From Candidatus Bathyarchaeota archaeon A05DMB-2 (lineage in GTDB: Archaea; Thermoproteota; Bathyarchaeia; Bathyarchaeales; Bathycorpusculaceae), in assembly GCA_018475625.1 (NCBI GenBank), contig JAAKEZ010000009.1, positions 1 to 64,000 on the forward strand: DNA of 64,000 bases, written 5' to 3'. The position numbers and the translations under genes are program-made. Below, piece after piece: positions 1 through 64,000 of this stretch. Each line of letters begins with the position of its first letter. The first letter of the stretch is position 1. The notes under the pieces were generated by a model. It saw nothing but the letters and a program-made list of their open reading frames with translations, ran no database searches and had not been told where the DNA came from.

Positions 1-2
1 GC

Positions 3-674
3 TGGAAACTTCACTGCATTAACGCTACTACTGGCAATGGAATATGGAACATAACTTTTGGTTCATCGATGGGTACTCCAGTTTCCATAGCCGACGGCTA
101 CCTTGCAGCTTCCAACACCTATGACGGGTACATGTACGTCTTCGGCAAGGGACCAAGCGCCACCACAGTCACAGCACCCGACACCGGCATACAGTTGGGG
201 CAAAGCATAATGATTAAAGGAACAGTCACTGACCAATCGCCAGCCCAGAAAGGCACTGCGTGCGTTTCTGACGAAAGCATGGCAGCATGGATGGAATACC
301 TGCACATGCAAAAGTCGATGCCAATCAACGTGACAGGTGTGGTGGTAAAGATAGACGTTATTGACGCCAACAACAACTTCAGAAACATCGGCACCGTCAC
401 CACAGATTTAAGTGGCCACTTTGGTCTCGCATGGACTCCAGATATTCCAGGTCAATACACCGTTATCGCTACTTTCGCAGGTTCCAATTCCTATGGCAGC
501 TCGTACTCCATGACCTACTTCAACGTAGACGAGCCTCCTCAACCCACCGCTGCACCCACTCCGACACCTGTGCCGATGTCCGAGATGTACTTCCTGCCCG
601 CAGTGACAGGCATAGTCATCGCATTAGCTGTTGTCGGCGCTTTATTGGTGTTGATGCTCAGAAAAAGACCATAA
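3..674 (+). CDS. C-terminal part of a membrane-anchored PQQ-like beta-propeller surface protein (partial at window start)
   Basis: The reading frame is already open at base 3, so the gene starts upstream of the window. The first residues (WKLHCINATTGNGIWN) match the repeated blade of PQQ-binding-like beta-propellers. A beta-sandwich, Ig-like segment follows, typical of archaeal surface adhesins. Near the C-terminus come a Pro/Thr linker (PTAAPTPTPVP) and a hydrophobic helix of about 23 residues ending in RKRP. This layout predicts an extracellular protein anchored in the membrane by its C-terminus. The substrate is unknown. No neighbouring gene explains its role. Confidence 0.8.
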   Translation, partial: WKLHCINATTGNGIWNITFGSSMGTPVSIADGYLAASNTYDGYMYVFGKGPSATTVTAPDTGIQLGQSIMIKGTVTDQSPAQKGTACVSDESMAAWMEYLHMQKSMPINVTGVVVKIDVIDANNNFRNIGTVTTDLSGHFGLAWTPDIPGQYTVIATFAGSNSYGSSYSMTYFNVDEPPQPTAAPTPTPVPMSEMYFLPAVTGIVIALAVVGALLVLMLRKRP

Positions 675-701
675 AGCCACAATCAAAAACCTCAACATCC
701 C

Positions 702-720
702 CTTTCTTTTTTTCTCTTCT
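702..720 (+). terminator. T-rich tract after the propeller gene
   Basis: A pyrimidine tract dominated by T lies 28 bases after the stop codon. Archaeal RNA polymerase terminates at oligo-T on the non-template strand, so this is a plausible terminator. No hairpin is seen. Confidence 0.35.
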
Positions 721-839
721 CGTCAAAAACTAAAAATCCTAGCAGTCACCCTCAGAAATGTTATCTCTCAAAATTATGCTTACCTGCCGAAACCGCCAGC
801 AAACCTTTTAATCTGATGAAAGTTGTAATCTCGTTGCAG

Positions 840-959
840 GGGCCCGTAGTCTAGTACAACGGGTAAATCCAGTATCACTGGGTTCTTTCCGTGCTGACGG
901 ATTATGACACTGGCCTGCGGAGCCGGAGGTCCTGGGTTCAAATCCCAGCGGGCCCGCCA
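840..959 (+). tRNA. tRNA-Arg (anticodon GCG) with a probable D-loop intron and encoded CCA
   Basis: The acceptor stem is GGGCCCG (840-846) paired with CGGGCCC (949-955), followed by G956 and a genomically encoded CCA. The T arm is CTGGG/CCCAG around TTCAAAT. The anticodon stem CTGGC/GCCGG (910-914, 922-926) encloses the loop CTGCGGA with anticodon GCG (917-919). The D stem is GTC (849-851) with GAC (906-908). The D loop between them is 54 bases, about 38-41 more than normal, which suggests a non-canonical archaeal intron. A direct ACGG repeat (859-862 and 897-900) would allow a 38-base intron. I could not draw a clean bulge-helix-bulge, so splice sites stay open. Confidence 0.85.
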
Positions 960-996
960 ACCAACCGCATTTCACAAACGCCGCAATAAGCAGCAA

Positions 997-1163
997 CCTA
1001 TTTGAAGCCTATTAGTGGTTCGTTGCAGAAACCTATAGAGGGGCTATCACTATTCGCGTTTTCAGACGCCAAAACCATGTTGAAAACAGGAGAAGGAGGT
1101 ACTACCAGCGGAGACGCCAACTTCATACGTGACTCCTTTATACAAGGGGCTATAGAAAAAAAT
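997..1163 (+). repeat. Dispersed repeat family, copy A (full length)
   Basis: Begins CCTATTTGAAGCCTATTAG and contains TTGCAGAAACCTATAGAG followed by GGGCTATC. It ends near AGGGGCTATAG and an A-run. An internal stem is formed by GTTTTCA (1058-1064) and TGAAAAC (1081-1087). It fills most of the gap between the tRNA and the MBL gene and has no convincing coding content. It matches copies at 31734, 35161, 55214 and 57663 in the body, and shares its 3' end with copies at 4471, 44880 and 52222. Confidence 0.8.
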
Positions 1164-1281
1164 CACGCGCCAATCCAGACAGCACAACGAAAAAACGCAA
1201 GATACCGCTCACTGGCAACACCGCCATCGCAACTTCTTTAAAACCAAATAACTATAATACTACCGATTGAGGAGTCAAGTT

Positions 1282-1980
1282 ATGCCCATAGAAAAGACGC
1301 CCGAAAAAAACTCTGTCCTCTTCGTCTGGTTCAACCATTACGCTGGAGTGCTCATAAAAACCCCTTCAAAAACCCTTATCATAGACCCAGTGGACGTAAA
1401 AGCACGCAGTTTCCCGAACGCAAACGCTATATTGGTAACTCATGAACACTACGATCACCTAGACCAGCGTTTAATTCTGGAAATTCAGAAAGCCACAGAC
1501 TGCACCATCATAGCTGACCCAGCATCCGCAAAACGCCTGCAACACGCTATTCCCGCAGGAAAACTGCAGCAAATCCGTCCAGGAGAAGAAACCAAAATAG
1601 GCAAAGTCTCAGTCAAAGCCGAAGGATGCAACCACCCAGCCGAAACTCCAGTGACTTACATAATAACCAGCGAAGACGGAGTAAAAATCTACCACACCGC
1701 CGACAGCCTGCCCTTCCCCGAACTCGCCAAGATAGGTGAAAGAGAAAAATTCGATGTTGCATTCTGCACAGTCGGCATAGCTCCAGGAGCATCACCCCAA
1801 ACAGGCTTCGAAATAGCACGCCTCACCAAACCGCAGGTCGCCGTTCCATACCACACCAACTCACCCGATTACCAGAACAGATTCGCCGAACTCATCAAAA
1901 AAGAGCTGCCGAGAACCACTTGTCTAATTCCCGAGCAAAACAAAATCTACCAAGTCCAAAAAAGAAGTGACCCACATTGA
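1282..1980 (+). CDS. MBL-fold metal-dependent hydrolase (UlaG/UPF0173-like)
   Basis: The zinc-binding signature THEHYDHLD near residue 54 fits the HxHxDH motif of the metallo-beta-lactamase fold. Downstream His and Asp residues (EGCNHPAE, YHTADS, PYHTN) fit the remaining ligands. At about 230 residues it has the size of the compact UPF0173/UlaG-like group, whose members hydrolyse phosphodiesters or lactones; the substrate here is unknown. The ATG at 1282 is preferred over an upstream TTG at 1267 because GAGGAG (1269-1274) is well placed ahead of it. It overlaps pyrE by four bases, so the two are probably co-transcribed. Confidence 0.8.
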   Translation: MPIEKTPEKNSVLFVWFNHYAGVLIKTPSKTLIIDPVDVKARSFPNANAILVTHEHYDHLDQRLILEIQKATDCTIIADPASAKRLQHAIPAGKLQQIRPGEETKIGKVSVKAEGCNHPAETPVTYIITSEDGVKIYHTADSLPFPELAKIGEREKFDVAFCTVGIAPGASPQTGFEIARLTKPQVAVPYHTNSPDYQNRFAELIKKELPRTTCLIPEQNKIYQVQKRSDPH

Positions 1981-2624
1981 CAGCAAACGAAACAAAAAAA
2001 ATTGAGATGGCTAAAATCCTCCACAAAGTAGGTGCCTTAAAATTCGGAGTCTTCAAACTCGCAAGCGGAAAAGTCACCCCATACTATATAGACCTCAGAT
2101 TAGTACCCAGTTTTCCAGACGCCTTCAGACAAATCTGCGACTTCTACGCCGAACAAATAACCACCCAAATCGGACTCAAAAACTTCAACCGCGTCGCAGG
2201 CATACCACTCGCAGGAATCCCCTTCGCCAGCCAAATCGCCTACAACCTCAAGAAACCCTTCCTCTACGTCCGCAAAGGCGCCAGACTCCACGGAAGAGAA
2301 AGACGCGTCGAAGGAATCCTAATCTCGGGAGACCGTGTGCTGCTCATCGATGACCTAGTCACCACAGGCTTAACCCTGAAGAAAGCCGCAGAAGCCGTTA
2401 AAGCTGAAGGTGGCGTGGTAACCGAAGCCGTGGCGTTATTGGACAGGGAAGAAGGCGGAAAAGAAAACCTCCTAAAAAGCGGAATAGAACTTCATGAGCT
2501 GCTCAAGATAAGCGAGGTGGCGAACACACTTTTTGAAATTGGCGCCATAGACGAGGAAAACTTGAAAACAATCCTGAAACAGGTCAAAAAAACAGCAAAG
2601 GGCTACTTAGTCGTAGAAGATTAG
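1977..2624 (+). CDS. pyrE: Orotate phosphoribosyltransferase
   Basis: Transfers a ribose-phosphate from PRPP to orotate, giving OMP in pyrimidine synthesis. The PRPP-binding signature VLLIDDLVTTGLT is present near residue 122, and the N-terminal FKLASGKVTPYYIDLR matches the PyrE substrate loop. The 215-residue length is normal. The TTG start overlaps the TGA of the MBL gene. The 3' end runs 18 bases into the convergent tbp gene. No other pyrimidine gene is next to it. Confidence 0.92.
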   Translation: MTANETKKIEMAKILHKVGALKFGVFKLASGKVTPYYIDLRLVPSFPDAFRQICDFYAEQITTQIGLKNFNRVAGIPLAGIPFASQIAYNLKKPFLYVRKGARLHGRERRVEGILISGDRVLLIDDLVTTGLTLKKAAEAVKAEGGVVTEAVALLDREEGGKENLLKSGIELHELLKISEVANTLFEIGAIDEENLKTILKQVKKTAKGYLVVED

Positions 2625-3167
2625 GCTTTTCTCCTCCAATAACCCATGCAGCTTCTCAACCGCGTCATAAACATCCTGCTCCTTCTTGGCTCCAGTGCAA
2701 ACCAGCTTTCCGCTTGCAAACAGCAGAATCACCACTTTCGGCTCATCCATCCTGTAAATCAAGCCTGGGAACTGTTCAGGCTCATACATCGTCCTTCCAA
2801 GCGTGTAAGCCGCCTTTTCTAGGTCAATCATTCCGCCCAGCGACGCTGAAGCCACTATGTTCTGTATTTTTAACTCTGGTTTGCTGATGATTATGATTCC
2901 GCCCTTCTTTAGTTCCTTGATGACTTTCATGACGGCTCTGCGTGATTCCTTCTCGGACTTTGCGCCTGTGCACACCATTTTGCCAGAGTTAAAAATCAAT
3001 GTTGCCGTTTTAGGTCGTTTCAGCCTGAACACAAGTCCCGGAAACTGTTCTGGACGATATTCCACGCCTGGATATCCTTTCACCACAGCGTTCAAGTCAA
3101 CTTTCTGGTTTAGCGTTGCGGAAGCGACTACGTTCTCGATGTTTATTACGGCTTTAACTTTTGGCAT
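2607..3167 (-). CDS. tbp: TATA-box binding protein (TBP)
   Basis: General transcription initiation factor that binds and bends the archaeal TATA box. Two imperfect direct repeats are visible, each with IENVVASATL/IQNIVASASL, PEQFPGL and SGKxVCTGAK; this is the TBP saddle. The 186-residue length is standard, with no acidic tail. AAGGA lies just ahead of the ATG. A TATA-like element and a 14-bp palindrome sit upstream (3180-3224). Its end overlaps the convergent pyrE gene. Confidence 0.97.
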   Translation of the reverse strand: MPKVKAVINIENVVASATLNQKVDLNAVVKGYPGVEYRPEQFPGLVFRLKRPKTATLIFNSGKMVCTGAKSEKESRRAVMKVIKELKKGGIIIISKPELKIQNIVASASLGGMIDLEKAAYTLGRTMYEPEQFPGLIYRMDEPKVVILLFASGKLVCTGAKKEQDVYDAVEKLHGLLEEKSLIFYD

Positions 3168-3179
3168 GAATTTTCCTTC

Positions 3180-3224
3180 TTAACCGCGGTTAAATACTTC
3201 TATAAAAGGGGTTTTATTTATAAA
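3180..3224 (-). promoter_or_regulatory. tbp promoter with TATA box and perfect palindrome
   Basis: Read on the minus strand, TTTATAAA (3217-3224) is a good TATA box. Transcription should start about 25 bases downstream, near 3195. The perfect 14-bp palindrome TTAACCGCGGTTAA (3180-3193) lies at or just after that point, where a bound repressor would block initiation. The regulator is unknown. Confidence 0.55.
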
Positions 3225-3229
3225 TACAC

Positions 3230-3922
3230 CTATGTTTGTTGCCGTGTTTGGCTCTGCTGCTCTGAAGATTTCTTCCCTTTCAGCAGCGGAACGATAAACT
3301 CAACGAAGACTAGAAGTATTATAAGCGCTATCGCTATGGGCAAGCCCAGCGAGTTGCGCATGAAAAGAACAACTTGCCCCAGCCAAGGAATTCGCATGAC
3401 TACTTTGCCCACAACCTGGTCTTGGGAAACTCTTCCCCATGGATCGTACTCGGATGGTTGGATGGGGTTTGGCCATTTGTCGACTGGATTTCCGTCGCCT
3501 TTTGTGTAGAAGTATATTGTTCCGTTGACGACTTCTTCTGCGGCTATCCTGTGAACGATGAGTTCATCGGGGTTTCCGGGTCTGTGGAAGACGATTATGT
3601 CGCTGTTCGGGTAGTTAGCGTTGAGGTCTGCGGGATTTACCCCTTGAACGACGATTAAATCTCCGACGTGTAAGGTTCGCGTGAATGGGTGAGTCCAACC
3701 GTCGCATGCTCCATCGTATGGGATGCACATGCTGCCTGTTACGACTGCAAGCGCTGGGTACGGTGTGTTGAGGACCAGTTGTGAGCCGTACCAGAATCCG
3801 AAGACCATTAGAACAATCAAACCGATGACAACGGAGGTTTGGAAGTACTCGTTTTTCCAGAGCGTTTTGAGGGTTGAAGTCAAAGTGGCGCCTTCTGTGA
3901 ACAGGGAAGTGTTGTTGTTCAT
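3230..3922 (-). CDS. Type I signal peptidase, archaeal/ER (Sec11-like) type
   Basis: Membrane protease that removes signal peptides from exported proteins. One membrane helix (about residues 30-47) precedes the catalytic serine in VTGSM (Ser64). A histidine in LIVHRIA (His124) and an aspartate in KGDGNP (Asp143) complete the Ser-His-Asp set of archaeal and eukaryotic enzymes, in place of the bacterial Ser-Lys pair. A second helix lies near residues 193-213, followed by a basic/Gln-rich tail. The 230-residue length suits the family. It would process the secreted proteins encoded in this window. Confidence 0.9.
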   Translation of the reverse strand: MNNNTSLFTEGATLTSTLKTLWKNEYFQTSVVIGLIVLMVFGFWYGSQLVLNTPYPALAVVTGSMCIPYDGACDGWTHPFTRTLHVGDLIVVQGVNPADLNANYPNSDIIVFHRPGNPDELIVHRIAAEEVVNGTIYFYTKGDGNPVDKWPNPIQPSEYDPWGRVSQDQVVGKVVMRIPWLGQVVLFMRNSLGLPIAIALIILLVFVEFIVPLLKGKKSSEQQSQTRQQT

Positions 3923-4009
3923 AAAGCATTTGACGTTATAAAGCTTAACGCTTTAAAAAAGGAAAAATTGGAGGTTAAAGTGTAATCGTGATGCGTGTGG
4001 TGATGATGT

Positions 4010-4180
4010 TTAGATTTTCTTTTTGCTAAGGACTTCGCGGAAGGTGGCGTGGCATTTGGGACATTCGTAAAGCCCGATTTCCAGTTGCATTCGTTTTCCT
4101 TGTTTGTCTGGGCGTCCAGCCATTTTCCATGTCTTCTTCGGCTTTGAAACTTCAGCTCCACATTTTGGACATTTAACCAT
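4010..4180 (-). CDS. Small zinc-ribbon protein with Cren7-like spacing
   Basis: A 56-residue protein: a CPKC pair near the N-terminus, a basic KKTWKMAGRPDKQGKR segment, then IGLYECPKCHATFREVL. GGAGG at 4190-4194 supports the ATG at 4180. Two CxxC pairs predict one zinc site. The order K-x-W-x-x-A, Gly/Lys-rich turn, IGL-aromatic, then F-R-x-x-L resembles the crenarchaeal chromatin protein Cren7, which has no Cys pairs. The family relation is my reading. A role in binding nucleic acid is inference. Confidence 0.75.
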   Translation of the reverse strand: MVKCPKCGAEVSKPKKTWKMAGRPDKQGKRMQLEIGLYECPKCHATFREVLSKKKI

Positions 4181-4212
4181 AATTTTTTTCCTCCGTTATG
4201 TTTCGGGTTCAT

Positions 4213-4659
4213 GGTTTCTTATGATGGTGGATAAATAACTTTCCATAGCGTTCGAATAGAAAATCCATGTTTAGACATCAAGATTAGACATGTTCATGTT
4301 AAAGACTGTTGAAGAATGCTTGAACTCTGCACCAACAGTGTAAACACAATACACGCAAAAAGCTCAACAATGTTCTCATGAACATTATCTTTTTTAACCA
4401 AGCAGCAGCGAATCCTAAGAAAACAAGTTTTCGCCATAATACCGTTAAGAGTTTGCGCCACTTAGAGCTATTTTTTGTCTACAGCCCCTTATATAAGCAA
4501 CTTTAAATAGTCTAGAGAGAAGCGTCGCACAGAGCTATCTACTCTGAGGTGACCCATCCCTTATATAAAGAGCTGAAAAATGTTCTGATTTTTCGTGCAT
4601 GATGGAGTTGGACGTTTTCGAGAGTGTAACATTTCTTCATCCATCAAAGTGCTCATGGC
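4213..4659. other. Intergenic region with an inverted repeat and repeat-family copy B
   Basis: No gene is seen. An inverted repeat AATGTTC/GAACATT (4369-4375 and 4380-4386) could be an operator or a short hairpin. Bases 4471-4570 hold a partial copy of the dispersed repeat. A 27-codon reading frame at 4599-4682 follows a TATA-like TTATATAAAG (4561-4570), but its peptide looks like nothing known and I do not call it a gene. Confidence 0.5.
4471..4570 (-). repeat. Dispersed repeat family, copy B (3' part)
   Basis: On the minus strand it ends CTTATATAAGGGGCTGTAGA followed by an A-run, which matches the 3' end of the family (GGGGCTATAGACAAAAA). The 5' part seen in copy A is not recognisable here. 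Confidence 0.6.
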
Positions 4660-7614
4660 TTGGAACCAGTCGAATTAGGTAAAGCGTGCCAAAACGTTTT
4701 TACAGCGGATTCTCCGCTAATGTTCTCGGCGCCGAGATTGCAGGAATCTTCTGAAAGTGCTTTTGATATGCTTGTGAAGCCGGTTCGAAGGCTCGTGGAA
4801 CAGAAAGGGTTCCCAAGGGCAACTGAACCTCAAGAGAAGACTATTCCGAAGGTGCTCGAAGGCAAAAACGTATTGCTCATCTCGCCCACGGCAACTGGTA
4901 AGACTGAAGCCGCTTTCCTTCCAGTGCTGAGCATGCTGCTGCAGGAACAACATCTACCGGGAATTAAAGTGCTTTACATCACGCCGCTTCGGGCTTTAAA
5001 CCGTGACCTGCTCGAACGACTTGAGTGGTGGTGCAACAACTTGGACATTAAACTGGCGGTCAGGCACGGCGACACCGATATAAGAGAGAGAACGCGGCAG
5101 TCGCGAAGCCCGCCTGACATTCTAATAACTACTCCCGAGACGTTACAAGCCATACTGTCCGGTTGGATGCTGCGCCAGCACCTGCAAAGCCTGCGCTGGG
5201 TCATAATCGATGAGGTGCATGAATTGGCGGACAGCAAACGCGGCAGTCAGCTGTCTCTGGCTCTGGAACGTATCAGAAAACTCATCGGCAAAGATTTTCA
5301 GGTAATCGGCTTATCCGCCACCATCGGCACGCCGGACAAAGTGGCACAGTTTCTCGTGGGTGACAAGCGAAACGTCGAAATCATCCCTGTGCCAGTCACC
5401 AAGCTGATGCGGTTGCAGGTAATTTTCCCCACACCAACCGACGAAGACGCGCGACTCTCAGGGCGACTTTACACGCACCCGGAAGTGGCGGCTCGGCTTA
5501 GGATAATACGCGAATACATGGATAAGTATAAGTCCGTGCTTCTGTTCACCAACACTCGCTCCGTCTCAGAAGTGCTGGCAAGCAGGTTCAAAGTCTGGGA
5601 CATGGACTTCCCGGTCTCAATCCATCACGGTTCACTTGCTAAGCCGTCGCGGATAGCCGCGGAGACAGGGCTGAAAAGCGGCGAACTCAAGGGCTTAATC
5701 GCCACCAGCAGCCTGGAATTAGGCATCGACGTGGGTCGCATCGACCTCGTCATCCAGTACATGAGTCCCAGACAAGTTACCCGACTCATCCAGCGTGTGG
5801 GCAGAGCTGGACACAGCGTTGGCAGAGTCGCGCAAGGCGTGATTATCGGCATGGACTCAGACGATACATTAGAGGCATTGGTCATTGCAAGACGAGCCGC
5901 AAAAGAAGAACTGGAACCCGTCGCGGTTCCACCTAAGCCTTACGACGTGCTGACCCATCAGATAGCCGGTTTGCTTCTGAAGAACAGGCGACTGGAATTC
6001 AACGACATACTCAATATGGCGCGAAACGCTTACCCATACGAAGATTTAACGATGGAAGACATCGAAAAAGTGCTTAAGTATATGCACGGACGCTTTCCAC
6101 GCTTGGCTTGGGTCTCGTTCGAAGACCAAGTCATCTTGAAGCCTCAGCGGTCAAAGTCGCTTTTCGAGTACTACTTCGACAATCTGTCCATGATTCCAGT
6201 AGAGAAACAGTTCCTCGTGATTGACGAATCCAGAGACCAATCAATAGGCGTCTTGGACGAAGCGTTCATGGCTGAGTACGGCAAGGCAGGTACCAAATTC
6301 ATCATCCGTGGCAGTCCGTGGCAGATAATCCACACCACCGAAGACAAAGTCTACGTGAGACCAGTGGACGACCCAACAGGCTCGATTCCAAGCTGGATAG
6401 GCGAGGAAATTCCGGTGCCGTTCGAAATCGCGCAGGAACTAGCCTCGATAAGAGGGTTCGTTGAAGAGAAGATACACGAAGGATTCTCACCCGACGAAGT
6501 CGCCACTTTGCTCAGCAAACAGTATCCTGCTGATAAGGACACTATAATGCGTGCGTTGGCTGAGACGATTGAGCAGGTGAACGCGGGTCTCGCGGTGCCT
6601 ACACCAAATCGAATAGTTTTCGAAGACTGGGAAGACTTCGTCATACTCCACACCAACTTCGGCTCCCTTACGAACCGCGCCTTAGCCCAACTATTGGGGC
6701 AGATTCTCTCCGACAAGCTTGGACGCGGCATCGTGGTGCAGCATGACCCTTATCGCATCTTCGTGCAGACCATGGGTGCCTCCACCGCCTCACGCGTGCT
6801 CGAAGTGTTCGACGAACTCCGCGGCATGCCAGACCAAACCATAAGAGACACACTCACCAAATCAACCGTGAAAACGGGACTCTTCAAACGCAGAGTGATT
6901 CACGTGGCTCGCCGCTTCGGTGCATTGAAAAAATGGGCAGACTTCAGCAACGTCAGCCTCCAGAAATTGATAGCGAGTTTTGAGGGCACGCCAGTCTACG
7001 AGGAAGGCTTGAAAGAGGTTTTCACCAAGGACCTTGACGCTGAAACCCTCGTGCATGTCCTCGGCAAGATACGAGACGGCGAAATCAAGCTGCAACTGCT
7101 GGAGACAGACGGCAACGCAACCCCAGTTGCGCGAGTAGGCATCGAACGGGTCAGCATGAAAACCGACCTGATTCCGCCTGAACGAATGCGCGCCGTACTC
7201 GTGGAATCCGCCAAAGCGAGACTGCTGAACGAGACGGGCAACTTCATATGCACGACCTGCTGGAACTACAACGAGATGATACGCATCAAAGACCTGCCTG
7301 ACCAACCCAAGTGTCCCCGTTGCGGTTCTCAAGCTCTTGGATTGTTGAAGGTGGAAGAAGAACAGACATTTACCCTTATAGATAAGAAGGGCGAGAAGTT
7401 GACTAAAGCCGAAGAAAAACTCCAGACGCAAGCATTGCAGACCGCGGAGCTTATGGCGAGGTATGGAAAGGCTGCGGCGGTGGCTTTGAGCGCACGAAGA
7501 GTCCGCCCATCAGACATCGAAGAGGTTCTGGAAAAGGAGCCAAAACTCACTGACAAGTTTTACGAGTTGATTCTTGAAGCAGAGCGCAAAGCGTTGAGCA
7601 AACGCTTTGGGTAG
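4660..7614 (+). CDS. Lhr-type superfamily 2 DNA helicase
   Basis: ATP-dependent 3'-5' helicase of the archaeal Lhr group, linked to DNA repair. Motifs in order: PTATGKTEAAF (Walker A, near residue 77), IIDEVHEL (DEVH box), LSATIG (motif III), TSSLELGIDVG and IQRVGRAGH (motif VI). The C-terminal half has the Lhr winged-helix and extension region and a zinc-binding pair, CTTC and CPRC. At about 984 residues it has usual Lhr length. The reading frame opens at a TTG at 4660. The ATG at 4720 is an equally good start, because the conserved part begins near residue 35. No clear ribosome-binding site decides between them. Confidence 0.92.
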   Translation: MEPVELGKACQNVFTADSPLMFSAPRLQESSESAFDMLVKPVRRLVEQKGFPRATEPQEKTIPKVLEGKNVLLISPTATGKTEAAFLPVLSMLLQEQHLPGIKVLYITPLRALNRDLLERLEWWCNNLDIKLAVRHGDTDIRERTRQSRSPPDILITTPETLQAILSGWMLRQHLQSLRWVIIDEVHELADSKRGSQLSLALERIRKLIGKDFQVIGLSATIGTPDKVAQFLVGDKRNVEIIPVPVTKLMRLQVIFPTPTDEDARLSGRLYTHPEVAARLRIIREYMDKYKSVLLFTNTRSVSEVLASRFKVWDMDFPVSIHHGSLAKPSRIAAETGLKSGELKGLIATSSLELGIDVGRIDLVIQYMSPRQVTRLIQRVGRAGHSVGRVAQGVIIGMDSDDTLEALVIARRAAKEELEPVAVPPKPYDVLTHQIAGLLLKNRRLEFNDILNMARNAYPYEDLTMEDIEKVLKYMHGRFPRLAWVSFEDQVILKPQRSKSLFEYYFDNLSMIPVEKQFLVIDESRDQSIGVLDEAFMAEYGKAGTKFIIRGSPWQIIHTTEDKVYVRPVDDPTGSIPSWIGEEIPVPFEIAQELASIRGFVEEKIHEGFSPDEVATLLSKQYPADKDTIMRALAETIEQVNAGLAVPTPNRIVFEDWEDFVILHTNFGSLTNRALAQLLGQILSDKLGRGIVVQHDPYRIFVQTMGASTASRVLEVFDELRGMPDQTIRDTLTKSTVKTGLFKRRVIHVARRFGALKKWADFSNVSLQKLIASFEGTPVYEEGLKEVFTKDLDAETLVHVLGKIRDGEIKLQLLETDGNATPVARVGIERVSMKTDLIPPERMRAVLVESAKARLLNETGNFICTTCWNYNEMIRIKDLPDQPKCPRCGSQALGLLKVEEEQTFTLIDKKGEKLTKAEEKLQTQALQTAELMARYGKAAAVALSARRVRPSDIEEVLEKEPKLTDKFYELILEAERKALSKRFG

Positions 7615-7707
7615 AAAGCCCCGCTCTTCTTTTCATTTCTGCTCTCTGCAAATGTCGCTTAGATTTGCGGCATTTAACAACACCTTTTTAAGCGATAAAC
7701 TGCCTAT

Positions 7708-8076
7708 TTGTGCCTAAGAGTGCCCTCAACACCTGCAGGAGACTTAAAGGTGGAAATAAGCCGAAAAAAGTTGCGCACAGAGGTTCTGGAACGCATAAAA
7801 TACGTTAAAACATGTGTCATGGCACGTGAACTATGCCTTCTTGTTCGCACCAACCGCGCCGTGTTAGAACCGAAAGACGTGAAGGACATATGCACGTATA
7901 TTTCAAACCTCTGCAGCGAAGAAGGCTGCTTAGAACCCAGCCAACTCTGCCAGAAAGCAGCCGAAGCCATTGGCTCTAAAAATGAAGAGAAGTACTTAGA
8001 GCTGTGCGCTCAAAGCTGCGTGAAATGCGGGGAAGCCAAGAGACCCACACCAAGACGAGAGCAGTATGTGGCGTAG
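7708..8076 (+). CDS. Small cysteine-rich protein of unknown function
   Basis: Up to 122 residues with about ten cysteines, including CLLVR, ICTYISNLCSEEGC and CAQSCVKCGEAK. The spacing suggests metal binding or disulfides, but no named family is recognised. The TTG at 7708 gives the longest form; GTG codons at 7720 and 7750 are alternatives. A T-rich TATA-like stretch just upstream would suit a leaderless transcript. It lies between the Lhr helicase and the aKMT-like gene on the same strand. Confidence 0.65.
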   Translation: MCLRVPSTPAGDLKVEISRKKLRTEVLERIKYVKTCVMARELCLLVRTNRAVLEPKDVKDICTYISNLCSEEGCLEPSQLCQKAAEAIGSKNEEKYLELCAQSCVKCGEAKRPTPRREQYVA

Positions 8077-8135
8077 TGCATGAGTAAACTCTTTAAGGAG
8101 ATAACAGCCTCTAAATCTGATAGGAGAAAACGCTA

Positions 8136-8612
8136 ATGTTTATCGCACCTTTCGTTCCAAGCCCGCTTCCCGTTATTCAGCGCATGCTTAAACTAGCCGA
8201 CCTCAAAGCAGGCGAAGTCCTGTTCGACTTGGGTGCCGGAGACGGCAGAACAGTCACTATGGCTGCAAAAAACTTTGGTGCAAGAGCAGTTGGCGTCGAG
8301 TTAAGGGAAGACTTGGCGAAGAAAGCGTTAAGCAGCATTCATGATAATGGGCTCGCGGACAGGGTAACCATAGTGAACGGGGACATGTTCAACGTGAATC
8401 TTTCATCCGCAGACGTGGTTTTCCTCTATTTAACAACAAGTGCGAACGAGAAAATCAAGCCAAAGTTGGAGGCAGAACTCAAGAAGGGCGTGCGTGTGGT
8501 CTCACATGACTACGAGATTGTGGGCTGGAAACCAGTGAAAGTGGATAATTTCTGTGAAAACCCGCAGTTAGGCTACCCCTCGCATACCTTATACCTTTAT
8601 TATAAAGAATAG
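8136..8612 (+). CDS. aKMT-like protein-lysine methyltransferase
   Basis: The SAM-binding motif DLGAGDGR (residues 31-38) and acidic loop VGVELRED show a class I methyltransferase. The order of motifs fits the Sulfolobus protein-lysine methyltransferase aKMT: N-terminal FVPSPLPVIQRML, then the SAM motif, IVNGDMF, LKPKLE-type KPKLEAELKKG, RVVSHDYEIVGW, and the ending HTLYLY. Size (158 residues) also agrees. aKMT methylates lysines on many proteins, including chromatin proteins. Function here is inferred from family likeness recalled from memory. Confidence 0.8.
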   Translation: MFIAPFVPSPLPVIQRMLKLADLKAGEVLFDLGAGDGRTVTMAAKNFGARAVGVELREDLAKKALSSIHDNGLADRVTIVNGDMFNVNLSSADVVFLYLTTSANEKIKPKLEAELKKGVRVVSHDYEIVGWKPVKVDNFCENPQLGYPSHTLYLYYKE

Positions 8613-8773
8613 TTCGCGAATCCGCGTTTTCTTGCCCAAAGTGCAAGGCACCCGCTAAAAAGAGGCATGCAAACTTCCAGCACCATACGGCAGAAACGGT
8701 CAGCCAATCTAGCTGGCTTGCTTAGATAGGTTTAAATCCGAAAAGCCTACAACTAATGTGAAAAGTTTTTCCA

Positions 8774-9910
8774 TTATCTTGGCTTCCTGAACACTTTAAC
8801 GCCTTCAAACTCTTGGAAATAAGTCCATCCATCTTCAGCTAATTTCCTGCCTTCTTCAACAGTAGTAGCCACAGCAGAATAGTACTTGTCATTTCCAAAT
8901 TCAACTAGGTGAGTATAGCGCTCTGTGTTCGTGATGCTTTTATGTCCTAAAGCATATTTGACGTAGCTGAGGTTTTTCGTGTTTCTCAAGGCTTCAGTAG
9001 CGTAGAAATGTCTGAACGTGTGTAGGTGTATCTGAAGGAATCTTGGGTTGCTTTGCGTGTGCGCCAATCGTTTTCTAAGGTTCTGAAAGATCACTCGAAC
9101 ATTGCAGGGCTTAGTATTGAACACGTAGATAGGATGCTTTTTCTTCAGAGAGGTCAGCATGGCAATTGTTTTCTGTGGAACTTTAATTGTTCTGTTTTTT
9201 GATCCTTTTTCCGCATCATTAATACTAACCGTGTTTTTCTCCGCGTCTATGTCAATCCATTTCAGCTTACAAAGCTCGCCTACACGTGCACCAGTTGTTA
9301 AAGCAGTTTGTAGAAAAGCAGCTAGTCGCTTGCTTGCAGCTCCGATAAGCTGATTCATTTCTTCATGTGTCGGCAGGAAAGGCTCTTTAGGCTCGTACTT
9401 TACGTTTATCGGCTCCCAAGGAATCTTCATTATTTTCGTGTAGCTTCTATAACAGCTTACGAACTGCCACTTTCGTGCTTTTGTCAAGTCTTCAGTAGCT
9501 ATGAACGTCTCGAAACTTTCAGGGTTATTGAGGTCCACGCCTTTCTTCTGAAGCAGTCTTAACGTGCTTACTCTCAAGTTTACTGTGTTGTCAGCTGATC
9601 CGCGCTTCTTTTTAAGAAGCCAAGCATAGTTTAGTAGGTTTCCGTCTCCCGCGCAGACTTTTTCTATTGTCTGCGTCTCCAAATTTTTCGCAACCTGTGC
9701 GCATATTTGGCTGCCTTTCCCTATAACGCTGTGAGAATTTATATTTTTCCGAGAATTTTCTGAAAAGCGGTAACCGCAGCTTCGGCAAAGCCAGCGCTGC
9801 ACGGTCTCTCCATTGCTCAAGTAGCGTAGCCCAGCCTTGAATAAGCGACTGGACCCGCATTCAGGACACTTAAGCGAAGAGACGGCCTCAACCATGCTAA
9901 AACTCTCCAT
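8774..9910 (-). CDS. Tyrosine recombinase (integrase) with N-terminal zinc ribbon
   Basis: Catalyses site-specific recombination, most likely integration and excision of this element. Residues 15-45 form a zinc ribbon (Cys15, Cys18, Cys42, Cys45). A SAM-like core-binding domain follows (about 85-170), then the catalytic domain with arginine in TGARVGEL, HTFRH, ALGHKS and the nucleophile tyrosine in NTERYTHL. All catalytic residues are present, so it may be active. It overlaps the 3' end of the PrimPol gene by 14 bases, which suggests translational coupling. It lies at the left edge of the element, the usual place for an integrase. Confidence 0.93.
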   Translation of the reverse strand: MESFSMVEAVSSLKCPECGSSRLFKAGLRYLSNGETVQRWLCRSCGYRFSENSRKNINSHSVIGKGSQICAQVAKNLETQTIEKVCAGDGNLLNYAWLLKKKRGSADNTVNLRVSTLRLLQKKGVDLNNPESFETFIATEDLTKARKWQFVSCYRSYTKIMKIPWEPINVKYEPKEPFLPTHEEMNQLIGAASKRLAAFLQTALTTGARVGELCKLKWIDIDAEKNTVSINDAEKGSKNRTIKVPQKTIAMLTSLKKKHPIYVFNTKPCNVRVIFQNLRKRLAHTQSNPRFLQIHLHTFRHFYATEALRNTKNLSYVKYALGHKSITNTERYTHLVEFGNDKYYSAVATTVEEGRKLAEDGWTYFQEFEGVKVFRKPR

Positions 9911-12326
9911 GCTCAGGATAACGCGGAAAATCTGAAGGAGTTGTAACGCTTGTAACGCTTGTAACGGTTTTTTTATGCAGTGTATCTAAGTTCTCAGCGT
10001 TTTCAGAATAGGCTAAAAGTGAATTTTTATCAGCGCTGCGCATAGAAACCGTTACATCCGTTACACCCGTTACAGAAAGAACCTTACCGACTTCATAGTT
10101 CACAACAAACTCGCGCAGCCGCTTCTCAAGCCGCTTAGGTTCAAAAAGTATTACCTTCTGCGGTTTTCCCCCGCCAACCCTTACCAAATTATTCAAGCCT
10201 TTCTCTACTATCCCTAAACTGCTAAGCGCTTTACGGATTGATTGAGCGCTCCATTTAAAATGTTCCGCCATTTTACTCGTGGTTAAAGCGGTTTTATGTT
10301 CTGTTTCTACTCCGTTGTTTTCTTCGATTTCTCTATTTTCCAATACGTAAAAGATGTTCGGTCTCCAATTTTCAAATAGCCCTTCGCTAATCTTTTCCCA
10401 TAGAAAATTAATGATTTGCCCGTCCATGCTGTTGGCTTTCTCTTCAATTTTGGCTTTTTCAACCTCTTTCGCTGTGCTTGTGATTGTTTCCCGTAAGCTC
10501 GGTTCATGGTTGCTTAACGCTAGAAGTGGCAGAAGCGAAGCCACTAGCCTGTGGTCGGTCAGGTCGTTGATCCATGCTTCTTTATTGATTATGACTTGCC
10601 GATAATACTTCATTCTCAAGAAAAGCAACTTGTTTTGCAGCTCTAAGCCTTGTCGAAGCATTTCATCTGTTTCAATCACGGGTAGTTTCTTATCGCTTGT
10701 TTCAGAATAATAAGGAATAGCGCGGCTTTCAGTCGCGTTATCATCGAAAGGTCTGCGCTGAGTCACTATGGTTAGGCCAAAGTTGTTAAAAGTGTCTGTT
10801 ATCTTAGGGTTTTTTGGGTTCTGTCTGCTCAGCGGAGTTCCAGTGGCGCGGCAATTCAAAAAGTGAATAAGCTCCGACTTTTCATTAGTGTTCGCAAAAT
10901 CTGCCTCATCCAGAACTAGCGTTCCTTGCCACAAGTCAAGCGGTCGATAGAGACTTGGAATTCTGTATGTACTCATTTCAAAGTACGGACGGTAACTCAG
11001 CAGTCTAAGCACAAACGCTAACCTGTTCTTGCCGCTTTGACTAGGTCCGCGAATGGGTAGTATAGGCGCGAATTTACCAGCTCCAGCGACATCAAACATA
11101 GGGTCAGCGATAAATCTGTCCAAAAACCAACTGCCAACAGCTATGCGTGCCAACAGCTTCACAAGTGCGTCTTGTCCGCAGGGGTCGTAAGCGGTGGTTG
11201 CGAAACGGTCTATTTTCTCAAAAACATCCTTAAATGTAGTCTCCTTCACGTCTGAAGGCACTATGACAAGCCCTTTTTTCAAGCTTTCATTAAACGGCGG
11301 AACGTAAACTATAGGTCTGCCTTTCTGGTCTGTTTCTCCCAGGTCTAGCTCGCTTTGCCGCGTGAACGTGTCGCTTTCAAAATTGTAAACCACATACTCA
11401 GGGGGGTCTTTTCTATTCCACACCGCTTCAGCCAGAAACTCTGAGGTTAACACTGTTGGTTTATGCATATAGAGAATCTTCGGCTCTCCATCATCTTCTT
11501 TGAGCTTGCAGTCTGGTAAGCAGAAACCATAATCCGCTATCGTTTTGCATGAGGCAGCTTTTGTGGGGTCCGCACTTTCAACCTGAGTTAAACAAGTCTC
11601 AAAATTAAAGTCATCCTGACCCCTGAACAACTCAACTATTTGGTTTGTTGTGTAGCCTAAGCGCTTGTACTCTGACGCTATCGCCAGCCTCATAAGGTGG
11701 CCTGTGGCTCCCGTGAGCTGGCGCTTCAACGCTTCTGCAACGCATGGACGCGCTTCTCTCTGGGTTTTGAAAGGTTGCGTTGTCGGCGCTGCTGGTTTAC
11801 TGTGAGTCACACCTACCTTGCTTAAAGCAGCAGTGAAAACGCTTTCAATGTCAGTTATGACGGTTGGAAAGTTGTCGTTTAGACGCGTGTAGCCTTCGCT
11901 TGGCGCCATAATGCAGAGTTTTCCTTCACCTAGCAACTCTAAAGCGCATGTGTTGTGGAAGGCGCTGACGGTTCTCGGCTTGCGTTGCACGTAGTAAATC
12001 CAATGCTGACCGCCGCTTGGTGTCCTCTCCGTTGCCGTTATTGGCAAGTGTTTTAAAACCTGTTTGCCCTTCTCTATGGCTTCTTGTGACACGTTCTTAA
12101 CGTCATAATCGACAACGGTGAGAAACAAGCCATCTCTATTTTGTGTTCCGCAAACTACACCGAAGCCGTCCGCGTCCACAAAATTCAAGCATCCAAATTC
12201 TTGTCGCGTCTGCCTCTCAGTCGTCCATTTTTGCCACTGCTGAAGCGGTTGCTTACCCTTAACCGTGACCACATTAAAGCCTAACTCAAAATACGCTTCT
12301 GCTGCTGCCCTAAGCTCCACGTTCAT
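9897..12326 (-). CDS. PrimPol-helicase replication protein
   Basis: An 809-residue protein likely to start replication of the element. The N-terminal third matches the bifunctional primase-polymerase family: conserved Gly/Lys-rich N-terminus, DYD (Asp73, Asp75), then TPSGGQH (near 102-108). A P-loop near residue 425 (GPSQSGKN) followed by LVLDEADF gives an SF3/DnaB-like ATPase. The last P-loop position is Asn where Ser/Thr is usual. A winged helix (SKMAEHFKWSAQSIRKAL) lies near 685. The tail repeats Val-Thr pairs because its DNA carries iteron arrays. The ATG overlaps the TGA of a small upstream gene. Confidence 0.88.
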   Translation of the reverse strand: MNVELRAAAEAYFELGFNVVTVKGKQPLQQWQKWTTERQTRQEFGCLNFVDADGFGVVCGTQNRDGLFLTVVDYDVKNVSQEAIEKGKQVLKHLPITATERTPSGGQHWIYYVQRKPRTVSAFHNTCALELLGEGKLCIMAPSEGYTRLNDNFPTVITDIESVFTAALSKVGVTHSKPAAPTTQPFKTQREARPCVAEALKRQLTGATGHLMRLAIASEYKRLGYTTNQIVELFRGQDDFNFETCLTQVESADPTKAASCKTIADYGFCLPDCKLKEDDGEPKILYMHKPTVLTSEFLAEAVWNRKDPPEYVVYNFESDTFTRQSELDLGETDQKGRPIVYVPPFNESLKKGLVIVPSDVKETTFKDVFEKIDRFATTAYDPCGQDALVKLLARIAVGSWFLDRFIADPMFDVAGAGKFAPILPIRGPSQSGKNRLAFVLRLLSYRPYFEMSTYRIPSLYRPLDLWQGTLVLDEADFANTNEKSELIHFLNCRATGTPLSRQNPKNPKITDTFNNFGLTIVTQRRPFDDNATESRAIPYYSETSDKKLPVIETDEMLRQGLELQNKLLFLRMKYYRQVIINKEAWINDLTDHRLVASLLPLLALSNHEPSLRETITSTAKEVEKAKIEEKANSMDGQIINFLWEKISEGLFENWRPNIFYVLENREIEENNGVETEHKTALTTSKMAEHFKWSAQSIRKALSSLGIVEKGLNNLVRVGGGKPQKVILFEPKRLEKRLREFVVNYEVGKVLSVTGVTDVTVSMRSADKNSLLAYSENAENLDTLHKKTVTSVTSVTTPSDFPRYPEHGEF
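9941..10075. repeat. Two inverted arrays of three 9-bp iterons inside the replication gene
   Basis: Positions 9941-9967 read TTGTAACGC, TTGTAACGC, TTGTAACGG head to tail. Positions 10049-10075 read CCGTTACAT, CCGTTACAC, CCGTTACAG, the reverse complement of the same unit. An 81-base spacer separates them. The arrangement resembles iterons bound by plasmid replication proteins, but it lies in coding sequence and could also be a coding repeat. Confidence 0.7.
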
Positions 12327-12454
12327 TTTTTAAGCGCTCCTTTTTTTCGACTGTTGCGTTTACACAGCAACTTAACCTTACAGTTACCGCAGTTGTTTGG
12401 CGGCAGCGGCGCCCCGTAATAGCCACTGCAGCCCGGTAAAGTGTCGGCGGTCAT
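12323..12454 (-). CDS. 43-residue cysteine-rich peptide
   Basis: Encodes a short peptide with four cysteines (PGCSG, NNCGNCKVKLLCKRN), possibly one zinc finger. The TGA overlaps the ATG of the PrimPol gene, and GAGGAG precedes its own ATG by about nine bases. The upstream RHH gene ends within this ribosome-binding site. This tight packing supports translation. Function unknown. Confidence 0.6.
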   Translation of the reverse strand: MTADTLPGCSGYYGAPLPPNNCGNCKVKLLCKRNSRKKGALKK

Positions 12455-12467
12455 GCGACGGCACTCC

Positions 12468-12656
12468 TCACGGTAGCTCTGCTTTCTGCTCAAAAACCTG
12501 TGGTTTAAACCCCATCTCTTCTAGGCGCCTTCGCACGGCGTCCCGCACGAACTCACTTTTGCTACTGTGGCTGTTCAATGTTACGGCTTGTTCCAAAGCG
12601 TCGTCTAGCGTTTTGGTGACAGGGATACACCATTTAGTTTTTGTTTGTTCTGTCAT
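12468..12656 (-). CDS. Ribbon-helix-helix (CopG-like) transcriptional regulator
   Basis: A 62-residue protein with a beta-strand (TKWCIPVTKTLDDALEQ), then helices with SSKSEFVRDAVRRRLEEM, the classic RHH_1 pattern for a DNA-binding dimer. The ATG at 12656 is preferred over the GTG at 12668 because an AAGGTG-like site precedes it and RHH proteins start just before the strand. It is the first gene of the minus-strand replication operon and is divergent from the winged-helix gene. It probably binds the palindromes in the shared promoter. Confidence 0.8.
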   Translation of the reverse strand: MTEQTKTKWCIPVTKTLDDALEQAVTLNSHSSKSEFVRDAVRRRLEEMGFKPQVFEQKAELP

Positions 12657-12683
12657 GTTTATACACACCTTACATAACGTTTA

Positions 12684-12713
12684 TATATTTACAATGTAAT
12701 TAAGGTATTGTAA
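12684..12713. promoter_or_regulatory. Divergent promoter and probable RHH operator
   Basis: A TATA-like ATATATTT lies between the RHH gene (minus) and the winged-helix gene (plus). TTACAATGTAA (12689-12699) is palindromic, and a further TTGTAA half-site lies at 12708-12713, so TTACAAT and ATTGTAA form an inverted repeat. A dimeric RHH protein bound here would overlap the TATA box and control both directions. Confidence 0.6.
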
Positions 12714-12731
12714 ACCCGTTGGTGCAAAAAC

Positions 12732-13544
12732 ATGGATAAAAAACAACAACTAACATGGAAGCAAAACCAAGAACGAATCTTGAAAGCAATAAGAAAAATT
12801 GAAACGCGAGATTTAACGCGGCCTTACGCTAACATCTTAGAAATCCACAGGGAGACAGGAATCTCAAGACCTACAATTTACAAGCATATCAAAGCTTTAC
12901 AAAGTAAGCAACTTGTTTTTCCAGTTCAAGCGAAAGGGAAAGGCACATGGGTCCAAAGCCGATACGCGAAAGTAGCTCGTAAAATTTATGAAGAGACCTT
13001 GCAGAAGGACCTTGATCTGCAACAGTTTATCGAAAACCCGCCGAGACGTGAGATTACCCCTGAAGAAAAAGACGGGTTCCGCGAAAAGCTCACCCTTGCT
13101 CTAGTGCCGGAGAAATCGGAGTTAACGCGGAAAATACATTCTGACGTTGCCGACCTCAAAAACATTTTGGAAGGATATTTCTCGAAAGGAAAGGGGAAAT
13201 TAAATTTGTTCTTGAAAAACCCAATTCCTCTTTGGTTCGCAAGAAGATATACACCTGTCGCCGCTGACTTTGAAGACACACTTCAAGAATGGCAAATCAT
13301 CCTTTACAACAAAGAATATTATGAGAAAGGATTCGACTTTGAAAAACTGAAAGAGTCAGCTACGCTTTTGTCTAAGGTGATATGTGATTTGAACTCCCTT
13401 GTACACACAGCTAACTTCTTAGCAATTAATTATCAATACATAGATGACGTTGTGAGGTTTCAATTCCGCGATAGCGCTGAGAGGACACTTGATTCATGCG
13501 CTATTGCACTTAGGAAGATAAATGAGGTTCTGAGCCATGCGTAG
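12732..13544 (+). CDS. Winged-helix DNA-binding protein of the element
   Basis: A 270-residue protein. Residues 10-75 form a winged helix (ANILEIHRETGISRPTIYKHIKALQSKQLV). The remaining 190 residues are mostly helical, rich in charged residues, with a conserved-looking WFARRYTPVAADFEDTLQEW. No enzyme motif is recognised. It is likely an element regulator, divergent from the RHH operon. A 27-residue membrane peptide overlaps its 3' end. Confidence 0.75.
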   Translation: MDKKQQLTWKQNQERILKAIRKIETRDLTRPYANILEIHRETGISRPTIYKHIKALQSKQLVFPVQAKGKGTWVQSRYAKVARKIYEETLQKDLDLQQFIENPPRREITPEEKDGFREKLTLALVPEKSELTRKIHSDVADLKNILEGYFSKGKGKLNLFLKNPIPLWFARRYTPVAADFEDTLQEWQIILYNKEYYEKGFDFEKLKESATLLSKVICDLNSLVHTANFLAINYQYIDDVVRFQFRDSAERTLDSCAIALRKINEVLSHA

Positions 13545-13620
13545 TGTTGAAAAGTTGGCTTGGGCCTTCGCCGTTGCCATGTGCGCGCTTTTCCCCTTAG
13601 TGTTAGTAGTTATTGCATAA
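13537..13620 (+). CDS. 27-residue single-helix membrane peptide
   Basis: An ATG inside the last codons of the winged-helix gene opens a peptide with a short charged start (MRSVEKLA) and one hydrophobic helix rich in Ala, Val, Leu and Phe. GAGG lies about ten bases upstream. The overlap and the clean membrane helix suggest a translated small protein, but it is too short for firm support. Confidence 0.45.
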   Translation: MRSVEKLAWAFAVAMCALFPLVLVVIA

Positions 13621-13661
13621 AATTTTTTAAGCAACCAGACGGAAATAGAGATTGGCGGTAG

Positions 13662-14151
13662 TTGTTGCCTTTAGAAGATTATCTCATGCCAAATGAGAAC
13701 ATCCGATACCAAAGTGATTTTGACGTAATGTATGGGAATAAAGAATACACTGTCGTCTTAACTGACATTAGATTGATACTTTATTCTCGCAGGGGTTTGT
13801 TTTTCAAAAGTGATGATGTAGTGACTGAGGCAATCAGAGATATTCAAGGCATAAAACTACAAAGAAACAGGCGCGATATTCAAAAGTTCATATCTTGAAA
13901 TCCTAAGCAAATCTCGAATCGTTCTCTCAGGAAATCGTGCAGCATTAAAAACATTATACCAAAGACTGCTACCATTCCTTTCTCCAGAACTCAGAGCATC
14001 ACAAGTTCCTCACCCTCCAATGCCTCCTATGTATCCTCAACAGCCGATGCCACAGCCCACCTTTGGGCAGCCGAGATTTTGTTCAGGTTGCGGAATAGAA
14101 CTTTCACCTAACGAGAGATTCTGTCACAACTGTGGAAAACAAGTAGGCTAG
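13662..14151 (+). pseudogene. PH-like domain protein with C-terminal zinc ribbon, frameshifted
   Basis: The first frame (TTG at 13662, stop at 13898) encodes a PH-like fold (NEYTVVLTDIRLILYSRR type). After a run of As near 13882 the next frame carries on without a break: YLEILSKSRIVLSGN, a Pro/Gln-rich linker, then a zinc ribbon (FCSGCGIEL, FCHNCGKQ) ending at 14151. One extra base would explain it. This may be gene decay, a sequencing error or a programmed shift. The join makes a complete protein of about 160 residues. Confidence 0.65.
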
Positions 14152-14157
14152 GAAAAA

Positions 14158-14664
14158 ATGGAAAGCCGTCAGTTTCAAGGATACAACTGTGATTTGGCAG
14201 AACTACAGAACAAAATAGAAATCTACTTTGCAGGGAGAAACTACAGAGTTACAAATTTTCACAAAGAAAACATCTACTTAACTCAAGCGTACAAAAAGGA
14301 AATGGGCGACAAGGCAATCCTAGCAAAAATAGAAGGGACACCAAGCGAATTCAATGTCTCAATAGGATTTGGAACACGCATCAAGAACATACAAAGTTAT
14401 GCATTGGAAAAAATACCGTTACAAATAAAACTATTGTTGGGTGAGCCCTCATTAGAGAAGAATTTTTGGAATTATTTCACTACTCAAGCCGATTTAAAAA
14501 GAAACACGTATGGACTAACAAGGACACAAGTTTCGACGTTTCCCTCAATTTGGCGAGAAAGAGAAATAGTAAAAGAAATTGAAGTGATATACTGCAGATA
14601 TTGTGGAGCAAAAAATAATGCTCGAATGACATCTTGTACTGAATGCGGTGCAAAGCTGGCATAA
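14158..14664 (+). CDS. Zinc-ribbon protein of unknown function
   Basis: A 168-residue protein ending in a zinc ribbon (CRYCGAKN, CTECGAKL). The N-terminal 120 residues look like an alpha/beta fold with alternating strands (YRVTNFHKENIYLTQAY, FNVSIGFGTRIKN). It starts six bases after the frameshifted zinc-ribbon gene, so both probably share a transcript and perhaps a role. No named family is recognised. Confidence 0.65.
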   Translation: MESRQFQGYNCDLAELQNKIEIYFAGRNYRVTNFHKENIYLTQAYKKEMGDKAILAKIEGTPSEFNVSIGFGTRIKNIQSYALEKIPLQIKLLLGEPSLEKNFWNYFTTQADLKRNTYGLTRTQVSTFPSIWREREIVKEIEVIYCRYCGAKNNARMTSCTECGAKLA

Positions 14665-15184
14665 CAATTTTTTCTATCATTAACTTTTTTCTTTGAAGTT
14701 GGAGAAAAATTTTAAAAAACTTTTTTTGAAAACTTAAGATTTTTGGAAAATTTTTTTAGGAGCTTTTTTCGGCAGATTTTTTGGCGGCTAAGAAAAATTT
14801 TTTCTTTAGAGAAAAATTTCCATGAAGAAAAAAATATTTGCAGTAATAAAAATTTTTAAAGAAAAAATATTTTCTATATGGAGAAAAAAATCCAAAAAAT
14901 TTATGAAGCAAGAAAATTTTTTCTGTTGCTGAGGCTATTCAATGTTTAAACTTTTTCTTGAAAGTTTAGATTTTTCTTGCCATGTTTAAACAAAGTTTCC
15001 GTGTTTTCTTCACGGGTTATTACTTTTGTCTTTAACATTTAAAATATTTTAAGGATTTTAAGTGGTTTTATGTTGGAAAATCGGCTCCATAATGGACTAT
15101 TACCTTTTATAGCCTTTTAGGAAGTAGTTGAATGTTTTATGGCAAAAGAAGCCAAAAACAAGCCCGAAAAACAATACTAATCTA
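14665..15184. other. Very A/T-rich non-coding block of the element
   Basis: About 500 bases dominated by A-tracts and T-tracts with many GAAAAATTTT-like inverted motifs. GTTTAAAC occurs twice (near 14944 and 14981). No gene longer than a 13-codon frame is seen. It separates the plus-strand genes from the convergent minus-strand operon. Such a block may bend or melt easily and could be an origin of replication or a terminator zone. Confidence 0.55.
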
Positions 15185-15841
15185 TCAGAAAGCTTCTTGC
15201 TCGATTTCACGTGTGATGATGTCGCTGGCGAATCGCCTGACGTAGTTAAAGCCTGTCTGCACACTCTCGAGGTCTAAGCGCCTTTGCACTTTGAAAGCCC
15301 CAATAATTGACGGGTCAGACTTCACAACGTCTGAAGCAGCGGTCTCCCTGAACAGGTGACACCATGCTTTTTCAGTCACAGCCCTAACCAAGTTGAAAAC
15401 TTGCCGTCCAGTGATTGCTTTGTCGCCTAAGATCGCGTATCCCTGCCCCCAGAGGCTCTTGGTTTGTGGAAAGTAAAACTTTGGTGTTGGGTCTAAACTC
15501 TTCAGGTAGTCAAGGTAGTCAAGAATTGGCCGTGTCAACGGGTCGCTTAATGGTATGCTCTTCTGGCTTCGCTTGGTCATCACGTTTTGCCGCCTCTTTT
15601 TTGAAAGCGTAAATGTCACGTGCAGAAAATCATTTTCGACTTTGAAGTCTGTTAGCTCCAGCCTTGCCACTTCACTTCTACGCTTCCCCGTTAAGCGTAA
15701 AATGCACAGCAGAGCCGTGGTTCTTAGCCGATAGAAGGTTTCAGGGATCGCCTCGGCTTCCCGTAGCATTTCGTTGAATTCAGCTTCTGTGATTACGTCT
15801 TTTCGCTGTGTCCGCTGTGGGTTTCCCCTAACGTAAGTCAT
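15185..15841 (-). CDS. Second tyrosine recombinase, catalytic domain only
   Basis: A 218-residue protein with the recombinase core: arginine in LTGKRRSEVARLEL (near 54), CHLFRETAA (H-x-x-R, near 160), and a C-terminal tyrosine in TGFNYVRRFA (near 201). The usual N-terminal arm-binding domain is absent, as in some archaeal and viral XerA-like or SSV-like enzymes. It is the last gene of the eight-gene minus-strand operon. A role in resolving dimers or in DNA inversion would differ from that of the longer integrase at 8774. Confidence 0.8.
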   Translation of the reverse strand: MTYVRGNPQRTQRKDVITEAEFNEMLREAEAIPETFYRLRTTALLCILRLTGKRRSEVARLELTDFKVENDFLHVTFTLSKKRRQNVMTKRSQKSIPLSDPLTRPILDYLDYLKSLDPTPKFYFPQTKSLWGQGYAILGDKAITGRQVFNLVRAVTEKAWCHLFRETAASDVVKSDPSIIGAFKVQRRLDLESVQTGFNYVRRFASDIITREIEQEAF

Positions 15842-15844
15842 TTT

Positions 15845-16144
15845 TCAGCGTCTCCTAACTCCCGGGCGCCGTCGGGACCTGAATCGTCTATGTTGGTGCT
15901 TGAAGTCGGTTGCGTGGTGTCGTTTGCACCGCAGCGTGTAGCTTGACCGATGCTTGTTCACGTCCGCAACCTTCTCTTTCCTGCCTCTAGGCCCAGTGCC
16001 GCTTATAGGTGTCCTTCTCACATGCGTAAAATCAAGCCGTGAAAGCCGCTTTTCACCGCATCCCTTATGCTGGCATTTGCCGCCCATCTCCCTTTTCAGC
16101 TCAGGAATCCGTTTTTTAACCCACTCATTCGCGTCATTGCCCAC
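15845..16144 (-). CDS. HNH-like endonuclease
   Basis: A 99-residue protein with CQHKGCG, then LDFTHVRR, and LRCKRHHATDF. This Cys pair, D-F-x-H and C-x-x-H-H pattern fits small HNH nucleases with a structural zinc. The C-terminus is very basic (RRFRSRRRPGVRRR). The GTG start lies inside the end of the upstream zinc-ribbon gene. It may nick or cut DNA during element replication or entry. The family call rests on motif spacing only. Confidence 0.65.
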   Translation of the reverse strand: MGNDANEWVKKRIPELKREMGGKCQHKGCGEKRLSRLDFTHVRRTPISGTGPRGRKEKVADVNKHRSSYTLRCKRHHATDFKHQHRRFRSRRRPGVRRR

Positions 16145-16331
16145 GGTTAAGCCTCTCCTTTACGGCGCTTCTTAAAATTTGGTTGCCGCGCCTGTGGTTG
16201 CGAATGCGTATTTCTATGACGCTGCATCTTGGGTTCCAACATTCATAGCGACTGCGTCTTTGGCTGTAATGCATTTTTCTGCCGCAGTCTGGACACACGC
16301 AATTGTTAAGCGCTAGTCGTTGCCTACTCAC
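16134..16331 (-). CDS. Small zinc-ribbon protein
   Basis: A 65-residue basic protein with CVCPDCGRKM and YECWNPRCS, a single zinc ribbon, followed by an Arg-rich tail. The GTG start overlaps the TGA of the upstream 30-residue membrane peptide, and its end overlaps the HNH gene by 11 bases. Probably binds DNA or RNA. No family name is certain. Confidence 0.65.
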   Translation of the reverse strand: MSRQRLALNNCVCPDCGRKMHYSQRRSRYECWNPRCSVIEIRIRNHRRGNQILRSAVKERLNRGQ

Positions 16332-16420
16332 TTTTTGTCACCTTTCCGCATGCTTTCTAATAAGGAATACACAAAAATCAAAAGCAAAACAACAACTCCA
16401 GCTAGTTCAGCGCCACTCAA
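16328..16420 (-). CDS. 30-residue single-helix membrane peptide
   Basis: The TTG start overlaps the TGA of the Sm-like gene, and the TGA overlaps the GTG of the zinc-ribbon gene. The peptide has one hydrophobic helix (ELAGVVVLLLIFVYSLLE) and a basic end (RKGDKK). The double four-base overlaps match the packing of the rest of the operon and support translation. Confidence 0.55.
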   Translation of the reverse strand: MSGAELAGVVVLLLIFVYSLLESMRKGDKK

Positions 16421-16602
16421 ACCCCTACACCTCTGTAAATCTTGGTCACATTTCCCCTCACTATGACAAAGCCCGCAAGAGACGCTAAAATCAAAATATG
16501 ACCTCTGTCAACGCTTATTAAGCGACCCTGCACTAGGCATCCGTCTTGGAGTTCGACAGTGACGTCTTTTCCGCAAAGGTCTTTCAGTATTGAATGGCTC
16601 AT
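16417..16602 (-). CDS. Sm-like (LSm) RNA-binding protein carried by the element
   Basis: A 61-residue protein with an Sm-like fold pattern: KDVTVELQDGCLVQGRLISVD (Sm1-like), then FVIVRGNVTKIY (Sm2-like, compare IVRGDNV in the chromosomal LSm at 18138). It is shorter than chromosomal LSm proteins. Sm-like proteins form rings that bind U-rich RNA. Its ATG overlaps the TGA of the upstream membrane-protein gene. It may be an element copy derived from the host protein. Confidence 0.65.
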   Translation of the reverse strand: MSHSILKDLCGKDVTVELQDGCLVQGRLISVDRGHILILASLAGFVIVRGNVTKIYRGVGV

Positions 16603-16814
16603 TTCCCGAACACCTTTTCGAGTTTATCTTCCTCAGCTTTATGCTGAAAATACGCGTCGCTGAGCATGACGGCTGTATATAGCGCGAAACTTGCCGCGAA
16701 AAGCCCAATCTTCCATGCCCATGGAAGGTCAGAACGCAAAATCAGGAGTCCGAGGATCAGTGAGGCGCCACCCAGCAACAACGCAACATTTGAAATTTTG
16801 AACCTCAACGACAT
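16599..16814 (-). CDS. Two-helix membrane protein
   Basis: A 71-residue protein with two hydrophobic helices (about 9-27 and 34-52) and a charged C-terminal tail (HKAEEDKLEKVFGK). It overlaps its upstream and downstream neighbours by a few bases. No family recognised. Its role may be structural or holin-like; this is speculation. Confidence 0.6.
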   Translation of the reverse strand: MSLRFKISNVALLLGGASLILGLLILRSDLPWAWKIGLFAASFALYTAVMLSDAYFQHKAEEDKLEKVFGK

Positions 16815-17239
16815 ACTCTAGACTCCCATTTTCGCGGTTTCGGCTCACGCATCTTAACGGCTGCTACAATAATGATGAATGCAATGGCAGCCAAAATGAC
16901 GGCGCCGCTTGCCCAGGATGGCGCTTCCAGTTTAGGCGCTTGCTGCTTTGCGAAGTCCACAACAAAGTTTCCGTCTGCGTAAACACTGACTTCCTCTCTG
17001 CTGCTTAATATGCCGTCAAGATAAACTGTGAGTAAACACCTTCCAGCTTCTACACTTTCAAAAACAGCAATACCGTTAGAGTCTGTGTTAGCGCAATACT
17101 TTCCTAACCAAACCTCTGCGTTTTGAATTGGCGTTTCTCCATTTTTCACTTCGACTGTGACAGTGTAATAATTTTGGGCTGCAGCGATAGGCACAAGCGC
17201 CATTAGCAGCAACGCTGAAAAAACAATTGAGAGCTTCAT
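16805..17239 (-). CDS. Secreted, C-terminally anchored carboxypeptidase-regulatory-like domain protein
   Basis: A signal peptide (MKLSIVFSALLLMALVPIAAAQ) is followed by a beta-sandwich of the CarboxypepD_reg type (VTVEVKNGETPIQNAEVWL, DSNGIAVFESVEAGRCLLTVYLDG). A membrane helix lies near 108-126, then a basic tail. Predicted to sit on the cell surface or virion. It starts right after the AT-hook peptide gene with a four-base overlap. Confidence 0.75.
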   Translation of the reverse strand: MKLSIVFSALLLMALVPIAAAQNYYTVTVEVKNGETPIQNAEVWLGKYCANTDSNGIAVFESVEAGRCLLTVYLDGILSSREEVSVYADGNFVVDFAKQQAPKLEAPSWASGAVILAAIAFIIIVAAVKMREPKPRKWESRVCR

Positions 17240-17322
17240 GGCTGTGCCTTCCGCCTTTGTTTTTGCTGTCGCCAGTAGCGTCTTAATTCGCTGTCTGTTT
17301 TTCTTGGTCTTCCCCTTGGCAT
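17236..17322 (-). CDS. 28-residue basic AT-hook peptide
   Basis: The peptide starts MPRGRPRKTDSELRRYWRQQ. The core RGRPRK is a textbook AT-hook that binds the minor groove of A/T-rich DNA. Its TGA overlaps the ATG of the next gene. It heads the eight-gene minus-strand operon. The element carries a very A/T-rich block at 14665-15184 that it could bind. Confidence 0.6.
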   Translation of the reverse strand: MPRGRPRKTDSELRRYWRQQKQRRKAQP

Positions 17323-17607
17323 GGCTAATCTAGAAAGAAAGTGTTTTTTCTTAGAATATTAATGGCGTCTAAAATGTTTTATATGAAAAAGACTCAGTGT
17401 TTTTTAATCAAATACCCTACCTTTTTCGTGTAAAAAATGCTTAGTCGTGATGTACATGGTGATTATTCTTTTTTGGGGACTTTGACGCGCACATCAGGAG
17501 CAACATTACAAGCATTATTCAAATGAATATTATTTGTAATGTTGATATTGCAAATCATCAGGCTGGCAAGTTTTGCAAAGTTTTTCATTTCTTGCCAGTA
17601 CATTAGC

Positions 17608-17789
17608 AACTGTTCGTTTTTGGAAAGTTTTCCATTTTCGAACGCGCTGGAGCGTTGGAACCAGAAGTAAAAGCTGAACATCCTGTTGGAAGACCAAAAA
17701 AAGGAGGAAAATTTCCTCAATTAAAGCGTTTACCTCAAACTCGTGATGTTGTTGCTAGTTTTGTCGGAGTTTCAGGAAGAACCCGATGA
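17608..17789 (+). pseudogene. Fragment of a partition- or replication-type HTH protein
   Basis: An open stretch with no start codon encodes ERAGALEPEVKAEH, then GRPKKGGKFPQLK and TRDVVASFVGVSGRT, which resembles the helix-turn-helix part of ParB-like plasmid proteins. The frame stops at 17789 just where the helix would continue. Likely a remnant of a longer gene, a sign of rearrangement at the right edge of the element. An 85-codon frame on the other strand (17463-17720) shows no protein-like features. Confidence 0.45.
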
Positions 17790-17795
17790 GCCGGG

Positions 17796-18014
17796 TCAGC
17801 GTTTCTGAGAGACCTCTTGCAGTGCTTGGTCAATCTTTTCAAGAACGCCAACCAACTCAACCGTTAACGTGTTGAACCTTTCAGGACTGCGCCTTTTAAG
17901 CCTGCTGAGCCTGAAGCGATAACGCATGAAAGCGTTGTAGCCTTCGCGCCTAGAAGTGTCACCGTCACACAGCAGCGCCGGTAATTTCTTGACTACACGT
18001 TTAGCGTTCACCAT
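17796..18014 (-). CDS. Small basic protein of unknown function
   Basis: A 72-residue, Arg/Lys-rich, mostly helical protein (REGYNAFMRYRFRLSRLKRRS). GGAGG-like GAGGTTTT lies before the ATG. No family recognised. It is the last likely element gene before the chromosomal LSm gene. Confidence 0.5.
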   Translation of the reverse strand: MVNAKRVVKKLPALLCDGDTSRREGYNAFMRYRFRLSRLKRRSPERFNTLTVELVGVLEKIDQALQEVSQKR

Positions 18015-18137
18015 GCGCTAAAACCTCCGAAAAAAAAAGAGGGGAAAGAGGCGCGGGAGATTTACGCCATTCTTTAGCGAATGGTTTAAATGTTGAAAGT
18101 TCAAGTTATAGAGAGACAATGGCAAGAGGTTTCAAAA

Positions 18138-18365
18138 ATGAGCGAAATGACCACTGAGATTCTCGAACAGAACCTAGGCAAAATTGTGCTCGTACGCTTA
18201 AAGGGCGGAAAAAGCCTGCGAGGACGACTGAAAGGTTTTGACCAGCACCTGAATCTTGTTTTGGAAGAGACAGAAGACACCACCAACGTCGAATCCATGC
18301 GGAAGCTCGGGCTCATAATCGTCCGAGGAGACAACGTGGTTCTAATCTCGCCGCCACCAAGGTGA
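18138..18365 (+). CDS. Archaeal Sm-like protein (LSm/SmAP)
   Basis: Forms rings that bind U-rich RNA. Sm1 is visible as KIVLVRLKGGKSLRGRLKGFD with HLNLVLEE, Sm2 as GLIIVRGDNVVLI; both are typical of archaeal SmAP1. The ATG at 18138 is chosen because AGAGGT lies before it and family members begin near here; an ATG at 18090 would add 16 unconserved residues. It overlaps the L37e gene by four bases, a common archaeal pairing. Confidence 0.93.
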   Translation: MSEMTTEILEQNLGKIVLVRLKGGKSLRGRLKGFDQHLNLVLEETEDTTNVESMRKLGLIIVRGDNVVLISPPPR

Positions 18366-18559
18366 CAGAGTTGGGAAAAGGAACGCCCTCGATGGGCAAG
18401 CGTCAAGGAAAAACTGTCCACATCCGCTGCCGACGCTGCGGAAGGCGCGCTTATCACGTGCGCAAGAAACGATGCGCTGCTTGTGGGTACGGAGAAACCA
18501 CAACTATCCGACGGTACGCGTGGCAGACCAAGACTCTTCAGAAACAAAGAGTGCTCTGA
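18362..18559 (+). CDS. rpl37e: 50S ribosomal protein L37e
   Basis: Small zinc-ribbon ribosomal protein. Characteristic GKGTPSMGKRQGKTVHIRCR is followed by CRRCGRRAYH, KKRCAACGYG and a basic C-terminus. The GTG start overlaps the LSm stop; the TTG at 18371 is an alternative. Co-transcription with LSm is expected. Confidence 0.95.
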   Translation: MTELGKGTPSMGKRQGKTVHIRCRRCGRRAYHVRKKRCAACGYGETTTIRRYAWQTKTLQKQRVL

Positions 18560-18612
18560 GTTTTTTAGTCAATTTTAATCGTTCAAGTAAAATGTAAGGA
18601 GAAGCTAATTGG

Positions 18613-19224
18613 CTAAGTCGATGCTCCGTAATAACCCTTATCAATCTTCACGAAGATAAGCGGACCCTTGCTCTGCGCCATCTCTCTGGCTTTTCTCAGC
18701 GCGCTGTTCACCATGGTGAAGACACGTTCTTTATCGCTGAGGTATTGCATGCGTTTTTCGCCCAGCTCCATCTTTAGGAGGTTTTCTGAAAGAATCTCGG
18801 TGCCGCAGATTTCGCCGTTCTTTATCAGGGTAGCCACCACTACCTCTTGTACTTCTTGTTTGCGTTCGATTTTTCTCCAAAGCGGCTCGGCGTTGCTTAG
18901 AGTCTTCGACACCTTGCTCCATTTGTTCACGTTCTGGTCGCCTATGAGCAGTTTGACACGTTCTTTCCATTTCTTGAACCACATGGCTGTCCAAACAGTA
19001 AGGAATTCTTCGAGTTCAGCGGGGTCTTCCTTGAACAGCCTTTCCAGTTTCTCCACGAGTTCACATTGACTTGCTTCTTTCCCGATGAGGTCCCAATGAT
19101 ACTTAAGGTAGTTCGTGAAGTCTTGACAGGCTACTTGCAGAACTTTGCGGTCTGAACCTGTTATGTCTAAAGCTGAATCGGAATCCTTCAGTTTTTCAGC
19201 TAACATTATTTCTATGAAGTTCAT
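18613..19224 (-). CDS. Archaeal protein of unknown function, helical
   Basis: A 203-residue, soluble, mostly helical protein. Notable segments are WTAMWFKKWKERVKLLIGD and LSDKERVFTMVNSALRKARE. The last 40 residues could form a small alpha/beta unit (GPLIFVKIDKGYYG). No motif points to an activity. It is convergent with the LSm-L37e pair. Confidence 0.7.
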   Translation of the reverse strand: MNFIEIMLAEKLKDSDSALDITGSDRKVLQVACQDFTNYLKYHWDLIGKEASQCELVEKLERLFKEDPAELEEFLTVWTAMWFKKWKERVKLLIGDQNVNKWSKVSKTLSNAEPLWRKIERKQEVQEVVVATLIKNGEICGTEILSENLLKMELGEKRMQYLSDKERVFTMVNSALRKAREMAQSKGPLIFVKIDKGYYGAST

Positions 19225-19350
19225 ATGGAATCCGCTCTGAAGCCCTCTCCATGTTTATATACGATAGAGGTTTTAATTAAACTTTATTTTCTCGAAGCCA
19301 TATAACTGCTTTAGGCGGTTTTCAGCAATATTCCGCACGTAGAAATATGA

Positions 19351-20007
19351 TCACCCAACATGGCTTGGCAGGTACGTGGCATCCCTGAGGATTAAGTCGG
19401 GTTTTTCTCTGGCAAGTTCTTCACGGGAAAAAAGCCCTGACAAAACCGCCACGGTTTCGGCACCCGCTGCTTTCCCAGCGCGCACATCGCTTACTGAATC
19501 GCCCACGATGAGGCAGTCACATATCTGAACATCCATAGCTTGGACAGCCCTTATCAGCGCTTCCGGAGAGGGTTTAGGCTTGTGCGTGTCTAATGAGGTT
19601 ATCACGTGGGTGAAGTACTGGGCTACGCCGAAGCTTTCGAGTTCAGCTGTCACGTCTTGACTTGGGACTCTGCGCATGGTTATCAGAGCAAGCTTGGCTT
19701 TACTGGACAAGGCTTTTAGGGCATCTGCGATGCCGGGTATGGGTTTGGTTTTCTCAGTTGTGCTGGAGTAGTAGCTTTTCAGGTACACGTTCAGAAATCG
19801 TTGGGTATCGCCTTTGACCAAGTCGGTGATGGGTTGGTTCAGTTCCAGTCTTCGCGGAATCTCGAGGGCAACTTTGATTTCTGGCGGTTCATGTCCCATG
19901 GTTTGGAATGCGGTTTTTGCAGCTGCCAAATAAGCCTCAGTCGAGTCAACTATGGTGCCGTCGAGGTCGAAGAATATGCCTTTTGCTTTCAGCTTGGTCG
20001 GGGTCAT
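19351..20007 (-). CDS. HAD-family phosphatase (phosphoglycolate-phosphatase-like)
   Basis: Motif I is FFDLDGTIVDST, motif II sits in LALITMRRVP (Thr), and motifs III-IV in KPKPSPEA and IVGDSVSDVRAGKAAG. A helical cap follows motif I, as in class I HAD phosphatases. Size (218 residues) is normal. The substrate is not predictable; phosphoglycolate or a nucleotide monophosphate is possible. Confidence 0.87.
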   Translation of the reverse strand: MTPTKLKAKGIFFDLDGTIVDSTEAYLAAAKTAFQTMGHEPPEIKVALEIPRRLELNQPITDLVKGDTQRFLNVYLKSYYSSTTEKTKPIPGIADALKALSSKAKLALITMRRVPSQDVTAELESFGVAQYFTHVITSLDTHKPKPSPEALIRAVQAMDVQICDCLIVGDSVSDVRAGKAAGAETVAVLSGLFSREELAREKPDLILRDATYLPSHVG

Positions 20008-20092
20008 GTTGGTTTGTTCCTGTTTTGCCTTTTGTTGTTTGCTCGTCTTTCATAAATTTTTGGTGCGTTCGAACGCAGAAACACGTAGCTGT

Positions 20093-20737
20093 TTACAGGT
20101 ACTTCTTGAAGAATCTGCCCTGATTTTCTATCCTCATCGAAAACGAAATAGCTTTACCAAAAGCCTCACACTGCCCCTTGCCTATCGCCTTGACCACATC
20201 CTCGACGTTTGACTCAGCGTTTATGAGCGTGTAAGCGCGCCCTATCACTGGACCGTAATGAGCGTCTGTCCCAGCCACCCGTGCCAGTTTGAAGCTTTCC
20301 GCGATTTGTGTGGCTTTTTTTACGCTGCGTCGGAAAGGAAAGGAGGAAGCGTTTATAACCTCGACAGCGTCGAATTTTCCGGTTACATGTTTTCCTAAGC
20401 TGCCGCCTTTGAACAGGGCAAAGGGGTGACATGCGATTGCTATGCCGCCTGCTTGGTGGATTCGGTCAACCGTCTCCTCAGCGCTTAAGTCTCGGGGGAT
20501 TGCTTCTTGTACGTTTAGTCCGACGATGTGACCGCGCAGGCTTGAAACCTCCGTGCCGGGAATGATGAGGAAGTCGGTTTCTTTGGCAATTTTCCACGCG
20601 CCTTCCACTTGGTTGTGGTCGGTTACGGCTACGGCTGTTAACCCGCTTTTTCGGGCGTAAAAAACGAGTTCTTTCGGGGTTATCACTGAATCAGCTGAAT
20701 AAACCGTGTGAACGTGAAGGTCGGCTTTCACCTGCAT
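20093..20737 (-). CDS. PHP-domain metal-dependent phosphoesterase
   Basis: Four PHP metal-binding motifs are present: DLHVHTVYSADS, VTDHNQVEG, ACHPFAL and GTDAHYG. The 214-residue single-domain form is widespread in archaea. Family members hydrolyse phosphoesters such as histidinol phosphate or nucleoside bisphosphates. It lies just after metG on the same strand and may share its transcript. Confidence 0.85.
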   Translation of the reverse strand: MQVKADLHVHTVYSADSVITPKELVFYARKSGLTAVAVTDHNQVEGAWKIAKETDFLIIPGTEVSSLRGHIVGLNVQEAIPRDLSAEETVDRIHQAGGIAIACHPFALFKGGSLGKHVTGKFDAVEVINASSFPFRRSVKKATQIAESFKLARVAGTDAHYGPVIGRAYTLINAESNVEDVVKAIGKGQCEAFGKAISFSMRIENQGRFFKKYL

Positions 20738-20751
20738 GTCTCAGCAACCAC

Positions 20752-22452
20752 TCAAGCGTTTTTTGCCATTTTCTCCCTAATCTGCGCCAACTTCTCGTCA
20801 AGCTGCTTTTCCTCAGCGTCTATCTTCCTGAACAGCGGCTTCGGTTTGCCAATCTTGTGCCCCGCATACAGAGGCTTCAGGGCTTCTTCCCACTTGCTCT
20901 TGTGGACGCTACCTGTGAGGTTCAGAGTTTGCCACAATTGTTCTGCCGTGCCTGGGATAAAGGGCGCTGAGACTACTGCGATGGCTTTGACTATCTGCGC
21001 GGAAACGTAGAGCACTGTAGCTGCTTTCTCCTTGTCTGTTTTGACGAGGTTCCATGGTTCCTTGTCGTTCAGGTATTGGTTGCCCACCCGGCTTATGGCT
21101 ACCAGAGTGTTGGCGGCAGACTGTAGCTTGGCGGCTTTGAGGTCTTGGGCGGCTGATTCCACCTTCTCCCTGACCGCTTGAAGTATGCTTTCGTCTTCCG
21201 CCGTCAACTTTGCTGGTTTCGGGATTTCGCCGCTGAACTGAGAGTTTATGAACGTTAGCGTGCGGTGGATGAAGTTGCCGAACGTGTCATTCAGGTCAGC
21301 GTTAATCTTTTCCACGAAGAAGTCCCATGAGAAGTTGGAGTCTCTGCTTTCTGGTCTGGTGGCGATGAGGAAGAAGCGCCAGTAATCCACGGGGAAAAGT
21401 TCCAGCGCCTCGTCTATCCATATGCCTATTCTCAGGCTTTTGCTGGCTTTTTCGCCCTTGAACTGGAGAAACTCGGTGGCTGACACATTCCACGGCAGAT
21501 TATAGTCCTCGCCCGAAGCCAGCAGCAACGCTGGGAGGATTATGGTGTGGAATGGGATGTTGTCTTTCCCCACGAAGTAAAGCGTCTTCGCGGTTTTGTC
21601 GAACCAGAACTCCCGCCACTTCTCTGGCTCACCGATGCGCTTACAATACTCTATTGTGGCTGAAACGTAGCCGAGGACCGCGTCAACCCAGACGTAGATG
21701 GTCTTGCCCTCGGCGCCGGGGAAGGGCGCTGGGATTCCCCATTCCACGTCGCGGGTGACAGCTCTGGGTTTTAAGCCTTCTTTTATCCAGTTCAAGCTGA
21801 AGTTTTTCGCGTTGGCTGGAAGTTGCTGGTTATCCTTGATGTATTTGGTAAGTTGGTCTGCGAACCGTGACAGGTCGATGTACCAGTGCCGCGTGGTCTT
21901 TACCGTCGGCGTGTTTCCGCAGATGACGCAGTGCGGCTCAATCAAGAAGGTGGTTTCTAAGAGTCTTCCGCACCTGTCGCATTGGTCTCCGCGAGCGCGT
22001 TCGTAGCCGCAGTACGGACATTTGCCCTCCACGAACCTGTCAGGCAGGAACCTCTGGTCATTCTCGCAGTAAAGCATCTCAGTCTCTTGGCTGAAGATGT
22101 AGCCGTTCCTGTAAATTTTCATCAGCGTCTCCTGCACGAACGCCTTGTGCACTGGGCTTTCGGTGCGCGTGTAATTGTCAAACGACGCGCCCCACCGTTT
22201 GAACAGGTCGGCTACTCGCGCATGGTTCCTGTCCGTCAGTTCCTTGGGCGTAATTCCTTCCTTGATTGCTTCGACTTCTATGGGCGTACCATGCTCGTCT
22301 GAACCGCTTACTAGGAGCACATCGTCGCCTCGCAGCCTGTAGTATCGCGCGGCAACGTCTGCGCTCAGAACAGAGCCCACTAGGTTACCCAAATGCGGTG
22401 TGACGTTGATGTAAGGCCACGCTGAGGTGACTAAAACTTTTCCGAGTTTCAC
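20752..22452 (-). CDS. metG: Methionyl-tRNA synthetase
   Basis: Charges tRNA-Met. Class I signature HLGN is in PYINVTPHLGNLVG, and KMSKS appears as KASKS. Zinc knuckles CPYCGYERARGDQCDRCG and CVICG are in the connective peptide. The anticodon-binding domain follows. The C-terminal dimerisation or tRNA-binding domain seen in many bacteria is absent; 566 residues is common in archaea. ATG at 22452. Confidence 0.96.
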   Translation of the reverse strand: MKLGKVLVTSAWPYINVTPHLGNLVGSVLSADVAARYYRLRGDDVLLVSGSDEHGTPIEVEAIKEGITPKELTDRNHARVADLFKRWGASFDNYTRTESPVHKAFVQETLMKIYRNGYIFSQETEMLYCENDQRFLPDRFVEGKCPYCGYERARGDQCDRCGRLLETTFLIEPHCVICGNTPTVKTTRHWYIDLSRFADQLTKYIKDNQQLPANAKNFSLNWIKEGLKPRAVTRDVEWGIPAPFPGAEGKTIYVWVDAVLGYVSATIEYCKRIGEPEKWREFWFDKTAKTLYFVGKDNIPFHTIILPALLLASGEDYNLPWNVSATEFLQFKGEKASKSLRIGIWIDEALELFPVDYWRFFLIATRPESRDSNFSWDFFVEKINADLNDTFGNFIHRTLTFINSQFSGEIPKPAKLTAEDESILQAVREKVESAAQDLKAAKLQSAANTLVAISRVGNQYLNDKEPWNLVKTDKEKAATVLYVSAQIVKAIAVVSAPFIPGTAEQLWQTLNLTGSVHKSKWEEALKPLYAGHKIGKPKPLFRKIDAEEKQLDEKLAQIREKMAKNA

Positions 22453-22538
22453 GCACTCTCCAATATTCTCGTTTGAACGTTGGATAGAGATATAAATTCT
22501 ATTACTTAATCATGCCGATGTGCTTTGGGCTCCGGCAG

Positions 22539-22832
22539 TTATTGTGCTCTGCGTGACCTACCTCCCCCTATATATTTGAACTTGCGTAGTTTCCTGTTGA
22601 ATTTAAGTGAGGTGAGAACTGTACTTATTTTCTGAGTTTTAATAGGTAGTTTTTGTTTTCCGCGATTTTGTTCAACAATGAATGCATGATTTCTGACTTC
22701 TCTTATAATGTCTAATTCCTTTGACTTCATCCTCGCCTCTTCTAAGACGTTTTCGAGTTCATCGATTTCCAGTATGGTTGCGGCGATGCAGTAGAGGGTT
22801 TTTGAGCAACCCTCATTGAACACCGACAACAT
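22539..22832 (-). CDS. Possible small protein, doubtful
   Basis: An open frame of 97 codons with a helical, Glu-rich middle and a basic C-terminus (KFNRKLRKFKYIGGGRSRR). No family is recognised and there is no clear ribosome-binding site. It lies between metG and a decayed DUF3795 gene, so it may itself be a relic. Confidence 0.35.
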   Translation of the reverse strand: MLSVFNEGCSKTLYCIAATILEIDELENVLEEARMKSKELDIIREVRNHAFIVEQNRGKQKLPIKTQKISTVLTSLKFNRKLRKFKYIGGGRSRRAQ

Positions 22833-22878
22833 GGATCGGATTAATTTCTATCTTGTTTTCTGCTGTTTTTCGAATTCT

Positions 22879-23165
22879 TCAATTCCGTTTTTGGATGAAG
22901 GTGATGTTGTCTTCAAGTTTCTGGTAGCACACGATTGAGTCGTGTTGTTTGCCCGTTTCTCTAAATTTTCTCCATCCAGCGCAGGTCGCTTTTTCATCAC
23001 GGGATCCGTAGAATTCTATGCCTTTCCTCTTGACCGCGCAGTTGTGGAAGGGGCACGCCGCGCCCATTCGTTTGGCTTTTTGCATCCTTCGCATTTGCTC
23101 TTGGTTTTTCTGTAAAATGCGGGACAGAGCCTGCAGGAAAGGTCGCAGACTTTGATTTCAACGTA
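22879..23165 (-). pseudogene. Decayed DUF3795-like cysteine-rich protein
   Basis: One frame (about 23165-23060) reads CDLSCRLCPAFYRK then CEGCKKPNEW. The next frame (about 23060-22879) continues CPFHNCAVKRKGIEF, then a Cys and Trp. Together they give the Cys pattern of DUF3795 proteins. A single-base shift near 23050-23065 breaks it, and the first frame has no start codon before an in-frame TGA. Two lesions favour real decay over a sequencing error. Confidence 0.6.
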
Positions 23166-23329
23166 CTTATTTCATGTCTGGCTTCACTTTGCAGTAAAAT
23201 GGTTATGTTGTTTGGTTCTTTGTCAATTTTAGTTTTTCTGATTAAGTACCTTTGAGCGGCTGTAGAGTAACTGCGGCGGGTTAAAGTAATTAGTTATTTT
23301 TTGCCAGCCAACTCATCAATGGATGCGTC

Positions 23330-23853
23330 ATGGAAAGCGTCGTTGAACAACTCAGGCGAGTTGGGCTCACAGAGTACGAAGCCAAAGCGTACTTGGCGCT
23401 GTTGAACACACATCTCTGCAAAGCCACATCGGTTTCTGAGAAGTCAAGTGTCCCCCGCACGGAAATCTACGCGGTGCTGGATTCTTGAATAGATGAAATC
23501 AAACGCATGATTCAGAAGTCGCGGCGGCTTAGAATCAACAACATCCCGATGTCGCTGCTTGAGTAGTTGAACCCGCTCCTGAAGGACAAAGATCTGATGG
23601 TTATTCTGCCCATGAATGAAAAGCCAACTGAAGAACTGAAGCAGCTTGCACCCACCGCCACCACGAAGCAAGGATATACGTTGACTACAAAGGGACAGGA
23701 AGCCAACTCTGGCTCAGTAAACTTAGCCGCAACTTCAACATAATCTGGCTGGGTGACCGCGTACTGGACGTTTCCGCCATGGAGTACAGCAAATGCGTCA
23801 AATGCATGCAGGGCACGTTCGAGGGCGGCTGGCGATACGCCCAAAAATGGTAG
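23330..23853 (+). pseudogene. Decayed TrmB-family transcription regulator
   Basis: The ATG at 23330 opens a TrmB-like winged helix (GLTEYEAKAYLALL, SVSEKSSVPRTEIYAVLD), then a TGA interrupts at codon 53 and a TAG follows further on. The same frame later resumes with recognisable TrmB effector-domain sequence (MNEKPTEELKQL) and ends at 23853 after DRVLDVSAMEYSKC-like residues. The gene is clearly inactive, but its frame is largely kept, so decay is recent. Confidence 0.75.
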
Positions 23854-23861
23854 AAGCCCAG

Positions 23862-24356
23862 TCACATACGCTTCTTTAGCGCTGCAAAATCCTCTTCAAA
23901 CCTTTTTCTTATCTTCGCGAAGCGCATGGCAGCGCTGGGATGAACCGTTTCCACGTATTCTACGCCTTCAGCCCGCGGTGCTTTCCACGCAGCTGTTCCC
24001 ATCAGCACCACTATCTTGGGCTTGATTTCGTTGACCTGCGTAACCAGATAAGGTACGCAAGCGGCTATCTCATCAGGTAGCGGTTTCCTGTTCTCGGGCG
24101 TTACATGCTTTACGATGTTGGTTATGAAGAGCGTTTGGCGGTCTATGCCGTTATGGGCGAGAACTTTGTTTAGGAACTTTCCGGCTCTGCCTACGAAGGG
24201 TCTGCCAGTTTCATCCTCTTCCGCGCCTGGGTTCTGCCCGACCAGCATCACATTGGCGTTGAGGGGTCCTTCTCCGGGAACCGCGTTTTTTGCACCCCAC
24301 CACAGCCTGCACTTTCGGCATGCTCGTATCTGCTCGTTAAGCTCGTCAAGCGCCAT
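23862..24356 (-). CDS. Uracil-DNA glycosylase, family 4-like, with an altered Fe-S site
   Basis: Removes uracil from DNA. Motif GQNPGAEED (40-48) and PFVGRAGKFL match family 4, and VHPSA (near 139) is the second active-site motif. The family's four Fe-S cysteines should be C-x2-C plus two more. Here Cys13, Cys16 and Cys100 are kept, but the position in VKHVTPENR (His84) that is normally Cys in VKCRPP is His. The protein is also short (164 residues). His might act as the fourth ligand. Confidence 0.82.
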   Translation of the reverse strand: MALDELNEQIRACRKCRLWWGAKNAVPGEGPLNANVMLVGQNPGAEEDETGRPFVGRAGKFLNKVLAHNGIDRQTLFITNIVKHVTPENRKPLPDEIAACVPYLVTQVNEIKPKIVVLMGTAAWKAPRAEGVEYVETVHPSAAMRFAKIRKRFEEDFAALKKRM

Positions 24357-24457
24357 GCGGTTTCAGCCTTGTGATTGGGTTATGACAGTCACACAAATTT
24401 AAAAAATTCGTTTCACCATATCAAACTCAACAAGCAAGTTTCTCAGGTCAAATCAGA

Positions 24458-24757
24458 ATGGAGGAAAACAGCACGTCCAGTCCAGTCAGAGAGAAACTCA
24501 CGGGTCTCCTCGTGAGAGCAGCGTTTCTTTTTGAGCCCTTAGCTCCGACCGCCATCTCCTACTATTTAGGGCGAAAGCTGAACGAGTTGAAGCAGAAAGG
24601 GTTGATTTCCGATTACAAGACACGAACCTGCCGGCTAGGCAAGTTTCACTACCGGATTGATGTCGATTTGGACGTGAATTCGAAGCAAGCCATCTACATG
24701 TTTAATGACCTGTTGCCTAATCAGCTAAATGGCGTAAGGAGGTGGTTTAATGTCTGA
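24458..24757 (+). CDS. Small protein of unknown function
   Basis: A 99-residue protein with a helical N-terminal half resembling a winged helix (APTAISYYLGRKLNELKQKGLISDYK) and a strand-rich end. It overlaps the next gene by eight bases. It could be a small regulator. No family recognised. Confidence 0.55.
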   Translation: MEENSTSSPVREKLTGLLVRAAFLFEPLAPTAISYYLGRKLNELKQKGLISDYKTRTCRLGKFHYRIDVDLDVNSKQAIYMFNDLLPNQLNGVRRWFNV

Positions 24758-24896
24758 AGAGAAGAAAGGAAAGCTAAAAGTCACTTTTGAAGTGGAAATC
24801 AACGAGGAGCTCATGGAAGTGATGAAGGAAGCAGCGTCCAAGATGCACTGGAAACTGCCCGAGATTATGAAGCGCGGCGAAGAAGAGAAAAAGTAA
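24750..24896 (+). CDS. 48-residue acidic/basic helical protein
   Basis: AAGGAGGTG at 24736-24744, inside the upstream gene, is an excellent ribosome-binding site for this ATG. The peptide has a strand (KLKVTFEVEINEELMEVM) and a helix with MHWKLPEIMKRGEEEKK. The strong site and overlap support translation and coupling with the 24458 gene. Function unknown. Confidence 0.65.
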   Translation: MSEEKKGKLKVTFEVEINEELMEVMKEAASKMHWKLPEIMKRGEEEKK

Positions 24897-25011
24897 AGCC
24901 TCGAAACGCTCTCTTCTTCCTCATTTTCTAATATGCTTTTCTCATTTTCTCCTGCAAAAGGATTTTCAGAAATGTTTATACCCTGAACCTGCGAGTTTTC
25001 TAGTGATTTTT

Positions 25012-25326
25012 ATGAAGTTTCTAATCATTCAAAAAATCAAGCAAGAGGTTCCCCTCGAGGAATGGTCGAAGATGCTTCCGCTGCAATTCAAGTATTTTGA
25101 AAAACTGGAGAAGGAGAAAATCTTTGAAGCCGACTATCACCTTATTGGTCAGCAGGGCAGCATGCTCACAGTCAACGTTGACTCCGACGAAACCCTGTCG
25201 AAGGTTGTAGGCGAAGACCACATGTTTTTCCAAAGCGAACGGGAAATCTACCCGCTGACCACACGCCAGATTCATGAAAACAACTCCGGACTCCTTCAAC
25301 CTGACGAAGACGAGGCTAAAGCTTGA
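25012..25326 (+). CDS. Small alpha/beta protein, possibly a ferredoxin-like fold
   Basis: A 104-residue protein starting MKFLIIQKIKQEVPLEEW and continuing with an alternating strand-helix pattern. This recalls small dimeric alpha-beta barrels such as muconolactone-isomerase-like or DUF3303 proteins. The ATG at 25012 is preferred over a GTG at 25003. It overlaps the methyltransferase gene by four bases, so the two probably work together. Confidence 0.6.
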   Translation: MKFLIIQKIKQEVPLEEWSKMLPLQFKYFEKLEKEKIFEADYHLIGQQGSMLTVNVDSDETLSKVVGEDHMFFQSEREIYPLTTRQIHENNSGLLQPDEDEAKA

Positions 25327-25880
25327 GCCATTACAGGTTCCCAGGCGAAGACGCCTTAAGACGAAAGTGGCATACCCCAGAAAACACCCTGAAAAGCGTC
25401 GGCTTGCGCCCGGGCATGGTTTTCATGGACATAGGCTGCGGGTACGGCTTCTTCACCATCCCCGCTGCAGAGCAGGTTGGCGAAAACGGCAGGGTCTACG
25501 CCGTGGACGCAGACGCAGAAGCCGTTGAGGCAGTGAAGCGCAAAGCCGCCGAGAAAGGTTTGAGAAACATCGTTGTCAAGGCAGCCGAGGCGGAGGAAAC
25601 GATTTTCTGCGACGCATGCGCTGACATGGTTTTCTTCAGCATAGTACTTCACGACTTTCGAGACCCAGCGAAAGTGCTCAGCAACGCCAAACGAATGATA
25701 AAGCCCTATGGCAAGCTGGTAAACTTGGACTGGAAGAAAAAGCAGATGCCTTATGGCCCGCCGTTGCATATACGGTTTAGTGTGGAGCACGCACAAGCGC
25801 TCATTGAGCAGGCGGGTTTCAGGGTGGAAAGCGTCAGGGAAGCGGGAAGCAACTTTTACCTAGTCACTGCCAAACCGTGA
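25323..25880 (+). CDS. SAM-dependent methyltransferase (UbiE-like)
   Basis: Class I methyltransferase with motif I MDIGCGYGFFTIPAA, the acidic post-I residue VYAVDADAEAV, and DMVFFSIVLHDFRDP. About 185 residues. It begins inside the stop of the upstream gene. The acceptor is unknown; a small molecule or quinone-like compound is possible from the family. Confidence 0.82.
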   Translation: MSHYRFPGEDALRRKWHTPENTLKSVGLRPGMVFMDIGCGYGFFTIPAAEQVGENGRVYAVDADAEAVEAVKRKAAEKGLRNIVVKAAEAEETIFCDACADMVFFSIVLHDFRDPAKVLSNAKRMIKPYGKLVNLDWKKKQMPYGPPLHIRFSVEHAQALIEQAGFRVESVREAGSNFYLVTAKP

Positions 25881-25883
25881 ACG

Positions 25884-26465
25884 CTATTCTGCCAGCGCGT
25901 AAAGCTCCAGCAGGTCCCGCTTGAAACGGTCAGGCTGCGCAAGGTAAGCCGAGTGCCCAGCGCCCTCGTAAACCACAAGTTTAGCATAGGGCAACAAGCC
26001 TGCCAGCGTGCGCATTTCCTCGCCCGAGATTATATTATCTCGGGAGCCCCAGATTATACGAACTGGGAACCTGAACTCGCCGTAACTGCGCCTTAGGCTT
26101 TCATCAATCGCTCTCCCTGGCGCCACCAAAAACAAACCCTTGACTGGAAACCGCGCCGCGGAGCTTAAAGCCACGTGTCCGCCCACGCTGGCGCCCACAA
26201 GAACTGGCACAGTGGAGCCGAAAACGCTTAGGATGGCTTCGTGTGCCACGTTGACGTTGGTATCTGTGTCGTGGGTTTTGGGTCGGCACTCGCTCTTAAG
26301 CCCATAAGGCATGTCCAACGCCAAAAACGGCACCTCCTTCAAGGTGAGCAGTTCGGTTATGCCAATGCGTTGCCACACATCGCTTGTGTAGGAGAACCCG
26401 TGCAGGAACACGACTGGAACGCCTTCAGCTGGACTGATGATTGCGCGGCACTTGTGACCTGCCAC
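25884..26465 (-). CDS. Alpha/beta-fold hydrolase
   Basis: Oxyanion strand VVFLHGF, nucleophile elbow GASVGG, acid in IWGSRDNI and histidine in GAGHSAYL are all present. The GTG at 26465 gives 193 residues. A separate frame from an ATG at 26500 reads MERMVFDRE and would join smoothly if one more A were present in the run at 26472-26475. The true N-terminus may therefore be longer. The substrate is unknown. Confidence 0.8.
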   Translation of the reverse strand: MAGHKCRAIISPAEGVPVVFLHGFSYTSDVWQRIGITELLTLKEVPFLALDMPYGLKSECRPKTHDTDTNVNVAHEAILSVFGSTVPVLVGASVGGHVALSSAARFPVKGLFLVAPGRAIDESLRRSYGEFRFPVRIIWGSRDNIISGEEMRTLAGLLPYAKLVVYEGAGHSAYLAQPDRFKRDLLELYALAE

Positions 26466-26606
26466 ATCAAGTTTTCTCGGTCAAAAACCATTCTCTCCAT
26501 CTGTAGAAGATGCGAGGCAGCTTACAAGAATGATTATCCCGCATTAATTGGTGGTGCGCGAAAAGGATATATGGGCTTCCTCGCTTAGAGAGGGCAGTGA
26601 TATTTT

Positions 26607-27068
26607 GTGGCAGTCAAAGTTGGAGATAAAGCCCCAGATTTCACGCTTCCCTCCCAGATGGGTGACAACGTGACACTTTCAGAGTTCTTAGGCAAAAAGA
26701 ATATCGTCCTTTACTTCTATCCCAAAGACGAGTCGCCAGGCTGCACGCGTGAAGCCTGCAGTTTCAGGGATAGCTACGAGGTTTTCACGAGTTTAGGCGC
26801 AGAGGTCTTGGGTGTAAGCGGACAGAGCGTGGAATCACACAAATCCTTCGCAACACACCACGGCTTACCCTTCATACTGCTGAGCGACGGGAAGAACGAG
26901 GTTAGGCAGCTTTACGGCGTGCCGGCCACGATGGGTGTAATTCCGGGGCGCGTAACCTTCATAATTGACAAGAAAGGCATAGTTCGCCACGTATTTTCCT
27001 CGCAGTTCCAGCCTGAAAAACACATCGAAGAAGCGCTGAAGGTACTGAAGGAACTCGAAAAGGAGTAG
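26607..27068 (+). CDS. bcp: Peroxiredoxin (Bcp/PrxQ type)
   Basis: Thiol peroxidase that reduces hydrogen peroxide and organic peroxides. The peroxidatic cysteine is in [15 protein letters not shown], which also holds the resolving Cys five residues on, typical of PrxQ. Normal length (153). The GTG start has a weak GAGGG upstream. It is followed closely by the CysRS-like gene. Confidence 0.93.
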
Positions 27069-27077
27069 CACCGCCTC

Positions 27078-28322
27078 TTGCTCAGCGTTTACAACAGCTT
27101 AACCCGAAAAACGGAACCTTTCAAGCCCATCGAAGACATGAAAGTCAAAATGTACACTTGTGGCCCCTCAACCTATCAGCGACCGCACATAGGGAACTAC
27201 CGCACGTTCCTATTCGAAGACGTGCTGCAACGCTACTTGGAGTATTTGGGCTACCATGTTACGCGCTTGATTACGCTGACCGATGTGGAAGACAAGGCAA
27301 TCGCAGAGGCAAGAAAAGAGCGCCTCTCAGTGGAAGAACAAACCCAGCGGAACGAAGCCATCTTCTTCCGAGACTTTGAACTATTGAGGATAAAGATGCC
27401 TGACTACAAGGTGAGAGCCTCATCTGTCGTGGAACAAGCCGCGCAACTCGTCAAAACACTCGTGGCGACGGGCTACGCTTACTGGTACACTCACAAAGGC
27501 ACAAAGAACACGTATTTTAGCCCTTTAAAGTTTGCGGGGTTCGGCAAACTCGCCCACTTGAACATAAGCCAATGGCCACGCAAAAAGCGGCGCTTTCACC
27601 TAGACACTTACCCCGGCACGCCCTGGAACAAGGGCGACTTCATACTGTGGCACGGCTGCAAGAAAAACGACAGCGTATGCTGGGACACGGAAATCGGCAG
27701 GGGCAGACCCGCGTGGAACATTCAAGACGCGGCAATGGTGACGAAACATCTCGGCTTTTCTGTTGACGTGGCATGCGGCGGCGTAGACAACTTGGCGCGG
27801 CACCACGACTACACCCTCGCGGTTGCGGAAGCAGTTTCTGGCAAAGCGTTCGCACGGTACTGGCTGCACGGCGCGCACCTGCTCGTTGATGGCAAGAAGA
27901 TGTCCAAGAGCAAGGGCAACGTTTACTACGTAGACGACCTGCTGGCGAAAGGCTTCCGTGCAGACCACATACGCTTCTTCCTAATCTACGGTAGCTACAG
28001 TGAAAAACTGAACTTTACATTCCAGAAGCTGGCTGAAACCAGCCGGAAACTGGATTCAATGAAGGGCATGGTCGAAGAACTGCAAAATACCAAAGTAGCC
28101 TTTTCCAACGGAGAAGTAAAGGCGCTTGCGGGCGGCGTGGTTTCAGGCTTTGAACGACATATGGATGATGATTTGAATGTAAAAGCAGCTTTCGACAAGG
28201 TTTACGAGATGGTTACTCGATTTAACGAGTTGTTGGAGCAAAAAAAATTAGATGTTGAAGACGCTAAAGCGGTTATTCGTGGTCTGCGCCGCGTTGACAG
28301 CGTGTTGCAGGTGATTTTTTAA
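27078..28322 (+). CDS. Cysteinyl-tRNA synthetase-like protein with an altered zinc site
   Basis: Class I synthetase fold with HIGN (37-40) in CGPSTYQRPHIGN and KMSKSKGN (274-281). E. coli CysRS binds the catalytic zinc through Cys28, Cys209, His234 and Glu238. Here Cys28 is kept, but the second site reads WNIQDAA (Asp217), and the HHENE motif reads HHDYT (242-246). His is kept, but Glu is replaced. The protein is short (414 residues). It may charge tRNA-Cys through a changed site or be a paralogue with another substrate. TTG start at 27078, nine bases after bcp. Confidence 0.8.
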   Translation: MLSVYNSLTRKTEPFKPIEDMKVKMYTCGPSTYQRPHIGNYRTFLFEDVLQRYLEYLGYHVTRLITLTDVEDKAIAEARKERLSVEEQTQRNEAIFFRDFELLRIKMPDYKVRASSVVEQAAQLVKTLVATGYAYWYTHKGTKNTYFSPLKFAGFGKLAHLNISQWPRKKRRFHLDTYPGTPWNKGDFILWHGCKKNDSVCWDTEIGRGRPAWNIQDAAMVTKHLGFSVDVACGGVDNLARHHDYTLAVAEAVSGKAFARYWLHGAHLLVDGKKMSKSKGNVYYVDDLLAKGFRADHIRFFLIYGSYSEKLNFTFQKLAETSRKLDSMKGMVEELQNTKVAFSNGEVKALAGGVVSGFERHMDDDLNVKAAFDKVYEMVTRFNELLEQKKLDVEDAKAVIRGLRRVDSVLQVIF

Positions 28323-28327
28323 ACACG

Positions 28328-28570
28328 CTAAACCAGCGTGCCTACAAGTTTCGCTCTTTCTAACACTTCTTCCCTGTGAGGAGCAAGCTCAATTTCCTCG
28401 GTGAGGTCTTTTCCCGCTTCGTGCAGTCCCATGTGTTCGCCGCCTCTCCAGAGACCGCTCTGCGTGACGTCGTAAACTTTTCCCTTATACACTATGTAGG
28501 CGGGTTTGCCGTTTTTTCCATCGTACTGTTTGAGGTCTTCCAAAGTGAATTTTCGTGGCTCTTCTGCCAA
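28328..28570 (-). CDS. Cytochrome b5-like heme-binding domain protein
   Basis: An 80-residue single-domain protein: FTLEDLKQYDGKNGKPAYIV, GKVYDVTQSGLW and GEHMGLHEAGKDLTEEI follow the small soluble cytochrome b5-like family of prokaryotes. His in GEHMG and in APHREEV could bind heme. The classic HPGG motif is replaced by GEHMG. The role, likely in electron transfer or heme handling, is inferred. Confidence 0.75.
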   Translation of the reverse strand: MAEEPRKFTLEDLKQYDGKNGKPAYIVYKGKVYDVTQSGLWRGGEHMGLHEAGKDLTEEIELAPHREEVLERAKLVGTLV

Positions 28571-28646
28571 AACAATGTCACCTAACTTGTTGTAAATGCT
28601 AAAGGTGGTAAGTTTTAAATATTTAGGTTGCGTGCTTAAGCGCTTT

Positions 28647-29708
28647 TCAGCTGCGAGTGGCTGAAGACTGGTACGTGACGTCTATGTTGACGTTGCCCGT
28701 GATAGTTGACAGCTTCACGTTGAAGTTGCTTGGCGCAGGATAATTGTTAGACCGCAAAAGTTCTTGGCTTCCGGAGAAGCCTTCTTGCTGCACGTTTATG
28801 GCACCGAGGAGTTTACTGGATTCAATCTGAGCGCCTACGTCGTCGTGTATTGTCATCTCGAAGTCGACGCTTCCGGTTGTTGCACCAGCTTCGATGGAGA
28901 CGTTTCCTGCCAACATGAAGTTGCGGTTCAACCGCACATTTGCGGTGCCCGTGGTCGATTTTACGTTGATTGTGATGTTGCCTTCTGCGTCTGCTTGCTC
29001 CCAGTCCAGCGTCACGAAGCCCGTCGTGGTAGTGGTTGAAACGTTGCCCGTTAGGACCACGCTTCTTCCCAGAGAAGCTTTAATGCTGCCCGTGGTCGTC
29101 TGCAACGCGAGGTTCTGGATGGTTTGGTCTCTAGCGTTCATCGCTATCTGGCCAACCCCCGTGCTTACTGTCAGGTTTAATTCTATTTTTGGGTCCACGT
29201 AAATGTCGCAGACCACATGCAGGTTAGACACGAAGGAGACGCCGATGCGGGTTATGCTTGCAGTGACCGTTATTGCGTTGTTTGAGGTTTGGTTGTTGAA
29301 AGTTACTTTTATGGGGATTGCGGAGCCGAATATGCCTGTTGAACCAGTTGCGGAGACATTCAAAAAGAGTGTGTTTCCGTTTACGCGCTGCGGGATAACA
29401 TTGACGTCGGCGGTGTCGGCTTGAAGGTCAAGGTTCAGCCGGTTGAAGCCAGTCTCAGCCGCTACAGAGTTGGTTTGGGTGAAGTTGACGGGGTTGATGG
29501 GCAGGAATATCAGGGCGCTAACTGCGATTGACACAAGCACGACGGCTATGAGAACCGCGGCAAGACCAAGGTACATGGGTCTTCTTCTAAGCGTCGCTGG
29601 CTTAGCCGCTACTGTAGCGGTGGTGGTCACGGCGACGGGTGTGCCACAAACGTGGCAGAATCGCGCGTCTTCATCAAGTTTAGTCCCGCATTTGCGGCAA
29701 TAAGGCAA
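28647..29708 (-). CDS. Zinc-ribbon membrane protein with DUF4097-like adhesin domain
   Basis: Zinc ribbon (CRKCGTKL, CHVCGTPV) at 4-23, one membrane helix at 45-70, and a long beta-rich outer part of repeated strands (TTTGSIKASLG, TTTGFVTLDW, STTGTANVRLN, ATTGSVDFEM), the signature of DUF4097-type beta-helix domains. Topology should place the ribbon in the cytoplasm. It is divergent from the RDD protein at 29831, which has an almost identical ribbon. Confidence 0.78.
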   Translation of the reverse strand: MPYCRKCGTKLDEDARFCHVCGTPVAVTTTATVAAKPATLRRRPMYLGLAAVLIAVVLVSIAVSALIFLPINPVNFTQTNSVAAETGFNRLNLDLQADTADVNVIPQRVNGNTLFLNVSATGSTGIFGSAIPIKVTFNNQTSNNAITVTASITRIGVSFVSNLHVVCDIYVDPKIELNLTVSTGVGQIAMNARDQTIQNLALQTTTGSIKASLGRSVVLTGNVSTTTTTGFVTLDWEQADAEGNITINVKSTTGTANVRLNRNFMLAGNVSIEAGATTGSVDFEMTIHDDVGAQIESSKLLGAINVQQEGFSGSQELLRSNNYPAPSNFNVKLSTITGNVNIDVTYQSSATRS

Positions 29709-29830
29709 TTGATGTGTTCCCTCATTCTATGGGATTAGCGTTTTTGGATTTAAGCATTGTCGGCAGCTGGACTGACGTGAAAAGGAAAATATAGTCGGCT
29801 GGCGGTAATTGTAACTACGAGGTATGTTGA

Positions 29831-30382
29831 TTGCCTTACTGCCAAAAGTGTGGAACTAAACTGCCTAAAGGAGCTTTGTACTGCCCCGTGTGTGGAGCCT
29901 CTGTGGAGATTCCGGTTGCCGCACCTGTTGAGTCCGCTACGCCTGCACCGGGGTTAAAGCTGGCTTATTGGTGGGAACGCTTCGCTGCATGGCTGATTGA
30001 CGTGGTTATGGTTGCGATTGCGCTTCTGATAGTTAGTTTATTCACGGCTCTTTTGGGGCAACCTATAGACGCCTTTACTACTTTTGATGCACCATGGTGG
30101 GTTACCATCATTGTCAGTTTTTCTGTCGATTCGATTGTCCTGTTTGTTTATTGGACGTTTATGGACGGTGCGTATGGACAGTCGGTCGGCAAGATGGTGA
30201 TGCGAATAAAGCTGTCACGTTTAGACGGCAGCCGCGTGGACATGGGACGCGCTGCGATTTCGAGTGTGGGCAAAGCGTTTTTCCTGTTCTGGGATGTGCT
30301 GCTGGGCTGGTTTCTGTACCCGCGACGGAGACAAAGGGTCTTCAACTATCTCTCGGAGACTGTAGTCATGAAGGTGACTTAG
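29831..30382 (+). CDS. RDD-family membrane protein with zinc ribbon
   Basis: The ribbon (CQKCGTKL, CPVCGASV) is followed by the RDD membrane domain: WWERFAAWLIDVVMV with the Arg-Asp pair, a second helix pair, and YGQSVGKMVMRIKL. The final segment (NYLSETVVMK) is typical. The TTG start is preferred since the ribbon begins at once. Transport or ion flux has been suggested for RDD proteins, but no function is sure. Confidence 0.82.
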   Translation: MPYCQKCGTKLPKGALYCPVCGASVEIPVAAPVESATPAPGLKLAYWWERFAAWLIDVVMVAIALLIVSLFTALLGQPIDAFTTFDAPWWVTIIVSFSVDSIVLFVYWTFMDGAYGQSVGKMVMRIKLSRLDGSRVDMGRAAISSVGKAFFLFWDVLLGWFLYPRRRQRVFNYLSETVVMKVT

Positions 30383-30395
30383 CTCCGAGCCAGGC

Positions 30396-31667
30396 TTATT
30401 TTTCTATGATGGTGCCGTTCCAGTAAATCAGACGCTCGTACGGCAGGTTGATGGGTTTGTCGCCGATTTTGGTTTCGTAGACGATGTCGAGGCGGATGCC
30501 GTATTCGCGGATGAGACTGGTTGACGCATTCCATATCACAGGTGACAGCGCGTCAGGCGGGAAGTATCCCCATATGCGGTCATCGGGTCCGCGGAATCCA
30601 TAGCCGTAGTCCTTTGGGAGCACGTAGGCGGTTTCAGCTGGAAACTCTTGCGCTGCGGGGCAAAGACGAGTATATGTCCAGAACAGTTTTATGGCGGTGA
30701 GGTGGGCATCCGTGAGAATACCGTACTTGGTTGTGGCAGTGTTATTGCCTGGACTGTTGAAGACAACTATGTATTTGGCGCCGTTCCTGTACGCCAGCAA
30801 CATGTCTCGGAGGAGTTGCAGAGGCTCTTCTATGAAAGGTGGCTGCGTGTACTTCCATGTTATCATGGTGCCCCAGTCTTTATGCATGGTTTTGGCTGCG
30901 CCTCGAGTGAGCGCCACGGCAAGTTGGCGGCTTTGATTGCCGACGAACTCGCCAAAGACTACATCGTAGCCGAGTAGATAGTCATACCAATAGAGCGCAT
31001 AGTCGGAGGTGGCGAATTTTATGTTGGGACTGCCGTAGTAGTCTGAGTAGTTCAGCAGATAGTAACGTGTGTGGTACACGAATTGTTCTGCGGCGTCCGT
31101 GTAGTCGACGGGGCTAGTGGGGACGGGTTCATGACTTCGGTCTACTTCTTTTCCTCCTGCTTCATCAAAAACGTAGGCGCAAAGCAACTTGTCGCCCCAG
31201 CGGTTGACACCGTCATTAAAGAATTGAGAGTTTGGTCCTCGCGGGAGAAATGCGTTGCCTTCACCGAAACCAACGTACACGATAAAGTATAGGCCCTGCT
31301 GGTAAAGGTAGTCACAGACGCGGGTAAGTTTCGCCGTGTCCATGGTTACGTTAAGTGAGCCGAGGACAATCAGGTTGACGTAGCCCTTGACAGCGCCCAC
31401 TGTCCGATAAACGGCTTCTTCGTCGTCGTACGCCACATCTATGCCCACGTACATCCGCGGGTCATTCGCATCCCCCGCTTCCCTGACCAGCAAGGCGGCG
31501 CCGAAAAGCGTCAAAAGAAGCCCGAAAACAAGCAAAAGCACAGAGACGACTGGGAAGGTTCTCCAAACGTGCTTTCCCGAGTTGCGTACCATCCCAAGCA
31601 GCAAAAACCTTGTTCTGTCCAGTTGCTTCACTCCTCCAAAACACTCTAATCTAAACAAGCTTTTCAC
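30396..31667 (-). CDS. Membrane-anchored protein with glycosidase-like TIM-barrel features
   Basis: A membrane helix (VVSVLLLVFGLLLTLFGAALLV) near 40-62 anchors a large outer domain. Alternating strands and conserved acids (YVGIDVAYDDEEAV, CAYVFDEAGG, VVFGEF) suggest a TIM barrel of glycoside-hydrolase type, but catalytic residues cannot be assigned. The start may be the Met at residue 26 (MVRNSGKH). The substrate is unknown; cell-surface glycans are possible. Confidence 0.65.
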   Translation of the reverse strand: MKSLFRLECFGGVKQLDRTRFLLLGMVRNSGKHVWRTFPVVSVLLLVFGLLLTLFGAALLVREAGDANDPRMYVGIDVAYDDEEAVYRTVGAVKGYVNLIVLGSLNVTMDTAKLTRVCDYLYQQGLYFIVYVGFGEGNAFLPRGPNSQFFNDGVNRWGDKLLCAYVFDEAGGKEVDRSHEPVPTSPVDYTDAAEQFVYHTRYYLLNYSDYYGSPNIKFATSDYALYWYDYLLGYDVVFGEFVGNQSRQLAVALTRGAAKTMHKDWGTMITWKYTQPPFIEEPLQLLRDMLLAYRNGAKYIVVFNSPGNNTATTKYGILTDAHLTAIKLFWTYTRLCPAAQEFPAETAYVLPKDYGYGFRGPDDRIWGYFPPDALSPVIWNASTSLIREYGIRLDIVYETKIGDKPINLPYERLIYWNGTIIEK

Positions 31668-31733
31668 TCAACCTAACTCAAGAGCAGTTTAAAAACATTA
31701 ACCGCACTTGTGCCAACTCGTTATGCAGTCGCA

Positions 31734-31828
31734 GCCTATTTGGCGCCTATTGGGGGTGGTTTGTTGCAGAAATGATAGAGGGGAGGGGTCTACTTGCTGA
31801 GTTGGCAGCGCTATACATGGCTCCTTTA
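31734..31828 (+). repeat. Dispersed repeat family, copy C; left arm of the 91-bp inverted repeat
   Basis: Begins GCCTATTTGGCGCCTATTG and contains TTGTTGCAGAAATGATAGAG. Bases 31738-31828 are a perfect reverse complement of 35184-35274. The end of the family element is lost after 31828. The rest of the gap 31668-31931 holds no gene. Confidence 0.85.
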
Positions 31829-31931
31829 CGACGAAAAAATCGCACAGCGGTTTCGCATTATCACATGCCATAACGATTTCGAAAGTCTACGACGAAAATG
31901 GTTGGGAGAAAAAGGAAGGATAGAATCAGGT

Positions 31932-32840
31932 TTAGAACAGCGACTCCCAGCTGTGGACCAGTCTCAGGACTTCATCGCCGCCGTATCCTTCGAGCTCCGC
32001 CAACACGTCCTTGCTCTGCACCGCTACCTTCTGGAACTCTCGAATCCAGTCAGCCTTTTCAGCCAAGAAGATAATGCCATCTATGCCTGTTCGGGCTGCG
32101 CGTGTAGCAACCGTTAGTATCTGCTTTGTGGGTGCAACCGTCTCCCAAGTTTCCCCCGGACCGCGAACGTAAAAGTTCACGAAAACTGGCTTCTTCAGCT
32201 TGCTCTTAAACGCCCGGGCAAGCATTTCCCAGTACCACGGAGTTGGATATGCCTTGGAGAACATCGGAATGACAAAATAATCCGCATATTCCGCCAAAGC
32301 ATCATAATCGTAACCAAACCGTTCTTTGCCCAGCACAGGATCAGGCAACAAGTTCACGAATAACGGCTTGCTCCCTACACGCTGTCGGACCTCTTTGAGA
32401 AATTCCGTGACTGTTGTTGCGCGCCATTCTGTCCAGTTTAGTCCGCTTTGTCGCCACTGCTCCACACACCGCGGACAAACACAGAAGCCATGATCAGCGA
32501 AGTGCTGGCTGCTGATACTTATTCCAGGTGTTTCTTTGGCACATTTTTCTATTAAGTTAAGATTGTATTCTCTCACCTCAGGGTTCGTCATGCACAAGAC
32601 ATCCCAGCGCAAATTGTACCTCTTGTTGGTGCGGAATGCAGGGCCATCTTTGGAAACTGAAATCCACTCAGGACGCTTCGCCGCCAAAGCGTTGTCACCG
32701 AAACAAGCGATGTTAGTGTACATCTTGGGATTTGGTTCTCCAACAGTTCCGGATTCTGGTTTGATACGGTAGAAGTTGTAGTCAACACCCTCAACAGGCT
32801 CTGGCTTGTAAAGAAAAACTCCGAATTTCAAAGTTACCAC
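31932..32840 (-). CDS. TIM-barrel-like protein of unknown function, paralogue 1
   Basis: A 302-residue protein. Alternating strands and helices suggest a TIM barrel, and a conserved CVCPRCVEQW near residue 118 could bind a metal. It is paralogous to the gene at 34263: same length, same order of motifs (SVSKDGPAFR, TNPEVRE, DPVLGKERFG). A 97-bp stretch over the Cys motif is identical between them. It lies after ferredoxin and cbiZ on the same strand. A glycoside-hydrolase-like or corrinoid-linked role is open. Confidence 0.7.
   Translation of the reverse strand: MVTLKFGVFLYKPEPVEGVDYNFYRIKPESGTVGEPNPKMYTNIACFGDNALAAKRPEWISVSKDGPAFRTNKRYNLRWDVLCMTNPEVREYNLNLIEKCAKETPGISISSQHFADHGFCVCPRCVEQWRQSGLNWTEWRATTVTEFLKEVRQRVGSKPLFVNLLPDPVLGKERFGYDYDALAEYADYFVIPMFSKAYPTPWYWEMLARAFKSKLKKPVFVNFYVRGPGETWETVAPTKQILTVATRAARTGIDGIIFLAEKADWIREFQKVAVQSKDVLAELEGYGGDEVLRLVHSWESLF
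32390..32486 (-). repeat. 97-bp tract identical to 34611-34707 (opposite strand)
   Basis: Codes for the CVCPRCVEQW to TVTEFLKE segment in both TIM-barrel paralogues. No mismatch over 97 bases, while flanking DNA is strongly diverged. Best explained by gene conversion. Confidence 0.85.
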
Positions 32841-32877
32841 ATTTTCCTTGTTTTCTTAACGGAATAAAATTTGCAGG

Positions 32878-33966
32878 CTATTTAAGGTTTTCAGTTTTCG
32901 CCTCAGAAAGCGCGGTTTTCACTATGCCTATTAGCACATCTTTCAGGAAGGGGGGCAAATCAACAGACGCATATTCCGAAGCAGTAACGCCAGTTTGCTT
33001 GTTGAAGAACTCTCCGAACCGTTTACTCAACACATCTATTTGTCCAAACTCAGGCGGAACCAAACCTTTTTCAACGTCCTCGGCTATTTTCGCAGCCGCT
33101 AATATAACCGACGCTGCCAGCGGGTCGCTCCGCAAAATTCTAACCAAAATGGAGGCGATGGTTTTTTCGTCAACACCTATACTCTTAACCTTAGAAAGCT
33201 CCAAAGCCAACTTTTCAACAGACAAATGCATCTCTTTTAGTCTGCTGAAAATCGACCTGCAAGGCATGCACTCGTTCGCTTTCATAACCGCCTCTTTCAC
33301 GGCTTTCCGCGTACAGTACCCAACGAGTTGACCCAGTTCTGAAGCTGGACCAGCGTAAATTATCGGAGCACCGCGACCTGTCTCCGCAACAACCACAGCA
33401 TCTGTGACTGTTCCAGTGGCTTGGTCGCCTGAGAACCTGCTTCTGATGTCCAGTTCCTTTAGTGCTGCCACCTTAGCTTCGGTCGCTGTGATTACGGTGC
33501 TGACGAGGCAACTTTCAGTTGGGTTGCCATCTATGATAACTATTATGTTTATTGTCCCTTCGACGTGTTTGACTTCTATTGCTTCGCCTGCTGACTCAGC
33601 GAAGTTGCAAGTGTTGCCTTCGTTGTCCGCTGCGGTAGCGATAACGCTCACAGCAAGGTTTCCGTTTCTTTTTGAAACTAACGCAAAGTTTTCAATGGAT
33701 GCAGCGGTAACCATTCCGATGAAGTTTTCGTTGAGCCCAATTTTTTTTGAAAACTCAATTATGTAAGCATGAGGATTATCGTGTAAACTCTGGTCACTGC
33801 ATGATTTAGTGACCTCAACATTTAGTATCGCCTTGGTTTTTTTTATGCCGCCACCATTATGAAAAGCTGAACTGACCGTGTTAAGAGGTTCATCCGAGAT
33901 TACGGCCAGCACGTTTTCTTTGAGAACGAGTTTTATTCCTTTTCCTACGAGTTCAAATTGCGTCAT
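32878..33966 (-). CDS. cbiZ: Adenosylcobinamide amidohydrolase (CbiZ family)
   Basis: CbiZ cleaves the nucleotide-loop side of corrinoids to give adenosylcobyric acid for salvage or remodelling. Family features seen are SSAFHNGGG, ILNVEV, TGTVTDAVVVAETG and YAGPASELGQLVG with AVKEAV, which end the CbiZ domain near residue 235. A helical C-terminal extension of about 125 residues is added, with CMPC at its start. It sits five bases after the ferredoxin gene. It could recycle corrinoids for the CODH/ACS complex. Confidence 0.82.
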   Translation of the reverse strand: MTQFELVGKGIKLVLKENVLAVISDEPLNTVSSAFHNGGGIKKTKAILNVEVTKSCSDQSLHDNPHAYIIEFSKKIGLNENFIGMVTAASIENFALVSKRNGNLAVSVIATAADNEGNTCNFAESAGEAIEVKHVEGTINIIVIIDGNPTESCLVSTVITATEAKVAALKELDIRSRFSGDQATGTVTDAVVVAETGRGAPIIYAGPASELGQLVGYCTRKAVKEAVMKANECMPCRSIFSRLKEMHLSVEKLALELSKVKSIGVDEKTIASILVRILRSDPLAASVILAAAKIAEDVEKGLVPPEFGQIDVLSKRFGEFFNKQTGVTASEYASVDLPPFLKDVLIGIVKTALSEAKTENLK

Positions 33967-33970
33967 GGAT

Positions 33971-34201
33971 TCACCATTGTTTGTCTTTTGCTTGTTTGAT
34001 GCGTGTTACGGTTATGGCTTTTGTGGGACACAAGTATGCGCAGACACCGCATTGATTACATGAGGCAGCGTCTGTGGGTTCGGGTTTGCCATCTGAACCT
34101 TGTTCGAACACGCTTAAAGGGCAAACGCCGACGCAGATAAGCCATTGGCAAGGAGAACACTTTGCATAATCAATTAGAATAGGCGACCTGTGCGTGTCCA
34201 T
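33971..34201 (-). CDS. Two-cluster 4Fe-4S ferredoxin-like protein
   Basis: A 76-residue protein with CNQCGVCAYLCP, a standard 4Fe-4S motif, and a second site CSPCQWLICVGVCP in which two extra residues lie between the second and third Cys. The changed spacing may tune or lose one cluster. It heads the ferredoxin-cbiZ-paralogue 1 operon. It could feed electrons to corrinoid reduction; this is inference. Confidence 0.78.
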   Translation of the reverse strand: MDTHRSPILIDYAKCSPCQWLICVGVCPLSVFEQGSDGKPEPTDAASCNQCGVCAYLCPTKAITVTRIKQAKDKQW

Positions 34202-34262
34202 TGTGAATCAACAATTAAATAAGTCACGTGAATATATCTGTTGCGCGCATGAGGGACGAAAC

Positions 34263-35147
34263 ATGAAATTAGGATTAGTCACGTATGTTCCAGAAAAAGT
34301 AGAAGGCTTCGATATACACGTTTACTACTCTAAGTGGTCAGACGGTCAAGTTTTTCCGGCAGCAAATGGGATGCAGAATGATATTACATGTTTCTGTGAC
34401 GCCAAAGCTATCAGGGAAAACCCAAGTTTAGTGGCAGTTTCGAAGAATGGCCCGGCGTTGCGGAAGAACAGGAAAATTAACTTGGCGTTTGATTTTGTCT
34501 GTCCCACAAACCCGGAGTACAGGGCTAAAGTCTTTGACTACATCAAAGGGCTGAGTAAAGAGGGTATTCTGGGTGTGACTTTGAACCTTTACCATTTTCC
34601 AGAGGAAGAATTCTGTGTTTGTCCGCGGTGTGTGGAGCAGTGGCGACAAAGCGGACTAAACTGGACAGAATGGCGCGCAACAACAGTCACGGAATTTCTC
34701 AAAGAGGCGAAAAGGCTGGTCAAAGGCACCTTTGCGGTCGAGATGTACCCTGATCCAGTTCTTGCCAAGCAACGTTTCGGTATAGATTTTGAGCGCATCG
34801 CTGAGTTGGTGGATTACTTCCATGTTCCGCTTTCCGCGAGAGACTACACGACCATGTATTGGGTGGACATGCTGACGAGGGACTTCATTAAAATCCTGAA
34901 AAAACCTGTGGTTTTGGAACTGAGCGCGGAGATGCCGACTGACAAGAAGTTGGATGCTCTTCTGAAAACAGTGGCTTATGTTTCAAGGCACAACTTGATG
35001 GGTGTGCTGCTGCTGGTGCACGACTCGGAGAACGCGAAGCAGGTTTGCCGCTTCGCAGTGAAAAACACTAATTTCCGCGATTGGCTCACAAAATATGAGT
35101 TCACCGAAATGATAAAGATTGTGGATGGCTGGGCTAAGCTCTACTGA
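34263..35147 (+). CDS. TIM-barrel-like protein of unknown function, paralogue 2
   Basis: A 294-residue protein beginning MKLGLVTYVPEKVEGF, which lines up with MVTLKFGVFLYKP of paralogue 1. The ATG at 34263 has GAGG ahead of it; upstream starts would add unconserved residues. It has the same CVCPRCVEQW motif, identical at DNA level over 97 bases. It is divergent from the ferredoxin gene and lies inside the 91-bp inverted repeats. Confidence 0.7.
   Translation: MKLGLVTYVPEKVEGFDIHVYYSKWSDGQVFPAANGMQNDITCFCDAKAIRENPSLVAVSKNGPALRKNRKINLAFDFVCPTNPEYRAKVFDYIKGLSKEGILGVTLNLYHFPEEEFCVCPRCVEQWRQSGLNWTEWRATTVTEFLKEAKRLVKGTFAVEMYPDPVLAKQRFGIDFERIAELVDYFHVPLSARDYTTMYWVDMLTRDFIKILKKPVVLELSAEMPTDKKLDALLKTVAYVSRHNLMGVLLLVHDSENAKQVCRFAVKNTNFRDWLTKYEFTEMIKIVDGWAKLY
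34611..34707 (+). repeat. 97-bp tract identical to 32390-32486 (opposite strand)
   Basis: Partner copy of the tract in paralogue 1. Both lie about equally far from the centre of the island, so pairing of the two arms as an inverted repeat would align them. Confidence 0.85.
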
Positions 35148-35160
35148 AATACCTTCGGTT

Positions 35161-35276
35161 TTTTTGTTATAGTCAATTTTATTTAAAGGAGCCATGTATA
35201 GCGCTGCCAACTCAGCAAGTAGACCCCTCCCCTCTATCATTTCTGCAACAAACCACCCCCAATAGGCGCCAAATCG
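35161..35276 (-). repeat. Dispersed repeat family, copy D; right arm of the 91-bp inverted repeat
   Basis: On the minus strand it reads from ATTTGGCGCCTATTGGGG through TTGCAGAAATGATAGAG to AAAATTGACTATAACAAAAA. The last part matches the family's 3' end. Bases 35184-35274 match 31738-31828 perfectly in reverse. The gap 35148-35367 has no gene. Confidence 0.85.
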
Positions 35277-35367
35277 ATAAAAGAATCGTATTATGTTGCG
35301 TTTTCTTTTGTGGATTATTCTTAAAAGAGTTTGTTGACTATTGGAGTGTTGAAAGAGGCTGGGGAGA

Positions 35368-36765
35368 TTGCTTCGGTGTGTCCGCTGTGGTACAGAATTC
35401 ACGACCTACCCTTTGAAGAGTGCTTGCGAGAAATGTGGAGGCATGCTGGAGTACGTTGCGGAGCAACCTAAGCGTGGAGAAATCGGGTTCTATGGATCTC
35501 TTGGGTTGTGGCGGTACCGGCAGGTGCTTCCGCCAGTTCAGCGCGTAATAAGCTTGGGGGAGGGTGGAACTCCTATTCACAGTGCTGAGAGACTCGCGAA
35601 ATCGGTTGGCTTAGAGGCTATTTTTTTGAAGGATGAAACTCGGAACCCGACGAATTCTTACAGAGACCGCGCGGCTGCCCTTCTCACGTCTAATGCTATA
35701 GACCTTGGTTTTGACACGTTGGTTTGTGCTTCGAATGGTAACATGGGCGCTTCTTTGGCGGCTTACTCCGCGAAGGCAGGGCTAATCTGTCACGTTATTG
35801 TTCCCAGAGTGGTGGATGTGGGGAAGTTGGCGCAGATGCTTGCTTATGACGCAGTTATCGAGGAATCAGGGGAAATCGTTGATGACTCAATTCGTAAGGC
35901 GCAGGCTTTGGCAGAGGAAACAGGCTGGTACCAAGCAACTGCGGAGCTTAATCCACTCGTGGTTGAGGCTCAAAAGACTATTTCCTACGAGGTTTATGAG
36001 CAGTTCGGCATTCCAGAATGGGTTGTGGTTTCCATGGGAAGCGGCGGCACCATCTACTCCATCTGGAAAGGTTTCAAGGAACTTAAGCAGCTTGGCTTTG
36101 CAGAAAGCTTGCCGAAGATGGTGGGGGTTCAGCCGGAAGGAAGCGCGGCAATAGTTAACGCGCTAGCTGAAGACCATGCTGAAGGTGTGAAGGTTTCGAA
36201 CCCTTTCACTCGTGCGCTCGCGATTTTGGTGGGTGAGCCCTTGCAAAGTGAGCTGGCTGTTAAGGCGATTAAGGAGTCGAGTGGGTTAGCGTTGGCAGTT
36301 TCTGACAAGGAGATTCTTGCCGCGGAACTTCAAATCGCGAAGTTGGAAGGGGTTTTCGCTGAACCCGCCAGTTCCGCCACGATAGCGGCGTTGAAAAAAC
36401 TCGTGGAAAGCGGCGGAATATCACGTGAAGCCAGCGTTTTATGTCTTATTACGGGAAGCGGTCTCAAAGCCACCGATGTGCTGCAGGCGTTGACTAAGAA
36501 GCAGAAGACGGCGGTTCTCGGATTGGAGATTAGCACCAAAGAAAAAATCCTGAGATCCTTGAGCAAGAAAGAGACTTACGGCTATGATTTGTGGATAAAG
36601 TTTGGAAAAATCATGACGCGGGCGGCTGTGTACCAACACCTGAATGAGTTATCGGAGAAGGGGTTGATTGTGGGTTACGAGAAGGGCGGGAAGAGATTCT
36701 TCAGGATAACAGAGCGGGGAAGAAAGGCGCTGCGGGCTATTGACGACCTGAAGCTTTTAATGTGA
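35368..36765 (+). CDS. Threonine-synthase-like protein lacking the PLP lysine, fused to a winged helix
   Basis: Residues 1-30 are a zinc ribbon (CVRCG, CEKCG). Residues 40-375 follow the PLP fold-type II threonine synthase: ISLGEGGTP, CASNGNMGASLAAY, SMGSGGT. The site that reads NPTGSFKDRG in ThrC reads NPTNSYRDRA, so the Schiff-base lysine is Arg99. Residues 380-465 form a PadR-like winged helix (TYGYDLWIKF, TRAAVYQHLNELSEKGLI). The TTG start follows GGGGAG. The design suggests a sensor-regulator, not an enzyme. It is directly upstream of a palindrome and an ECF transporter gene. Confidence 0.85.
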   Translation: MLRCVRCGTEFTTYPLKSACEKCGGMLEYVAEQPKRGEIGFYGSLGLWRYRQVLPPVQRVISLGEGGTPIHSAERLAKSVGLEAIFLKDETRNPTNSYRDRAAALLTSNAIDLGFDTLVCASNGNMGASLAAYSAKAGLICHVIVPRVVDVGKLAQMLAYDAVIEESGEIVDDSIRKAQALAEETGWYQATAELNPLVVEAQKTISYEVYEQFGIPEWVVVSMGSGGTIYSIWKGFKELKQLGFAESLPKMVGVQPEGSAAIVNALAEDHAEGVKVSNPFTRALAILVGEPLQSELAVKAIKESSGLALAVSDKEILAAELQIAKLEGVFAEPASSATIAALKKLVESGGISREASVLCLITGSGLKATDVLQALTKKQKTAVLGLEISTKEKILRSLSKKETYGYDLWIKFGKIMTRAAVYQHLNELSEKGLIVGYEKGGKRFFRITERGRKALRAIDDLKLLM

Positions 36766-36794
36766 TTTTTGTCGGCTCGGCTGAAAAGTTTTAT

Positions 36795-36816
36795 TAGTAT
36801 AGTTGCAACTATACTA
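36795..36816. promoter_or_regulatory. 22-bp perfect palindrome before the ECF transporter gene
   Basis: The core AGTATAGTTGCAACTATACT is perfectly symmetric and extends by one base pair on each side. It sits 19 bases before the likely ATG and overlaps a TATA-like region. It is the right size for a dimeric winged-helix regulator, and the nearest candidate is the C-terminal domain of the gene just upstream. Confidence 0.7.
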
Positions 36817-36834
36817 TCGAAAATGGTGAAACAC

Positions 36835-37539
36835 ATGGACACAGGGAAACTAACAAAGATATCAATCTTCACAGCCTTAGTTTTCGTAGCCACATTTATC
36901 ATAAGAGTCCCAATAGCCGCCACAGGAGGATACTTCAACCTCGGCGACAGCGCAATCTACGTGGCTGCACTGCTGTTCGGTCCTCTCGTCGGCGGACTAG
37001 CCGGAGGAATAGGCGCAGCAATCGCCGACATCATAGGCTACCCAATCTTTGCCCCCGGCACCCTCATCATAAAACTCTTCGAAGGAGCAGTAACTGGCTA
37101 TGCAGGAAACAGACTTCGTTCACAAACCAAGAGAGTAATTTTATGGAGAGCTTTATCGGTCGTGTTAGGCTCGGGTTTAGGAGCCGCCACCTACTACATT
37201 GGCACGAACTACATGGCAATATTCGGAAACGCCCAGTTAGATCAAGCGGTATGGGCTGCCGTGGCCCTGTTCTTAGGCGCCTTCATCATCCTCCTGAGCT
37301 TTATGCCTCAAACCCAAACAAGCTGGCAAACCACCAGTATCATCATGGGAGGCGCAACCATGGTGGCGGGCTACTTCATTTATGAGAATCTTCTCGCCGC
37401 TCTTATTCCAGCCTTGGGAATCTTTGCACTCGGCGAAATCCCAGCCAACATCGGTCAGATGCTGGTGGGGATGACGATTGCGTTGCCAGTGCTTAGAGCG
37501 GTGCAGAGGGTACTGCCTCCTGAGCAAAGAGGACTGTAA
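36835..37539 (+). CDS. ECF transporter S component (vitamin-type substrate)
   Basis: Membrane protein with about six helices. The signatures TGGYFNLGDSAIYVAALLFG, GGLAGGIGAAIADIIGYP and IKLFEGAVTGY are typical of S components that bind a vitamin and use a shared ATPase module. The substrate (riboflavin, a B6 vitamer, a thiamine precursor or other) cannot be read. The ATG at 36835 is preferred since starts further up would run through the palindrome; an ATG at 36823 is possible. Confidence 0.88.
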   Translation: MDTGKLTKISIFTALVFVATFIIRVPIAATGGYFNLGDSAIYVAALLFGPLVGGLAGGIGAAIADIIGYPIFAPGTLIIKLFEGAVTGYAGNRLRSQTKRVILWRALSVVLGSGLGAATYYIGTNYMAIFGNAQLDQAVWAAVALFLGAFIILLSFMPQTQTSWQTTSIIMGGATMVAGYFIYENLLAALIPALGIFALGEIPANIGQMLVGMTIALPVLRAVQRVLPPEQRGL

Positions 37540-37589
37540 CCAATAAATTCAACAAGCAAGCAGTCTATTCACTGCTGGAGGAAGCGAAA

Positions 37590-38600
37590 ATGTCGCGGTT
37601 GCCGCCGGGAAAAATTCCAATAGACATCCTTAAAGAGGTTGTTTTTAAGAACTTGGGCGCTGAGCGTAAAGAAGTCACCGTTGGTCCGCAGGCTGGAATT
37701 GACGGCGCCGTTTTAGACTTCGGAGAAAAATCAGCGATTGTTTCAATGGACCCTATCACTGGCGCGGTTGAGCGAATCGGCTGGCTCGCCGTGAACGTAA
37801 ACGCAAATGACATCGCCACCTTCGGCGTTGAACCCGCGTTCCTCTTCTCATGCATGCTACTTCCCGAGGGCGCGGACAAAAAACTTGTCGAAGTCATAAG
37901 CACTCAGATGGGCGCGGCGGCAAATGAGTTGGGCGTAGCCATCGTGGGCGGTCACTGCGAATCCACGCCCGGTTTAGCCAACCCGATAGTCGTGTGCTGT
38001 ATTATGGGCTTAACTGAAAAGGGCTGTTACGTGACCGCTGGCGGCGCAAAAAAAGGCGACAAGCTCATCTTAACCAAAAGCGCGGGCATAGAAGGCACGG
38101 CAATCTTGGCGACTGACAGAGAGAAAGAACTCCAAAATACCCTAAGCGCTTCAGTGCTTAGGAACGCCAAAAGCTTCTGGAACCAGATAAGCGTTGTCAA
38201 AGACGCCTTGACCGCGTACCGAACGGGTGGCGTGCACGCTATGCATGACCCCACTGAAGGCGGTGTGGCTGGCGGAATACATGAAATCGCAGATGCCTCA
38301 AGCCTCGGCGTAAAAGTCTATGAAGAAGCAATCAGCGTGCAGCTTGAGACCGCAGATATTTGTCGCCACTTCAAGATTGACCCGCTGCAGCTGATAAGTT
38401 CAGGCGCCCTGCTCATTTCCGCTGAACCGCAACGTGCAAACGAGATAGTTGGGAGCTTGAAGTTCCAGGGAATTCAAGCTTCGGTTATCGGCGAATTCTT
38501 GGAAAACGCAGATGAGCGGGTGCTGATACGCAGAGGTGGCGGAGTAGAGGTTTTGCCGCGACCTGCCTCGGATAATCTTTGGACGGCGTTAATGCGATGA
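37590..38600 (+). CDS. AIR synthase-related protein (PurM/HypE/ThiL superfamily)
   Basis: A 336-residue protein with the superfamily order: DGAVLDFGEKSAIVSMDP, VNVNANDIATFGVEPAF, IVGGHCESTP and AMHDPTEGGVAGGIHEIA. Members bind ATP and phosphorylate or dehydrate a substrate. GAGGAAG precedes the ATG. It follows the ECF gene and might act on the imported compound. It is not a normal purM, as the N-terminal glycine-rich loop differs. Confidence 0.83.
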   Translation: MSRLPPGKIPIDILKEVVFKNLGAERKEVTVGPQAGIDGAVLDFGEKSAIVSMDPITGAVERIGWLAVNVNANDIATFGVEPAFLFSCMLLPEGADKKLVEVISTQMGAAANELGVAIVGGHCESTPGLANPIVVCCIMGLTEKGCYVTAGGAKKGDKLILTKSAGIEGTAILATDREKELQNTLSASVLRNAKSFWNQISVVKDALTAYRTGGVHAMHDPTEGGVAGGIHEIADASSLGVKVYEEAISVQLETADICRHFKIDPLQLISSGALLISAEPQRANEIVGSLKFQGIQASVIGEFLENADERVLIRRGGGVEVLPRPASDNLWTALMR

Positions 38601-39344
38601 AAAGGATCTTGCGCCTTGGAGAGCGAACTGGACGAACCAGTAGAACATGAAAAACGGGTAGTAAAACATGTACTCAACCATGTGTGAATAGATCAGTCCG
38701 CAGCGGAATTCAATGATGGCTTGGGACACGCCGTTTTGTAGGCTCCAGTTTCCAGGCGCCTTGAAATGTAAGCAGTAAATGTCGTCGCCTATGACGGTTC
38801 TGTATCCTCGCCCTTTAATCCAGTTGATAATGTAGCTGTCTTCATAAGCGTGCAGCTCCTCTGGAATCTCGATGCCCTGCACCGCATCGCGGCGGATAAG
38901 CGTGTCGTGCATTCCGCCTCTGAGACCGAAACACTGCCTCGCGATTAAGCTCTGAAATTTTATGATGCGCTTGTCCTTGACGTTGGGGATGACATCGATG
39001 TTTATTCCCCAGACCGCGCCTACATCTTTGTCCACGTACCGCTGCGCTTTTCGGTACCAGTCCCTGCAAAGAACCACATCGCTGTCAACAAACATAAACA
39101 GCTCGGTGGTCACTTGTGCGATGCCTCTTTGCCGCGCCTTGGCTCTTGAGCCGTCTACCTTTAGGACTTTGACGTTGCCGAACTTCTGTTTGACACGGTT
39201 CACGATTTCCATGGTGCCGTCGTTTGAAAAGCCATCAACAATTATGAGATTGTTGACGGGCACGCTCTCAAAAATCGAGGCTAAACACTTGTCAAGCAGG
39301 TGTTCACTGTTCTTCGTGAGCAACACAACATCGACTGCCTGCAT
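38589..39344 (-). CDS. Family 2 glycosyltransferase, paralogue 1
   Basis: GT-A fold: VDVVLLTKNSEHLL, IIVDGFSNDGT, FVDSDVVLCRDW (DxD). A hydrophobic C-terminal segment (MFYYPFFMFYWFVQFALQG) may bind the membrane. Likely adds a sugar to a lipid-linked or surface glycan. The gene at 39445 is its tandem paralogue. It overlaps the convergent AIR synthase-like gene by 12 bases. Confidence 0.85.
   Translation of the reverse strand: MQAVDVVLLTKNSEHLLDKCLASIFESVPVNNLIIVDGFSNDGTMEIVNRVKQKFGNVKVLKVDGSRAKARQRGIAQVTTELFMFVDSDVVLCRDWYRKAQRYVDKDVGAVWGINIDVIPNVKDKRIIKFQSLIARQCFGLRGGMHDTLIRRDAVQGIEIPEELHAYEDSYIINWIKGRGYRTVIGDDIYCLHFKAPGNWSLQNGVSQAIIEFRCGLIYSHMVEYMFYYPFFMFYWFVQFALQGARSFSSH
39004..39099. repeat. 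96-bp tract identical to 39842-39937
   Basis: Codes for FMFVDSDVV to VGAVWGI, which includes the DxD site, in both tandem glycosyltransferases. The match is perfect for 96 bases in the same orientation, while flanks are diverged. Points to recent gene conversion. Confidence 0.85.
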
Positions 39345-39444
39345 TCATGGTCGCCTCAGCGTTTCCGCCTGCTTAAGCCTATAAGTGCATGATATTCGGG
39401 TAGTATATAAAAATGTGAACCAATTCACGGAACGCAAGCGGAGA

Positions 39445-40182
39445 CTAAGCCTCGTTTTTCCTATTTGAAAGTAGCTGATACATAGAGTAGACGGCGTAAA
39501 AACCGTAAGCAAGAATCAGTTTCCCAATCAAACTTGAGCTACCGCATCTGACGGCGTCCGCGATTATGCTTAAGCTGCCCTTCAGAGTCCAGACGGTTTC
39601 AGGTCTAAAGTGGATGCAATAGGGGTCATAGCAGGGAACGCACCTGTAGCCTTTTTTGTTTATCCAATCTTTGATGTAAGCGTCCTCAAAAACATGCAGG
39701 TCTGCGGGGATTTTGATGTCCTTAACCAGTTTCGTGCGCAAGAGGGTGTCGTGGGTTCCGCCGCGCAGTTCGAATATTTTACGGGTTACCCAAAGGAACA
39801 TTTTCAGCGTCGCCCGCTTCCTGATGGTTGACCAGACCTCGATTCCCCAGACCGCGCCTACATCTTTGTCCACGTACCGCTGCGCTTTTCGGTACCAGTC
39901 CCTGCAAAGAACCACATCGCTGTCAACAAACATAAACCACTCCGTCTCAACGTTCTCGATGCCTTTCTGCCGAGCAGTGGCTCTGGTTCCGCGGTCAGTG
40001 ATGACTTTTACGTTGTGGAATTTTTCGTCAAAACGACGAAGTACCCCAAGCGTCCCATCCACGGAACCGCCATCCACGACTATCAACTGCCCAACAGGAA
40101 TGTTCTGATAGACCGAGGTGAGACACCTTTCTAGAACCTCCTCGCTGTTCTTCGTCAGCAGCACTACATCTACGGGGTACAT
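39445..40182 (-). CDS. Family 2 glycosyltransferase, paralogue 2
   Basis: A 245-residue GT-A enzyme with VDVVLLTKNSEEVL, IVVDGGSVDGT and FVDSDVVLCRDW. Close in layout to the gene at 38589, and identical at DNA level over 39842-39937. A C-terminal hydrophobic stretch (LILAYGFYAVYSMYQ) suggests membrane contact. The two genes probably arose by tandem duplication. Confidence 0.85.
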   Translation of the reverse strand: MYPVDVVLLTKNSEEVLERCLTSVYQNIPVGQLIVVDGGSVDGTLGVLRRFDEKFHNVKVITDRGTRATARQKGIENVETEWFMFVDSDVVLCRDWYRKAQRYVDKDVGAVWGIEVWSTIRKRATLKMFLWVTRKIFELRGGTHDTLLRTKLVKDIKIPADLHVFEDAYIKDWINKKGYRCVPCYDPYCIHFRPETVWTLKGSLSIIADAVRCGSSSLIGKLILAYGFYAVYSMYQLLSNRKNEA

Positions 40183-40195
40183 CGTCTGATTTACA

Positions 40196-40291
40196 CTATC
40201 TCCTTACTAATATTTCGTGGCTTTCGCTGATCACCTTTTTGGCGACTAAAAGCTTTCCCGCCCGCACTGTAAACTGAATCGTTCGTTCCAT
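40196..40291 (-). CDS. Possible 31-residue peptide before the glycosyltransferase gene
   Basis: ATG GAA at 40291 opens a basic peptide (MERTIQFTVRAGKLLVAKK). A TATA-like AATATAAAAA lies about 25 bases upstream, which would suit a leaderless transcript. No family recognised. Support is thin. Confidence 0.3.
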   Translation of the reverse strand: MERTIQFTVRAGKLLVAKKVISESHEILVRR

Positions 40292-40367
40292 GCCGACATC
40301 GCTGTATGGTTTTTATATTTCTAATCTAAAATACTTTAGTATCAACGAATGGCCAGTGGAAGACTAG

Positions 40368-41441
40368 TTGACTTCAAGCATCAAGAAAGCCGCCGCCGTC
40401 GCAGCGCGTTCGCTTCTTCCTCGCAAACCTCACCACGCCCAGTGGATGATAACGAGGAGATGCAACTACCGCTGCCTCGGCTGCAACGTCTGGAAAGAAC
40501 AGGACCAGCGGGAGCTGCCCACAGAAGACGTGAAGAGAGGACTAGACATTCTCAAGGACCTCGGCATCGCTGAAATCGTGCTCTCCGGGGGAGACCCGCT
40601 CCTGAGGGAGGACGCAGAAGAGATTATTGAACATGCCTCAAAGCTTTTCATAACTACCGTTTACGACAATGGCAGCATGGCAGCCAAAAAAATCGAGGCT
40701 CTGCGGAACGTTGATTTCGTGGCGATTTCGATAGACAGCTTGGACCCTGAAAAGAACGACTATATGAAAGGGGTTCCGGGCGCATGGGAGACAGCCGTGG
40801 AAACCGTGGAGACCTTGCACAAAGAAGGCATAAACGTCGCCGTGACGCCCACCATTTCCAAGTTGAACCTTCACGAAATCGTAGACATCACTAACCACTT
40901 CTCCCAAAAAGGAATCCCGCTCTGGTACTGCCTCTACTCTTTCGACATGATAAGCGACACCAACCAGCTTTTCAGAATCGGCAAGATGAACGACGAGTTC
41001 GTGATAACGGATAATCAAGCGATGGCTAAACTCTGCGATACCCTGATAGAGATGAAGAAAAAGGATAGAAACATTCTGATAACGACCAAGCTGCTGAAAG
41101 CCGTCAAAAACCTGTACCTGAACGACAAAAGAAACTGGAACTGCCGCGCGCTAGACAACTTCCTCGTCGTGGACCATCTAGGAAGAATCGCAGGGTGCCA
41201 CATTCACAAGTTTGCATCCTCAATTTTTGACCTTCCGAAAATATGGAAAAGCCAGGAGTTTAATTCGCTGCGCAAAACTTACCGGGAATGCAAGCAGTGC
41301 ACTTATTTATGCTACATTTTCTATTCGCTTCACGGAAGCCCTTACGGCAACCTGACGCTGGCTCGGGACCAGTGGAAAAACGCTAGGTTTCTCCTGAAGA
41401 AAAACAACTCTAAACATCTAAACTCGGCAAAACCTCAATGA
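40368..41441 (+). CDS. Radical SAM protein
   Basis: The 4Fe-4S/SAM motif is CNYRCLGC (Cys32, Cys36, Cys39), followed by SGGDPLLRED. The C-terminal region holds further cysteines (CRALD, GCHIH, CKQCTYLCYIF), which suggests an auxiliary cluster like SPASM or twitch domains. Substrate unknown; neighbours are glycosyltransferases, so a cell-envelope or lipid role is possible. TTG start at 40368. Confidence 0.87.
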   Translation: MTSSIKKAAAVAARSLLPRKPHHAQWMITRRCNYRCLGCNVWKEQDQRELPTEDVKRGLDILKDLGIAEIVLSGGDPLLREDAEEIIEHASKLFITTVYDNGSMAAKKIEALRNVDFVAISIDSLDPEKNDYMKGVPGAWETAVETVETLHKEGINVAVTPTISKLNLHEIVDITNHFSQKGIPLWYCLYSFDMISDTNQLFRIGKMNDEFVITDNQAMAKLCDTLIEMKKKDRNILITTKLLKAVKNLYLNDKRNWNCRALDNFLVVDHLGRIAGCHIHKFASSIFDLPKIWKSQEFNSLRKTYRECKQCTYLCYIFYSLHGSPYGNLTLARDQWKNARFLLKKNNSKHLNSAKPQ

Positions 41442-41694
41442 CCCGTGCGGTTGACTGAATGAGCGAGCGGTCGAAAATCTGTTCCTCCTCAACGCTCATG
41501 ATATTCAGCGTTGAGAGCATGCGCGGAATGAGCGTTTGTTCGGGAATCTCAGCCATTATGACCCTGGGACCCCTGTCCTTTGGTTTTTTCAGTTCGATGA
41601 TTGTGGGCAAAAACGCGGCAAGGATGAGCATGGGAGTTGCTACGATTAACAGAATAATCGCAGTCAGATTCGGAATCATACACAATTCTTTCAA
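41410..41694 (-). CDS. Small membrane protein after the processive glycosyltransferase
   Basis: One N-terminal membrane helix (LTAIILLIVATPMLILAAFLP), then a soluble tail with a VIMAEIPEQTLIPRML stretch. The end overlaps the convergent radical SAM gene by 32 bases. It starts ten bases after the glycosyltransferase stop and likely belongs to that operon. The Met at residue 6 is a possible start. Confidence 0.6.
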   Translation of the reverse strand: MKELCMIPNLTAIILLIVATPMLILAAFLPTIIELKKPKDRGPRVIMAEIPEQTLIPRMLSTLNIMSVEEEQIFDRSLIQSTARVIEVLPSLDV

Positions 41695-41704
41695 GCATTA
41701 TGGC

Positions 41705-42988
41705 TCAGTTCATAATATAACAATTTCTGTCGCCAAAATGCCGCGTCTTCGCCCAGTTAACTTGTTTCTTACCAAGCAGTTTTGCAGCAAAAAGGTCCAG
41801 TAACGCCTTTGTGCAGATGAAAATATTATACATGTACGCCAAAAACAAAAGCGGAATCAAAAATTGGATTCGAGTTCTGCCGTCTAAGTAAGCGCCTACC
41901 CCGATTTCAAAAAAAGGCGCAAAATTTCCTGCCAAACTGTAAAAAGACACAGGCACAAAAAGCCAAAGCGCACTAAAAAGCTGTGAGGCTCCAGAGAGAA
42001 TAAGTGAAACACCAACAAGGAAAGCAACCAAAGTAACAACAGGTACGAAATACATGTTAAGGAGAAGCAAGCCATCGATTTTCGCCTTTAAATTCAGTTT
42101 TCGGCTCCTTACGACATTGAAGGCGTGTTTGAAACACACTTGCATGTGCCCTCGTGCCCACCTGTGCCTTTGACGCCAGTAAGCCTTCCAGCCATCCACG
42201 GCTTCTTCGTAGCATTCCGCGTCGCCTGCGTATCGGATTTTGTAGCCTGCAAGGTAAATTGTAAACGTCAGGTCCGTGTCTTCAGTCAACATCGACTCAT
42301 CAAAACCCCCGAACTCCGCCACAATGCTTCGCCTGAAGCCCCCGACCGTGCCGCCGAACTGCGGAATTAAGCCTAACTGTTCGCGGGCTTCTTGGTCAAC
42401 GCGGTAGCCGCCGATCCTCTCTAGCGTCACCAGCCGAGTTACAATGTTTTGCGCTTCGTTCAAGACCACAGGTCGCCCCTGAACCGCGCCGACAGCAGGG
42501 TCAACAAACTCTTTCACAAGCTTTTCCACTATGTCTCTTTGCGGGTAGTAGTCCGCGTCGAAGCAAAACACGATTTCGCCAACAGAGCGTTTCAAACCAG
42601 CGTTCAGGGCTGCCGCCTTGCCTTTGCCGCCTGTTTTTTTGTCTCGGTGAAGCACTTCGATGAACCCGTAGCGCTTTGCAAATTCTTCGGCAATCTGTCC
42701 CGTACCGTCGGATGATGCGTCGTCGATGACTACGACTTGCAATTTGTCGCGTGGATAGGTCAACTGTGTCGTTCTCTGGAGTAAACGCCCAATAACCATT
42801 TCCTCATCGCGTGCTGGAATAAGAACGGACACCGTAGGTTCATAATTTACTGCCAAAACAGCATTGGGTTTTGCGGTTTTTTTGTCTTTTCTTAAAACAG
42901 CAATGGTGAAAATGTAGTGACGAACGAGGTAGGTTACGATGAGCAAGGTGCAGAACAAGAAGGCTATTTCCAGCACTTCGACAATCAA
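41705..42988 (-). CDS. Processive family 2 glycosyltransferase (BcsA/NodC/HAS-like)
   Basis: Cytoplasmic GT-A domain between membrane helices: VSVLIPARDEE, VVIDDASSDGT, FDADYYPQ (DxD), TEDTDL and RQRHRW (QxxRW). These are the motifs of enzymes that make and export polysaccharide chains. One helix precedes and four or five follow the domain. It overlaps the upstream membrane-protein gene by four bases. The product polymer is unknown. Confidence 0.9.
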   Translation of the reverse strand: MIVEVLEIAFLFCTLLIVTYLVRHYIFTIAVLRKDKKTAKPNAVLAVNYEPTVSVLIPARDEEMVIGRLLQRTTQLTYPRDKLQVVVIDDASSDGTGQIAEEFAKRYGFIEVLHRDKKTGGKGKAAALNAGLKRSVGEIVFCFDADYYPQRDIVEKLVKEFVDPAVGAVQGRPVVLNEAQNIVTRLVTLERIGGYRVDQEAREQLGLIPQFGGTVGGFRRSIVAEFGGFDESMLTEDTDLTFTIYLAGYKIRYAGDAECYEEAVDGWKAYWRQRHRWARGHMQVCFKHAFNVVRSRKLNLKAKIDGLLLLNMYFVPVVTLVAFLVGVSLILSGASQLFSALWLFVPVSFYSLAGNFAPFFEIGVGAYLDGRTRIQFLIPLLFLAYMYNIFICTKALLDLFAAKLLGKKQVNWAKTRHFGDRNCYIMN

Positions 42989-43374
42989 GCTTTAACCTCT
43001 GTTCCGGTGTTTGCTTGAGGCGTGAGAACCGTCAGACTCAACGACCAAAAAGACACAACCCACGTGAAATTCAGAAACGGAAAGAAAATCGCGTAAACAA
43101 CATTGAAGCCCTCTCCAAAAACCAGGGTTCCCACGGCGGAGACAGAACAGAAAACATAACTCCAAAACAGACCAATCACGTTGCCCAACGCTAGCAAGAA
43201 CAGTTTCTTGTTGACCGCTCCTTTCAACTGGAATATGAGTGACGTGAAGAGCAAGTTGAAGATGAGAAGCGTGACTGTAGACTCGAGGTTAATCAATCGG
43301 AAGGATGCTAGGAGGCACAGCACGACTGCTTCCACAAAGGATATAGAAACCCAGCGGCTACTTACTAATTGCAT
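42985..43374 (-). CDS. Four-helix membrane protein
   Basis: A 129-residue protein made almost wholly of four hydrophobic helices. It overlaps the glycosyltransferase by four bases, so it is probably part of the export apparatus or a partner subunit. No family recognised. Confidence 0.65.
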   Translation of the reverse strand: MQLVSSRWVSISFVEAVVLCLLASFRLINLESTVTLLIFNLLFTSLIFQLKGAVNKKLFLLALGNVIGLFWSYVFCSVSAVGTLVFGEGFNVVYAIFFPFLNFTWVVSFWSLSLTVLTPQANTGTEVKA

Positions 43375-43501
43375 TTTATTGTCCCCGCTCCTTTTTCCTA
43401 TGATAGAGTTTCAGAAAACTACTATAGAATTAAATTTCAGTTTTAAAATTTGTGCAAACCGGAAACAGGTTGAAAGCTTGAATCGGATGTTTATGCGAAA
43501 G

Positions 43502-44116
43502 TTACAGGCTTTGATTGTTGAGTACTAATTTATCCAGAACCATGCAGAGAACCTGAAAAACCTCGTCAGCGCTTAAATTGTCAGTGTCCAAAACCAGATC
43601 AAACGGCTCAAAATCCTCGCCCAGCGTGAAACCGTAAAGCTTCTTGTATATGGCTTTGGTTCTTGCTTCCTTTTCCTTCAGCACTTCCAAGGCTTCTTTC
43701 ACGGTGAACCGGTCTCTTCGGGCAATTCTCTCCGCTCTTTTTTCCACGGAAGCCGTCAACCATATTTTGAAGCCTGTCTTAAGTAGCCAAGGCATCGTCC
43801 AACTGTCCAAGAAAACGTTTCCCTGCCGTGCATACTCCAAAAGTTTGTCGTCAACAGCCTTGTCGAATTTCAGGTCTTTTTCTCTTTTCTCTAGAAAACG
43901 GAGCCCGTCAGGGCTTTCCCACCAGCCGCGGCTTGACGCGTCGTAGCCTTCCTCCGCTGCCAAGGCTTTGAGGGCGTCTCCGCCTGAGTAATAGTTGAGA
44001 TGGTATTTTTTGGCAAGCTTCTTTGCCAAGGTGCTTTTTCCAGTGCCTGCCAGTCCAGAGATGCAAACTACCAACTTTTTTTCGGTGGCGCTCTCCGTTT
44101 TTTTGTTCTTGCTCAT
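43502..44116 (-). CDS. cmk: Cytidylate kinase, archaeal type
   Basis: P-loop VCISGLAGTGKSTLAKKLA near residue 17. The NMP-binding region (YYSGGDALKALA) and the Arg-rich lid (KRAERIARRDRFTV) are visible. It phosphorylates CMP or dCMP. It follows the DUF106 gene, which is the common archaeal order (secY-adk-DUF106-cmk). Confidence 0.85.
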   Translation of the reverse strand: MSKNKKTESATEKKLVVCISGLAGTGKSTLAKKLAKKYHLNYYSGGDALKALAAEEGYDASSRGWWESPDGLRFLEKREKDLKFDKAVDDKLLEYARQGNVFLDSWTMPWLLKTGFKIWLTASVEKRAERIARRDRFTVKEALEVLKEKEARTKAIYKKLYGFTLGEDFEPFDLVLDTDNLSADEVFQVLCMVLDKLVLNNQSL

Positions 44117-44142
44117 CGCGCTACCTCAACCGCACCGCCATT

Positions 44143-44607
44143 TCATTCTATTGGCGTTATGCCCATGAATTTAGAGATTAGTGTTCCGAAGGAGAAAGAG
44201 CAAAGCAGGTACCAGTAGAACACGGGTATGCCACCTATTCCTGGCACGATAGCAACTGGGTTTGCGCCGTATACTGGAATCAGGAAGAGATACCAAATTA
44301 GCAGATAAACGAAGCCGATGGGGAAAAGCAGCAGCTGAGGCTTCGACATCTTCATTTGCATGCGTGCTATTTGAGCATCTTTCTTCTTCAGTTTCTCAAT
44401 CATCTTCTTGTCGTTCGCACGCAGAGCCTGCATCTTTTGAGCGTTATGTTCCGCGATTTCCGTCCGCATCGTCTTATACTCTTCCCAGCCAACCATGCGG
44501 TTGATCAATAGGCGATTGATTGTCATGTTGATTAGTGAAACGGCAACCGTGATAAGCAATACAATTGTTGTCGAAATGGGCATGATGGAAATATCTATTG
44601 CTGACAT
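44143..44607 (-). CDS. DUF106/EMC3-like membrane insertase subunit
   Basis: A first helix (TTIVLLITVAVSLINMTIN), a charged coiled coil with MQALRANDKKMIEKLKKKDAQI, and two further helices with PQLLLFPIGFVYLLIWYLF. This is the layout of archaeal DUF106 proteins, members of the Oxa1/EMC3/TMCO1 group that help insert membrane proteins. Upstream of cmk on the same strand. Confidence 0.88.
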   Translation of the reverse strand: MSAIDISIMPISTTIVLLITVAVSLINMTINRLLINRMVGWEEYKTMRTEIAEHNAQKMQALRANDKKMIEKLKKKDAQIARMQMKMSKPQLLLFPIGFVYLLIWYLFLIPVYGANPVAIVPGIGGIPVFYWYLLCSFSFGTLISKFMGITPIE

Positions 44608-44879
44608 TGCACGGGTATCCTTCGCAATTCGTGTGCGTGCGTTAGCCTATTTGGTTTCTTGTTAATAACCATTTTTGCTCCCTTCACAGCACATTAAAGT
44701 GGCCCTTCGGCAAAAGTGAACCGAACGAATGAAGGAGTTTGCTGGAGTTCTGAGTTCGCAAATTAAGAAAAGAAAAAAATTAAATGATGTTACACCCATC
44801 CAGCCAAATAAAAACAATAGACTTCAGGCTGAACGCCCGAACTCGTTCAATTATATTAGATAGCCTAAGCATCAGTTGA

Positions 44880-44907
44880 ATCTATTTATATGGGGGCTAT
44901 AGACTGC
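44880..44907 (+). repeat. Dispersed repeat family, copy E (3' end only)
   Basis: TTTATATGGGGGCTATAGAC matches the 3' end of the family. The 5' part is not recognisable. The rest of the gap 44608-44926 shows no gene. Confidence 0.5.
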
Positions 44908-44926
44908 GCCGAGCAACTAATTTCAC

Positions 44927-45544
44927 TCAGCATGTTTTTCGCATGATTTTTTCAGCAATCGCCAAGTCCTTCTGCGTGTTAATATTCAATAGAACCTCAA
45001 CATCCTCGGTTATTATTGCAGCCGTGTCAATTTTTCCTTCATCACGAACCCGTGCACCGTTGATTATGTTGACGCCGGAAACAGCGTACCACACGCCCTT
45101 ATGCTCATCCGTGGACGACACGGAAAGTTCAAGCTTTTCGCGCGTTTCTATCGGAACAAAAACCGCCAGCGCATCCTTTCCGCTTTCCGCAAAGGCATCG
45201 ATAACTTTGTCGAGGAATTTTCCAGTTAAAGCCGGCAAGTCGCAGGGAACAATCAGAACTGGACGCAGCAACTCCGCCTTAAGAACAGCCTGCACCAAAT
45301 CATCATGGTAACCCACACCGTCAGTGCGAATAACCCGCAAACCCTCACGCAGGCATTTTGCTTCGGTTTCAGGAGCGTTCCCGCTCGTCACGACATAGAA
45401 CCCTGAAACCTGCCTCGCTGATTTAACCGCATCCACAACCCAGTCAATAAGGGGCTTGCCCAGAAACGGCAACAGGGGCTTCTCAACCGCCAACTCCATG
45501 CGTTTTCCTTTGCCGCCAGCCATAATCAACGCGGGAACCTTCAA
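44927..45544 (-). CDS. cobY: Adenosylcobinamide-phosphate guanylyltransferase
   Basis: NTP transferase fold with LIMAGGKGKRM, EKPLLPFLGKPLI and VPCDLPAL. Size (205) and the four-base overlap with cobS support CobY, the archaeal enzyme that activates adenosylcobinamide phosphate with GTP. It provides the substrate for CobS. Alternative nucleotidyltransferase roles are less likely given the neighbour. Confidence 0.87.
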   Translation of the reverse strand: MKVPALIMAGGKGKRMELAVEKPLLPFLGKPLIDWVVDAVKSARQVSGFYVVTSGNAPETEAKCLREGLRVIRTDGVGYHDDLVQAVLKAELLRPVLIVPCDLPALTGKFLDKVIDAFAESGKDALAVFVPIETREKLELSVSSTDEHKGVWYAVSGVNIINGARVRDEGKIDTAAIITEDVEVLLNINTQKDLAIAEKIMRKTC

Positions 45545-46356
45545 AGCAACAACACACCCGCCACAAAAATCAGCACTGCAGAACGAACAACCTCGTTTGT
45601 CGCACCCATCACGTCTCCAGAAACACCTCCGAAAACGCTCTTTCCCACCTGTCCCATCAGAACCCCAAGCGTCACGCTCACCAAGATCACGCCTATACCC
45701 GTCAAACCCAAAAGCAAGACAGCAACCAAACCTGCAAGCACATAAGCCACCAAACTACGCGTCCTTTTGGCGTTTTCAAGAAAAATCGAGCCTAAACCCT
45801 TATGCGTCGGCTTCCCAACCACTGCGATTGTAACCATCGCCAACTTGGCAGCCACCTCAGCAACAATAATCGCTCCAAACGCGGAACCCACATCCAGAAA
45901 GAATAAACCCACAATCCCTACGAACTCGACAATAATCGCCAACACAGCACCCTTGTACGAAACAGTCCACTTATGAGCTGCTGCACGTCTCTCCTCCAAG
46001 TTACCCAAACCCACAGCGTTACCCAAATCCACCAACCCGTCAAAGTGCTGAAGCCCAGATAAAACCAACAGGAAAGCCAAAGTCATCACCGCAGGAAGCA
46101 GCATCAGCAAAAACCCGCTGGGGGTCCAAACAAACAAGCTGACGAACCCAAGCAGGTACGACAACAGAAAACGTGAAGCGTAATAATACGCTGCCCCAAG
46201 CAACCCGATGAACGCGCCAACCACAGGAAACAGGTAAATATACTCCGCTGTTGTCAACACAAAATCCTCAGTCTTACCCAACGGTATTATAGTGAAGAAA
46301 GACAGCAAATCCCTAAAAGTTTTTATAGCTTTCACCGGCGACATATACCCTATCAC
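45541..46356 (-). CDS. cobS: Adenosylcobinamide-GDP ribazoletransferase (cobalamin synthase)
   Basis: Membrane enzyme that joins the lower ligand base to adenosylcobinamide-GDP. FFTIIPLG near the start, QHFDGLVDLGNA (HLDGLAD-like) and FGGVSGDVMGATNEV (GGxTGDxLGA-like) are the CobS motifs. About seven helices. Together with cobY and cbiZ this indicates corrinoid assembly or remodelling. The ATG at 46344 (MSPVKAIK) is an alternative start. Confidence 0.9.
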   Translation of the reverse strand: MIGYMSPVKAIKTFRDLLSFFTIIPLGKTEDFVLTTAEYIYLFPVVGAFIGLLGAAYYYASRFLLSYLLGFVSLFVWTPSGFLLMLLPAVMTLAFLLVLSGLQHFDGLVDLGNAVGLGNLEERRAAAHKWTVSYKGAVLAIIVEFVGIVGLFFLDVGSAFGAIIVAEVAAKLAMVTIAVVGKPTHKGLGSIFLENAKRTRSLVAYVLAGLVAVLLLGLTGIGVILVSVTLGVLMGQVGKSVFGGVSGDVMGATNEVVRSAVLIFVAGVLLL

Positions 46357-46393
46357 TCAACTAAATAAGATATAGACTTTGTCGTGAAACCTC

Positions 46394-47344
46394 ATGGCGC
46401 AACTTAACGAAAAGCGAGTACTGGTAACTGGTGGTGCAGGCTTCATAGGCTTTCACTTGTGCAAAAAACTCTCAGAGTACACATCTAACCTAACAATATA
46501 TGATAACCTTTCAAGCGGGAAACTCGAAAACGTAAAAGACCTGCCGAAAGCAAATTTCGTGAAAGGCGACATCCTCGACCTCACAAAACTGTGCTCGCTG
46601 GAGAAAGCTGACCTGATTTACCACCTCGCAGCCCAGGTCGTTGTCCCATACTCCATGGAAAATCCGCTGGAAGATTTTGAAACCAACGCGCATGGAACCT
46701 TGAACGTTCTTGAAAAGGCACGTAAAGACGACGCAAGAATAGTCTTCGCCTCAAGTGCAGCCGTGTACGGCAACCCCACCAAACTGCCAACACCAGAAGA
46801 TTACGGTTTTAACCCCTTCTCATGCTACGGCTTGTCCAAAGTAGTCGGCGAAGAATACTGCAACATGTACGCCAACCAGTACGGCTTGGAAGTCACCATC
46901 ATGAGGTTCGCCAACGTTTACGGTTCAAGATGCCATGGAGTCATAAACGATTTCCTAGACAAACTTAGTAGGAACCCGAACAGGCTGGAAATAATCGGCA
47001 CAGGCTTGCAATCCCGAGACTTCGTTCACATCTCAGACATCGTAGAAGCGTTAATAACTTCAGTCCAAAAAGAAAAAGCCATCGGTCAAACGTACAACCT
47101 CGGATATGGAAAAACAACAAAAATAATAGATCTTGCCAAAATGATCCTCAAAATCCTCGACCTAACCAATAAAACGGTCATAACAACAACCAACGTTTCA
47201 TGGAAAGGAGACATCAACACAATTTGGTTTGACATAAGCAAAGCGAAAAAAGAGTTGAATTGGCATCCCAAAATAACCCTTGAAGACACGCTGAAAGAGA
47301 TGATCAAAGAGAGGAAACTCGGAGATGACATCAACACTCACTAA
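46394..47344 (+). CDS. NAD-dependent sugar epimerase (UDP-glucose 4-epimerase-like)
   Basis: Short-chain dehydrogenase fold: VLVTGGAGFIG (NAD loop), HLAAQVVVP, SSAAVYG and the catalytic YGLSK. Probably supplies UDP-galactose or another epimerised sugar for surface glycans or glycolipids. It overlaps the UbiA gene by 20 bases, so it heads a lipid operon. Confidence 0.87.
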   Translation: MAQLNEKRVLVTGGAGFIGFHLCKKLSEYTSNLTIYDNLSSGKLENVKDLPKANFVKGDILDLTKLCSLEKADLIYHLAAQVVVPYSMENPLEDFETNAHGTLNVLEKARKDDARIVFASSAAVYGNPTKLPTPEDYGFNPFSCYGLSKVVGEEYCNMYANQYGLEVTIMRFANVYGSRCHGVINDFLDKLSRNPNRLEIIGTGLQSRDFVHISDIVEALITSVQKEKAIGQTYNLGYGKTTKIIDLAKMILKILDLTNKTVITTTNVSWKGDINTIWFDISKAKKELNWHPKITLEDTLKEMIKERKLGDDINTH

Positions 47345-48221
47345 AGGCTTAATCGCGCTTCTGCGTCTTCCATACTGGATGATGACAGGCGGCTTGGCAC
47401 TTCTCACGTCTCTAGCCATTACGAAAGGTGCTCTCAGTGTAGAAATTGCGTTTCTGTCCTTCTTTTCCATGGCATTTATAACTTCAGCAGGATTCGCCCT
47501 TAACGACTACTTTGACAGGGAAAGCGATGCCCTTATCAAACCAAAGCGGCCCATACCTTCAGGAGCTTTATCTCTGAAGCAGGTTGTAGCTGTCGCGGTT
47601 ATCCTTTTCGTGGTGGGTTTGAGCCTTGCAGCATGGATAAATCAGTTCAGCCTCATAATCCTGCTCATCGACTCCATACTGCTCGTGGTGTACTCAGCCT
47701 TTATAAAACGGAAGTCAGGTTTCGCCGCGAACATCCTCGTCGGCATATTAACTGGCACAGCTTTCCTGTATGGCGAAGCAGTCACTCTAGGACCAAACAC
47801 CATCATTCCAACGGTTCTGCCATTAGCTTCGTTGAGCCTGTACCCCATTGCCTGCGGAACAATCGGCGGCAACATTCTTCGAGACATCCTAAGCCTCGAA
47901 GGCGACGCAAAAGTTGGTTATCCGACGCTTCCCCAGAAAATAGGCAACGCAAACGCAGTAAAAACTGCTGCCGTCTTCTTTGTCACCACGGGCGTGCTTG
48001 CGCCTCTTCCTTACCTTCTAAACCAGTTAACGGTGTATTATTTGCCTCCCATACTGGTGTGGAGTGCTCTTCTCATCTACGCCTCCATCCGCCTTGTCAC
48101 TTCAGCCTCATCTGTCCAAGATGTGCGGAAATATGAGCGGTTAATCACCATGTCTATGATGCTGCTTCCGCTGTCGCTGATAATTGAGGCTTTATCTCCG
48201 ATAATCGGAGGACTTCCGTGA
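47325..48221 (+). CDS. UbiA prenyltransferase, probably geranylgeranylglyceryl-phosphate geranylgeranyltransferase
   Basis: Multi-helix protein with the two Asp-rich motifs NDYFDRESDAL and NILRDILSLEGDAK. In archaea the family includes the enzyme that adds the second geranylgeranyl chain to make digeranylgeranylglyceryl phosphate, a core membrane lipid step. Its overlap with a tetraether-synthase-like gene supports that role over quinone or heme prenylation. Confidence 0.85.
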   Translation: MTSTLTKGLIALLRLPYWMMTGGLALLTSLAITKGALSVEIAFLSFFSMAFITSAGFALNDYFDRESDALIKPKRPIPSGALSLKQVVAVAVILFVVGLSLAAWINQFSLIILLIDSILLVVYSAFIKRKSGFAANILVGILTGTAFLYGEAVTLGPNTIIPTVLPLASLSLYPIACGTIGGNILRDILSLEGDAKVGYPTLPQKIGNANAVKTAAVFFVTTGVLAPLPYLLNQLTVYYLPPILVWSALLIYASIRLVTSASSVQDVRKYERLITMSMMLLPLSLIIEALSPIIGGLP

Positions 48222-49684
48222 AGAAAACAAAAAGTATCTGTCCAGTGTGCCAGAAAAAAATCGACGCAGAAATTTCTGTTAAAGACGACAGAATCCTCAT
48301 CACCAAGCGATGCCCAGAACACGGCGTTTTTACTGCTACACATTGGCAGAGCCCAAGGATTTTCGGTTTCACAGAGGATTACGACTACTTCAAGTACTTC
48401 GAAGACCCCAAGGCATCCTCTAATCCTGATGGCTGTCCATACATCTGTGGTTCATGTAGCCACCACACTTCGGACACCGTCATAGGGGTCATCGATGTCA
48501 CTAAGAAATGTGATTTGCGTTGCGCAGTCTGCTTTTCAACGTTTTCTGACCACATCGTAGATTATGAGCCCACTAAAGCTGAGCTTGTGAACATCCTGAC
48601 GTTCCTGAGCAAACGCGACCCGAAACCTCCTGCAATTCTGTTCTCTGGTGGTGAACCGTTAGAGCGTGAGGACATGCCAGAAATCATCGGCACCGCGCAC
48701 CGATTGAAGTTTATGACCATCTTGGCGACTAATGGGATACATCTGGCTGAGAACCCTGAACTTGCGGCGAAGCTGAAGCAGAACGGCTTGAACATTGTTT
48801 ATTTGCAGTTTGACAGCTTCCGAGATTCGTTCTACGAGAAAATACGTGGAAGGAAGCTTTTGGACCTTAAGTACAAGGCTGTGGATGTCTGTCGCAAGCT
48901 GGACATGGAAGTCATCTTGGTTACGACGTTGATGCGTGGCTTCAACGATCAAGAAGTTGGAAAGATTGTGCGGTTTGCCGCGGTGAATTCGGACATCATT
49001 CGCGGCTTGATTTTCCAGCCTATCGCGTTTACGGGTCGCGCTACGGATAATCCTTTTCAGGATGCTTGGCGGGAGTGGCGGTTTGCCGAAGATGTGGAGC
49101 TTCAGACTAATGGCGAGATAAAGACGACTGACTTCTTCCCGTTGGGTGTGATGGTTTCGCCCATAAAGATTATGCGGAAGTTCATGAAGAAGCCTTGGCC
49201 GCTGTTCTCTTGCAGTCCGCATTGTGGCATCGTGAATTGGATGTACGTCTCCAAGAGCGGCAAGATTATTCCGATTAACCATTTTGTGGATTTCGAGAAG
49301 TTTTTCAGGCTGATTTTGAAGACTGCTCAGAACGTGGATTCGAAGGGCAGGTTTTCGCTTTTGGCGTCGCTGTTCATGGCGTCCATGCGGTCTCTGGACA
49401 TGTTACTTGTCACAAAGGAAGTTGGCATATTCACTCTGATGCGAAGTATCCTGAAGATGCATATTTCGCCGAGTTACCAGTCGCTTGGTTCTATACGAAG
49501 GAGGATTTTTCTACTGGGCTGCATGGCTTTCATGGACCCGTACAATTTTGATGTGAACCGCGTTAGAAGATGCGTGATACACTACGTTACTCCAGACCTG
49601 AAGGTCATACCTTTCTGCGCCTACAACAACGTCCACAGGATAGAGACTGAGGAAGAGTACGCTTCGCGCGGATTGGCAAAATAG
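48218..49684 (+). CDS. Radical SAM protein of the tetraether synthase (Tes/MJ0619) type
   Basis: N-terminal zinc- or cluster-binding cysteines (CPVC, CPEHG, CPYICGSC), then the radical SAM motif CDLRCAVC (Cys98, Cys102, Cys105) and FSGGEPLERED. The cysteine-rich N-terminus and C-terminal CSPHCG and PFCAYN fit the Tes/MJ0619 group, which joins the ends of two archaeol chains to form tetraether lipids. It overlaps the UbiA lipid gene by four bases. About 488 residues, the usual size. Confidence 0.82.
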   Translation: MKKTKSICPVCQKKIDAEISVKDDRILITKRCPEHGVFTATHWQSPRIFGFTEDYDYFKYFEDPKASSNPDGCPYICGSCSHHTSDTVIGVIDVTKKCDLRCAVCFSTFSDHIVDYEPTKAELVNILTFLSKRDPKPPAILFSGGEPLEREDMPEIIGTAHRLKFMTILATNGIHLAENPELAAKLKQNGLNIVYLQFDSFRDSFYEKIRGRKLLDLKYKAVDVCRKLDMEVILVTTLMRGFNDQEVGKIVRFAAVNSDIIRGLIFQPIAFTGRATDNPFQDAWREWRFAEDVELQTNGEIKTTDFFPLGVMVSPIKIMRKFMKKPWPLFSCSPHCGIVNWMYVSKSGKIIPINHFVDFEKFFRLILKTAQNVDSKGRFSLLASLFMASMRSLDMLLVTKEVGIFTLMRSILKMHISPSYQSLGSIRRRIFLLGCMAFMDPYNFDVNRVRRCVIHYVTPDLKVIPFCAYNNVHRIETEEEYASRGLAK

Positions 49685-49690
49685 TGAACT

Positions 49691-50188
49691 TCAGGTTTGG
49701 TTTACTACTTCTATGTGCAGGACGCAGTAGTTATAAGTAAATTTGAATGCAGATGCGTTGTCGTCAAAGAGCCAGAGTTCGAACACCACAGAGTAGTTTC
49801 CAGGCTGATTTACGGATACTGTTGCAAGGGTTTCCCAATTCTCCCCATTTTCCACAGTTTCTGTGAAGGTGTTGACTGGATCAATTGGAACGGGCAATAT
49901 GGTAATCGTTTCATTAGTTATTTTGAGCTGGACTTCGCACAGCCGGCTTGTTCCCATGTGGTTTTCAACTTCAACATAAACGTTAAAGGTGTTATTGTGG
50001 TTGATTATTAGAAGCTCAGGGTAATCTATGGCTTTTTTCTGCTGGTAATCAAGCAGGTTGATGGTGCTGTAGCCTTCAGGTGGAAGCCTCGTTATAATAT
50101 AGTAGCCAGTAACTAGGCTTGAAACGAAAACTAGTACCACAACTATAGCAATCATGTAGCCTTTGTTTTCGTTTAGTTTCTCCATCAA
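49691..50188 (-). CDS. DUF1616-like membrane protein
   Basis: One N-terminal helix (YMIAIVVVLVFVSSLVTGYYI) followed by a beta-rich outer domain with YPELLIINHNNTFNVYVEVENH. This is the C-terminal pattern of DUF1616 proteins, often found near glycosyltransferases. It overlaps the glycosyltransferase gene by four bases. Function unknown. Confidence 0.75.
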   Translation of the reverse strand: MMEKLNENKGYMIAIVVVLVFVSSLVTGYYIITRLPPEGYSTINLLDYQQKKAIDYPELLIINHNNTFNVYVEVENHMGTSRLCEVQLKITNETITILPVPIDPVNTFTETVENGENWETLATVSVNQPGNYSVVFELWLFDDNASAFKFTYNYCVLHIEVVNQT

Positions 50189-50898
50189 CTTTTCAGGCGT
50201 CTCCAGATGAATTCTTTATGCATGAACCCTTTGAGCATGGTGGTGAATATTTCGATTCCTGACTTGAACTTTCTCAGTTTGGTTTTTCCGTATTTCCTTG
50301 TCTTGTAAGTTGATGGAACTTCAACCATTTTAAAGCCTTTTTTGGCGAATAGCACTAGCATTTCCGTGGCGAATGACATGTCATCCTCGTGGAATTCCAC
50401 CTGATTAAGCGCATCGTGGGATATGGCGCGGAATCCGGACTGAGTGTCGCTGAGAAACTGTCCGTAAAGGAAATCATAGCAGAAAGTTATCACTTTGTTG
50501 CCGATGAAGTTCATTAGCCCCATAGCTTTGTTGGGGTCATACATCCTTGTTGCCATGCACAAGTCTGCGTTGGTTTTGACGAGTTTTTCAAGCAGCAGGT
50601 TGATGTGTCTAACTTCGTAGGTTCCGTCACCATCAACCATCACCACAACGTTGCCTTTGGCGTATCTCATTCCGGTTCTCAGTGCGATGCCGTAACCGCG
50701 TCTGGGCTCAACAACGAGTTTGCAGAAGTTGGTGTCTTTGACTATTTCTTTGGTTCCATCGGTTGAATCTCCATCTACGACTATTATTTCTTTGGGGTAC
50801 GTGAGTTCCTTTTGGATGGTGGTTACTGCCTCGAGTATGTTTCCAGCTTCGTTGAGCGTTGGGATTACCACTGAGACCATTTCTACCTTAGAGGTCAT
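50185..50898 (-). CDS. Family 2 glycosyltransferase (dolichol-phosphate-mannose-synthase-like)
   Basis: GT-A motifs VSVVIPTLNEAGNI, IIVVDGDSTDGT and MVDGDGTYE (DxD), with SDTQSGFRA and YKTRKYGKTKL near the end. This is typical of enzymes that load a sugar on a polyprenyl phosphate for protein glycosylation. No C-terminal membrane helices. Part of the 52104-49691 glycosylation cluster. Confidence 0.87.
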   Translation of the reverse strand: MTSKVEMVSVVIPTLNEAGNILEAVTTIQKELTYPKEIIVVDGDSTDGTKEIVKDTNFCKLVVEPRRGYGIALRTGMRYAKGNVVVMVDGDGTYEVRHINLLLEKLVKTNADLCMATRMYDPNKAMGLMNFIGNKVITFCYDFLYGQFLSDTQSGFRAISHDALNQVEFHEDDMSFATEMLVLFAKKGFKMVEVPSTYKTRKYGKTKLRKFKSGIEIFTTMLKGFMHKEFIWRRLKS

Positions 50899-50946
50899 TC
50901 GCTTGCGACTCCACGGTTGGAGGGGTTATATAACTTTCGTTATGGC

Positions 50947-52104
50947 TTAAATAAGCTCTTCGTATATTTCGACTAATTTCTTCACGTTTGTGTCCCAGCT
51001 GAACTTCTGCTCAACCTTCCTGCGCAGTTCGTTTTTGCGCGATGAAAAATCGCTGTTAGAAAACTTGGCTATCGCTTCTGCAAGTGATTTAGGGTTGTTG
51101 GGCGGCACGATTTCTCCGAAGCCATCAACCATGATTTCCTTGATTCCGCCGACGTTTGTGGCTATGACTGGTAATCCGCAAGCCATGGCTTCAAGCGCCA
51201 CCAGCGGCAAGCCTTCTCCAGACTTTGAGGGCAGCACGAAAAAGTCTGCAGTGTTGTAGTATAAGGGCAATTCTCCGTCGGAGATGAAGCCTGCAAGCTT
51301 GAAGTTCTTCTCGATTCCAAGCTGTCTTGCTTTGGCTTTGACTTCGGCGAAGTCTGGTCCGCCACCAACAACGAGGTAGACTAAACGCGGGTTTTTTTTG
51401 ACAGCTATTCCTGTACTTTCCACTAGGGTGTCGATTCCGTTCTTGTAGACGAGTCTTCGCACAGTCAAAGCTACAGCGGCATTGCTGGGGATTTCCAGTT
51501 TTCGTCTCATCGTCTCTTGCGTTGCCGGTTGGGGTTTGAAGCGGTCTAAGTCTACACCGTTGTGGAGTACTTTGATTTTCTCGGGGTCTGCGCCTAAACT
51601 TAAAACGTAGTTTCGTGTTGCATTGCTTACTACGATTATTTTGTCGGCTGCTTTCAGAACCTGTGCTCCGACGGCAATGTCATTTAGGCGTTCCACAGTG
51701 TTCCATAAGCCTTGGTACTGTATGAAGGTGTTGTGCTGCGTGAGCACGAATGGCTTTTTGTATCTTTTTGCGAGTTTTGCAGCGATGAGGGATGACAGGT
51801 ATGGGTGTCCATGCGCGTGCACGATGTCGCTCGACTGAACAGATGTCAAATAGGTTTTGTAGCTTTCTATGCTGGGCAGCACATATGGGATTCCCAGTCT
51901 GAACCCGATGTTGAGTGAATCGTAGCAGCGGACTTTTATGCCGTCGTAAGTGTAGTTTTTTTCTGTGCCGATGCGGTTGGTGAGCACCATAAGCTTGAAC
52001 TGTTTCTGCATGAGCCTTTTGCTCTGCTCGTAAACGACTCTTTCGATTCCGCCGACGTGGGGCAGGAAAGTGTGCGTCACGATGCACAAGCTGGGTTGAG
52101 CCAT
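50947..52104 (-). CDS. Family 4 glycosyltransferase (GT-B fold)
   Basis: N-terminal THTFLPHVGGIERVV and HAHGHPYLSSL, then VSNATRNYVLSLG, LHNGVDLDRFKP and the donor-site motif EGLPLVALEAMACGLPVIAT. These are standard for retaining GT4 enzymes that extend glycans. The ATG at 52104 is preferred over the TTG at 52113. Confidence 0.92.
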   Translation of the reverse strand: MAQPSLCIVTHTFLPHVGGIERVVYEQSKRLMQKQFKLMVLTNRIGTEKNYTYDGIKVRCYDSLNIGFRLGIPYVLPSIESYKTYLTSVQSSDIVHAHGHPYLSSLIAAKLAKRYKKPFVLTQHNTFIQYQGLWNTVERLNDIAVGAQVLKAADKIIVVSNATRNYVLSLGADPEKIKVLHNGVDLDRFKPQPATQETMRRKLEIPSNAAVALTVRRLVYKNGIDTLVESTGIAVKKNPRLVYLVVGGGPDFAEVKAKARQLGIEKNFKLAGFISDGELPLYYNTADFFVLPSKSGEGLPLVALEAMACGLPVIATNVGGIKEIMVDGFGEIVPPNNPKSLAEAIAKFSNSDFSSRKNELRRKVEQKFSWDTNVKKLVEIYEELI

Positions 52105-52221
52105 GGTTTCCAACTGCGCTATTCCTCACCCTGCAAACTATTATAAATTTACTGTAAAACACATACAATCAAAGCTTTCATGACTTAATAGAAGCGCTGA
52201 TGTGGTGGACTGATGTGCGAT

Positions 52222-52330
52222 TTTTGTCTATAGCCCCTTTATATATACTAAGTAGTGTTGGATGCATCAAACTCCCTCGTACGATAGAGAGTAACTTTGA
52301 GTCCTTATGCGGAAGCTATTAGGGTCCCCT
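52222..52330 (-). repeat. Dispersed repeat family, copy F (3' part)
   Basis: On the minus strand the 3' end reads TATATAAAGGGGCTATAGAC and an A-run, a near-exact match to the family end. The remainder (with GATGCAT twice) is diverged. The gap 52114-52434 has no gene. Confidence 0.6.
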
Positions 52331-52434
52331 GTGAGAAGCCGCATGCATCAAAAGATAATTAGGCATAAAGGCGGACTCTGCGAATCTGAAAATCTTTAAA
52401 GCGATGCTCTGCTAAAAAGGTATTGTGTCTCAAG

Positions 52435-53679
52435 ATGGTTGAACCAGTTCCGCTGGCGTTGATAGTTAGCGCGTTAATTATCGTGATAGGTTTTTTGGGA
52501 AATTTCCTCTTTGAGAAGAAAGGTGTGCCTGACATGTTGTTCTTGATATTCCTCGGCATAGCCGTTGGACCAGTTTTACACATTTTTGAACCAAGCATCG
52601 TTAGCGAGCTGGCTCCATACATATCAGCTTTGGCATTGGTCTTCATCTTGTTCGATGGCGGAATGAGAATGGGCATTCGCCAAGCGTTGTCCCATAGTCC
52701 AAGAGCAGTTTTGCTCGCAGTTACAGGTTTCATACTGAGCATGCTGGTGGTTGCCCTGTTCACGATTTTCGCTCTAGGCGTCCCGCTTTTTTACGGTCTG
52801 TTGTTCGGCAGCATTTACGGCGGAAGCAGCTCCATCGTGGTGGTTTCATTGACAGCCAAAATAAAAATCAGCGAAAAAGGTGCCACCACCCTGATTTTAG
52901 AATCCGCCATAACCGACATATTGTGCATCGTTGTGTCCCTTGCCTTGATCGGAGTTATTTTAACTGGATACGCTGACTACGCTTCCATAGGACTCGGAAT
53001 CGCAGGCAGATTTGTGGTAGGTGTCTTAGTTGGAATACTCTTTGGCGTAGCATGGTTGGTTATACTCAAGAGTGCGGCGTGTCTGCCTTTTTGTTACATG
53101 CTGACTTTGGCTATCGCACTTTTTGCTTACGCAGTCTCAGAAGTGCTGGGAGGAAGCGGCGCATTGAGTTCGCTTCTCTTCGGATTAATACTGGGTAACG
53201 AGACTGAAATTCTTCAGGTTTTCCATCTTAGGACAACATCGCATGCGTCTGTAGACGAAGGGTTGAAGCGTTTTGAATCTGAAATTGCCTTCTTCATTAG
53301 AACTTTCTTCTTCGTGTTCCTTGGAATAATCGCAACAATATCTAATGTTATTTTCGTTTTTCTCGGCGTTATGTTATCTCTGCTTCTTCTTGCGGTCAGA
53401 ATAGGCGCGGTGCAATTGTCAACCCTTGGAAGTGAATTAAGAAAAGAGAGATCCATAATGTCAGTAGTATTGACACGTGGTTTAGCCGCTGCTGTTTTGG
53501 CGACGTTGCCAGCGCAATACGGTTTATTGTATTCTGATCAGTTCATCAACTTTGCAGTGGTGATAATCGTTTCCACGGCTATCATTGCTACAGTGGGCGT
53601 AATCGGCATTTCAAGAAAACAAAAAAGAACACCCGAGAAAACTATAGTAAGCCGTGATCAACTCGCTGGAATAGGCTAA
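52435..53679 (+). CDS. Cation:proton antiporter (NhaP/CPA-type)
   Basis: About 12 membrane helices over 414 residues. ILFDGGMRMGI, GSIYGGSSSIVVVSL and ESAITDILCIV correspond to the conserved ion-path helices, with the buried Asp in SAITD. It exchanges Na+ or K+ for H+ in pH and salt balance. The ATG at 52435 is chosen over a TTG at 52423. Confidence 0.88.
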   Translation: MVEPVPLALIVSALIIVIGFLGNFLFEKKGVPDMLFLIFLGIAVGPVLHIFEPSIVSELAPYISALALVFILFDGGMRMGIRQALSHSPRAVLLAVTGFILSMLVVALFTIFALGVPLFYGLLFGSIYGGSSSIVVVSLTAKIKISEKGATTLILESAITDILCIVVSLALIGVILTGYADYASIGLGIAGRFVVGVLVGILFGVAWLVILKSAACLPFCYMLTLAIALFAYAVSEVLGGSGALSSLLFGLILGNETEILQVFHLRTTSHASVDEGLKRFESEIAFFIRTFFFVFLGIIATISNVIFVFLGVMLSLLLLAVRIGAVQLSTLGSELRKERSIMSVVLTRGLAAAVLATLPAQYGLLYSDQFINFAVVIIVSTAIIATVGVIGISRKQKRTPEKTIVSRDQLAGIG

Positions 53680-53767
53680 AATCTGCCTTTACATTAACTG
53701 CATCTGCCAGAAAGGCAGACACATCGCGTCATTGTTTATGTTTTTAAGAAGCAAGGTCAGTGGCAGT

Positions 53768-54109
53768 TCAGATCGAAAGGTTATGCTTTGCAGCGTACAC
53801 TTCTTTGAGTGTACTCTGAAAAGTTTTCTTTATATCCTCGATGAAGATAGCCCTGTTTTGAATCCCTTTCTGAACCGCACCTGCAGCTACGAAGCACGCG
53901 CCGATTGTTTCGCTTATCGGAGTTGGCTCGGGAAACATGATCAAGGCTACTCCGATTTTTATCAGTCTGGACTTGTTGCCTTCGCGCCATAACTTTTTGG
54001 TCATCTTAACCTCTCGGCTCATGCCCTTGATTGTGTTCGAAAAGTCTGTTCCGGTCTTGGCTAATTCTGTTAAAGTGTCAGCAGCAGTTTTGGCCTCTTC
54101 CAACTTCAT
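53768..54109 (-). CDS. Small protein of unknown function with a hydrophobic centre
   Basis: A 113-residue protein with a helical, charged N-terminus, then LIKIGVALIMFPEPTPISETIGACFVAAG, which could be a re-entrant or short membrane segment, and a charged tail. GAGAACCCGATATG-like context gives no strong ribosome site. No family recognised. Confidence 0.6.
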   Translation of the reverse strand: MKLEEAKTAADTLTELAKTGTDFSNTIKGMSREVKMTKKLWREGNKSRLIKIGVALIMFPEPTPISETIGACFVAAGAVQKGIQNRAIFIEDIKKTFQSTLKEVYAAKHNLSI

Positions 54110-54351
54110 ATCGGGTTCTCCTGAATGCGCTATAGGGCGATTTTCAATGAAAAGTCTTTGCCTAGCAAAAGAGCATTCTAAGCCCCGTCTCTGTGCTTAT
54201 ACACTTTGACAATTTTATTTATCCATCGTTAATTCGACCGCCTTGTCTCGGTGATTTTGGCATCAATAAGTCAAAACATGAACAGCTTGTTTTATATGTT
54301 CAGAATTAGCGGTGCAACGAACACTGAGGTTTTAGGCTGTCTTAGGGGATT

Positions 54352-54545
54352 TCAGCTGATTTTCCCCGCACATAGGTGATACTCAAGTGTCAAATCGTAC
54401 TTGTCTGCCACGGAGCAAAAACTGCAGTTGCAACCTGCTTCAAGAACAGCTTCATCTGCTTTTCCCCTAGCGCAATACAACGCACTTGCTAATGGGCAGT
54501 TGCACATGTCCAGGTTCTTTTTTTATCGTCCACATGGGTGCCCAT
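54352..54545 (-). pseudogene. DUF2769-like cysteine-rich small protein, frameshifted
   Basis: From ATG 54507 a 51-residue frame reads MCNCPLASALYCARGKADE, GCNCSFCSVADKY and YHLCAGKIS, the Cys pattern of DUF2769. The upstream ATG at 54545 has AAGGTG in place and reads MGTHVDDKK, but a run of seven As near 54520 puts it in another frame. One more A would give MGTHVDDKKKNLDMC, a normal N-terminus. Either the A-run was miscounted or the gene is broken. Confidence 0.6.
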
Positions 54546-54716
54546 GTTGTCACCTTCACCGTATTATTCCGCTTGAGTTTTTAAACCTGTGTTGTTGCGC
54601 TTGGCTAGTAACAGGTGATGGAAAACAGGCATTCGCGGGTTGTAATTGTACGTTTACAGTCACAAAAAACTATAAACACCCGGCACTATCATGTGCCACG
54701 TCAGAGGTGCATTTAA

Positions 54717-55073
54717 TTGTCCGAAATAGACTCCGCAAAAAAGGCAACGCAACCTATAAAAGCGCTTAGGGCAGTGCCTTATGAAAGCGGATTTCACTTT
54801 TACACAGGCATCGGAAGCTACACCGGAGTTACCGCCACCAGTCTTTTTGAGTTCGTCGAAAAACTCCAAATAGCACCTGTTGAATCCGTCGTATTTCATT
54901 TTCAGCGCGGCGACTATCAAAAATGGATTAAGAACACGCTTGGTGACGATGAGGCAGCAGCGCAAATCGAGCAGTTAAAGAAATGGTCCTCTTGGTCGTC
55001 TGATGAAAACTTGAGAAAAGACCTCCTGAAAGCTGTAGAGAAACGTCTTGCCGAGCTAAAATCACAATATTAA
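54717..55073 (+). CDS. Small soluble protein, DUF5752-like
   Basis: A 118-residue protein with ESGFHFYTGIGSYTGVTATSLFEFVEKL, VVFHFQRGDYQKWIKNTLGDDEAA and an end rich in Lys/Glu. This matches the DUF5752 pattern in archaea. The TTG start at 54717 follows weak signals. Function unknown. Confidence 0.7.
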   Translation: MSEIDSAKKATQPIKALRAVPYESGFHFYTGIGSYTGVTATSLFEFVEKLQIAPVESVVFHFQRGDYQKWIKNTLGDDEAAAQIEQLKKWSSWSSDENLRKDLLKAVEKRLAELKSQY

Positions 55074-55213
55074 AACATGTTTTTCTCGTGAACGAAAGGA
55101 ACTTACTGAAGAGAAGCCTAAACGAACAATCCTGCAGGTTACAGCACCAAAAATCAAGTGTGATTAAAACATCGGTCGCAAAGCAGGAACCGTTTCAAGC
55201 CAACAAGAACCAG

Positions 55214-55391
55214 CCTATTTGGCGCCTATTAGTGGTGCATTACAGAAACCTATAGAGGGACTATCACTATTCGCGTTTTCAAGCGCCAAAAGTATGTTGA
55301 AAACTGACGCTTTAACTATGGGGGAGATACACGCTCCGAACAGAACAGAGCTTTCAGAACTGTTTACAGTATATTTAAGGGGACTATAGGA
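55214..55391 (+). repeat. Dispersed repeat family, copy G (full length)
   Basis: Begins CCTATTTGGCGCCTATTAG and includes CAGAAACCTATAGAGGGA, CTATCACTATTCGCGTTTTC and AAGGGGACTATAGG at its end. The internal stem GTTTTCA/TGAAAAC is kept relative to copy A. The gap 55074-55533 has no gene. Confidence 0.8.
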
Positions 55392-55533
55392 TGGGTCGAG
55401 CCAAGAAAAGCGCCGTTTCACGGCTGCTTGCGCACTGCTTTGGAAGCGGTGGAACAGCTGAAACTCAATAGCTTGCACTGTTTCATTCTAAAAGTAAATA
55501 AATAAGCTGTCGATAAAATAGAGAAACCTGAAC

Positions 55534-57309
55534 TTGGTGAATACACAGGTGAAGAGAACCGCAATCCTCATCGCACTCACAGTCATCCTGTTGGCTACGC
55601 TGTTGCCTCTTTCGCTTAGCACCCAAACCGTCTCTGCGCAAAGCACCTATACCATCCACAGCGTCGACCACCAAGTACATGTCATGTACTCTGGGTACAT
55701 CGTCATAAGCGATACTATACATGTCACAGGGTCAATGTCAAACGGTTTCCTTATGGGTTTTCCCTACCAATACGGCGTACACGTCCTCAAAGCAGTAACC
55801 TACGATCAGAATCATAATGTCTACCCAATGAGCCTTGGTGTACCGCTCGAAAACCAGGTGGGATATTACGGCGCAAAAATAGACTTTGGGCAATCAAACC
55901 CGCAAGTTTTCACAGTCGTCTTCGTCCTCTCAAATAAGCTGCTTACCCAAACCTCAAGCGGTGGCACAAGCACCGTAACCTTCAACCTTGACTATCCGGC
56001 TTACCCCAGTTTCGTGCAGGACGCTGGCACCTGCAACGTCTCCATCGTTCTCCCAGAAACTCCCACGGTCATCAGCATCACCAAGAACGACGGTTTAGTT
56101 GAAACCACCAACTACATTAGAAATAACTTGCCAGCGTTTACCTACTCACCAGCTATCGCCACTTTCACGGTTCACTTTGGAAACCTCTTGCTCCTTACTA
56201 TGGAAAGGCTGGACCGCCAAGTCACGTTAGGTCCAGCAGGCGAATTAGCATCCACGGACACTTACCGCTTGAAGAACAATTCTCCAGACTCGATTAGCTC
56301 ACTTCAAATAGGGTTGCCTATCCAAGCCTCCAACATCGTCGCCAGAGATGAATTCGGCAGAGCCTTGACAACATCACCTCTGTCTACAAGCAGCACCACG
56401 GTTACCATGAATGTCACGCTTGTTTCGTCTCTGGCGGGCAGTGGTTCTTCCACGGTTTCGGTGAGTTATGGTCTTCCAAGCGCTGTGTCTTCGCTGGGGA
56501 CACGTTTCTCTTTAGATTTTGTGCTGTTTCCGGCTTTTGATTATTATGTTGAGGAGGCAACTGTGACTTTTGTTCCTCCCGAGGGAGCGCGGTTTGTATC
56601 GCCTAATCTTTCCGAGTTAGATCCCTCTTTAAGTTTGTCGCGAGAGATTTTCCAGGAGACTCTGTCCGTGACTCGGAAAGGTGTCAGCTACGTGGATTAT
56701 GCTTTTTCTTCCGCGAATGCCTTGCAGGTTACTTATGATTACAACGTGTTGTGGTTGTCTTTCCGCCCCACCATGTGGATTTGGTTGCTAGCCATTGTCG
56801 GCGTGGTGGTTGTTGCTATTTGGAGAAGACCTAGACGAAAAGTTGCGGCGCCAGCGAGAATTGTGACGCCCAAGATTTCAGTTGGTTTGACTCCGGATGA
56901 CGTGCGATCTTTCACGGAAGCGTACGAGGAGAAGAGCAGGATAGCTTCGGAGTTGAAGTCTCTTGACGTGAGAGCGCAGAAGGGTAGGATTCCGAGGCGA
57001 CAGTACAAGGTTCAGCGGAGAACATTGGAGCTTCGTTCTGAAGCCTTGTCCAAGAACATCAGCGGATTGAAGGCAACTTTCCGCAGTGCTGGCGGTGTTT
57101 ACGCGGATTTGGTGCGGCAGCTTGACTTTGCTGAGACGGAGCTTGTTGAGGTTGAAACGAACATTCGAACCATTGAAACACGGCAAAGTCGGGGTGAACT
57201 TTCGCTGGAAGAATACAAGAAGATGATGGCGGATTATCAGCGGCGGAAAGAGAAAGCGGAGACGACGATTAACGGAATCTTGCTGCGGCTTCGTGAAGAA
57301 CTGCATTAG
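55534..57309 (+). CDS. Secreted-anchored membrane protein with ribophorin-I-like layout
   Basis: Signal peptide (about 1-35), a long beta-rich outer region, one membrane helix (MWIWLLAIVGVVVVAIW, near 412-428) and a 155-residue cytoplasmic coiled coil. Features recalling eukaryotic ribophorin I (Ost1): VHVMYSGYIVISDTI at the start, VSYGLPSAVSSLG, and VEEATVTFVPPEGARFV (compare TVKIILPEGA) before the membrane helix. This is a resemblance only. If real it would link to N-glycosylation, in line with the glycosyltransferases nearby. Confidence 0.6.
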   Translation: MVNTQVKRTAILIALTVILLATLLPLSLSTQTVSAQSTYTIHSVDHQVHVMYSGYIVISDTIHVTGSMSNGFLMGFPYQYGVHVLKAVTYDQNHNVYPMSLGVPLENQVGYYGAKIDFGQSNPQVFTVVFVLSNKLLTQTSSGGTSTVTFNLDYPAYPSFVQDAGTCNVSIVLPETPTVISITKNDGLVETTNYIRNNLPAFTYSPAIATFTVHFGNLLLLTMERLDRQVTLGPAGELASTDTYRLKNNSPDSISSLQIGLPIQASNIVARDEFGRALTTSPLSTSSTTVTMNVTLVSSLAGSGSSTVSVSYGLPSAVSSLGTRFSLDFVLFPAFDYYVEEATVTFVPPEGARFVSPNLSELDPSLSLSREIFQETLSVTRKGVSYVDYAFSSANALQVTYDYNVLWLSFRPTMWIWLLAIVGVVVVAIWRRPRRKVAAPARIVTPKISVGLTPDDVRSFTEAYEEKSRIASELKSLDVRAQKGRIPRRQYKVQRRTLELRSEALSKNISGLKATFRSAGGVYADLVRQLDFAETELVEVETNIRTIETRQSRGELSLEEYKKMMADYQRRKEKAETTINGILLRLREELH

Positions 57310-57369
57310 CAGACCTAAACGCTTTTATTTTACTGCTGGTTTTTGAAACAGAATTACGAGGTATGAAAC

Positions 57370-57552
57370 ATGGTAAAAATAGTAGTTGATAACGCCAAAT
57401 GCACCGGATGCGAAACCTGCGTAAACACATGCCCAGTCGGCGTCTACGAAATCAAAGAATCTAAGTCTGTGCCTGTCAAACTTGACGAGTGCCTTGTCTG
57501 CAGAGCATGCGAAGCCCAGTGTCCCGAAGGTGCAATACAGGTAATCGAGTAA
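57370..57552 (+). CDS. Ferredoxin with two 4Fe-4S clusters
   Basis: A 60-residue protein with CTGCETCVNTCPVG and CLVCRACEAQCPEG, the standard pattern for two 4Fe-4S clusters. Likely a low-potential electron carrier, for example for CODH/ACS nearby. Its ATG is clear. Confidence 0.95.
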   Translation: MVKIVVDNAKCTGCETCVNTCPVGVYEIKESKSVPVKLDECLVCRACEAQCPEGAIQVIE

Positions 57553-57662
57553 GCGAAATCTTCAGTCCTCGATTTATCCTGTGCAGTGCGTGTTGCCTCT
57601 CAAAAAGTATTTGAGAGCTTAATCCTATCTTTATCCATAATCTCAATCTGCGCTGGTGCAAT

Positions 57663-57780
57663 TTCTTGTCTATAGTTCCCTTAAACAAAGGAAACAACAT
57701 GGTTTGACGCTTCTCCGCGTCAACAGCGACCCTATCTCTATAGGTTTCTGCAATGAATCTCTCTGTTAGGCTCCAAATAT
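57663..57780 (-). repeat. Dispersed repeat family, copy H
   Basis: On the minus strand: TATTTGGAGCCTAACAG, then TTGCAGAAACCTATAGAG, a stem TTGACGC/GCGTCAA, and at the end AAGGGAACTATAGACAAG. The stem has other bases than in copies A and G but the same place, which suggests structure is kept. Confidence 0.75.
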
Positions 57781-57870
57781 GACCACCAGAGGGGCCCAAA
57801 GTAAGGGTGCTTGTGGCGGTGGCGTGTTTGTTGCAAACGTTTTTTACACAGCAGCGCTGAGCTGGTTCTT

Positions 57871-58221
57871 ATGATTACGAGTGAGGGCATCAGTGTAGAA
57901 GCAAAACCTGTCCCGAAAAGACAGTTTGTCTCGGCGTGGAGGGCGCTGACGAGTAAACCGTTCCCGCGGGTGAAGGCGTATCAGCTTAGGGATTATGATT
58001 TTGACAGGGTTATACGGCTGAGGCTTTGCGACGAGGATATGGAGAAGGAGTTGGAGGAGTGGGGCAAGGTTCTCTCAACCAAAGGCATAGATGCGTGCGT
58101 TTTCAATGTGGAAGAAGCAGCAGACGCCGATTACGTCATTTTGGTGCGTAAGCGCCCGTGTCACAGTTTAGGGGAAATCTTGAAGCACGAGCCTGCGCAC
58201 ATCGTCAGAGGCGACCTCTAA
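57871..58221 (+). CDS. Small protein of unknown function
   Basis: A 116-residue alpha/beta protein (VKAYQLRDYDFDRVIRLRLCDED, GIDACVFNVEEAADADYVILVRKR). The ATG at 57871 is preferred over an upstream frame that runs out of repeat copy H. Convergent with the oxidoreductase gene two bases away. No family recognised. Confidence 0.6.
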   Translation: MITSEGISVEAKPVPKRQFVSAWRALTSKPFPRVKAYQLRDYDFDRVIRLRLCDEDMEKELEEWGKVLSTKGIDACVFNVEEAADADYVILVRKRPCHSLGEILKHEPAHIVRGDL

Positions 58222-58222
58222 A

Positions 58223-59179
58223 TCACTTCAGTTTCCTAGCAACTGTCTCGGCGAACAGCTCCAAACCCTCCAGGCTCGGAAGGTCGCCGAAGAAAAGCAT
58301 AAAGAAGGTCGCACCCAAATCCGCATACTCCTGTATCACCCGCGAGCACTCGTCAGGCGTTCCGGCAAGGCAGAGTTTCTCGAAATCTTTCAGGGACACG
58401 TTTTCTGGCTTTCGCTCAGAGAGTTTTTTTTCTAATTCTTTCCTGTCAGAAGCTATGAACACCTGAGCCCCGGGCCAGCATGACTTCTCGATTTCTTTAA
58501 AGTCTCTGCCCACTGCGGTGCAGTATTGCTGCAGAACTTCCAGTTTGTGTTTGTAAAGCGCCGTTGATGGCAGGTAGCCCCAGTCGAATCTGTCCGCGTG
58601 CTGCGCAGTTACGCGCAGGGTCATTTTTTCTCCTGAGCCCGCTATAGTTATCGGCGGGTGCGGTTTCTGCACGGGCTTGGGCTCGCACACAGCGCCGTCG
58701 ATGCTGTAATATTCGCCGCTGTAGCTTGCTTTTTCCTCGGTCCACATTTTCTTGATTATCTCAACTGCCTCGTTGAGCCGACCTATTCTCGCGCTGAGTT
58801 TCGGGAACTGCAAGCCATAAGCTGTATGTTCGGCTTCTTGGACGCCCGCGCCGATGGCGAATTCTAACCTGCCGTTTGAGATGACATCAACTGTAGCAGC
58901 CATTTTGGCGAGTAAGGCTGGGTTTCTGAACGTGTTGCAGGTAACCATCGTGCCCAACCTTATCCTGTTTGTTAATGTAGCCAGTGCCGAAAGGGCTGTC
59001 CAGCATTCAAGTATGGAACTGCTCTTGAACATCAGGTGGTCGTCCAGCCACACCGAATGGTAGCCGAGGCGTTCGCATTCCAGAGCAGTATTCCGTATAA
59101 AATCAAAATGCGTAGAGTGAGTTTCTTCGGGTCGGTAAGCGTAAAATGGAAGGAACACGCCGAACTTCAATTCTCTCAA
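58223..59179 (-). CDS. LLM-class, probably F420-dependent, oxidoreductase
   Basis: Luciferase-like TIM barrel: KFGVFLPFYA, LDDHLMF, RIRLGTMVTCNTFRNPALLAKMAATVD, GRLEFAIGAG and PPITIAGSGEK. The pattern fits archaeal LLM proteins such as methylene-H4MPT reductase (Mer) relatives, which use F420. A role in the methyl branch feeding CODH/ACS is possible, but the true Mer cannot be told from other LLM proteins here. Confidence 0.85.
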   Translation of the reverse strand: MRELKFGVFLPFYAYRPEETHSTHFDFIRNTALECERLGYHSVWLDDHLMFKSSSILECWTALSALATLTNRIRLGTMVTCNTFRNPALLAKMAATVDVISNGRLEFAIGAGVQEAEHTAYGLQFPKLSARIGRLNEAVEIIKKMWTEEKASYSGEYYSIDGAVCEPKPVQKPHPPITIAGSGEKMTLRVTAQHADRFDWGYLPSTALYKHKLEVLQQYCTAVGRDFKEIEKSCWPGAQVFIASDRKELEKKLSERKPENVSLKDFEKLCLAGTPDECSRVIQEYADLGATFFMLFFGDLPSLEGLELFAETVARKLK

Positions 59180-59301
59180 TGCAGAGTCCCCAGCATACTT
59201 TGTTGATGGGACTATAATAGCTGATTGCGAAACAGAAGGTCAGCGTGGAACTGTTTATTCAAGAAGAAGAGCGTTGAAGATGGAAAGAAAAGAGAATATT
59301 G

Positions 59302-60735
59302 CTAAGGCTGCCACTTTTCTACCAGATACTTCGGGATTTCGCTGCTGTCGCGTGGTCCCACTTGCACCTTCCAGCCGCTGAGTTCTTCGATTTCGCCGCT
59401 TATCCTTGAGGCTTTGCCTGGAATGATGAGTTTCCTGTGCTTAACCTTGTTCTCTATGCCCGTTTCTTTTATGGCATCCGCAACCTTCTCCGCTGTCAGT
59501 TTGCGTCCTGCAACTCCGCTGTCCACAGCTGAGCCTTCAGTGTCCACGACAATCAGGTAAGCGTTGATCTTGGAGTTCTCGATGTCCGAGGCGACGGTGT
59601 AGTAGGTCAGCGCAAAGTTGGTGGTGAAAAACACTGGTGAATTCTCGTCTGGGGTGCCAAACACCTTCAAGCCGGGCTCCACAGCTACAGGTTTCCGTGG
59701 GTCAGTGTAAATGTTTTGACGCAGAACCGCGTTCGGCAGAAGAGACCAGCCGTCAGCACCGTGCATCACCAGCACGTCAGCGTAGCGAACAATCAGCATG
59801 GCTGCCAAGTAGGCTTCGCGCCACTTGACGATTTCGTCTGCCGTTTCACCCTTGTCCATCCAAGCAGCCATCGGGATACCCATCAACGGAAAACCCGCAA
59901 GCTCCTCGCCCGCCTTGCAAGCAGCCCTGCGTAGCATGGTGAAGTTGTTCAGCGTATCAGCCAACCCTTCGTTAGCGAACGTGCCTGGGTCAAGAACTAT
60001 GTCCTCAACGCCGTAAGCCTGCAAGGTCTTAGCAAGAGACATCAGCATGTCAAGGTCGTTCGGGGCAGAAGCCACCAGCGGACAACCATACATCAGTGCC
60101 AGTTCAGCCATGTCTTTCCAGTTATCCATGTTCGCAGCGTACAGCAAAGGCTTGGCTTTCGGCGCTGCCATCAAACCTGCCTCAGCCACGTTCGAGTTCA
60201 AAGTGCACAAGATTAACGGTAGATTAGTGTTTTCAACCACTTTCTTTACGGTTGCTTTGAATTTTTCAGGGTCATCTGAAGTGCTACGGACGGCAATCAT
60301 GTCGAGTTTTAGTGTGTAGCCGATGTATTCATAGCTGAATTTTTCCACGTTCTTTATGCGGTTTAGCAACTCATCTTCGGGCATCTCATCTGTCACGTCA
60401 ATCGCGATGGCGGTGGGGTTGAAGTACGTGAATTCGTGGCGGTACATAACGAGTTTTCCTCCTATCTTCACAGCCCTGTCGCCGACACCGACTACGACTT
60501 CCTTGACCGCGGGCTTCAGCATCTCCTTCAATTGTTTGTAGGCTTTCTCGTTCTCCTTCTTCAGCAACGGCGGACACTGCTCAAGCGTGACTTCGCGGTT
60601 GACGATTTTGGTGGCGAAAGCCATGCAATTCTCTTGACCGCACTCTTTGCAGTTAGTTTTAGGCAGAAGTTTGTAAACGTCTATGGGGCTCAATTCCTTT
60701 ATTCCAACTTTGCTTTTCTTTTCTCTTTCACTCAT
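59302..60735 (-). CDS. cdhE: CODH/ACS gamma subunit (corrinoid iron-sulfur protein, large)
   Basis: Carries the methyl group on a corrinoid to acetyl-CoA synthase. The N-terminal 4Fe-4S motif is CKECGQENC with Cys54 (CPPL), then a TIM barrel that meets methyltransferase (LILCTLNSNVAEAGLM, DPGTFANEGLADT) and a C-terminal corrinoid-binding domain (VDTEGSAVDSGVAGRKLT). 477 residues, usual size. Last gene of the cdh operon. Confidence 0.96.
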   Translation of the reverse strand: MSEREKKSKVGIKELSPIDVYKLLPKTNCKECGQENCMAFATKIVNREVTLEQCPPLLKKENEKAYKQLKEMLKPAVKEVVVGVGDRAVKIGGKLVMYRHEFTYFNPTAIAIDVTDEMPEDELLNRIKNVEKFSYEYIGYTLKLDMIAVRSTSDDPEKFKATVKKVVENTNLPLILCTLNSNVAEAGLMAAPKAKPLLYAANMDNWKDMAELALMYGCPLVASAPNDLDMLMSLAKTLQAYGVEDIVLDPGTFANEGLADTLNNFTMLRRAACKAGEELAGFPLMGIPMAAWMDKGETADEIVKWREAYLAAMLIVRYADVLVMHGADGWSLLPNAVLRQNIYTDPRKPVAVEPGLKVFGTPDENSPVFFTTNFALTYYTVASDIENSKINAYLIVVDTEGSAVDSGVAGRKLTAEKVADAIKETGIENKVKHRKLIIPGKASRISGEIEELSGWKVQVGPRDSSEIPKYLVEKWQP

Positions 60736-60750
60736 ACACCATTCTCTCCA

Positions 60751-61974
60751 TTAGAGTTTCATGGAAACCCAGTCAACGAACTTGCACGCGTCAGCTTTTT
60801 TGCCGCTAACCAGATGAGCCGTAACGTCTTTAAGCGTCTTCACCGCGGCGGGATGCATCATCATGAACAAGTCCACGCCAGCAAGCAGCAACGTCAGGGC
60901 GGTTGTCACCTCCCACAGTGGACCTCTAAGCTCACGAGGCTCCCACTCGGCACCCATCTTCAGCCACGCTTCACGCGCAGCCCAAGCGTTCGTGGTGCCA
61001 GAAGACATCGGATGCGCCAACTCTACGTCACCCATCAAGCCCGCCAGCCGAGCGCGCTCCATGTTCGTGAACGCATAGTCCAAGCCGTAGCCCAGAGCAG
61101 CGGTCGTCAGGTCCATGACAATGTCCTCTTTGCCGAGGAAATCGTACAGGCGCCTGTTAAGCTCTCGAGCAAGGTTCAGGTCCATCGGAGTGAAAGACAA
61201 TGCCACGTGCCCGTTTTTCTTAACGAACTTCGCGCAGCGCTCGACATCCATGTCCGCAGTTATCGAACTAATCAGAAACCGTTCTCCTGCGAATGTTTCA
61301 GCAATCTCCTCGAAAACATCAGCGTCCTTCACAGGGTCGCCGCAGCCGCCGATCACAAGCGGCACGTCAACAGCCTGCGTAATCTCCTCAATAGTCTTAA
61401 CCGCGTCCTTCGGCGTCGCGTTCTTTAGCAACGGGTCAATGCTGATCAGGTGAACTGTAACCATGTCTGCGCCGAACTTATCAACCGCAAGTTTCGCCCA
61501 AGCCACAGGGTCGCCGATAACATCCTTCACATGCATCTTAACAGCCTTAGACAATGGAACTTCCATGTCGAAAACGTCAAGCGTAACGACGGGCGGATGA
61601 ACTGTAGGACGCTCAAACGTATAGAAAGGAGGAGAGGTTTCGCCGCCTATGGTTATTGTTCTTCCGCGTGTTCCACCTTCCGCTTTGGTTGCGCCGAGCT
61701 TCACTTCAACGATTTTGCCTGGATAGGTCTCAACGGGTCGCGCGAACTGCGTCATCATAAGCTCCGCGGGTTTGCCCTTCAAGCCCGGAACGGCTTTCAA
61801 CTGGGGCATAAGTTGCCTTGGCAAAGCACCGGATTCCAGCCAGATCTCTAGATCTTTCACTTCAAGCTCGAAGTCTTCCAGTTCAATTTCTCGAAACTTC
61901 GCCAGAAGCTCCATGAGGTCGGGGCTGAGCGCTAACCCGTCGGCGCCTTCGTCTTTTTTCTTTTTTTCAGCCAC
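60751..61974 (-). CDS. cdhD: CODH/ACS delta subunit (corrinoid iron-sulfur protein, small)
   Basis: Partner of CdhE in the corrinoid protein. Motifs include GGETSPPFYTFE, DMVTVHLISIDP, PLVIGGCGDPVKD and MDLTTAALGYGLDYAFTNMER. A Lys-rich N-terminus (MAEKKKKDEGAD) precedes the barrel. 407 residues. It ends 15 bases before cdhE. Confidence 0.96.
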   Translation of the reverse strand: MAEKKKKDEGADGLALSPDLMELLAKFREIELEDFELEVKDLEIWLESGALPRQLMPQLKAVPGLKGKPAELMMTQFARPVETYPGKIVEVKLGATKAEGGTRGRTITIGGETSPPFYTFERPTVHPPVVTLDVFDMEVPLSKAVKMHVKDVIGDPVAWAKLAVDKFGADMVTVHLISIDPLLKNATPKDAVKTIEEITQAVDVPLVIGGCGDPVKDADVFEEIAETFAGERFLISSITADMDVERCAKFVKKNGHVALSFTPMDLNLARELNRRLYDFLGKEDIVMDLTTAALGYGLDYAFTNMERARLAGLMGDVELAHPMSSGTTNAWAAREAWLKMGAEWEPRELRGPLWEVTTALTLLLAGVDLFMMMHPAAVKTLKDVTAHLVSGKKADACKFVDWVSMKL

Positions 61975-61986
61975 AGGCTTTCACCT

Positions 61987-63390
61987 TTAGCTTTTCTTCT
62001 CGTCTTTCATTGAGCGGATGATGACTTTCTTGGCGTAGATTTTCGCGTCTTTCAGAATTATCTTGAACCCGCCAGCCATTATCGGTAGAGCCGCCGCTGT
62101 CGCTACTGGCATCATTGCGCCTTCTTCCGCTTGAGCTTCTGCTGGCGCCACCTCTTCAACTGCTACTGCTTCGGTCCATCTTGCGACCACGGGGTGATTC
62201 TTCTCCTTCAGGAAAGCCTTCAAGGCATCGATGTTCTGCACGTCCTCTTCAGTGGCAATCTTGTCCACGATGTCTGCGGGAATGAAGTCTTTAACGCGTT
62301 CCTTAACTTCTTTAGGCAGCCAAACCACGCGGTTCCAGCCGTCGTCAGCTGCAAGGAACTTTTTTGAACGCATGTACTCAATTGACATTCCGTGGAATCC
62401 GTCTATTTGTCGTCCGCCCGCGGTTGAGTCAGCCAACGTGGAGAAGGGCAAGCCGTTAACGGTTACGCCTTTGAAGCTTCTGTGAACCACACCGAAACCG
62501 TCAACCTCCGGAATGTAGAACGCCACAGCCTCGAAGCATCCGCATGAAGTGTGCGGGTGGCCAAACGCCGTGTACAGCCAGACCTGATTAACTTCGCCCA
62601 GTGTGCGCTTCTTGACCTCCTCATTTACGCCTGCGAATTCACCTTTCTCCGCGTTTAATAGCTCGCCTCTTTCGATAGCGAACACGGGTCCTTTCGGGTC
62701 AATTTGTGCTGACGCTCGTCCGTCGAACCAGCTGATGGCGCCGCAGTTGCTGTAGCGTTGTGGTGTGATGACGCAAACGTGGCTGGGAGCGAATGACTGA
62801 CAAAGGACGCAACCGTAGAATTTGTCAACTTCCTCGTCTTTCAAGCCTCTGGCTTTGGCGTCGCGTGTCTCGTAGTCATTCATGGCTACAGGATACAGTT
62901 CTTTGACTTTGTCGGGGTCGGTTATGAAGGTTATCTGCACTTTCTCGATGATGGGCAACTCGCTCTTGAAAAGCTTGTACAAGACTTTGCCGATGTACTC
63001 GAAACTGTTCAAGCCCTTCTGGAAAGATTTCTTGCCTAAGCGTATCCAAATGTCATAGCGCTGGTTGAGGTGCATAAAGCCTTCGATGTAGTTGAGATAG
63101 CCGTGTATGCGCCTTTCGATGACGCCTTCAAGCTGCGAGTCAAGTGTGGAGCCTGCCGCTTCCACCAATATGCCCAGTGGATAGGCGTCGCCTTCTTTCA
63201 TGTCTTTGATGTCTGGACCGATTATGGTTACTTTTCCATCTTCGATTGCGTCCATGGGTCTAACTTTGGCTAGTTCAAACTTCTCTTTGACTGTGGGTCC
63301 GCCGAGTTCGACTTGCATGTCGTTTCTGCGTATGCGTTCGCCCTCGTATATGACGCCCACATCTACAGGTATGTCTTTAAACATTGACAT
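61987..63390 (-). CDS. cdhC: CODH/ACS beta subunit (acetyl-CoA synthase)
   Basis: Builds acetyl-CoA from CO, a methyl group and CoA at the Ni-Fe-S A-cluster. Cysteines at CVLCQSFAPSHVC, YSNCGAISW and HTSCGCFE are the cluster ligands. 467 residues, archaeal short form without the N-terminal CODH-binding domain of bacterial AcsB. The C-terminal Ala/Glu-rich linker and Lys-rich end are typical of archaeal CdhC. Confidence 0.97.
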   Translation of the reverse strand: MSMFKDIPVDVGVIYEGERIRRNDMQVELGGPTVKEKFELAKVRPMDAIEDGKVTIIGPDIKDMKEGDAYPLGILVEAAGSTLDSQLEGVIERRIHGYLNYIEGFMHLNQRYDIWIRLGKKSFQKGLNSFEYIGKVLYKLFKSELPIIEKVQITFITDPDKVKELYPVAMNDYETRDAKARGLKDEEVDKFYGCVLCQSFAPSHVCVITPQRYSNCGAISWFDGRASAQIDPKGPVFAIERGELLNAEKGEFAGVNEEVKKRTLGEVNQVWLYTAFGHPHTSCGCFEAVAFYIPEVDGFGVVHRSFKGVTVNGLPFSTLADSTAGGRQIDGFHGMSIEYMRSKKFLAADDGWNRVVWLPKEVKERVKDFIPADIVDKIATEEDVQNIDALKAFLKEKNHPVVARWTEAVAVEEVAPAEAQAEEGAMMPVATAAALPIMAGGFKIILKDAKIYAKKVIIRSMKDEKKS

Positions 63391-63392
63391 TT

Positions 63393-63938
63393 TTATTGTT
63401 GTCCTCCTTCAAATTTTGAAGTCATGACCTTGAGGTTCGAAGCCCACTCTTCCAGGGTTCCGTTGGGATAAGACCAGCTTGCATGTGGGTGATAAAGGTT
63501 GTCCAGCGTTATGGTTTTGAGGTCTGGCGCAAAGTGTTTCAGTCCGGACAGGATAAGCGCTTCCATGTAATAGGGCAAGCCAACGAACAACGCCAGATCA
63601 GGGTGACCTTTGCCGTCAAGTCCCTGCCACGACGGGTCAACCAGACGGTTGCCGATGTCCATCGCAGACATGAAGCCTGCCGGTTCGTAGCCGCGTTTCA
63701 GGAACTCGCCTACCATGTGTGCGGTTGCGACCACGGGCACTTTTGAGGCTTTGGCGAAATCAATTATGTATTCGATGAGTTGTCTGCCTTCCATCCAGCG
63801 TTCGGTGGCGTTGCTGCCCACGATGAGTATTGGCCGAGCAGCTTTCTTTATCATCGCCACAGCTACGTCGGGCTTCATTATCGGGTTTGCTTTCTTTGTG
63901 GCTGCAATTTCTGCGCATTGCCAAGGTTCACATGACAT
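63393..63938 (-). CDS. cdhB: CODH/ACS epsilon subunit
   Basis: A 181-residue protein with a Rossmann-like fold (RPILIVGSNATERWMEGRQL, VPVVATAHMVG, LALFVGLPYYME). It binds tightly to the alpha subunit of archaeal CODH; its role is thought to be structural or in FAD/electron access. It is three bases from cdhC and seven from cdhA. Confidence 0.93.
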   Translation of the reverse strand: MSCEPWQCAEIAATKKANPIMKPDVAVAMIKKAARPILIVGSNATERWMEGRQLIEYIIDFAKASKVPVVATAHMVGEFLKRGYEPAGFMSAMDIGNRLVDPSWQGLDGKGHPDLALFVGLPYYMEALILSGLKHFAPDLKTITLDNLYHPHASWSYPNGTLEEWASNLKVMTSKFEGGQQ

Positions 63939-63944
63939 TCTTCA

Positions 63945-64000
63945 TCACTCCTTCTTTTTACGTATCATTCTCGGAAGCAACGTCGGGTCCGGAATCACCG
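63945..64000 (-). CDS. cdhA: CODH/ACS alpha subunit, C-terminal end only
   Basis: The minus-strand frame entering from the window edge ends VIPDPTLLPRMIRKKKE and stop, just ahead of cdhB. Only about 17 codons are seen; the identity comes from that sequence and from the usual cdhA-B-C-D-E order. Confidence 0.75.
   Translation of the reverse strand, partial: VIPDPTLLPRMIRKKKE

Follow-up and report, generated by a model that had tools for sequence, protein, structure and literature searches.

A degenerate threonine synthase fused to a winged helix as a probable vitamin B6-sensing regulator of an ECF transporter gene in Bathyarchaeota

In a contig of Candidatus Bathyarchaeota archaeon A05DMB-2, of which we analysed a stretch of 64,000 nucleotides (in the following called the window), a gene for a protein with the fold of a threonine synthase lies directly in front of a gene for the S component of an ECF transporter. 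Does this protein act as an enzyme or does it control the transporter gene, and if it is a regulator, which ligand does it respond to? The original prediction saw in it a possible sensor-regulator with a PLP fold that controls an ECF vitamin transporter. This proposal is strongly supported by our analysis, although binding data do not exist: the arginine in place of the catalytic lysine, the fusion to a winged helix, the adjacency to the ECF gene and an operator-like palindrome are all conserved, and the latter stays with the ECF gene. We are confident that the protein, called TSR here, is a transcription factor that derives from a duplicated threonine synthase (ThrC) and that has lost catalysis while much of the PLP site was left. 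The features of the locus are collected in Table 1.

Table 1. Features of the TSR locus, in positions of the window; residue ranges refer to TSR.
Feature	Position	Strand	Remarks
Regulator gene (TSR)	35368..36765	+	465 aa; zinc ribbon, degenerate threonine-synthase domain, C-terminal winged helix
Zinc-ribbon cysteines C4, C7, C20, C23 (N-terminal)	35377..35436	+	Invariant over 53 diverse relatives
Degenerate threonine-synthase domain			About residues 48-371
Codon AGA for Arg99, replacing the PLP-binding lysine	35662..35664	+	Aligned with Lys61 of T. thermophilus ThrC (1uim)
Residues 192-198 (AELNPLV), replacing N154-S155...R160 of ThrC	35941..35961	+	Alignment with 1uim; group comparison
C-terminal winged helix			About residues 390-465
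PadR-like winged helix	36535..36762	+	Pfam PF03551 at residues 394-456; secondary structure in AF2 model
A/T-rich, TATA-box-like stretch just before the operator	36784..36794	+	A/T-rich here in 34 aligned loci; role inferred
Putative operator, 22-bp perfect palindrome TAGTATAGTTGCAACTATACTA	36795..36816	.	29 nt after the regulator stop
ECF transporter S component, predicted B6 vitamer uptake	36835..37539	+	PF07155
AIR-synthase/ThiL/HypE-like protein (AIRS), third gene of the conserved cluster	37590..38600	+	AIRS Pfam domains; synteny

The regulator reading frame matched the Pfam families PALP (2.2e-73) and PadR (4.3e-08). An alignment-based AF2 model reached a mean pLDDT of 89.7 and consisted of two well predicted domains that were connected by a low-confidence linker (residues 368-387). 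When the enzyme-like domain was compared with solved structures using Foldseek, the best match was a threonine synthase (6nmx); 6nmx and 1v7c were both matched with a TM of 0.86 on the target. With the ThrC of its own genome TSR shares about 38% identity.

While TSR has the fold and the zinc ribbon in common with ThrC and with the model NF004170 'threonine synthase', it differs from the enzyme by the absence of the PLP lysine and of the phosphohomoserine phosphate contacts, by the additional winged helix and by the gene context. A replacement of the PLP lysine by Arg99 and a fused PadR-like winged helix had been claimed, and both were borne out by the alignment with 1uim and by the PALP and PadR matches. 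The taxonomic family provided 30 orthologs, which share 58-92% identity with TSR of the window; 29 of them have Arg at residue 99 and one has Met. A192, E193 and V198 of TSR occupy the places of N154, S155 and R160 of the T. thermophilus enzyme, which we take to be the contacts of the phosphate of the substrate phosphohomoserine. This is seen as a contrast between the motif NP[FY]R[LI]EGQK in ThrC and NPLV[VI]EAQK in the regulator, and the phosphate-contact Arg was gone from all fused clades examined. Other parts of the site were retained, namely an invariant Asn125, a glycine-rich stretch GSGGT for GNAGN, which is presumably phosphate-loop-like, and in most cases Thr362, presumably on the side of the pyridine nitrogen. 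A true ThrC that carries the lysine is present in the same genome (L002), where it is located between homoserine dehydrogenase and a homoserine-kinase-like gene.

The gene downstream of TSR matched PF07155 with 9.9e-32 and 110.7 bits, which meets the gathering score of 26.7 bits. Its start is most likely the ATG at 36835 and not at 36769, and a close relative (L034) has an ATG at the same place. With this start the palindrome lies outside of the coding sequence. The span first assigned to the system (35368-37539) contained a real ECF S gene, while a start of this gene at 36769 is unlikely and the third gene of the cluster was omitted. The order regulator, ECF S, AIRS was kept in 33/36 loci of the family; the three exceptions were a contig end, a scrambled locus and one other arrangement. 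A conservation of the Arg and of the fusion together with ECF genes, suggested earlier as a check, was thus found. One locus (L068 of G087) carries a disrupted regulator gene next to scrambled ECF and AIRS genes.

ECF S components import vitamins. The nearest solved chain to the S component of the window was HmpT of L. brevis (4hzu_S, E 4.1e-07), for which bound pyridoxamine has been shown (PMC4860826). Glu41 of HmpT is matched by a conserved acidic residue, whereas His84 aligns with a conserved Lys, such that the exact vitamer may differ; given the weak similarity, the assignment of the vitamer is provisional. Elsewhere the genome encodes EcfT-type proteins that would serve a shared ECF module. 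For the AIRS protein both the HypE and the ThiL model stayed below their cutoffs, with HypE scoring better, and its end lacks the C-terminal Cys that HypE carries. By analogy to the bacterial pdxR-pdxKU arrangement (PMC11619246) it may be a B6 vitamer kinase, an activity that is inferred. Many regulator-bearing genomes, including that of the window, have no strong match to PF08543 (PdxK/ThiD-type kinase). Since the AIRS gene is present with or without such a match, the absence of the match provides no test of the kinase role.

Further genes surround the cluster. A CbiZ-type adenosylcobinamide amidohydrolase (32878-33966, PF01955, 4.3e-45) suggests corrinoid salvage nearby. The 317-aa protein encoded at 34194-35147 has no Pfam match, and a copy with 39% identity lies on the opposite strand, roughly 2.5 kb ahead of the regulator. 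Two similar glycosyltransferase-like genes are arranged in tandem on the minus strand at 38589-40182.

The predicted 22-bp palindrome about 30 bases past the regulator and ahead of the ECF S gene was confirmed in position and length (Table 1). Allowing up to 3 mismatches it was the sole site in the 64 kb, while shuffles gave 0.00. A site matching TAGTATAGTTnnAACTATACTA was located between regulator and ECF S gene, just past the TATA-like box, in nearly all loci of the family. When counting sites with at most 2 mismatches over 91 family genomes, we found them in 33/36 genomes with the regulator compared to 2/55 without it (Fisher p 6e-19, uncorrected for phylogeny). Two rearranged loci are informative about the gene to which the site belongs. 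In G289, where an unrelated gene splits regulator and ECF gene, a perfect site is found 1,144 nt downstream, directly before the ECF gene. Similarly, in G075 the site is located at 516 nt, ahead of the displaced ECF gene. No operator was found where no ECF gene follows the regulator (L225 and L226; G427 and G437), and in G046 a second, unlinked ECF S paralog has a perfect operator in front. As judged from its sequence context, without binding data, the palindrome is the putative operator, and it goes with the transporter gene and not with the regulator. A role as terminator of the regulator gene was considered and rejected, since the palindrome stays with the ECF gene when the genes are separated and also occurs before pdxS. 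In three loci (L046, L051 and L067 from G018, G025 and G014, respectively) a second half or full operator directly follows the first, before the ECF gene. Such doubled operators suggest cooperative binding, for which binding data are lacking as well.

The occurrence of the site before pdxS, the gene of PLP synthase, provides information about the ligand. Of the 91 family genomes only two, G018 and G025, have a PdxS above cutoff, and each of them possesses the regulator. Two more cases were found in genomes of the same order (G338 and G140). These four are all Bathyarchaeia pdxS genes found in regulator-bearing genomes. For each of them the best site of the locus was positioned directly upstream of pdxS, with scores of 37.6, 10.9, 15.1 and 17.6 bits. 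The matrix used was built from ECF-linked sites only, and such scores were reached by 1/389,623 background positions.

A distant clade (36-39% identity), in which the Lys is replaced by Leu, Ile, Val, Met or Thr, has a motif of its own, ATATATAAGTTTCAGCCTATATATAGG, in the divergent promoter between regulator and ECF gene. In G120 this motif is present in the promoter between regulator and pdxS, which are arranged head-to-head; as this site helped to build the clade's matrix, it is not independent of it. In G112, the site of which was left out of the matrix, a clear match was found upstream of pdxS (0/414,156 background positions). Over both clades the clade's own operator was directly upstream in 6/6 testable pdxS genes of regulator-bearing genomes; the pdxS of G136 is outside this count, its contig starting inside or at the gene. 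At the sequence level the operator at pdxS is thus established, as are the fold, the fusion, the loss of catalytic residues, the synteny and the operator at the ECF gene. In the window genome neither PdxS nor PdxJ was found, such that the organism should be a B6 auxotroph that depends on uptake. As ligand either a B6 vitamer or an amino acid had been envisaged. The first is favoured by the operators before pdxS in several lineages and by regulators beside pdxS or pdxST, while the second is disfavoured. TSR is very probably a transcription factor that senses B6, probably PLP, with ligand binding being inferred.

Similar systems were found beyond these clades. In a clade that we read as Desulfurococcales-like, genes for ECF S and EcfA come after that of the regulator, and the motif is CTTAAAGTnnAAACTTTAAG. 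One genome (G133) has a fuller set after the regulator, including a membrane protein without Pfam match that may be EcfT, and another (G238) has near-identical sites before the ECF gene and before pdxST. Four other genomes of this group with pdxST (G193, G187, G269 and G376) encode a second, shorter ThrC-like protein directly downstream of pdxT. In G264 such a gene adjoins pdxS, and in G441 the start of one is seen before the contig end. In the shorter proteins (L291-L295, from the four genomes and G264) the Lys is replaced by Ser or Ala, and a C-terminal HTH-like stretch is present, for which we found no Pfam match. They likely form a second branch of B6 regulators next to pdxS or pdxT.

Relatives with Lys at this site and full ThrC activity would have refuted the prediction. 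Lys is indeed present in one Bathyarchaeota clade of about 50% identity (L154-L160, L162, L169 and L173), but the phosphate-contact Arg is missing in all of its members, and in three of them (L157-L159) an ECF gene is preceded by a similar site. The clade is nested among Arg-bearing proteins in a maximum-likelihood tree (support 100/99), and its Lys is for this reason best read as a return from Arg. A Schiff base with PLP is possible for these proteins. Arg is also present in orthologs from Freyarchaeota, Jordarchaeum, Baldrarchaeota, Odinarchaeota and Methanomethylicia. Members of the regulator family are found across Thermoproteota and Asgard archaea, and NCBI lists part of them under the name 'threonine synthase'. 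In the neighbourhood of some relatives, from Asgard archaea and several Bathyarchaeota, an ECF gene is missing.

How would TSR act on its target genes? Very probably, though by inference, the enzyme-like domain would hold PLP, or a B6 vitamer close to it, in what is left of the active site, with no Schiff base being formed, and the ligand state would be passed on to the winged helix, by which a TSR dimer would bind the palindrome. With plentiful PLP, B6 uptake by the ECF S component and, where pdxS exists, synthesis would be turned off, while the ECF and pdxS genes would be expressed once PLP falls. The operator extends from the TATA-like box to within a few bases of the ECF start codon, and this position favours repression with PLP as co-repressor. 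TSR is thus most likely a repressor, a direction of control that we infer from a promoter position read from the sequence only. PLP as ligand, dimer binding and co-repression remain inferences without binding or expression data. A B6 regulator could also work in the opposite direction, with the apo-form as activator and PLP as anti-activator. PdxR of several bacteria acts in this manner (PMC5320631, PMC11619246), including in comparable loci (PMC11619246). We consider this unlikely for TSR, because an operator that runs from the TATA-like box towards the start codon occupies a place where RNA polymerase would be hindered, which is itself an inference.

Less plausible still is a sensor of threonine, phosphohomoserine or another amino acid with an S component that imports something tied to amino-acid supply, even though TSR derives from ThrC and the regulator divergently adjoins a true ThrC in family f2. 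The residues that hold the phosphate of phosphohomoserine are lost, operators sit at pdxS, and the import of vitamins by S components as well as the pyridoxamine in the nearest solved one do not fit with such a ligand. The spacer between ThrC and regulator in family f2 contains no site, such that an operator serving ThrC was rejected there.

We give slightly less credit to thiamine or its pyrimidine (HMP) as the sensed compound. The AIRS protein resembles ThiL, the thiamine-phosphate kinase, and HMP was at one time the substrate assumed for HmpT-type S components. However, AIRS matches the HypE model with a better score than the ThiL model and reaches neither cutoff, HmpT holds pyridoxamine, and operators precede pdxS in several lineages.

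Finally, by the name of NF004170 (PRK05638) TSR would be a functional threonine synthase to which a domain for DNA binding or oligomerisation has been added; this model covers residues 2-457 (387.6 bits, under the curated cutoff of 421, which some relatives exceed) and TIGR00260 is above its cutoff, but we find this hardly tenable for a protein without catalytic lysine and phosphate-contact residues, in a genome with a separate ThrC, the more so as Arg and a place in ECF operons are shared by the best NF004170 matches found. The best of all, the protein of G133, reached 700 bits with Arg at the lysine site, inside an ECF operon. The same combination of Arg and ECF transporter operon was seen for the best matches L252/L277 (from G133), L253 and L259. 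The name 'threonine synthase' of this model is probably wrong.

Our preferred reading, a ThrC-derived repressor of ECF S and pdxS genes that senses B6 in the form of PLP, has in our judgement a high probability as a whole. It belongs to a known kind, vitamin sensors in which an enzyme fold is joined to a winged helix, and what is new is the fold used for B6. ThiR and RbkR of archaea likewise combine an enzyme-derived sensor domain with a winged helix and control vitamin uptake or synthesis; unlike in TSR, their sensors come from ThiN and riboflavin kinase and their ligands are thiamine and flavin compounds. Bacterial PdxR, a MocR factor, also joins a winged helix to a PLP-enzyme fold. It controls pdxST, pdxK and pdxU and binds repeated DNA boxes (PMC5320631, PMC11619246). 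For TSR the evidence on target genes, namely the operators at ECF S and pdxS, is one of association. Its architecture, however, is an N-terminal GntR-type winged helix with a fold-type I aminotransferase domain, whereas TSR has a C-terminal PadR-like one and the threonine-synthase fold (fold type II); Pfam matches for a GntR-type winged helix or a fold-type I aminotransferase domain were not obtained in TSR. MocR factors are reported to be absent from Archaea (PMC5320631). In the open literature searched we found neither an archaeal B6 regulator nor a ThrC-PadR fusion; subscription papers were not covered, and this absence is not a proof.

For many prokaryotes it has been stated that B6 transporters and some B6 kinases have yet to be identified (PMC9997740). 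The locus offers a concrete archaeal B6 regulator with its operator, a predicted B6 transporter and a candidate for a kinase. It would be a second, independent instance of a PLP enzyme fold that came to regulate the supply of PLP. It also draws attention to an NCBI 'threonine synthase' model the top members of which here lack the catalytic lysine. A broader proposal, which we put forward only tentatively and with more doubt than trust, is that Thermoproteota and Asgard archaea possess PLP-sensing repressors from ThrC in which the Lys was replaced by Arg, Leu, Ile, Val, Met, Thr, Phe, Ser or Ala, and that AIRS represents a new type of B6 kinase. If true, the many replacements of the PLP lysine would mean that PLP sensing needs no Schiff base, and the cluster would be a complete archaeal unit of regulator, transporter and kinase, like the bacterial pdxR-pdxKU.
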